From a virus: DNA of 25,879 nt. The stretch lies in IMG/VR virus record IMGVR_UViG_3300042691_006437, positions 1-25,879 of that record; one strand, written 5' to 3'. A model generated the notes under the pieces. That model was not told the origin of the DNA, did not search any database, and saw nothing but the letters and a program-made list of their open reading frames with translations. This document shows, piece by piece, positions 1-25,879 of the stretch (positions within the stretch are counted from its first letter, which is position 1; each line of letters begins with the position of its first letter). A program made the translations under genes and the position numbers.

Positions 1-2
1 TT

Positions 3-353
3 GGAGCGGGTGAACACACAATGGCAGACGGCACAATTTTTAAAACTGATGACTTAGGTGTTATTACCGAAATTATGTTTCCTGAAGTTAAAGAAACTGA
101 AGAAACTGAAGCGCCAGTTGAAATAGTTGTAGAAGCTGCTGAAGTTGAAGAAGTTGCAGTCGATCCAATGGTATTAGTTTACGAAACTATTGCTGAGATG
201 GGAGCTGAAATCGAGAAGTTAAAAGAGAAATTAAACTCATTCTCAAAAGCGCCAGCAGTTGCACCAATCAAAAAAACGGACAACGAAGTAGTTGACCACA
301 CATTCTCAAAATTAGAAAGATTAAAACAAATTAAAAACCAATTAAAAAAATAA
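3..353 (+). CDS. C-terminal part of prohead protease/scaffold-type protein (5' cut)
   Basis: The reading frame is open from base 3 to the stop at 351-353. An ATG exists at 21, but the residues before it (GAGEHT) run smoothly into MADGTIFKTDDLGVITEI. That stretch resembles the GEY-L-DG-type beta motif often found at the end of Clp-type prohead protease or scaffold proteins, so the gene probably starts outside the window. Next come an acidic Glu/Val-rich stretch and a coiled coil (about residues 60-75 counted from the ATG at 21), and a Lys-rich end (KLERLKQIKNQLKK). This is the usual build of a scaffolding tail that contacts capsid subunits. It stops 3 bases before the capsid gene, the usual protease/scaffold position. 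The catalytic part is not visible, so protease is inferred from position and tail architecture only. If the DNA were a closed circle the ATG at 21 could be the real start. Confidence 0.6.
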   Translation, partial: GAGEHTMADGTIFKTDDLGVITEIMFPEVKETEETEAPVEIVVEAAEVEEVAVDPMVLVYETIAEMGAEIEKLKEKLNSFSKAPAVAPIKKTDNEVVDHTFSKLERLKQIKNQLKK

Positions 354-356
354 AAT

Positions 357-1283
357 ATGTCATTTAACTTAGGATCTTTACCAGCATATACAGACCAATT
401 ATCTACCGACCTAATCAGTGCGGCGTTATTGAAGTCTTTTACAACCGAGTTCGTAACAATCGAAGCCGGAAAAACAGCAGGAACATCTGCAATTAACGTT
501 ATGAATTCAACAGTTGACATCTTAGATGCAACTTGTGGATTTGCAGCGGGCCAAGTAGGTTCAAACGCAACAGTATTCTCTCAAATTCCTTTAGTAGTAG
601 GAAGCAAAATGTTAAAAGAGCAACTTTGCCCAGAAGATTTGAGAAGCAAATGGACTTCGTCTCAATTGGGTGCGGGTGCAAACCAAGAAACAGTACCTTT
701 TGCAGAATTAATCGCAAACAACAAAATGGCAAACATCGCTAAGTATGTAGAGAATACAATTTGGCAAGGTGACGGAGCTACATTAACAGGTTTATTAGCT
801 CAAACTACAAATGCGAACGGTTCAATCAATTCAGCGGGTGCATACACACAATGGACTACTTCAACTGCGATTGCAGAGTTTTGGTTAAACGTAGGTTCAT
901 TAACTCCATCTTTACAAACAGAAGATGATTTAGTAATGTACACTAGCTATGCTAACTACCAAGCGTTAGTTGGTGCATTGATTAACACAGGTGCTTCAGT
1001 TATCGGTACTTTCGCACAAGTTTCAAATGCAAGTGGTGTTAACGCTCCTAGCTCATTCGTTTTCCCTGGTACAAACATCACAGTTTTTGCAGCACCTGGT
1101 ATCAATGATGCAGCTCGTGTAATTTTAGCTCCGAAAAAATACATTTTCTTTGGAACTGGTTTATTAGATGAAATGGATACATTCAAATTCTACTACAACC
1201 AAGCAGATGATATCATGAATTTCAATGCTAAATTCAGATTAGGAACAGCGGCTTATGTTTCTCAAGTAGTATCAAATCTTTAA
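357..1283 (+). CDS. Major capsid protein
   Basis: Protein of 308 residues, about the usual size for an HK97-fold capsid subunit of a Bacteroidetes phage. The features I recognise are the central 'LC-EDLRSKW..SQLGAGANQE' segment (about residues 90-111), an 'IW-GD' segment around residue 135 (AKYVENTIWQGDGAT), and a C-terminal region with 'FGTGLLDEMDTFKFYYN' ending in beta-rich sequence. The start follows the preceding stop by 3 bases with an A-rich leader and no Shine-Dalgarno. Composition is Ala/Thr/Asn-rich and Lys-poor, as expected of a highly expressed shell protein. A terminator lies directly behind it, which would isolate and boost its transcript. The role is assigned from sequence type and gene order; the fold itself was not tested. 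Confidence 0.85.
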   Translation: MSFNLGSLPAYTDQLSTDLISAALLKSFTTEFVTIEAGKTAGTSAINVMNSTVDILDATCGFAAGQVGSNATVFSQIPLVVGSKMLKEQLCPEDLRSKWTSSQLGAGANQETVPFAELIANNKMANIAKYVENTIWQGDGATLTGLLAQTTNANGSINSAGAYTQWTTSTAIAEFWLNVGSLTPSLQTEDDLVMYTSYANYQALVGALINTGASVIGTFAQVSNASGVNAPSSFVFPGTNITVFAAPGINDAARVILAPKKYIFFGTGLLDEMDTFKFYYNQADDIMNFNAKFRLGTAAYVSQVVSNL

Positions 1284-1291
1284 TCATAAAA

Positions 1292-1318
1292 AAGGGAGCT
1301 AAAAACTCCCTTATTTTT
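1292..1318 (+). terminator. Rho-independent terminator after capsid gene
   Basis: Perfect 7-base stem AAGGGAG (1292-1298) and CTCCCTT (1306-1312) with a 7-base loop, followed by a T-rich run (1314-1318). It lies 9 bases behind the capsid stop codon. Some read-through must occur, or the next gene has its own promoter; I see no clear TAnnTTTG in the 22 bases that follow. Confidence 0.8.
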
Positions 1319-1340
1319 AACTTTAAAAAATATTTAAAAA

Positions 1341-1907
1341 ATGGCATGTAGCATATTAAGCACGATGAACTTGGATTGTATGAGCGCACTTGGTGGTGTG
1401 AATACTATCTACGTTTTTGCGGGCGACAATTTCGAAATCCAAACAGTTGCAGCGGGTGAAGTAACTTTAGCTGGTGGTACAGGGGATTTCTTTCAATACA
1501 AATTCGCAAAAGATACAGCGAAATTAACAGAAACAGCAACGATTTCAAACGCAAACGGAACAGTTTTTTACACAACTGAATTAAGCGTTAACATCTCAAA
1601 AAGAGACGTTGCAAAAAGAAACGAATTTTTATTGTTAGCAAAGAATCGTGAGATTAGAGTTATCGCAGTAGATAACATGGGGCAATACTGGTTGTTAGCT
1701 AACACACGTGGAGCGGTTTTATCTACAATGGTAGGTGAAGGCGGTCAAGCAATCGGAGACATGAACGGATACACATTTACGTTCCAATCAATGGAAGCGG
1801 ATCCAATGCCAGCATTGAGTTCAACAAGTAGAAATGCAATCGCAGCAATCGCACCAAATTCAAGTGCAGCAGTTGGTGGCTTTGATTTCAATACTTCAGC
1901 TAACTAA
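1341..1907 (+). CDS. Probable major tail tube protein
   Basis: Protein of 188 residues. The pattern 'FFQYKFAKDTAKLTETAT', then 'NGTVFYTTELSVNI', 'KRNEFLLLAKNREIRVIAVD' (about residues 50-113) and 'MGQYWLLANTRG', 'GDMNGYTFTFQSMEADPMP' resembles the beta-rich tail tube subunit of Bacteroidetes siphophages. A Ser/Ala/Asn-rich flexible end follows. The gene stands alone between two strong terminators, directly after the capsid gene, as would suit a protein needed in hundreds of copies. It is about 17 kb away from the other tail genes, which is unusual. An alternative is a capsid decoration protein; the resemblance to tube proteins makes that less likely. Confidence 0.65.
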   Translation: MACSILSTMNLDCMSALGGVNTIYVFAGDNFEIQTVAAGEVTLAGGTGDFFQYKFAKDTAKLTETATISNANGTVFYTTELSVNISKRDVAKRNEFLLLAKNREIRVIAVDNMGQYWLLANTRGAVLSTMVGEGGQAIGDMNGYTFTFQSMEADPMPALSSTSRNAIAAIAPNSSAAVGGFDFNTSAN

Positions 1908-1929
1908 TATTAACCTTTAAAAAAATTAG

Positions 1930-1960
1930 GGCGGTGCGGTCAATCGCATCGCCTTTTTTT
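1930..1960 (+). terminator. Rho-independent terminator after tube gene
   Basis: Nine-base stem GGCGGTGCG (1930-1938) and CGCATCGCC (1945-1953) with one G-T wobble, a 6-base loop, and seven Ts (1954-1960). It is the most GC-rich short stretch in the left part of the window. The T run ends just before the start of the next gene at 1966. Confidence 0.85.
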
Positions 1961-1965
1961 ATGTC

Positions 1966-2322
1966 ATGATAAATTTAATAGAAGGGAAAAACGAGTTTAT
2001 AATTTACGGAGACTTTACTCAAAACATGAATAGTTATCACATCCATTTATTTAACGGCTTTGATAGGATTGAGCATATATGTAAATTAGAAAATAAAACA
2101 TCAAGTACAAGATTTGCAGAATTTACCATCTACATTAACGATGGTATTATAGGCGATTATCATTTAAACGATTTACCATTTGGTAATTTTGATTATACGA
2201 TTAACATAGGAAACAACATTTACAATCGTGGTCAAGCTATTTTAACGGGCGATACAGAAGTACAAAAAATTGAATATATTTCAGATAACGAAAAAAGCGA
2301 AAGCGTAATTTATGTAAGCTAA
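1966..2322 (+). CDS. Hypothetical phage protein, probable structural accessory
   Basis: Protein of 118 residues, rich in beta-type and aromatic/Asn residues, with no membrane segment and no catalytic motif visible. The core 'RFAEFTIYINDG' followed by 'GDYHLNDLPFGNFDYTINIG' (about residues 45-85) resembles a small beta-sandwich protein often found between capsid and portal genes of Bacteroidetes phages, where it may be a head decoration or fibre-anchoring part. Its stop overlaps the start of the next gene by one base (TAATG), so the two are translationally linked. Function not known. Confidence 0.6.
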   Translation: MINLIEGKNEFIIYGDFTQNMNSYHIHLFNGFDRIEHICKLENKTSSTRFAEFTIYINDGIIGDYHLNDLPFGNFDYTINIGNNIYNRGQAILTGDTEVQKIEYISDNEKSESVIYVS

Positions 2323-2519
2323 TGAAGACAATTATAGACACATTAAAAGAGCCCGTAAACGTACTAAATGCAACGACTTTCGGAGTAAGTTTGACGACTT
2401 TGCCTGAAGATTTAAAAATAGTTTTCTACATTGTATCAATTATTGCATCAATATTGGTATCTGTTAAGTATTTTTACGAAATAATTAGTTTAAGAAAAAA
2501 CGCTAAAAAAGATATTTAA
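2322..2519 (+). CDS. Small single-span membrane protein
   Basis: Protein of 65 residues with one clear hydrophobic helix (IVFYIVSIIASILVSV, about residues 33-48) and a Lys/Arg-rich end (SLRKNAKKDI), predicting a cytoplasmic C-terminus. It is coupled to the gene upstream by a TAATG overlap and lies 4 bases before the portal gene. A holin-like or envelope role is possible, but nothing in the sequence proves it. Confidence 0.6.
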   Translation: MKTIIDTLKEPVNVLNATTFGVSLTTLPEDLKIVFYIVSIIASILVSVKYFYEIISLRKNAKKDI

Positions 2520-2523
2520 TAGT

Positions 2524-3636
2524 ATGAATAGTTTTGCATTTAATTCAATCTCACAAATTCAGATAGATTTACCTACATTCTCGGAGCGTGGTTCTAAAAA
2601 ATGGATAAGCTATGGAGAAGACAATTTATATCCACAATTTATAGCGAGCTTATTTTTGCGTTCAGCGATTAATAGAACGGCAATACAATCAAAGATTGAC
2701 GCAACCATAGGGAACGGATTAAAGACCACGGATGAGGCTTTAAATTACGTTTTGGTGCGTGCGAATCCGATTGATAGTTGGAACGATGTGTTTGAGAAAT
2801 GCGCTCAAGATTATATCACGTTTGGTGGATATGCTTTGAATATAATTTGGTCAAACGATGGTAAGACAATAAGCGAAATTTATCATCTTGATTTCACAAA
2901 GGTAAGAAGTGGTAAGATTGAACCAGGCGAAGATTTACCTCGTGAATATTATTATTCTACGAATTGGGAAAACTCAAATAAATATAAGCCAACGCAATAT
3001 GCTACTTATAACCCTACTTTATCATTGGAATGTCCTTCGCAAATATTGTATGCGTTTGATTACGAACCTGGCAATATTTACTATCCTTTGCCAACGTATG
3101 CTGGTTCAATCAATGATATTCAAATTGACATTGAAGTTAGTAAATTTCACATCTCTAATCTTGCCAATAGTTTGAATCCATCTTTGTTTATTAGCTTAAA
3201 CAATGGGATCCCAGCGCCCGAAGAACGCAAAGAAATTTATGACGAATTAACGATGGCTTATCGTGGTACTGAAAACGCTGGTAAGGCATTCGTTGCATTT
3301 AGTCAGGACAAAGAGCACGCTCCCGAGGTAACTCCGATTACAAGTACAAATGATAATTATTACACGACTTTAGAAACTAGAATCACAACTAGAATCTTAA
3401 CAGGACATAGAATTACAAGTCCGTTATTATTGGGACTTTACAATGGAGGTGCTGGCTTTAGCTCGAATGCTGATGAACTTGCGGTTGCTTATGGTCATTT
3501 TATTGGCACTTGTATTCGACCAATACAAAAAAGTATGTTAAGAGTATTCAACAACTTGATACTAAATAGAGGTTATGAAACTGAATTATTAATTACACCA
3601 ACAACGATTATAGAACCAACAATAATAGCAGAATAA
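2524..3636 (+). CDS. Portal protein
   Basis: Protein of 370 residues, short for a portal but within the range seen in Bacteroidetes phages. The N-terminal 'KKWISYGEDNLYPQFI' with 'SAINRTAIQSKIDATIGNGL' (about residues 24-65) and the following 'DITFGGY-LNIIW' type segment are typical of portal proteins, as is the 'ITSPLLLGLYNGGAGFSSNADEL' region (about residues 298-320) near the C-terminal helical stem. It forms the dodecameric DNA gate at one capsid vertex and docks the terminase. Its stop overlaps the next start (TAATGG). It lies downstream of the capsid gene instead of upstream, which departs from the common terminase-portal-protease-capsid order. Confidence 0.85.
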   Translation: MNSFAFNSISQIQIDLPTFSERGSKKWISYGEDNLYPQFIASLFLRSAINRTAIQSKIDATIGNGLKTTDEALNYVLVRANPIDSWNDVFEKCAQDYITFGGYALNIIWSNDGKTISEIYHLDFTKVRSGKIEPGEDLPREYYYSTNWENSNKYKPTQYATYNPTLSLECPSQILYAFDYEPGNIYYPLPTYAGSINDIQIDIEVSKFHISNLANSLNPSLFISLNNGIPAPEERKEIYDELTMAYRGTENAGKAFVAFSQDKEHAPEVTPITSTNDNYYTTLETRITTRILTGHRITSPLLLGLYNGGAGFSSNADELAVAYGHFIGTCIRPIQKSMLRVFNNLILNRGYETELLITPTTIIEPTIIAE

Positions 3637-4223
3637 TGGCAGTTACTAATGTACTATTCGTATCAGAAACGAAATTAAAATCATATACATCAATTCATCA
3701 ATCGGTAAGCCCTGACGATTTACAGCCGTTTATATTACAGGCGCAAGATATTTATTTACAAAATTATTTAGGAGCTACGTTTTATCAAGAATTACAAACT
3801 CAAATCACGAATAATACATTAACGATCCCGAATAAAAAAATATTAGATGACTTTATAGGAGCTATGCTTTGTAATTATGCTTTGTATCATGCTTTGCCGT
3901 TTTTGAAATACAAAGTATTCAACAAAAGTATCATGAATAATGATAGCGAAAGCGGTACATCGATTGATTTGGAAGCGTTGAAATTCTTACAAAACGAAGT
4001 GCGTAGTGTAGCTGAAAACTATACTAAGATGATGACTACATATTTAAGAAACAATTTAAGCGATTACCCAGCGTATCAAAGTTTTGATTTCTTGGATGGT
4101 ATTACTCCCGACAAAGGAACTCCATATTTCAGTGGATTGCAAACTAATTCGAGCTTCAATTTATCAAGACGTAGAGTAAACAGACGTGGAGATTGTAACG
4201 ATTGTAACGGATACGAATATTAA
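3636..4223 (+). CDS. Head-tail connector protein (DUF6712-like)
   Basis: Protein of 195 residues, largely helical. The order 'FVSETKLKSYTSI', 'DDLQPFILQAQDIYLQNYLG', 'LDDFIGAMLCNYALYHALPF', then 'SEKYTKMM-YLRNNLSDYPAY'-type helices (about residues 8-148) matches the DUF6712 family of Bacteroidetes phages, which behaves like a gp6/neck connector. It starts on the portal stop codon, as expected of a connector. An oddity is the C-terminus, which is Arg-rich and ends in GDCNDCNGYEY. A perfect 9-base tandem repeat (GATTGTAAC twice, near 4191-4208) encodes its CxxC pair. Confidence 0.7.
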   Translation: MAVTNVLFVSETKLKSYTSIHQSVSPDDLQPFILQAQDIYLQNYLGATFYQELQTQITNNTLTIPNKKILDDFIGAMLCNYALYHALPFLKYKVFNKSIMNNDSESGTSIDLEALKFLQNEVRSVAENYTKMMTTYLRNNLSDYPAYQSFDFLDGITPDKGTPYFSGLQTNSSFNLSRRRVNRRGDCNDCNGYEY

Positions 4224-4250
4224 AATTTAACTAAAAAACAAATATAAAAA

Positions 4251-4535
4251 ATGATCGACAATTCTAAATTCATTATTACAAATGAAGTAATCGTAGATAA
4301 ATACGACTTAATGATCCAAGCGGATATAACTGGGGCGCCAGCTATTTTGCAAATTCAAAAAGCGAACGTGGGTATTATATTTATCGGTAATTATACTTCG
4401 TTAAAATTCTTTATTGATGGGGATAAATTGGTAATTTTAGACAACAATTTTTACGGAGAATTTTCAGCGAATAACGTTACTGGATTTAACACGGCTGAAG
4501 ATTTACTAATTTCTTTAAAAGCTGGAATTAACTAA
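4251..4535 (+). CDS. Hypothetical protein, connector block
   Basis: Protein of 94 residues with alternating hydrophobic residues typical of beta structure and no membrane helix or known motif. It follows the connector gene by 27 AT-rich bases ending in AAATATAAAAA and precedes a similar-sized beta-type protein. By position it may be a head or neck accessory protein. Function not recognised. Confidence 0.55.
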   Translation: MIDNSKFIITNEVIVDKYDLMIQADITGAPAILQIQKANVGIIFIGNYTSLKFFIDGDKLVILDNNFYGEFSANNVTGFNTAEDLLISLKAGIN

Positions 4536-4547
4536 TAAAATATAACC

Positions 4548-4850
4548 ATGACAAAATTAATTTTACAAGCGGGCCAACTTATTGACGTTATTAACTACAA
4601 TGACAATCAATATTTTTCTTTAGTTGTTAGCGAAGATTTACCAATGCCAACGGCAATCTATAAAGAAGATACATCAATCGGAGTTAACGTACAAAGATTT
4701 ATCGTAGATAGCGTAATCATTGCTAATATCAACACAAGCGAATCATTAACTGATAACAATGGTAATTTCTATGAGAAAGTTGAAAGCGCATCAATCTTAA
4801 CTGAAAACAATTTTAACCCATTAAAAGAAACAGATGAAGCCGAAAATTAA
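4548..4850 (+). CDS. Hypothetical protein, connector block
   Basis: Protein of 100 residues, acidic, predicted mostly beta in its first 75 residues, with an acidic end (KETDEAEN). No family recognised. It overlaps the next gene by 17 bases in a different frame, so the two are probably co-translated. Likely a small virion or morphogenesis accessory protein, judged only from the surrounding structural genes. Confidence 0.55.
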   Translation: MTKLILQAGQLIDVINYNDNQYFSLVVSEDLPMPTAIYKEDTSIGVNVQRFIVDSVIIANINTSESLTDNNGNFYEKVESASILTENNFNPLKETDEAEN

Positions 4851-5055
4851 ACATTGGTACGAAAGTAAAACAATCGTTATGAACATCCTGGTATCAATCA
4901 CAATGGTAATGGCTTTATTGCCACCATTGTTTTTAGATTTGAAATTAGATGAAAATTTAACGTTAAGATTGACCGTATTAGTAGGCTTTATAACGAATGT
5001 AATTAACATCGGTTTGAGATTTATATCTACTGATAAAATTAAGCGTAATGCCTAA
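4834..5055 (+). CDS. Holin-like two-span membrane protein
   Basis: Protein of 73 residues. After a short basic start (MKPKIKHWYESK) come two hydrophobic segments, about residues 14-34 (IVMNILVSITMVMALLPPLF) and 43-63 (LRLTVLVGFITNVINIGLRF), and a basic tail (STDKIKRNA). This is class II holin topology, or that of the small two-helix membrane proteins found near lysins in many Bacteroidetes phages. It lies two genes upstream of the M15 peptidase. A holin would form membrane lesions that release the lysin, but the role here is inferred from topology and neighbourhood. Confidence 0.6.
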   Translation: MKPKIKHWYESKTIVMNILVSITMVMALLPPLFLDLKLDENLTLRLTVLVGFITNVINIGLRFISTDKIKRNA

Positions 5056-5269
5056 TTCAATTGTAAGCGCTAAGTTTGATTTGATGCGGTTAAATTTACC
5101 TCAAAATAGCGAGTTTACGCTTGATAACAACACGATTAAGGTAAAGCATAGCGACATAACTTTAAAAGCTGAAATTGAGGCGCAAATTCGGAAAGTAACT
5201 GCATCAATCGGAGCTGAAATAACAGATAAGTCAACAAGCGCAAAAATTAAATTTGAAGTCAAATTTTAA
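5048..5269 (+). CDS. Hypothetical small protein
   Basis: Protein of 73 residues, starting inside the end of the holin-like gene (8-base overlap). It has a regular alternating pattern (NTIKVKHSDITLKAEIEAQI, then KSTSAKIKFEVKF) suggesting a small beta sheet around one helix. No signal peptide, membrane segment or family is recognised. Lying between a holin-like gene and the lysin, it may belong to the lysis block, but nothing else supports that. Confidence 0.5.
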   Translation: MPNSIVSAKFDLMRLNLPQNSEFTLDNNTIKVKHSDITLKAEIEAQIRKVTASIGAEITDKSTSAKIKFEVKF

Positions 5270-5281
5270 TATCTATTTTTG
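5252..5281 (+). promoter_or_regulatory. Promoter for the lysin gene
   Basis: TTTG at 5252-5255, 18 bases, then TATTTTTG at 5274-5281, a full match to the Bacteroidetes -33/-7 pattern (TTTG, TAnnTTTG). The ATG of the peptidase is at 5288, so the transcript would begin at or within a few bases of the start codon. The -33 half lies inside the preceding gene. Confidence 0.6.
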
Positions 5282-5287
5282 TAACGA

Positions 5288-5764
5288 ATGAAACCGAAAA
5301 TATTTAGTCCCGCAGAAATGGTAAAGTACTTTGGAAAACCAAATCCACAAGGTACTTATTTAACTATGATTGATTTGCCATATACAATGTTTTATGATAG
5401 ACAACCAGTTAAACGAATGAGGTGTCACAAAAAAGTAGCACAAGCGTTTACAAATGTATTCAATGAATTATTATCTAGTTATGGCGAAAGAAAAATAAAT
5501 GAACTTGAAATAAATGACTTTGGCGGGTGCTTTACTTATCGTTTAATGCGTGGATCAAAGACTAAATTAAGCGCTCATTCATGGGGTACGGCTATTGATT
5601 TGGATCCTAATAGAAATACTCTAAAAGAAACTCATAAGACAGCAAGATTTGCACGAGCTGATTATAAAGCAATGATTGATATATTTGAGAAACATGGCTT
5701 CGCTTCATTAGGTAGATTAAAAGATAAAGATTGGATGCATTTCCAATATGGTTTACCTATATAA
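5288..5764 (+). CDS. M15 family peptidase, probable endolysin
   Basis: Protein of 158 residues, the usual size for a phage L,D- or D,D-peptidase of the M15 family (VanY/peptidase_M15_4 type), which cuts peptide stems of peptidoglycan. Visible zinc site: SAHSWGTAIDLD gives His97 and Asp104, and DWMHFQYG gives His151, with Asp148 as the probable catalytic acid. The N-terminal part (MVKYFGKP, then IDLPYTM) matches phage members of the family. No signal peptide or wall-binding domain is seen, so export should depend on a holin. It has its own promoter-like element just upstream and a strong terminator behind, so lysis can be timed separately. Confidence 0.85.
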   Translation: MKPKIFSPAEMVKYFGKPNPQGTYLTMIDLPYTMFYDRQPVKRMRCHKKVAQAFTNVFNELLSSYGERKINELEINDFGGCFTYRLMRGSKTKLSAHSWGTAIDLDPNRNTLKETHKTARFARADYKAMIDIFEKHGFASLGRLKDKDWMHFQYGLPI

Positions 5765-5797
5765 ACTCGTTTTTTTCATAATTAAAATTTAGTTTTT

Positions 5798-5830
5798 AGG
5801 CTCAATGTTTCTACATTGGGCTTTTTTTTT
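5798..5830 (+). terminator. Rho-independent terminator after lysin
   Basis: Left arm AGGCTCAATGT (5798-5808), 4-base loop, right arm ACATTGGGCTT (5813-5823), with two G-T wobbles, then a run of Ts to 5830. It separates the structural/lysis transcript from the early genes. Confidence 0.85.
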
Positions 5831-5915
5831 AAAAATTATTTTTCCCGTGAAAGCATTGTTATTGCTACATTCTTAAAAATATTTCAAAAAAATTTTAAAA
5901 TAATTTTAAAAATAA

Positions 5916-5946
5916 TTTGGTAGTACGAAATATTGTTATAGATTTG
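5916..5946 (+). promoter_or_regulatory. Early promoter P1
   Basis: TTTG at 5916-5919, 19 bases to the -7 element TAGATTTG at 5939-5946, a full match to the Bacteroidetes promoter. The DNA before it (5831-5915) is very AT-rich with two AATTTTAAAA copies, like an upstream activating stretch, and holds no gene. The spacer begins GTAGTAC, which recurs in P2. The first gene starts 29 bases downstream behind an A-rich leader. Confidence 0.75.
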
Positions 5947-5975
5947 CATTCATAAAACAATTAAAAAAAATAATT

Positions 5976-6188
5976 ATGATTACACTAACACAAAAAACAA
6001 GCGAGCAAAACACATTAACTCAAAACCATTATGACATGGTTACAATGAATGAAGTTAAGAAAGTACATTTAGCATGTCAACTAGAAAGACTTGAAATTGA
6101 GATGCAACAGCCAGTTAAGAATTGGGATAAAATTTCCTTCTTAAAAACTGATATTATTAAATTAAAAAACTGCTTAAAAAATAAATAA
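5976..6188 (+). CDS. Hypothetical early protein, coiled coil
   Basis: Protein of 70 residues, first gene behind promoter P1. After a Thr/Gln-rich start (MITLTQKTSEQNTLTQ), residues 25-68 are predicted helical with heptad-like spacing (LERLEIEMQQ, then ISFLKTDIIKLKNCL), so it may dimerise. Its first ten residues and their DNA resemble those of the gene at 6688, apparently part of a duplicated expression cassette. Function unknown; small early phage proteins often alter host functions, but nothing here shows that. Confidence 0.65.
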   Translation: MITLTQKTSEQNTLTQNHYDMVTMNEVKKVHLACQLERLEIEMQQPVKNWDKISFLKTDIIKLKNCLKNK

Positions 6189-6190
6189 AT

Positions 6191-6397
6191 ATGCAAATAG
6201 TAAACACAACAATCGTAACATCGGTATCAGAAATTAAAGAGCTAATACAACATTGTATTATACATAATATTGACGGGCAAATTAACTTAACCTTTGAAGA
6301 TAGCAAAATAATAGTTAGCGAACCATCAAAAGAAATAGCACCTGACTTTATTGTGGATAGATTTCCTCATTCAGATTGTATAGATAATTGTCAATAA
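6191..6397 (+). CDS. Hypothetical early protein
   Basis: Protein of 68 residues, starting 2 bases after the previous stop. A beta-type N-terminal half (NTTIVTSVSEIKELI, then GQINLTFEDSKIIVSE) is followed by a Pro/Asp-containing tail ending HSDCIDNCQ, with two cysteines five residues apart. No family recognised. It shares the P1 transcript. Confidence 0.55.
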   Translation: MQIVNTTIVTSVSEIKELIQHCIIHNIDGQINLTFEDSKIIVSEPSKEIAPDFIVDRFPHSDCIDNCQ

Positions 6398-6404
6398 AAT
6401 AAAC

Positions 6405-6611
6405 ATGGAAAAAAATAAAAAACTAGGCCGTAAAAGTATTTACATCAATCCTAAAAACAACACGTTAAAGACGTATAGAAGTAACAATCATAAATTGTTA
6501 GACATCGTAAATAAATTGATCCAAAACAAACACAGGATCAATCCTCAAAAGCTAACTGATAAACAACGTAAGGACATTATTGATACTCTTAACGAATTAT
6601 TATTTATATAA
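6405..6611 (+). CDS. Hypothetical early basic protein
   Basis: Protein of 68 residues, strongly basic (MEKNKKLGRKSIYINPKNN) with a helical second half (LLDIVNKLIQNK, then LTDKQRKDIIDTLNELL). Charge and size would suit a nucleic-acid binding protein, but there is no recognisable HTH. Last gene of the P1 group; P2 starts 16 bases after its stop. Confidence 0.55.
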   Translation: MEKNKKLGRKSIYINPKNNTLKTYRSNNHKLLDIVNKLIQNKHRINPQKLTDKQRKDIIDTLNELLFI

Positions 6612-6627
6612 AAACTAAAAAAAAATT

Positions 6628-6656
6628 TTGTAGTACAAAACAAAAGCATATATTTG
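6628..6656 (+). promoter_or_regulatory. Early promoter P2
   Basis: TTG at 6628-6630 (within TTTTG), 18 bases, then TATATTTG at 6649-6656, matching the Bacteroidetes pattern. As in P1, the spacer begins TAGTAC and the leader contains TTCAT, then AAACAATTAAAAA, before the start codon at 6688. Confidence 0.75.
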
Positions 6657-6687
6657 CAATTCATTAAACAATTAAAAAATAAAAATT

Positions 6688-7098
6688 ATGAAAATTACAA
6701 CAACACAAAAAACAACACAAGAAGTTAGTATTGCTTTCCCAACATTCACAAAGGTTGCAGGCGTTTTTGAAAAAAAGTATTACGCAGTTATTGACGAAAA
6801 TACTATTTTTAAAGTATTAGATTACAATACTATTAATGGCATAATTGATACTGGATTTGATGTATATTCAGCGTTCCAAGATGGATTTGAATTTATTGAA
6901 GAAAGTGAGTTTAATTCTGCATTATTAAAAGTAACGGAGCAACTAGACAATACAGTTAAAAAAATCCAAGATACATTAGAGACAATACATCACATTGATT
7001 TAATGGATAAGGAGCGTGAAGACTTAGTAGAATACCAGGATCAAGATAGAGCAGAAAGAGAAGAGTATTTATCACAATTTGAAGACGAAGACTATTAA
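6688..7098 (+). CDS. Hypothetical acidic early protein
   Basis: Protein of 136 residues with its own promoter P2. Residues 1-70 look mixed alpha/beta (KVAGVFEKKYYAVIDENTIF). Residues 75-110 form a long amphipathic helix (LDNTVKKIQDTLETIHHI). The last 30 residues are dense in Glu and Asp and end FEDEDY. Such an acidic end could mimic DNA or bind a basic partner, but this is only a possibility. No family recognised. It stands alone between P2 and a GC-rich hairpin, suggesting separately controlled expression. Confidence 0.65.
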   Translation: MKITTTQKTTQEVSIAFPTFTKVAGVFEKKYYAVIDENTIFKVLDYNTINGIIDTGFDVYSAFQDGFEFIEESEFNSALLKVTEQLDNTVKKIQDTLETIHHIDLMDKEREDLVEYQDQDRAEREEYLSQFEDEDY

Positions 7099-7105
7099 TA
7101 TTAAC

Positions 7106-7121
7106 GGGGGGTAACTCCCCC
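7106..7121 (+). other. GC-rich hairpin ahead of recombination operon
   Basis: GGGGG (7106-7110) pairs with CCCCC (7117-7121) around a 6-base loop, in otherwise AT-rich DNA, 8 bases after the previous stop and 19 bases before the next start. No T run follows, so it is not a standard terminator. It may attenuate read-through, protect an mRNA end, or influence translation of the annealing protein. Confidence 0.55.
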
Positions 7122-7140
7122 ACTAAAAACAAAATAAATT

Positions 7141-7830
7141 ATGAATAAAGAACTAGCAAAACAAACAAAGGCTACTATAACAAGCCTATTCAAACAATTA
7201 GATTTGGACGTTGTGCCATTAGAGCAGTTGAATGTAATACTTTCAACACCACCGCCAGCAACCTGGGTAAAACAACATCCATTTATTAAAGGTTATAACT
7301 ACTTGCCAATTGACAAAGTAGAGTATTTACTTCGCAGATGCTTTAAAAAGTATCAAATCGAGGTTATTAAGACGGCTCAATTATTCAATGCTATTGAAGT
7401 GACAGTAAGAGTTCACTATCTTAACCCAGCAACCAACGAAATGATGTACCATGACGGCGTAGGTGCTCAAGAATTGCAAACTACGAAAGGTAGTGGAAAT
7501 CTTAATATGGACATGAGTAATGTAAACAAAGGCGCAGTTATGATGGCGCTACCGATTGCGAAAAGTATTGCCATCAAAGATGCGTGTGACCACTTTGGAG
7601 ATTTATTTGGAGCTAATTTAAACCGCAAAGATATTGTGCAATTTACAGGTGATAGCGAGCTATTAAGCTCGGAAGCTATACACACATCAAAAGAGAAAGA
7701 ACGTGTCGAAAAACACATCCTAAATGCGAATAACGTAGAAACTTTAATGCAAGTTGAGAATTTAATTAACAAATACGAATTAACAGAAATTTATAACAAT
7801 AAAAAACAAACTTTACAAAATGGAAAATAA
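7141..7830 (+). CDS. Rad52-like single-strand annealing protein
   Basis: Protein of 229 residues. The core (about residues 41-162) carries features of the Rad52/Rad22-type annealing proteins: TWVKQHPFIKGYNYLPIDKV with LLRRCFKKYQIEV, a beta stretch ending in VTVRVHYLNP, a GVGAQ turn, and the signature helix AIKDACDHFGDLFGANL (about 144-160). It would bind single-stranded DNA at resected ends and pair homologous strands. The partner exonuclease is encoded two genes downstream, forming a classical exonuclease/annealase pair, with an SSB further on. The C-terminal 60 residues are charged and helical and could contact that SSB. ERF-type or other annealing families are alternatives. Confidence 0.75.
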   Translation: MNKELAKQTKATITSLFKQLDLDVVPLEQLNVILSTPPPATWVKQHPFIKGYNYLPIDKVEYLLRRCFKKYQIEVIKTAQLFNAIEVTVRVHYLNPATNEMMYHDGVGAQELQTTKGSGNLNMDMSNVNKGAVMMALPIAKSIAIKDACDHFGDLFGANLNRKDIVQFTGDSELLSSEAIHTSKEKERVEKHILNANNVETLMQVENLINKYELTEIYNNKKQTLQNGK

Positions 7831-8092
7831 AAAATATCGTTTAGAGTTTAACGAACAACAACAAGCATTTCACCTAGATAATGGTAGAAATGAAGAGAAT
7901 ACTTACGGATGGGAAACAATAAAAGAAAATCATAGTGATTTTGAAGATATGATTTTTATATCTTATGTTAATAGACAAGGAGAAAAAAAACATACTACAA
8001 AACAATTAAGACAAAGCGTTATTGAAATAAAAAACTTTATTGAAAATCTCGCAAATTATAACCTTGAAATTACTAGAAAAAATGGAAAATAA
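7820..8092 (+). CDS. Hypothetical protein between annealase and exonuclease
   Basis: Protein of 90 residues, charged, with aromatic positions in the first half (KYRLEFNEQQQAFHL, GWETIKENHSDFEDMIFISY) and a helical second half. No family recognised. It overlaps its upstream neighbour by 11 bases and its downstream neighbour by 11 bases, and both junctions read AAAATGGAAAATAA, so all three genes are probably coupled in translation. The position suggests an accessory to the recombination pair. Confidence 0.6.
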   Translation: MENKKYRLEFNEQQQAFHLDNGRNEENTYGWETIKENHSDFEDMIFISYVNRQGEKKHTTKQLRQSVIEIKNFIENLANYNLEITRKNGK

Positions 8093-8774
8093 AATATTAT
8101 TCAGATGCAGCGGTACTGGTTCATTAATGACCGAACCAAAATTAAAAGCCGACAAAGAAGCTGGCAATCTTTCAGAAACCGCAAAGACATTTGTTGAAGA
8201 TAAATGGCTATTTGATACGTTCGGTTTTTCCGAACTACTCAAAAACGATTACATGGACAAAGGAAACGAATGTGAACAGGATAGCATGGATTTAGTTAGC
8301 CAAGTGGTGCCAGGTGGCTTCCGTTCACGATACAATACAAAGCTACAAAATGACTATGTTATAGGAACGCCCGACATCGTGTTAACTGATTGTGTTGAAG
8401 ACATTAAAACATCGTGGAATCTTAAAACGTTTTTCAATGCTGAATTATCAAAGATGTATTTTGCCCAGGCTCAATGTTATATGTGGCTTACAGGAAAAGA
8501 AAAGTATCGTTTGATTTACGCCCTGGTGCCAACACCTCAACACATGGTCCTAAATGAATGCGAGAAGTTAGCATGGAAGTATGGCAAAAATTACGATAAT
8601 GAAGATTACATAGCTCAAACTCAACAAATCCAAAAGAATAACGATTTGATTAAGGATTTACCAATTGAAAAACGTGTTAAAGTATTTGCATTCGATTATG
8701 ATCCTCAATTCATTGAAACTCTAAAAACTAAAATCGAGAAAGCTCGTGAGTATTACAACACATTAAAACTATAA
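8082..8774 (+). CDS. YqaJ/RecE-like recombination exonuclease
   Basis: Start taken at ATG 8082 (11-base overlap with the previous stop, same junction as the gene before), giving 230 residues; an ATG at 8040 would add 14 residues with no support. The PD-(D/E)XK nuclease core is visible: GNECEQDSMD (Glu63/Glu65), VIGTPDIV (Asp98), VEDIKTS (Asp107, Lys109), and a helix containing QAQCYMWLTG (Gln119/Gln121) as in YqaJ-type viral exonucleases. It would degrade one strand from double-strand ends and feed the annealing protein encoded just upstream. It acts in the cytoplasm in replication-linked recombination. Confidence 0.8.
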   Translation: MENKILFRCSGTGSLMTEPKLKADKEAGNLSETAKTFVEDKWLFDTFGFSELLKNDYMDKGNECEQDSMDLVSQVVPGGFRSRYNTKLQNDYVIGTPDIVLTDCVEDIKTSWNLKTFFNAELSKMYFAQAQCYMWLTGKEKYRLIYALVPTPQHMVLNECEKLAWKYGKNYDNEDYIAQTQQIQKNNDLIKDLPIEKRVKVFAFDYDPQFIETLKTKIEKAREYYNTLKL

Positions 8775-8777
8775 ATT

Positions 8778-9146
8778 ATGAAAAACGAAATAGAACAACA
8801 CATCACAAGATTGAATGAATATGAAAATACTTTATTCAGCACAATTTGCCAATATGCAAACATTCAGATTGATGACTTAATAGGGCAAAAAAGAAAAAAA
8901 AGATTTGTAGATGCAAGGAAAGCAACCAGTTTTATATTGAAACAGAAAGGTTATACACATCAACACATCGGAGAGATTATTAGTTTAATCCCAAAAGACC
9001 ATACAACTATCATGTATCATTTTGAAAAGGCGAAAGCTCACTATGACTTGGAACTTGAATTTAGGAATCTAGTTGTTATGGTAAAAAATAAGATGAAAGT
9101 ATTTGAAGACAAACAAAAAGAATTATCAAATGCTGAAATTAAATGA
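8778..9146 (+). CDS. Stand-alone DnaA domain IV-type DNA-binding protein
   Basis: Protein of 122 residues. Residues about 43-87 fit the C-terminal DnaA DNA-binding domain: FVDARKATSFILK, then a helix-turn-helix (HQHIGEIISL) and the signature KDHTTIMYHFEKA (Asp74-His-Thr-Thr77). No AAA+ ATPase part is present, so it can bind DNA but not act as a DnaA motor. The rest is helical. In a phage it could recognise sites at its own origin or compete with host DnaA. It lies in the replication/recombination block, 3 bases after the exonuclease gene. I found no cluster of standard DnaA boxes in the window. Confidence 0.7.
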   Translation: MKNEIEQHITRLNEYENTLFSTICQYANIQIDDLIGQKRKKRFVDARKATSFILKQKGYTHQHIGEIISLIPKDHTTIMYHFEKAKAHYDLELEFRNLVVMVKNKMKVFEDKQKELSNAEIK

Positions 9147-9618
9147 TTATATAAAAGAGAATCCTCAAATGAAATTAGAGCATATTTCAAGGCTTTATGG
9201 AGTGAGTGTGAGTGCAATAAGCAAACGCAGAAAAACGCTTGGAATTAAGCACGAAACTGGCGAACTTTGTAAGAAAATTGCATCAATGCTGGATAAAAGA
9301 AACATCGAAATAGCAAAGGAGTTAAGATGTTGTCAAAAATTAGTTGCATGTGTAAGATTTAAGAATAATAAAGAAAAAAGAATGAATAAAAAAGTAGAAT
9401 TGAATGATGAACAAAAAAAGATAGTCAAGGCAAATTATGATAAAATAAGCATTGATAAGCTCGCTAAATTAGTAGGAGTAACTAAAAACATCTTACGCTC
9501 TAGAATGATTGAAATGAAGCTATATAACGAGAAATCAAAGGTTAACTTTTATGGCTACGATTTCGACAACGGCAATGGATATTTTGATTTAGATAAATAT
9601 ATAAAAATAATGTACTAA
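9130..9618 (+). CDS. Protein with two helix-turn-helix regions
   Basis: Start taken at ATG 9130 (MLKLNDYIKENP), overlapping the previous gene by 17 bases; ATG 9103 would add 9 residues and a longer overlap. Two similar putative HTH units are visible. The first is MKLEHISRLYGVSVSAISKR (about residues 14-33), followed by RKTLGIK. The second is ISIDKLAKLVGVTKNILRSR (about 107-126), followed by MIEMKLY. Both have the form 'hydrophobic-x-LA-x-x-GV-x-x-x-I/L-x-x-R, then a short K-L tail', so an internal duplication is likely. Probable phage regulator or origin/DNA-binding protein; target unknown. Confidence 0.6.
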   Translation: MLKLNDYIKENPQMKLEHISRLYGVSVSAISKRRKTLGIKHETGELCKKIASMLDKRNIEIAKELRCCQKLVACVRFKNNKEKRMNKKVELNDEQKKIVKANYDKISIDKLAKLVGVTKNILRSRMIEMKLYNEKSKVNFYGYDFDNGNGYFDLDKYIKIMY

Positions 9619-9977
9619 TGGATCCGAAATATTTAAAAAGCAACACCGACATTACGCTCATTCTTACCTATGCTACTCAAATTAGTAGACTTTGTGAAAA
9701 TGTTATACTGGATATGCAACTAACAAAGAATCTTAAAAAAGACTTTACGGATGCAATGCAATCAGCTAACAGAATCCACAAGATAATAGCCAGCATTACC
9801 AACTACGAAATGCGAAAAGAGATACATGAGCGAACTACTAACAATTACGATACAGGTGCATTTGATAATATCATGTTCACAATTGGTCAAATGTCGGATA
9901 AACAACGTAATTTAGCAGATGAAGTCTTGAGCGAAATATTAAATGGAACTTTAAAAATAAATAGAAACAATGAATAA
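9618..9977 (+). CDS. Hypothetical helical protein
   Basis: Protein of 119 residues, nearly all predicted helix (ITLILTYATQISRLCENVIL, DFTDAMQSANRIHKIIASI), with no membrane segment despite the hydrophobic patches. It begins on the stop codon of the HTH gene (TAATGG) and overlaps the next small gene by 8 bases. No family recognised; by position a replication accessory. Confidence 0.55.
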   Translation: MDPKYLKSNTDITLILTYATQISRLCENVILDMQLTKNLKKDFTDAMQSANRIHKIIASITNYEMRKEIHERTTNNYDTGAFDNIMFTIGQMSDKQRNLADEVLSEILNGTLKINRNNE

Positions 9978-10113
9978 AAATTTAAAAGGGTTTGAATACC
10001 TCGGTAAAACAAAAAGCGACAAAGGAAAAACATTTGAAACAAAACAAATTGACATCGCTAAAATGAAAGCGGTAAGGATTGATAAGAAAACAATTAAGTT
10101 AATTAAAAAGTAA
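9970..10113 (+). CDS. Small basic protein, 47 residues
   Basis: ATG at 9970 overlaps the previous stop (8 bases) and the frame runs 47 codons to TAA at 10111-10113, immediately before the SSB leader. The product is very basic (starts MNKNLKGFEYLGKTKSDKGK, ends KKTIKLIKK) with alternating beta-like pattern. The overlap and the exact filling of the gap support a real gene. Function unknown; charge suggests nucleic-acid contact. Confidence 0.55.
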   Translation: MNKNLKGFEYLGKTKSDKGKTFETKQIDIAKMKAVRIDKKTIKLIKK

Positions 10114-10131
10114 ACAATTAAAAACAAATAT

Positions 10132-10476
10132 ATGAGTACAATGATTAGTGGGTATATCACCCTAGAAAAATTAAAAGAAATCGTGAAAGTATGCGAAAGC
10201 AAAAACGAAACAGGCTTTAAATTTACTGCCTCTATTTCAGACCAGTCAAACCAATACGGGCAAAATGTATCCTTCTTTGCAGAACAAACCAAAGAACAAC
10301 GAGATGCAAAGGTTAACAAGTATTATTTTGGGAATGGCAAGGTATTTTGGACAGATGGTAAAATTAGTCTAGGAACTAAAGACCAGCCAATACCAACTAG
10401 CGAAGTGAAATACCAAGGTGGCAAAGTTGAAGATGTAAGAGTATTACAGGCTGGATCGGATGACTTGCCGTTTTAA
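10132..10476 (+). CDS. ssb: Single-stranded DNA-binding protein
   Basis: Protein of 114 residues that ends SDDLPF, a close match to the acidic DDDIPF tip with which bacterial and phage SSBs dock recombination and replication partners. The body is beta-rich with aromatic residues that could stack on bases (GFKFTASISDQ, NVSFFAEQTKEQRDAKV, KYYFGNGKVFWTDGKISLG), consistent with one OB fold of minimal size. It lies between the recombination genes and the primase-helicase. The OB fold is inferred; the tip is seen directly. The leader has the same AAACAATTAAAAA motif as the two early genes. Confidence 0.65.
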   Translation: MSTMISGYITLEKLKEIVKVCESKNETGFKFTASISDQSNQYGQNVSFFAEQTKEQRDAKVNKYYFGNGKVFWTDGKISLGTKDQPIPTSEVKYQGGKVEDVRVLQAGSDDLPF

Positions 10477-10492
10477 GTCAAAAAATAATATG

Positions 10493-10500
10493 TAAATTTG
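10493..10500 (+). promoter_or_regulatory. Possible promoter -7 element for primase operon
   Basis: TAAATTTG, full match to TAnnTTTG, 16 bases after the SSB stop. No good TTTG lies 18-20 bases upstream (TTTT at 10471-10474 is the nearest), so it may be weak or need an activator. A transcript from here would begin about 25 bases before the GTG start of the small gene at 10530. Confidence 0.45.
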
Positions 10501-10529
10501 TAGTTCAGTTCTTTAATTAAAAACATGGT

Positions 10530-10661
10530 GTGAGAACCATTATTTATAACAATTTTAAATGCCATTGTAGGTATTGCAAAAAACAGAATAGTATTTTTAT
10601 CAATTGTAATATTATTCTTAATTCTCACTTGCAGTACTTACGATGGTTTTTTATTTTATGA
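10530..10661 (+). CDS. Cys-rich zinc-ribbon-like microprotein (GTG start)
   Basis: GTG at 10530 opens a 43-codon frame ending TGA 10659-10661, which overlaps the ATG of the primase at 10658 in the classic ATGA arrangement. The product carries FKCHCRYCKKQ (Cys11, Cys13, Cys16), then Cys26 and His33, a plausible zinc site, followed by a hydrophobic aromatic end (LQYLRWFFIL). The precise stop/start overlap, the promoter-like TAAATTTG 30 bases upstream and the fact that it explains an otherwise empty 166-base gap support it. The GTG start, the short length and the lack of a known family weigh against it. Confidence 0.45.
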   Translation: MRTIIYNNFKCHCRYCKKQNSIFINCNIILNSHLQYLRWFFIL

Positions 10662-12937
10662 TTACATTAGATAGATGCTTAAGACTTTTAGAAAGTGGTT
10701 TATCACTTGCAACATTAAGCGAAAACAAACAAGCCAATTTTAGTTGGAAGCCAAACCAACAAACTCCACTATCAAAAGAGGAATTTGCAAAGCGCTATAA
10801 TTACCAAGGCGGGATCATGCTGAAAAGCGGGGAGCAAATGAAAGCGACTTCAAACATAGCTTTAATTACAGGATACAATAACATCGAGGTTATTGACGTG
10901 GACTTAAAAGTTTTTGCAACCTTGCCCGAACAGAATAACTTTTGGAATGAGCTTCACGAATATTTGAAATCAAACATTGATGACTTTGATTTAAAGTTTG
11001 TTATTTACAAAACTAAAAACCAAGGCTATCATATCATTTATAAATGCAATACCATTGTAGGTAATTCAAAGATTGCAAAACTCAAAGGACATAAAGAATG
11101 CGTAATCGAATCCCGTGGAATAGGCGGTTATGTAGTTGTTTATGATAATCAAATTAGTAAATTAGACTACCTTGAAATTAAGAGTATCACAGAACGTGAT
11201 AGGCAAATACTTTGGGATATTTGTAAAACGTACAACTATGTTGAGGATAGCGAAACGATACAACCTGAAAAAAAAGAAGTAAAAGAGTATTCAGAAAACG
11301 AAATCACTCCTTGGAAGGATTACAATGATAAGACCGATATATTCGATGTTATTGGTAGTGACTTCAAGATAGTTAAGAAGTTAGCAAACCATTATATTAT
11401 TTTGCGACACGGAGCTACAAGTGTGCAAAGCGGTTATGTTTATAGAAACTCAAATTGTATGTACTTATTCAGTACAGGAACCATATATCCAAACGAAAAG
11501 CTAATTAGTCCTTTCAGTGCGTATGCAATCAAATATCACAATGGTAATTATAAAGAAGCCGCAAAAGATTTATACAATCAAGGATTTGGAAGCCGTATCG
11601 TAACTAAAAAGAAAGCTATTGAGGATAAAGAAATAATTAATATCAATGCAGATGAATTGAATTTCCCTATTGATATATTCCCACAAGACATACAAGAATA
11701 TATGATTGAATGTAATAAGACTTTGGATAGCTCGATTGATTACATGGGATGTTCAATGTTATGGCTACTTTCAGTTATTGTAGGAAATTCAATTCAAATC
11801 GAGGTTAAGCGTGGATGGTACGAAACTTGCAATGTTTGGATTGCCATCGTTGGTAAGGCGGGCCTAGGTAAGACTCCAAGTATTAGCAATATTATTTATC
11901 CATTGCAGAAAATCAATTCAAAAAGAATTAAAGAATACATAAAGCAATATGATAAATACGAAGCCTATTCAAAGTTAACCGCAGATGAGCAAAAGCAAAA
12001 AGAAGAAACAAAGAAGCCTATAAAAAATCAATTCATTGCAAATGATATTACACTTGAAGCCTTAGTCGATTTACATCAAGAATCAAAAAACGCAGTCGGA
12101 GTATTCAAAGATGAACTTGCTGGCTGGTTTAAGGACATGAATAAGTATAGAGCGGGATCAGACCTTGAATTTTGGTTAAGTAGTTGGAGTGGTAAGTCGG
12201 TAAGCATGAATCGAAAGACCGCAAAATCCTCGTTTGTTGAAAAACCTTTCATCCCAGTTTTGGGTGGCATTCAACCTGGTATATTAGAACAATCATATAC
12301 GGCTGAAAACAAAGAGAATGGATTTGTTGATAGGATGTTGGTAAGTATGCCCGAGTTAGAGATTGAAAGCTATAATACCAACGAAATGCACGAAGCTACG
12401 TTATTATGGTACGAAACGTTTATAATAGGAATTTATGAGCATGTTAAATTTACATTGATTGAATATGACCAGGATGCTGAAATCCTTGTTAAGAATGCTA
12501 AAATGGATGCAAAAGCTAAAATTGAGTGGGAAAGAATCTTCAATGACATTACCAATGTGCAAAATTCAGACGATGAAAACGAATATATGAAAAGTATGCT
12601 ACCAAAACAAAAGAGTTATATACCTCGATTTGCGCTTTTAATACACATTTTAGACTACTTCATGGATGTTAAGCATAAAGACCCTTACATTGTAAATAAA
12701 GACGCAATTTTGAAGGCTGAGAAGCTATCCAAGTATTTCATTCAAATGGCAAAGAAAGTTAAGGTTAATTCGATTGAGCATAAAGAGATTAAGGATGTAA
12801 TTTATAATTCTAAAAATAAGACTAACAAGGAAAAGTTTTTAGAAATGTACACATCGAATCCTGATTTGGATAAAAAGAAAATAGCTGAAATTTTAGGCGT
12901 ATCACTCCAAATGATATACAAATACATGAAGGAATAA
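10658..12937 (+). CDS. Primase-polymerase/helicase fusion (DUF3987-type)
   Basis: Start taken at ATG 10658, which overlaps the stop of the small gene before it; an in-frame ATG at 10643 would add 5 residues. About 759 residues. The N-terminal archaeo-eukaryotic primase-polymerase domain shows VIDVD (about 78-82), KTKNQGYHIIYK (about 118-129) and the strand SRGIGGYVVVY (about 152-162). A middle segment resembles primase C-terminal regions (FSAYAIKYHNGNYKEAAKDLY). The helicase-like ATPase has Walker A GKAGLGKT (about 399-406), Walker B VFKDE (about 482-486) and GFVDRML (about 555-561) as arginine-finger region. A C-terminal HTH (LDKKKIAEILGVSLQMIYKY) could bind the adjacent repeat array. It would prime and unwind phage DNA. 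Confidence 0.8.
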   Translation: MITLDRCLRLLESGLSLATLSENKQANFSWKPNQQTPLSKEEFAKRYNYQGGIMLKSGEQMKATSNIALITGYNNIEVIDVDLKVFATLPEQNNFWNELHEYLKSNIDDFDLKFVIYKTKNQGYHIIYKCNTIVGNSKIAKLKGHKECVIESRGIGGYVVVYDNQISKLDYLEIKSITERDRQILWDICKTYNYVEDSETIQPEKKEVKEYSENEITPWKDYNDKTDIFDVIGSDFKIVKKLANHYIILRHGATSVQSGYVYRNSNCMYLFSTGTIYPNEKLISPFSAYAIKYHNGNYKEAAKDLYNQGFGSRIVTKKKAIEDKEIININADELNFPIDIFPQDIQEYMIECNKTLDSSIDYMGCSMLWLLSVIVGNSIQIEVKRGWYETCNVWIAIVGKAGLGKTPSISNIIYPLQKINSKRIKEYIKQYDKYEAYSKLTADEQKQKEETKKPIKNQFIANDITLEALVDLHQESKNAVGVFKDELAGWFKDMNKYRAGSDLEFWLSSWSGKSVSMNRKTAKSSFVEKPFIPVLGGIQPGILEQSYTAENKENGFVDRMLVSMPELEIESYNTNEMHEATLLWYETFIIGIYEHVKFTLIEYDQDAEILVKNAKMDAKAKIEWERIFNDITNVQNSDDENEYMKSMLPKQKSYIPRFALLIHILDYFMDVKHKDPYIVNKDAILKAEKLSKYFIQMAKKVKVNSIEHKEIKDVIYNSKNKTNKEKFLEMYTSNPDLDKKKIAEILGVSLQMIYKYMKE

Positions 12938-13195
12938 TTTTAAACCATTTTAAACCGAGTTTAAAAAATTTTTTCCTCTATATTGTACACTATCATTGAT
13001 TATTAGAGAAATTTTAAACCAAAATTTTAAACCAAGTTTAAAAATAGAAAATTTAAAAAGTAAAATTAAAAAAATAAAAAATTATAATTTTTTCAAAAGT
13101 TTAAAAAATTAGTTTAAAAATATGCTGAAAGCCTTTACTACACTACATTTGAACCATTAAACCAACTTTAAACCGAGTTTAAAATGAGTTTAAAA
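12938..13195 (+). repeat. Palindrome/half-site array, probable origin or operator
   Basis: This fills most of the 303-base gene-free gap at 12938-13240. Three palindromes: TTTTAAAC-CGA-GTTTAAAA (12948-12966), TTTTAAAC-CAA-GTTTAAAA (13025-13043) and TTTAAAC-CGA-GTTTAAA (13167-13183). Half-sites: TTTTAAACC at 12938 and 13012, TTAAACC at 13157, and GTTTAAAA at 13099, 13112 and 13188. Several sit 10-11 bases from a palindrome (12938/12948, 13157/13167, 13177/13188), one helical turn. TCATTGATTAT occurs at both edges (12993 and 13210). No convincing gene lies here. The DNA between sites is almost pure A/T, as in an unwinding element. The next gene follows at 13241. Confidence 0.75.
13144..13151 (+). 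promoter_or_regulatory. Possible promoter -7 element inside the array
   Basis: TACATTTG matches TAnnTTTG. A start of transcription near 13157 would put the palindrome at 13167-13183 within the first 10-27 transcribed bases, a good place for repression. No matching -33 TTTG is seen, so the call is weak. It would serve the nuclease/methyltransferase genes. Confidence 0.3.
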
Positions 13196-13240
13196 TCATA
13201 ATATATAACTCATTGATTATCAATAAAAATAAATTTTAAT

Positions 13241-13747
13241 ATGAATAGAGAAACCAAAAAAAGATTTCTACAAGCCAAGCGAGAACATCTCATAAGAAAA
13301 TACCCAACGTGGACGGAAGATGACATTAAAAGTTTTAGTCATTACACGAAAACCGACAACGGAGCGAATGGATTGACCAGGTGCATTATTGACTGGATTA
13401 CATTCAAAGGCGGTCAAGCTGAAAGGATAAACACAATGGGACGCAGAATTGACAATACAAAGACAGTTAAGGACGTTTTAGGCTTTACTAGGGTAGTTGG
13501 TTCAGTATCATGGCAAAAGGGTACAGGCACGAAAGGGAGCGCTGATATAAGCGCAACCATTCCAATGTTAGTCAATAACATGAAAGTAGGAGTAAGTGTC
13601 AAAATAGAGGTTAAGTATGGCAAAGATAGGCAAAGCGAGGATCAAAAGAAGTATGAACATTCAATCAATGAAGCTGGGGGTATTTATGTAATCGCTAGAA
13701 ATATTGATGACTTTGTGGAATGGTACGATGAAACTTTTAAAAACTAA
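13241..13747 (+). CDS. VRR-NUC-type nuclease
   Basis: Protein of 168 residues. The C-terminal two thirds fit the VRR-NUC branch of the PD-(D/E)XK nucleases: GSADIS (Asp102), then KIEVKYGKDRQSEDQKKY (Glu123, Lys125, Gln131, Gln135) and a GGIYVIARNIDDFVEWY end. In phages such proteins are often small structure-specific nucleases that cut branched DNA during replication and recombination. The N-terminal 45 residues are basic and helical. It lies directly after the probable origin and 5 bases before the methyltransferase gene, so a restriction partner role cannot be excluded, but no target-recognition domain is seen. Confidence 0.7.
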   Translation: MNRETKKRFLQAKREHLIRKYPTWTEDDIKSFSHYTKTDNGANGLTRCIIDWITFKGGQAERINTMGRRIDNTKTVKDVLGFTRVVGSVSWQKGTGTKGSADISATIPMLVNNMKVGVSVKIEVKYGKDRQSEDQKKYEHSINEAGGIYVIARNIDDFVEWYDETFKN

Positions 13748-13752
13748 TAAAT

Positions 13753-15048
13753 ATGGAAAACAATTTTAATAAAATAGAATGCAAGTTTGATTTCTACACT
13801 TGCGCAAATAAAATAGAATCATTTTGCCAAAGTTGTGAGGATGGGGATAATTATGAGTATGATGAAAATATGGATGGCATGAACGTAGTAAGTCTTTTTA
13901 ACGGAATGAATACAGGTCGTCAAGCCCTTGAAAATGTTGGCATCAAAGTAAACAAATATTATTCAAGTGAAATCAAACAATATGCAATAACATTAACCCA
14001 ATACCATTTTCCCGACACAATTCAAGTTGGGGATGTTACAAAATGGAGAGAATGGGATATTGACTGGTCAAGTATTGATTTGATATTAAGTGGTAGTCCT
14101 TGTCAAGATTTGAGTGCAGCTGGTAAACGTGCTGGAATACATGGAGTTAAAAGTAGTTTGTTTTTTACCTTTGTTGATATACTTAATCATATAAAGTCAC
14201 TTAATCCGAATGTATTATTCTTGCAAGAAAATGTAGGGAGCGCTTCAAAATTAGATGTTGGTATAATGAGTAGAGCTTTAGGAGTTTACCCAGTAAGAAT
14301 AAATAGTAAGTTAGTCACAGCGCAATTAAGGGATCGATATTATTGGTCAAATATTAGAACAAAGCAAGATGGATTATTTGGCGATATAGTTACTGATATT
14401 CCACAACCCGAAGACAAAGGTATCATGTTTAAAGATATTATAACGGGTGGTCATGTTGAAAGAGTTAAAGCATTAGCATTATTAGAAAGTGAAAGTAGAG
14501 CTTGTAGAAGTCAAGAAGGTATTAAAAAAAGAGCTTCTAAAGAGTTTATAAATATGATTTATGAAAATAAAACTTATCAAATTAATGAATCAAAAGAAAG
14601 CAATGGAGTACAACCATATATGCAAAATAGAATATACGATGCAAACGGAAAAGCTCCATGTTTAACTAAAGAGAAAGCTCATTATTTGAAATATCAGACA
14701 TCTGAATTAATTTACGAAGTAGACAACGAATTAAGATGTAAAACAAATACAGCAAAAGGATATGATGTTGTAACTGAAAATGATTGTATTAATTTAGCTT
14801 TTCCAAATTCAACAAGTCGAAGAGGTAGAGTTACAAAAGGGAAAGCTCCTTGCTTGACTAAAGTAGTTGAGCCGTTATATTCTTACAAAGATGGCATAGT
14901 TAGAACAGTTAACAAGGTAGAGATGTGCAGATTGCAAGGTTTTCCCGATGACTATTGCGATATTCTTTCAACAGCTAAAGCAGGATCATTGCTAGGCGAT
15001 GGATGGACTTTGCCAGTTATTGAACATATATTTTCATTTATTAACTAA
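13753..15048 (+). CDS. DNA (cytosine-5-)methyltransferase
   Basis: Protein of 431 residues with the C5-methyltransferase motifs in order: I SLFNGMNTG (47-55, S-adenosylmethionine binding), a SSEI acid (Glu83), IV GSPCQ (catalytic Cys117), VI QENVGS (Glu159-Asn-Val161), VIII QLRDRYYWSN (191-200), a target-recognition region (about 215-375), then the IX/X part (VEMCRLQGFPDDYC and AGSLLGDGW). All key residues are present, so it should be active and methylate phage DNA against host restriction or host DNA. The usual family start falls at Met43 (13879); the 42 residues before it hold Cys10, Cys17, Cys25 and Cys28, a possible zinc-binding extension. No cognate restriction gene is recognised beyond the adjacent nuclease. 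Confidence 0.9.
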   Translation: MENNFNKIECKFDFYTCANKIESFCQSCEDGDNYEYDENMDGMNVVSLFNGMNTGRQALENVGIKVNKYYSSEIKQYAITLTQYHFPDTIQVGDVTKWREWDIDWSSIDLILSGSPCQDLSAAGKRAGIHGVKSSLFFTFVDILNHIKSLNPNVLFLQENVGSASKLDVGIMSRALGVYPVRINSKLVTAQLRDRYYWSNIRTKQDGLFGDIVTDIPQPEDKGIMFKDIITGGHVERVKALALLESESRACRSQEGIKKRASKEFINMIYENKTYQINESKESNGVQPYMQNRIYDANGKAPCLTKEKAHYLKYQTSELIYEVDNELRCKTNTAKGYDVVTENDCINLAFPNSTSRRGRVTKGKAPCLTKVVEPLYSYKDGIVRTVNKVEMCRLQGFPDDYCDILSTAKAGSLLGDGWTLPVIEHIFSFIN

Positions 15049-15101
15049 CGTGACTTATATTACACATCACAATCATTAACAAGTAAATTATATAACACAT
15101 T

Positions 15102-15308
15102 ATGCAAATAGAATTTAAAATTACAGGGGAAGACCAAAACGAATTAATCCCATACTTTCAAGCGCAAAACAGGGATGCTTTTTTATTCGAATTATTTCAC
15201 AATTTTTTTAGACATTGGAAAAATACTGATGGCATGGTTGACATTGAAGATGTTAAAGAAAAGTTATTTGAGTTAAAGAATGAACATAATATAATTTTAG
15301 TCAATTAA
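15102..15308 (+). CDS. Hypothetical protein
   Basis: Protein of 68 residues, acidic, with aromatic-rich helix (AFLFELFHNFFRHWKN, about residues 26-41) and a charged C-terminal helix. No family recognised with certainty; similar short proteins are common in phage middle regions. It follows the methyltransferase by 53 AT-rich bases in which I see no terminator or TAnnTTTG. Confidence 0.55.
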   Translation: MQIEFKITGEDQNELIPYFQAQNRDAFLFELFHNFFRHWKNTDGMVDIEDVKEKLFELKNEHNIILVN

Positions 15309-15316
15309 TAATACAC

Positions 15317-15324
15317 TAACTTTG
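15317..15324 (+). promoter_or_regulatory. Promoter -7 element ahead of sigma-like gene
   Basis: TAACTTTG, full match to TAnnTTTG, in the 34-base gap before the sigma-like gene. The -33 region (TTTTAG at 15295-15300) is only a partial TTTG. Expected transcript start is about 10 bases before the TTG start at 15343. Confidence 0.45.
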
Positions 15325-15342
15325 TTTTCCAAATGAATCTAA

Positions 15343-15801
15343 TTGACTGATATAGTACAGGAATATCCTATCTTAATCGAAGCTAGTAAGAAGATTACTA
15401 ACAACCATGAATTACACATGGACTTGTTACACTATGCTTTAGAGGAGCTATATTCTAAAAAGAATTACGAGGAAATCATTAATAGTGGTGGGGTAAGGTT
15501 TTATGTAGTTCGTATCATGCTTACTCAATGGCGGTCGAATACAGGCCCGTTTTATAAGATGTTTTTCAATCAAAAATCAAATGAGATTACTGATGACATT
15601 ATTGAATATAAAGAATACGACCATAACGAGCTCGAATACATCAAAGCATTAGAAGACCTGGCATGGTATGATAAGGAACTATTCAAGATATTTTCAGACA
15701 AACAACATACGATATCAAGCCTATCACGTGAAACTGGAATACCTCGTTCAAGTGTTGACATTACCATTAAAAAAGTACGCAAAATATTACGCAAAATATG
15801 A
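15343..15801 (+). CDS. Sigma-like/HTH transcription regulator
   Basis: Protein of 152 residues that must start at TTG 15343, because TAA lies directly upstream in frame and the first ATG (15418) would remove a well-formed N-terminal helix. Residues about 122-149 form a sigma-70 region 4-like HTH (TISSLSRETGIPRSSVDITI followed by KKVRKIL), preceded by an acidic helical stretch. The N-terminal helices (LLHYALEELYSKKNYEEI) resemble those of small phage sigma-like factors. It sits between early and packaging/tail genes, the place for a late-gene activator. It overlaps the phosphoesterase gene by 4 bases (ATGA). It could also be a simple HTH regulator without core polymerase binding. Confidence 0.6.
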   Translation: MTDIVQEYPILIEASKKITNNHELHMDLLHYALEELYSKKNYEEIINSGGVRFYVVRIMLTQWRSNTGPFYKMFFNQKSNEITDDIIEYKEYDHNELEYIKALEDLAWYDKELFKIFSDKQHTISSLSRETGIPRSSVDITIKKVRKILRKI

Positions 15802-16430
15802 GTAAAGTATTAGTAATCGGAGATATACACGAACCCTTTTGTTTGGATGGCTATCTTGAACATTGTAAAAAACAATATAAAGACTTTAAATGTGATAAGG
15901 TTGTTTTTATTGGAGACATTATTGATAGTCATTATAGCTCATTTCATTCCACCGATCCCGATGGATTGAGCGCAATTGATGAGCTCAATGCTTCGATTAA
16001 GAAACTTCGCAAATGGCACAAAGCGTTCCCAAATGGAACAGTTATAATTGGTAATCATGATAGGATAGTAGCCCGCAAGGCATTAGCCAACGGAATCAGC
16101 GCAAAGTGGATTAAGGAGTTTAAAGATGTATTAGAGGTGCCAACTTGGAATTTCACAACGGATAAAGTAATTGATGGAGTTTATTACGTTCACGGAGAAG
16201 GCGCAACGGCAATCATGAAAGCAAAGAACCAATTTAGATCCGTAGTTGCTGGACATACACACACGAAATGCTACATCGAATATATTAACAATGTATTCGG
16301 AATGCAAGTCGGTTGCGGTGTGGATGCGAAGGCTTACGCAATGGCTTACGCTAAAAACTATGCACCGCCACAAATTGCTTGCGGAGTGGTTATTGATGGC
16401 AAATTACCGATTATAATTAAAATGCACTAA
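15798..16430 (+). CDS. Calcineurin-like metallophosphoesterase
   Basis: Protein of 210 residues with all metal-binding motifs of the family: GDIHEP (Asp9, His11), GDIIDSH (Asp40), GNHDR (Asn86, His87), VHGE (His132) and AGHTHT (His153, His155). It should be a cytoplasmic two-metal hydrolase of phosphodiesters or phosphomonoesters; the substrate (nucleotide signal, DNA end or RNA) cannot be told. Phage members occur near replication or nucleotide genes and may repair ends or destroy nucleotide signals of host defence. Its start overlaps the regulator upstream (ATGA), so both share a transcript. Confidence 0.85.
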   Translation: MSKVLVIGDIHEPFCLDGYLEHCKKQYKDFKCDKVVFIGDIIDSHYSSFHSTDPDGLSAIDELNASIKKLRKWHKAFPNGTVIIGNHDRIVARKALANGISAKWIKEFKDVLEVPTWNFTTDKVIDGVYYVHGEGATAIMKAKNQFRSVVAGHTHTKCYIEYINNVFGMQVGCGVDAKAYAMAYAKNYAPPQIACGVVIDGKLPIIIKMH

Positions 16431-16447
16431 AATATATATTTACTACT

Positions 16448-16729
16448 ATGAAATGGAAATTTGAAAACATAGACATAGTCTTTTCATGTCATGAAGATGA
16501 CTTTGAAAGAACTAGCAATTATTCACGCAATAAACTAAAAACAGATGATAGAATTATTATTATTGACGGCGCTAATATCGATGGGAACGATAGCACTAAT
16601 CCTGAATCCGATATATGCGAAAGTAGTGAAGATATTGTCAATACTGACAAACATAAACCTAGAAGGAAAACCTCTAAAGTGCCCGACGTGCCTACCGTTT
16701 TGGATAACGATGATAGTATTATTGAGTAA
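16448..16729 (+). CDS. Hypothetical acidic protein overlapping the next gene
   Basis: Protein of 93 residues. The first 32 residues (MKWKFENIDIVFSCHEDD) use DNA not used by any other gene. The remaining 61 are read out of frame with the membrane-protein gene that starts at 16545. The shared part is Asp/Ser/Asn-rich and looks disordered, as expected when one frame is a by-product. Either this is a true 185-base overprinted gene, or only its upstream part is meaningful. The start follows TATATTTACTACTATG, nearly repeated before the gene at 18912. No family recognised. Confidence 0.4.
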   Translation: MKWKFENIDIVFSCHEDDFERTSNYSRNKLKTDDRIIIIDGANIDGNDSTNPESDICESSEDIVNTDKHKPRRKTSKVPDVPTVLDNDDSIIE

Positions 16730-16814
16730 TGGAACTTCAATACCTTATATTATTCTTTTTAGTTTTTGCGCTAGCTACCTTGGGGAGTATTTTTTTAAAA
16801 GACTTACCTCATGA
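16545..16814 (+). CDS. Small membrane protein with CxxC motif
   Basis: Protein of 89 residues: hydrophobic helix at about 2-20 (IELLLLTALISMGTIALIL), a loop with GKPLKCPTCLPFW (Cys46, Cys49), and further hydrophobic segments about 52-62 and 66-80, then a basic end. The 'GKP-x-x-C-x-x-C-x-x-FW' pattern recurs in small phage membrane proteins of unknown role. An ATGA overlap with the next gene at 16811 supports this frame as the real one. Possible roles are envelope modification or a lysis/superinfection accessory; neither is shown. Confidence 0.65.
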   Translation: MIELLLLTALISMGTIALILNPIYAKVVKILSILTNINLEGKPLKCPTCLPFWITMIVLLSNGTSIPYIILFSFCASYLGEYFFKRLTS

Positions 16815-17158
16815 GAAAGACCATTAAACTGAATATTTATGATTGTAAGGTTAATTTTATCCTATCATTAGATATCAATAAAGACATTAAGAGGATATCC
16901 ACAAAGAATAAACATCCTTTTACATTAGATAGTGAAGTTGAAGGAATAGTTTTTTACTTTAATTTAAGTGAATATTTCATATTGATTAACGATGACTATT
17001 TAACTCATAACACATTAGCACATGAGATATACCATTTAGTGGTAAAAGTAACCGAACCGAGAGACATAACAGACGAAGAAGCTCAAGCCTGGTTATGTGG
17101 AAAACTAACGCAAGAGATATATAAATTTTTAGAAACAAACAAAGTCGAAATTAAATGA
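16811..17158 (+). CDS. HEXXH-motif protein, probable zinc peptidase
   Basis: Protein of 115 residues. TLAHEIYHLV gives the zincin signature HEIYH at 71-75, and DEEAQAWLCG supplies Glu89/Glu90 as likely third ligand, the gluzincin-like layout also seen in ImmA/IrrE-type and small phage metalloproteins. The N-terminal 65 residues are beta-rich (a small scaffold sheet). It is coupled by ATGA overlaps to both the CxxC membrane protein before it and the small CxxC protein after it. The substrate is unknown; ImmA-like cleavage of a repressor or a structural metal site without catalysis are both possible. Confidence 0.65.
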   Translation: MRKTIKLNIYDCKVNFILSLDINKDIKRISTKNKHPFTLDSEVEGIVFYFNLSEYFILINDDYLTHNTLAHEIYHLVVKVTEPRDITDEEAQAWLCGKLTQEIYKFLETNKVEIK

Positions 17159-17370
17159 CAATGGTAATAACGCAAGAAGATAAAGAGATATTATTAGAAA
17201 ATAGAAAGATTATTCTTGATATAACACATGGGTATAAGATGGACGAATTGAAAGTATTATATGATGTACATAATCGAATATATAAGACTAATAAAGTGCC
17301 AAACGGGTGCGGTTCATGTATTAGAAGCGTTATGATTTCGTTACAAAAAGCATTGTCTAAAGTATTATAA
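17155..17370 (+). CDS. Hypothetical small CxxC protein
   Basis: Protein of 71 residues, starting in an ATGA overlap with the HEXXH gene. It is mostly helical, with NGCGSCIRSVMISLQKAL (Cys52, Cys55, about residues 50-67) forming a CxxC at the start of a helix. Such short proteins often sit directly ahead of the terminase genes in Bacteroidetes phages; their role is not known to me. It could help the terminase or bind zinc. Confidence 0.6.
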   Translation: MTMVITQEDKEILLENRKIILDITHGYKMDELKVLYDVHNRIYKTNKVPNGCGSCIRSVMISLQKALSKVL

Positions 17371-17391
17371 AATAGTGAAAAAATAGTGAAA
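17370..17391 (+). repeat. Perfect 11-base tandem repeat ahead of terS
   Basis: AAATAGTGAAA occurs twice head-to-tail (17370-17380 and 17381-17391), filling the gap before the small terminase start at 17393. One helical turn per unit would suit a protein site such as a packaging (pac/cos) recognition site, or it may just act as the translation leader. Confidence 0.6.
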
Positions 17392-17392
17392 T

Positions 17393-17686
17393 ATGGCAAA
17401 CTTACAAAACTTAACACCATTTAAAAAAGGAGAGGTCGCAAATCCAACAGGTCGCCCAAAAGGTAAGCGTAATCGTAGTACAATCTTGAAAGAGTTGTTA
17501 GATATGAATGACCAAGAATTAAGAATGCACCAAGCTCAAATCGAGAAGGCAATCGAGTTGAAAGATACGAATGCTTATAAGGCAGTATTAGATAGTGCCT
17601 ATGGAGCACCAGTTCAACAGATTGACAACGATATTACCATAAAGGAATTTGATATCTCTAAACTCTATAATGGAGAAGCACAGTAA
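17393..17686 (+). CDS. Small terminase subunit (DUF5681-like)
   Basis: Protein of 97 residues. FKKGEVANPTGRPKGKRN (residues 10-27) is the hallmark of DUF5681, an N-terminal motif of many phage small terminase-type proteins; a basic helix and a coiled-coil-like segment (LRMHQAQIEKAIELKDTNAY) follow. It would recognise the packaging site and load the large subunit. Its stop lies 17 bases inside the large subunit gene, the usual TerS-TerL pairing. Confidence 0.7.
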   Translation: MANLQNLTPFKKGEVANPTGRPKGKRNRSTILKELLDMNDQELRMHQAQIEKAIELKDTNAYKAVLDSAYGAPVQQIDNDITIKEFDISKLYNGEAQ

Positions 17687-18884
17687 GGCATGGGATTTAC
17701 TTGGTTCAAAAAGTAGATATTTCGTAGTCACGGGTGGGCGTGGCTCGGGTAAGTCATTTGAGGTAGGTAGGTTTATTACCTTATTATCATTCGAGCAAGG
17801 TCATAAGATACTATTCACAAGGCAAACGATGACCAGTGCGCACTTATCTATCATTCCCGAATTTAAAGAGAAAATAGAGTTATTAAAATTAGAAGATATG
17901 TTTAACATATCTAAAAGTGAAATTAAGAATAAGCAATCTCAAAGTGAAATATTTTTTAAAGGCTTAAAGACTTCGAGCGGTGACCAAACGGCGAACTTGA
18001 AATCATTGCAAGGCGTAACAACGTGGGTGCTAGATGAATCTGAAGAGCTAACAGACGAAGCTACATTTGATAAGATTAATCTTTCAATCCGTTCAAATGA
18101 CAAACAAAACAGGATTATATTAATCCTTAACCCAGCCACAAAAGAACATTGGATATATAGAAAGTTTTTTGAGCAAGAAGGCATTAAAGAAGGCTTTAAC
18201 GGGACGAAAGGCAATACGACATACATACATACTACCTACGAAGATAACATTAAGAATTTAGGCGTTTCTTTCTTACAAGAGGTTGAAAAAATTAAGATAC
18301 ATAATCCCGACAAATACAATCATGTTATTTTAGGCGGCTGGCTTGATAAAGCCGATGGAGTTGTATTTACAAATTGGGAGTTCGGAGCTTTCAATCCAAA
18401 CTATCTTCAAACTTCATTCGGTATGGACTTTGGTTTCTCGATTGATCCTGACGCACTAGCAGAGGTGGCAATCGATGTTAAAAACAAATTGCTATATGTT
18501 AAAGAGCATATTTATCAACGTGGCTTAAAAACACATGAGTTAAGCAAAATGTTACTTGAAAAAACTAAAGGCGGTTTGATTATAGCAGATAGTGCAGAAC
18601 CTAGATTGATTGATGACTTAAGATTTCAAAAGATAAACATCCAAGCCGTTAAGAAAGGAACGATTGAAAGCGGGATTGTAAGGATGCAAGATTTCAAGAT
18701 TATAGTTGAACCGAATAGTACTAACATAGCAAAAGAATTAAACAATTATTGTTATTTGAACAAAGGTTCGAAGCTATATGTGGATAATTGGAATCATATC
18801 ATAGACGCTATTAGATACAATGTGATATATAACCTTGATAATCCAAGCCGAGGCACTTATGGTTTTTATAAAAAAGGTATGTAA
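17670..18884 (+). CDS. terL: Terminase large subunit
   Basis: Start taken at ATG 17670 (404 residues, 17-base overlap with terS); TTG 17649 would add 7 residues. ATPase: Walker A GGRGSGKS (22-29), Walker B WVLDESEE (Asp122, Glu123), coupling motif ILNPATKEHW (about 152-161). RNase H-type nuclease: GMDFGFSIDPDAL (Asp253), IIADSAEPRLI (Asp307) and NHIIDAIRY (Asp379), all three metal ligands present. This is the terminase_3/PBSX-like group. It pumps DNA into the prohead through the portal and cuts concatemers. Tail completion genes follow after 27 bases. Confidence 0.92.
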   Translation: MEKHSKAWDLLGSKSRYFVVTGGRGSGKSFEVGRFITLLSFEQGHKILFTRQTMTSAHLSIIPEFKEKIELLKLEDMFNISKSEIKNKQSQSEIFFKGLKTSSGDQTANLKSLQGVTTWVLDESEELTDEATFDKINLSIRSNDKQNRIILILNPATKEHWIYRKFFEQEGIKEGFNGTKGNTTYIHTTYEDNIKNLGVSFLQEVEKIKIHNPDKYNHVILGGWLDKADGVVFTNWEFGAFNPNYLQTSFGMDFGFSIDPDALAEVAIDVKNKLLYVKEHIYQRGLKTHELSKMLLEKTKGGLIIADSAEPRLIDDLRFQKINIQAVKKGTIESGIVRMQDFKIIVEPNSTNIAKELNNYCYLNKGSKLYVDNWNHIIDAIRYNVIYNLDNPSRGTYGFYKKGM

Positions 18885-18911
18885 TTTTACGGATAAATTA
18901 TATTTATCACT

Positions 18912-19382
18912 ATGCAAGGTAGTATATACGAAATATTAATTAAAGATTTAAAAACATTGTGTCTATCTCATAAGGCTGTTAAGTCATTCAGAGTAGGCGA
19001 TATAAGTGCCATTGAACAACCGACTGGAAACGATGGTGCGAATACGAATTCATATGAGTACATTGCGGTTCATTTAGTGCCATCCACAGCAGTCATGAAT
19101 GGACAAAGTACAAAGTTTGAATTTGACATGGTAGTCTTTGACCTTTGCAAAGATGACTTGGAATTACAAGTAATTACACAATCCCAATGTCTTGAAATCA
19201 CACGAGATATAATAAGCAAGTTTAACCTTACCGATTGGGAAGGATTTAGATACAACATTCAACTACCAATAACATCAATGATATTTGATGAATCGTTTGT
19301 GAATAGCGTTGCTGGTTATACAACACGAATCATTGTAGAGGTTATTAGTCCGTTCACTTTATGCGAAAATCCTTTTAACTAA
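18912..19382 (+). CDS. Probable tail terminator/completion protein
   Basis: Protein of 156 residues with a mixed alpha/beta build and the pattern 'FEFDMVVFDLCKDDLELQVI, then SQCLEITRDIISKFNL' (about residues 72-110), which resembles small Bacteroidetes phage proteins placed before the HK97 gp10-like gene and thought to cap the tail tube. Its end overlaps the next start by one base (TAATGG). The start is preceded by TATATTTATCACT, almost repeated at 16435. Role assigned from position and weak resemblance. Confidence 0.55.
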   Translation: MQGSIYEILIKDLKTLCLSHKAVKSFRVGDISAIEQPTGNDGANTNSYEYIAVHLVPSTAVMNGQSTKFEFDMVVFDLCKDDLELQVITQSQCLEITRDIISKFNLTDWEGFRYNIQLPITSMIFDESFVNSVAGYTTRIIVEVISPFTLCENPFN

Positions 19383-19822
19383 TGGATCCGCAAAAGCTAT
19401 ATATTAGACAAGTTACTAAGGCGCTAGAATCATTGGGTCAAGAAATCCTTAATATAATGAAGGCTCAAGCTCCCGTTAAGACTGGTAAGCTAAAGCGTTC
19501 GATACGTTATAAGGTAGTAACAAAGAATGGCAATCCAGCATTGTCATTTTATTACATCTATTATGGAGTGTACGTTGACTTAGGAACGTATAGCAATGCA
19601 GACAAAGCAAGCTATGGTATGAGCCAATTTATAATGCCACGTTGGAATCCGAAGCCAGGTAAGATTGGCAAAGGTATAATGCCAAGATATTGGACATCGT
19701 TAAGCGAAGACGCAACCGAGTTGATTGAATACTTCGCAGAGAAACTACAAAAGACCGTAGGAGCTGATATAGTAGAATTATTAACAGGAGTTACAACAAA
19801 AACAAGTAGAGCAACATCTTAA
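19382..19822 (+). CDS. HK97 gp10-like head-tail joining protein
   Basis: Protein of 146 residues. The sequence MKAQAPVKTGKLKRSIRYKV (about residues 24-43) is the typical 'P-x-x-TG-x-L-x-x-S-I' signature of the HK97 gp10 family, followed by a YYGVYVDLGT segment (about 58-67) and PRYWTSLSEDATEL near the C-terminus. It would join the neck to the tail. It starts on the stop codon of the preceding protein and is followed 4 bases later by the chaperone gene, the normal neck-to-tail order. Confidence 0.8.
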   Translation: MDPQKLYIRQVTKALESLGQEILNIMKAQAPVKTGKLKRSIRYKVVTKNGNPALSFYYIYYGVYVDLGTYSNADKASYGMSQFIMPRWNPKPGKIGKGIMPRYWTSLSEDATELIEYFAEKLQKTVGADIVELLTGVTTKTSRATS

Positions 19823-19826
19823 AAAT

Positions 19827-20492
19827 ATGATAAAAAAAATTAACAGCATTTCAATTAGAAAATTCATCGAGATTTCAGACTTAATCAAAGACGATGCAAG
19901 TATTCACGACAGAATGGAAGTGATACGAATTGTTAGCGAATGCGACATGGAAGAAATCCGTATAATACCAGCCAATGTGCTTGATGGTATATGGAATGAC
20001 TTTGTAAAAAATTGTTTTGATTTGGGCGATGGCTCGATTGATAACATCGTAACCATTGATGGTATTTCGTATGGCTTAATAGACGTTAAGAAATTAAGCG
20101 TTGGAGAGATGGCTGATATCGACATATTAAAAAACCATCCAAAGTTAAATTTTAATCTTCACAAGATTATGGCTATACTTTATAGACCATTGAAAAGCAA
20201 ATTACCATTCGTAGTAGAACCATTTAATCCCGATACGTTTGAAGCTCGTGCTGAATTATTCGCAGAAAAAATGCCCGTTAAAGTGGCACTAAACACGGCT
20301 GTTTTTTTTTTAAATATATTGGGCAACTTGAAAGGAGCTATAAAGGACTTTTCGGAGAAGCCGAAAGCGGAGAAGAAAAAGAAAATCTTGAGCGTGCTGA
20401 CTTCCGTTGCGCTCGAGGTTGGAATGCGTTTGTTTACTTCCTTGCTAAAGACGACATCCTCAAAATCGAAGAAGTTACCAAAATCGAATTAA
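19827..20492 (+). CDS. Tail assembly chaperone, short (0-frame) product
   Basis: Zero-frame product of 221 residues. The body (about residues 80-155), with VKKLSVGEMADIDIL, HKIMAILYRPL and PVKVALNTAVFF, fits the helical tail assembly chaperones that coat the tape measure before tube assembly; being absent from virions, they are made in two forms in many siphophages. Codons 159-162 contain a run of ten Ts with slippery heptamer T TTT TTA (20306-20312). Beyond it the zero frame becomes Lys/Ser-rich and less protein-like, while the -1 frame carries a convincing chaperone tail. The short form may still be made if frameshifting is inefficient. Confidence 0.65.
   Translation: MIKKINSISIRKFIEISDLIKDDASIHDRMEVIRIVSECDMEEIRIIPANVLDGIWNDFVKNCFDLGDGSIDNIVTIDGISYGLIDVKKLSVGEMADIDILKNHPKLNFNLHKIMAILYRPLKSKLPFVVEPFNPDTFEARAELFAEKMPVKVALNTAVFFLNILGNLKGAIKDFSEKPKAEKKKKILSVLTSVALEVGMRLFTSLLKTTSSKSKKLPKSN
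20306..20312 (+). promoter_or_regulatory. Slippery heptamer for -1 frameshift
   Basis: In the chaperone frame the bases read T TTT TTA, a perfect X XXY YYZ site of the HIV type, at the end of a T10 run (20302-20311). The -1 frame has a stop at 20279 and is then open to 20546, so any shift must lie between these. No stem is seen at the usual 5-9 base spacing; a small stem (20348-20367) is 36 bases away. Confidence 0.55.
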
Positions 20493-20548
20493 TCACGGCT
20501 TATAATTTTTTAGCGCACCAAAAAAGCAAAAATGATAACAACAATTAA
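20312..20548 (+). CDS. -1 frame extension of tail assembly chaperone
   Basis: After a -1 slip at 20306-20312 translation would continue for 78 codons to TAA 20546-20548, giving a fusion of about 240 residues. The extension reads like genuine protein: SYKGLFGEAESGEEKENL, then ARGWNAFVYFLAKDDILKIE and EVTKIELITAYNFLAHQKSK. The aromatic 'GW...VYFLA..DILKIE.V' pattern resembles the T part of chaperones from Bacteroidetes phages. It overlaps the next gene by 17 bases, removing the 39-base gap left by the zero-frame product. A homopolymer miscount (ten for eleven Ts) would give one continuous gene instead. Confidence 0.6.
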   Translation, partial: KYIGQLERSYKGLFGEAESGEEKENLERADFRCARGWNAFVYFLAKDDILKIEEVTKIELITAYNFLAHQKSKNDNNN

Positions 20549-21992
20549 CTACGCACCATCTTACTTACAAGGAACTTATAATCCGATTATATGGAGTGTT
20601 ACGAGTGACCAAACTAATCAATTAAATTTTAGTTATGTATTTGATGTTTATATCAATGGGACATTTGAAATAAGATTAAAAGTTAAACCAAATCCAAGCG
20701 GTGCGGGTATGGTTGACATTAGTCAGATTTGCCAGGCGTATTTAAAGAACGATAGAATCCCAGAAACTCGAATTGATACAACATTAAGTTCACATATATT
20801 TGATGATAATACCAATTCAAGTTTACATCTATATTTAAAAGTTGGTGAGGAGTACGGCGGTACAATATACGATGGTAGTGGAGCGGCTGGTGAGCCTGAT
20901 TATGAATTGTGGGCTCGTACAACTCAAAATCATTTTGACATCCCAGTGCACGTTTGGAATAGTAGTTTAGAGTTTAGACTTCAACAAGATGGTATGTCAA
21001 ATGGAATTTTATATAGCGGTGGCTATGGTTTATTGTTATCAAGAAATAAAAGTTACGATTGGGGTGATGCTTTAAATAATAGCACTTTAGCATATCCGTT
21101 AAACTATGCACCATTGAATCAAAAGGCTTACTTTACAGATATGAATGTTTTGAGCTACATAAACTGGACACAATATCCAAATGATTTAAACGATAGTTAC
21201 ATGGCATTGATGTTTTTAAATTATTTTGATGCTGATGGTAATTTAATCGAAGGCGCTTTAGTGCCAATAGATAGCACAACTGGGTACAATCAAAAAGCAA
21301 ATTGTAGTGATGTAATTACAACGCAATTAGACCCTGAATTTGACATCCTTCATGTGCAATGTAGATTGACATCATTAATGGAAATACTTAACTTATATGT
21401 TGGTGGTTCATATGTTATGAGTGCTGGAGAATTTTTTGAAGTGCAAATGTTTAATCATGATGTTAGCAATGGATGTGTTGAAAACTTACCATTGACACAA
21501 GTTAGTAGATTTACAATGCTTGAAGATTGTGATACGTTATATACTCGTGTAAGATTAAGTTGGTTAAATGATTTGGGCGGTAGAGATTACATGAACTTTA
21601 CTGCATTCATGGAAAAAGACACATCGACTACGAATGACAACTACTATCAAGAGACAATGAACTGGAGTTCGTTAAAGCCAGTTACTGAAAACGTAACGAA
21701 TCCAAATTTTAACCTACAAACGAAAGGCGGAGAAGTAATCTACAATAAACAAGCCATGACATCGTGGACATTGAACACGGATTGGTTAACTCAAGATGAA
21801 GTTAACTTATTAGAAGGATTACAAAAGAGCTCGAATGTTATAGCTTACTTTAACGATACGCCTTATAATGTATTAGTGCCATATAGTGTGAGAATAGGTC
21901 AAACAAGTTACAAAACAAAGAATATTAAGCAAGTGAAATTAGTACAAGGTGAATTTGAAATATTCTTAAACCAAACGCAAAAGATTAATTAA
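20532..21992 (+). CDS. Tail protein (distal tail/baseplate type)
   Basis: Protein of 486 residues, beta-rich. The start (INYAPSYLQGTYNPIIWSVT, then FEIRLKVKPNPSGAGMVDIS) is a pattern I associate with a tail protein found ahead of the tape measure in Bacteroidetes phages and prophages. The middle is Asn/Tyr-rich, with short strands, and the end carries a lone beta domain (KTKNIKQVKLVQGEFEIFLN). No catalytic motif, collagen repeat or lectin signature is seen. It overlaps the chaperone's -1 extension and the next gene (TAATGAG). Probable minor tail or baseplate component; exact place in the tail unknown. Confidence 0.6.
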   Translation: MITTINYAPSYLQGTYNPIIWSVTSDQTNQLNFSYVFDVYINGTFEIRLKVKPNPSGAGMVDISQICQAYLKNDRIPETRIDTTLSSHIFDDNTNSSLHLYLKVGEEYGGTIYDGSGAAGEPDYELWARTTQNHFDIPVHVWNSSLEFRLQQDGMSNGILYSGGYGLLLSRNKSYDWGDALNNSTLAYPLNYAPLNQKAYFTDMNVLSYINWTQYPNDLNDSYMALMFLNYFDADGNLIEGALVPIDSTTGYNQKANCSDVITTQLDPEFDILHVQCRLTSLMEILNLYVGGSYVMSAGEFFEVQMFNHDVSNGCVENLPLTQVSRFTMLEDCDTLYTRVRLSWLNDLGGRDYMNFTAFMEKDTSTTNDNYYQETMNWSSLKPVTENVTNPNFNLQTKGGEVIYNKQAMTSWTLNTDWLTQDEVNLLEGLQKSSNVIAYFNDTPYNVLVPYSVRIGQTSYKTKNIKQVKLVQGEFEIFLNQTQKIN

Positions 21993-24649
21993 TGAGATTA
22001 TACGTTAAAGAAAATACGGGGTATATATTGCTTGACTTAATGGAAGATAATCCGATTAAGTTAACAATGGCAGTCGCTGACATAATGGATCCGACCGCAA
22101 GCCCTTCGACATATTCACAAACATTTAGAGTACCAAACACGGCAAATAATAACTTGTTTTTTAAAAGTGCGTTCAATATCAATGCGCAAACTTTTGATGC
22201 AACTAAAAAAATCGATGCGTATATTGAGGATAGTAACGTGACTATTTCAGTAGGTAATATCCGATTAACAAACATATTCACGAATAACAAAGATAAGAAT
22301 GTTGAATACGAGGTTACTTTCTTTGGTGAGGTGTCGGACTTCGCAGCTAAAATAGGCGGTGGATTTATGAATAGTTTAAGCCTATCTCAATACAATCATG
22401 AGAAAAGCTATGTTAACATTGTAAATAGTTGGAATGGTAATTTATTGGGTGGAGATGTGATATATCCTTTAATCGAGTGGGGATATGATTACTTAGATGG
22501 TCAACCAGTACAAAATACATTGTCTTTATTTGATGGTACTAATTCAAAGAAAGGATTTACAAACAATAGCAAGCCATTATCAATCGACCAATTCAAACCC
22601 GTAATTCGTGCGAAAGTTTTACTAGATGCAATCTTTAATGAGAGTGGGTATACTTACGAAAGTGATTATTTAAGTGGTTCGGATTTCATGAATCAATACG
22701 TTATTACCGAGCAAACTGATAGAGCAACTGATACAACTATTTCAAAACTTTCAGTTAGTGGATTATGGCAACAAGTTTTAACAGCGGGTACAAGTGATAT
22801 AATTTTACCTTATGAAGTTTATGATCCTAGTAATTCATTTGACACTACAACCAATAGATTTAAAGTTCCTATTCAATTCTCAAGTTTAGCAGACTATTAT
22901 ATTTTTACTATTCAAGGTTGGTTCAGAAATAACTTTTTAACTTCAACTTTATTTTGGTTTGAAATTTACAATGTTACACAGGGTACAACATCAGTACCAA
23001 CAGCATTCACGGCACCCGCTAATAGTTCATATTATTTTAGTGGCACTATCAATATTGATAATTCTTTTGCAGCACTAGGAGACGAATTACTATTTAAGTT
23101 TGTGGCACCAGTTCCATTTGGTGGATTACCATTAAACAATATTTCAGAAATGCAAGTGTTACAAACAACATCCGTTGGTAATATTGCAGTATTAAATAAT
23201 TTCTTACCAAACAACATAAAAAATATTGATTTCTTAAAGGCTATTATTGAGAGATATAATCTTGTTTTAGAACCATCCAAAACAAAAGAAAAACACTTCA
23301 TTATTACGCCGTGGGTGGATTGGGTAGAACAAGGAGCTCAAAGAGATTGGACTGATTATGTTGACGGCAATGTTGACATTGTTTCTAGTCCATTATTCAC
23401 ATCGCAACCAAGGTCAAACACATGGCGTGACGATGAAGATAGTGACTATGTTAACTACAATTTTCAAACGGCTACTAAAACAACATACGGACAACTTGAC
23501 TTGGATAGTAACATTGAAGTTATTACAGGAAACGAAGTAACGCAATCGTTATTTGCACCCACTCCATTGCTACCGATTGGGAACGCAAGCGCTGAAACAA
23601 GCGCAACGCCTAATCAAAAGTTAGCAGCTAAATTCTTAATACCTCACATCGCAAAAGATACAACTACGGAGCGCACTCCAATAACTCCGAAATTGAGATT
23701 GGTATATTACAACGGCATGAGAAATGCGCCTTTAGAATGGCACATTAAAAATGATGCGTTAGTTACTCAACATTGGAATCAATACCCGTTAGTTAGTCAA
23801 TATAGCGCACTAGATACAACAACTATTTTTAGAGATTTAGCATGGCGTAACGCAGCACCTTTATGGGATATAACGCCAAGTGTACCAAACCCACCAGCAC
23901 GAACATCGAGCGACTTATGGAATAACTTTTGGCGCAAATGGTACGAATTTACCTATGATAAATATGGGCGCATTGTTGAAATGGACATTGTTTTGGATTA
24001 TAAGAAAGTTTGGGACTTAAAATTTAATGATAAAATCTTCATTAAGGATGCGTGGTATATGGTTAACAAGATTACCGATTATCAAGTTGGCAAACCAACG
24101 GCTTGCAAAGTAGAATTAATCCGAGTAGGAGAATCAATATCGATAGTACCTAGGCAATTAATTGAAGGTCAATTGATGTGTTACATAGCAAATCCCGAGA
24201 CAATTTGTGACGTTTATTGTTGTTTTGAAAATGGGGGGGCAAATGTGCTATATTACGAAAGCAATGGGCAAATATTTTTAGATCCAAATGGCAATTTCCC
24301 AGCTCCTAGTGGCGTTTATTCTTATGGCGCTGGTAATACTTTCAGTGTAATAAACGGAATCATTACGACTTACCATGTAACGACTTCATGCGTTTGTACA
24401 AGACCAGGTCAAGAAAAATTTGACGCATGTTTTGGAGCAAGCGTTATAGATGCAAGTTGTTGTGGCAATCCATTACAACCATTTTACGGATTTGCAAATG
24501 AATTATATAATTGTACGGAAGCATGGAGCGATATAGCACTAACAACTCACGTTCCCGATGGATGGTATTACAATACAGGAGAACCATACGTAGCAAGATA
24601 CGTGAACGGATTATTAACAAATTTAGCTAACGTTGTTAGCTGCATATAA
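21992..24649 (+). CDS. Large tail/baseplate protein with Cys-rich repeated tip
   Basis: Protein of 885 residues. The N-terminus (LDLMEDNPIKLTMAVADIMD, STYSQTFRVPNTANN, then IDAYIEDSNVTISVGNIRL) matches Bacteroidetes tail proteins of the 'S-x-x-F-x-x-P-x-T-x-x-N' type, which form the baseplate or tail tip. The body is beta-rich with Trp/Asp clusters. From Cys730 the composition changes: 11 cysteines in the last 156 residues and two related units (about 751-800 and 837-884), each running from an aromatic turn through 'P-x-G-x-Y' or 'PDGWYY' to 'NG-(I/L)-(I/L)T' and 'SC'. This looks like a receptor-binding tip added to a baseplate protein. The tape measure gene follows after 13 bases. Confidence 0.65.
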   Translation: MRLYVKENTGYILLDLMEDNPIKLTMAVADIMDPTASPSTYSQTFRVPNTANNNLFFKSAFNINAQTFDATKKIDAYIEDSNVTISVGNIRLTNIFTNNKDKNVEYEVTFFGEVSDFAAKIGGGFMNSLSLSQYNHEKSYVNIVNSWNGNLLGGDVIYPLIEWGYDYLDGQPVQNTLSLFDGTNSKKGFTNNSKPLSIDQFKPVIRAKVLLDAIFNESGYTYESDYLSGSDFMNQYVITEQTDRATDTTISKLSVSGLWQQVLTAGTSDIILPYEVYDPSNSFDTTTNRFKVPIQFSSLADYYIFTIQGWFRNNFLTSTLFWFEIYNVTQGTTSVPTAFTAPANSSYYFSGTINIDNSFAALGDELLFKFVAPVPFGGLPLNNISEMQVLQTTSVGNIAVLNNFLPNNIKNIDFLKAIIERYNLVLEPSKTKEKHFIITPWVDWVEQGAQRDWTDYVDGNVDIVSSPLFTSQPRSNTWRDDEDSDYVNYNFQTATKTTYGQLDLDSNIEVITGNEVTQSLFAPTPLLPIGNASAETSATPNQKLAAKFLIPHIAKDTTTERTPITPKLRLVYYNGMRNAPLEWHIKNDALVTQHWNQYPLVSQYSALDTTTIFRDLAWRNAAPLWDITPSVPNPPARTSSDLWNNFWRKWYEFTYDKYGRIVEMDIVLDYKKVWDLKFNDKIFIKDAWYMVNKITDYQVGKPTACKVELIRVGESISIVPRQLIEGQLMCYIANPETICDVYCCFENGGANVLYYESNGQIFLDPNGNFPAPSGVYSYGAGNTFSVINGIITTYHVTTSCVCTRPGQEKFDACFGASVIDASCCGNPLQPFYGFANELYNCTEAWSDIALTTHVPDGWYYNTGEPYVARYVNGLLTNLANVVSCI

Positions 24650-24662
24650 ACAAAATTAAACT

Positions 24663-25879
24663 ATGGCAAACGAAATAAATATAGGAATAAATACCACCTC
24701 TGATTTAGGTGGTTTGAACCAAGTAAACGAAAGTGTAAAAAGTCTAAAAACGCAGTTAAAAGAAGCCGAAGATAAAGTTTTAGAATTAAGTAATGCTTTT
24801 GGTTCAACTTCAAAAGAAGCCGTTGCAGCAGCTCAAAGTGCGGCAATGTTAAAGGAAAAAATTGGGGATGCAAAAGGATTAACAGATGCTTTTAATCCTG
24901 GTTCTAAATTTAAAGCTCTAAATAATACACTTACAGGCGTAGTCAATGCAGTTGGTGATGTGTCGGGAGCGCTTGGTAAAATGGGCGTTGAAAGTAAGGC
25001 AACCGAAAAAGCTATATCAAAAGTTCAAGATGCAATGGCATTGGCTGGCGGAGTTGAAGCCATTGGGGAAAGCGTTAAATCATTTACAAAATTAGGTGCT
25101 GTAATTAAAAATACTACGATATTTCAAAAAATTGCAACAGCAGCGCAATGGTTATGGAATGCGGCATTAAATGCCAATCCTATTGGTGCGGTTGTGGTAG
25201 CTATTACGGCATTGATAACGGCTGGTTATTTATTAGTAAAAATGTTTAAATCTTCGAATGAATCAGTTGAAGCATCAAAAGAAGCCATTGAAAAAAACAC
25301 AAAAGCAGTTGAAAAAGAAACCGAAGCGCTCGAGGAAAATAGAAAAAAGAAAGAGCAGTTACAAGATTATGAATTAAGATTGATGAAAGCTCGTGGGAAA
25401 TCGGATGAAGCCATTGCAAAGCGTGCTATTGTTTTAGCAAAAGAGAATGAACAAGAAGCCTGGAAGGAATATCATTTGAAACGTAGTACATTAGAAATGG
25501 CTAAAAATACCATTGCAACGTATGAATCTACACAAGCTAAAGTTGACGACCAAATGGCTAGTGTAACTTGGATGTCTACTGAATGGGGATTGCTACAACA
25601 AAGAAAGGATATTAATAAACAAGATTTAAAGGAAGCTAAAGAAAAATTAAATAGTTTAATATTAGCTAATAATTCAGCGGCTAAAGTAGTAGATGAAGCG
25701 CACAATAAAAGAATATTAGCAGAACAGAATCTAAATGTTATAATAGCACAAAATCAAACCAATGCTATTAAAGAAGCCGCTGAAAATCAAAAGAAAGCAG
25801 ACGAAGAAACAGCAGCAGAAAGAAAAAGAATTTTAGAAAAACAAAAAGCAGATAAAAAATCTCAATTAGAAAAGGATAA
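24663..25879 (+). CDS. Tape measure protein (3' cut)
   Basis: ATG 24663 opens a frame with no stop to the end of the window (405 complete codons seen). The start (MANEINIGINTTSDLGGLNQ) and coiled-coil heptads (VKSLKTQLKEAEDKVLELSN) are followed by the tape measure hallmark AAQWLWNAALNANPIGAVVV and a hydrophobic helix (about residues 163-193). Further Glu/Lys/Ala-rich coiled coil runs to the cut. It sets tail length and is probably ejected with the DNA. The chaperone gene upstream fits this. Total length cannot be told. On joining the window ends the frame would stop after four codons, which would be very short for a tape measure, so truncation is favoured. Confidence 0.85.
   Translation, partial: MANEINIGINTTSDLGGLNQVNESVKSLKTQLKEAEDKVLELSNAFGSTSKEAVAAAQSAAMLKEKIGDAKGLTDAFNPGSKFKALNNTLTGVVNAVGDVSGALGKMGVESKATEKAISKVQDAMALAGGVEAIGESVKSFTKLGAVIKNTTIFQKIATAAQWLWNAALNANPIGAVVVAITALITAGYLLVKMFKSSNESVEASKEAIEKNTKAVEKETEALEENRKKKEQLQDYELRLMKARGKSDEAIAKRAIVLAKENEQEAWKEYHLKRSTLEMAKNTIATYESTQAKVDDQMASVTWMSTEWGLLQQRKDINKQDLKEAKEKLNSLILANNSAAKVVDEAHNKRILAEQNLNVIIAQNQTNAIKEAAENQKKADEETAAERKRILEKQKADKKSQLEKD

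Follow-up and report, generated by a model that had tools for sequence, protein, structure and literature searches.

P4 alpha combines primase, helicase and iteron binding in one polypeptide, its iterons being those of ori and crr. In the SaPI Rep and SCCmec Cch2 helicases of mobile elements, a C-terminal domain recognises origin iterons located directly downstream of the helicase's own gene (PMC7581432, which cites Ubeda et al. 2007 for the SaPI origins). The primase of P4 alpha is a Toprim enzyme, and another kind of origin is found next to the gene of pRN1 ORF904, namely a 100-nt stem-loop downstream of it; a stem-loop origin has been proposed for AEP-helicase-winged-helix proteins generally (PMC4234260). 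In the sections of Kazlauskas et al. 2018 consulted (PMC5862659), DUF3987 is a predicted helicase and the C-terminal winged helix of PrimQH is a possible reader of the origin, with no origin named there for PrimQH or All3500. The literature on DUF3987 that we covered, mostly titles and abstracts, contained no described replicon or origin for the AEP/DUF3987 class. In Vibrio PLEs, the origin and the DNA-binding domain of the initiator vary together, and the domain is exchanged as a module (PMC8263062).

The window analysed here, the whole 25,879-nucleotide stretch of the IMG/VR virus record IMGVR_UViG_3300042691_006437, carries a repeat array (12938..13194) that is very probably the iteron-type replication origin of the phage, bound by the phage's own AEP/DUF3987 initiator helicase. 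The best reading is that array and primase-helicase would work like SaPI Rep or P4 alpha, as members of one functional class and not as homologues. With SaPI Rep and SCCmec Cch2 they share a helicase encoded by a mobile element, a C-terminal iteron reader (here predicted) and an array beside the gene. However, the SaPI Rep cores are of the DUF927 or Primase_Cterm/D5 type, whereas the present enzyme joins an AEP prim-pol to DUF3987; the SaPI origin lies downstream, whereas the present arrays occur on the 5' side of the gene as well; and Bacteroidota are the probable hosts, judging from two MAG contigs and distant Cellulophaga phage matches. P4 alpha has the same single-polypeptide design, but with Toprim in place of the AEP Prim-Pol and DUF3987 helicase. 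pRN1 ORF904 is alike in its AEP prim-pol N-terminus, its helicase, its C-terminal DNA-binding domain and the essential site downstream of its gene, but its origin is a stem-loop without iterons, whereas here there are iterons whose word follows the HTH. The PrimQH and All3500 families, AEP families with DUF3987, can be likened to this protein by domain organisation only; against the absence of a named origin in the sections seen, the present phage family supplies a candidate array and a code. The covariation of a modular initiator domain with its origin is shared with Vibrio PLE RepA, although that RepA_N initiator is unrelated and has two origin groups, compared with about 19 words here.

The array contains 11 exact GTTTAAA half-sites arranged in two clusters. 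The left iterons occupy 12939..12965 (half-sites 12939(-), 12949(-) and 12959(+)) and 13013..13042 (13013(-), 13026(-) and 13036(+)), and the right iterons 13099..13118 on the plus strand (13099(+) and 13112(+)) and 13167..13194 (13167(-), 13177(+) and 13188(+)). Three exact palindromes are embedded in them: TTTAAAC-CGA-GTTTAAA at 12949-12965, TTTAAAC-CAA-GTTTAAA at 13026-13042 and TTTAAAC-CGA-GTTTAAA again at 13167-13183; an imperfect fourth (13178-13194) has one mismatch. The clusters are separated by an A-rich gap of 56 bp (13043..13098) that is 95% AT and is the candidate unwinding element. Within clusters, successive half-sites stand 10, 10, 10, 10 and 11 bp apart, which corresponds to helical spacing. 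The first-pass annotation had reported near-identical palindromes, spacing by one helical turn and extremely AT-rich DNA, and each of these holds, the region 12938-13240 being 83% AT. It had also counted at least five half-sites, which was too low. The 11-base word that it placed at both edges, TCATTGATTAT, does lie at the right one (13210-13220), whereas its other copy (12993-13003) begins 55 bp in from the left edge.

Against the 11 copies of GTTTAAA in 12939-13194, the remaining 25.6 kb contain 6, and the palindrome TTTAAAC-N3-GTTTAAA has no copy elsewhere in the 25.9-kb record, so that the palindromes are not common genome-wide. When 12938-13240 was shuffled 20,000 times with dinucleotides kept, GTTTAAA appeared 0.58 times on average and 6 times at most, a set of three palindromes never appeared, and the top count for any 7-mer was 6; the AT-rich composition cannot, therefore, account for 11 half-sites. 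Searches for an intrinsic terminator at the array and for Rfam families gave no match. The Bacteroidetes -7 promoter consensus is TAnnTTTG, and TACATTTG at 13144-13151, just ahead of the right-hand iterons, matches it; this could be a nuclease promoter that the initiator may repress.

The gene immediately before the array (10643..12937, plus strand) encodes the primase-helicase, the proposed self-loading initiator, in which Pfam recovers an N-terminal AEP Prim-Pol (3.6e-5) and a DUF3987 helicase core (6.2e-53), with no match to DUF927, D5_N/Primase_Cterm or Toprim. PHROG gives a match to 'DNA helicase' (1.1e-32). The Walker A stretch of the core has invariant G404, G407, G409 and K410, and together with the DUF3987 match it predicts an initiator with a helicase/ATPase core. 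Plasmid matches are confined to the DUF3987 core, at 22-30% identity, and those to Cellulophaga phage phi40:1 and to a fecal-phage fragment are distant and limited to a single domain. By Foldseek, the N-terminus resembles the prim-pol of pRN1 ORF904 (1rni, E 6.4e-6), with MCM/CMG helicases as further, weak matches. We used an AlphaFold2 model based on 62 family members (mean pLDDT 84), an earlier model from 18 sequences being poor in the core. In this model, the C-terminal HTH (residues 728-764; 12824..12934, plus strand), the proposed iteron reader, folds as three helices (728-738, 744-751 and 755-763; block pLDDT 77-85). The HTH assigned to this C-terminus thus has structural backing, while its Pfam score stays below the cut-off (HTH_11, E 0.009). 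PDB sequence searches with the whole-protein profile and with the HTH alone returned nothing significant, an NtrC-family HTH reaching E 0.034. The recognition helix SLQMIYKY (residues 754-761; 12902..12925, plus strand) is the part of the protein that best tracks the array word.

Two other DNA-binding candidates had been pointed out nearby. One, a DnaA domain IV protein (8778-9146), is confirmed by Pfam (1.6e-10); the other, a double-HTH protein (9103-9618), has sub-threshold Pfam matches only. The 25.9-kb record shows no evident phage DNA polymerase. A C5 DNA methyltransferase is encoded at 13753-15048 in the window and, with 79% identity, in L010, and no other near relative has it at that place; by sequence comparison, it is mobile cargo between the nuclease and ORF15102.

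Relatives were retrieved from IMG/VR, in scans whose queries were seven members of the family and an alignment of it, and from genome contigs, yielding at least several hundred loci, with individual IMG/VR scans reaching at least 80 primase-helicase loci. Most of these metagenomic contigs are incomplete. After removal of duplicates and pieces of the window, the analysed set comprised 91 distinct proteins with an array call, the window included; L215, whose upstream DNA amounts to 579 bp, gave no array call and lies outside it. An initial pass found 3' arrays in about 50 loci, with differing words. The 24 loci without one were then searched and have their arrays 5' of the gene; among these, all nine with the helix SLQMIYKY carry GTTTAAA, as the window predicted. 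In the whole set, the array lies just 3' of the gene in 52 loci and within about 1 kb 5' of it in 39. An array was called beside the initiator gene in all 91 retained loci, and the strongest clustered 7-mer of the locus adjoins that gene in 90 of 91 relatives. The gene that follows the array belongs to 23 families across the relatives. Ten contigs of 36-41 kb provided a wider context: the array was the top word cluster in all ten stretches, with no comparable rival, and the GC skew was positive almost throughout in most of them, with its minimum at the array only in G005.

We compared the array word with the recognition helix and with the rest of the protein (the body). DNA-only alignment could not orient the near-palindromic GTTTAAAA, and the key tests were, therefore, made alignment-free, with array similarity scored without aligning half-sites. 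The word was shared in 222 of 222 pairs with bodies less than 65% identical and identical helices, and in none of 38 pairs with bodies more than 90% identical and at least three changes in the seven variable helix positions; many of the pairs being related, such pair counts overstate independence. The partial correlation between helix and word, given the body, was 0.65, compared with 0.12 between body and word, given the helix. An 8-residue scan along the whole 764-aa protein peaked at 754-761 and 755-762 (partial r 0.63-0.64), the best value outside the C-terminus being 0.31. Hitch-hiking was also considered, the helix being encoded next to the array in the 3' configuration. Pairs with the same helix, one with a 5' and the other with a 3' array, shared the word in 146 of 146 cases, indicating that linkage is not the sole cause, and the scan restricted to 5'-5' pairs peaked again at 754-755. 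A Mantel test on 41 unique helix types gave r=0.286 (permutation p=0.0002), and the body tree has at least 31 changes of word, with 5 changes of array position. On this covariation, the array word is set by the C-terminal recognition helix of the primase-helicase and not by the body. The check suggested in the first-pass annotation, whether relatives keep palindromes at this locus with diverged sequence and matching HTHs, therefore came out strongly positive across the 91 loci. Of the three binders that it had named, the primase-helicase HTH fits, while neither the DnaA domain IV protein nor the double-HTH protein follows the word.

Natural swaps between near-identical phages illustrate this relationship. 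The window and L005-L007 carry GTTTAAA, whereas L008-L013 and L023 carry TGTTAC(AC) with the helix SRQQIYRY or SRTQIYRY, despite bodies 98-99% identical to that of the window; the array type of L008 is TGTTACAC. DNA identity between the window and L008, L011 and L012 is about 90% as far as about position 12800, 30-66% over most of 12850-13250 and, after recovering at about 13250, 92% inside the nuclease gene. Across the swap, no switch is seen in the nuclease (96-98% identical), in an SSB-like protein (95-98%) or in the double-HTH protein (91-95%). According to these alignments, the exchanged cassette is the HTH plus the array only. In a second swap, L024 differs from L025, L028 and L029 in helix and word (SKRQIYNY/TTTGCA versus SRKQIQRY/TGTCGC) with bodies 99% identical, and in a third L045 and L047, with bodies 93% identical, carry GTTTAA and GTTCAC, respectively. 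Conversely, L005 and L006, which have the same helix as the window, are 94-100% identical to it in the non-coding array and 76-100% in the adjoining coding DNA, the array being more conserved than much of the nuclease gene. Separately, two alleles of the DnaA domain IV protein (98-100% versus 57-60%) segregate among phages otherwise more than 90% identical; they are independent of the iteron word, so that something else must select on them.

Individual residues of the helix were related to half-site positions through phylogenetically independent pairs on the body tree (6-8 pairs per rule), in a code table whose half-site register and orientation were hand-set and are ambiguous for GTTTAAAA and TTTGTCAA. 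R or K at residue 755 accompanies C at position 6 (6.4 pairs for, 0 against; p=0.016), and R at residue 760 accompanies TG at positions 1-2 (6.5:0; p=0.03). The association of R756 with C at position 4 is weaker (5.8:1; p=0.125), and that of K760 with G at position 1 goes in the same direction, with p above 0.05. The rule was fixed in writing before the last two scans. Held-out loci with known helices behaved as predicted in 4 of 4 cases, of which three closely resemble sequences analysed before; a further three held-out loci had less than 450 bp of upstream DNA and were left out of scoring. Among new helices, SRQQVINL and SRQQIINL are found with CTTTAC, SRTQIQRL with TGTTAC and SARAIYKY with GTTCAC. 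One of these loci, L433, was initially scored on another word and has CTTTAC 7 times within 330 bp. In the held-out loci, R755 with C at position 6 and R756 with C at position 4 both hold, while A755, in SARAIYKY, falls outside the written rule, and its position has C and not A. The natural set amounts to roughly 45 helix types and about 19 words. It is possible, though we put it forward only tentatively, that HTH and array form an exchangeable specificity cassette under diversifying selection, evading cross-replication by rivals, satellites or origin-targeting defences; the code would then be largely additive, with residues 755, 756 and 760 facing half-site positions 6, 4 and 1-2.

The arrays are bipartite around a gap of some 58 bp, which measures 45-70 bp in 60 of 68 arrays. 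The largest gap has a median AT of 0.86, and the usual distance between half-sites of one orientation is 9-12 bp. The two clusters of GTT- types mostly point outward, the left one to the left and the right one to the right, but TGTTAC and CTTTAC arrays mostly point one way, so the outward layout is not general. Many arrays are mostly direct repeats, and the variable spacing of the dyads makes binding by a fixed dimer unlikely. A second element, the TTGATTATCAA box (13213..13223 in the window), is retained when iterons swap; it is unchanged across the swaps, also in the distant members L045, L054 and L167. The sequence TTGATNATCAA occurs in 23 of the 91 array regions, at 0.91 per kb compared with 0.01 per kb elsewhere, an approximately 90-fold enrichment. 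The AT-rich region beside the iterons is shared with classical DnaA-assisted iteron plasmid origins, but the DnaA box (TTATNCACA) of such origins is absent from the window's array. DnaA-box-like TTATNCACA lies beside the array in 4 of 91 loci (L024, L025, L028 and L029), in that clade only.

An origin is not the only conceivable function for such an array. It could be an operator for the nuclease/methyltransferase promoter, used by the primase-helicase or by some other protein, with replication starting elsewhere. In the window, the array does occupy the interval from the stop of the primase-helicase to the start of the nuclease, it overlaps promoter-like sites (7 versus 3.8 expected), and an operator bound by the primase-helicase, with the origin elsewhere, predicts identical covariation. 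Initiators commonly autoregulate at their origins, and an extra operator role is plausible beside that of origin. However, with a following gene drawn from so many families, a position upstream of the primase-helicase in 39 of 91 loci and a methyltransferase missing from most near relatives that retain the array, the array accompanies the primase-helicase and not the nuclease, which weakens the operator reading; a conserved gap flanked by two clusters, with eleven half-sites in all, is also more than an operator usually has. We consider it unlikely. The tie of the array to the initiator gene, its two-cluster layout around an AT-rich gap and the SaPI precedent make an origin much more likely. 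Chance or drift, with words arising in AT-rich intergenic DNA and matching through hitch-hiking with the 3' end of the gene, would exploit the adjacency of HTH and array in 52 of 91 loci, where recombination moves both together. Yet the observed counts are never reached in local shuffles, the words contain GC in many relatives (TGTCGCA), and the same-helix agreement extends to arrays on opposite sides of the 2.3-kb gene. The shuffles and the opposite-side pairs refute this explanation, to which we assign a negligible probability.

Two further readings invoke recognition by another protein or of another structure. The DnaA domain IV and double-HTH proteins, either of which might bind the array and recruit the replisome, have their genes less than 5 kb away, and the fold of DnaA domain IV is one that binds origins. 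Nevertheless, DnaA_C allele A occurs with both GTTTAAA (window) and TGTTAC (L008, L010 and L012), as does allele B (L005 and L006 versus L009, L011 and L013); the double-HTH protein stays nearly unchanged across the iteron switch; both genes go undetected in most of the distant relatives that bear arrays; and a DnaA domain IV reader would not find TTATNCACA in the window's array. As neither protein tracks the iteron word, both were rejected as array readers, and their involvement seems very improbable. A pRN1-type origin, in which a large stem-loop 3' of the gene and not the iterons would be recognised, draws on the status of pRN1 ORF904 as the closest relative with a solved structure for the primase domain and on a window region that folds better than its shuffles (z=-2.27). 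The predicted pairing is, however, largely that of the iteron palindromes, whose spacing varies across the family and which give way to mostly direct repeats in many arrays, and 39 loci have the array 5' of the gene; such an origin is highly unlikely. The iteron-type origin beside the primase-helicase, as first annotated, remains the best-supported reading, given the covariation of word and HTH across relatives.

For this origin, we propose that GTTTAAA(A) is the half-site which the primase-helicase reads through its C-terminal HTH, a binding that the covariation suggests. Several copies of the initiator would occupy both iteron clusters flanking the AT-rich gap of about 56 bp, and their DUF3987 helicase cores, probably as one or two hexamers, would assemble on the gap and open it. 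The Prim-Pol domain would then prime at the opened gap, and a host polymerase would extend. Hexamer loading, melting, priming and origin firing are proposed here by analogy with SaPI Rep, P4 alpha and pRN1.

Covariation between initiator and origin is already known from Vibrio PLEs; what this family adds is an unusually large and legible natural specificity set. For a DUF3987 primase-helicase, the analysis puts forward an origin and a role as initiator. Few functions have been described for this class, and the phage group concerned is widespread and apparently uncultured. Enzymes that are nearly identical go with different words, and distant ones that share a helix go with one word, which makes the code testable with short oligonucleotides. 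The family would thus constitute a natural mutagenesis experiment in HTH-DNA recognition, in which the origin of such phages may be predictable from eight residues of one protein.
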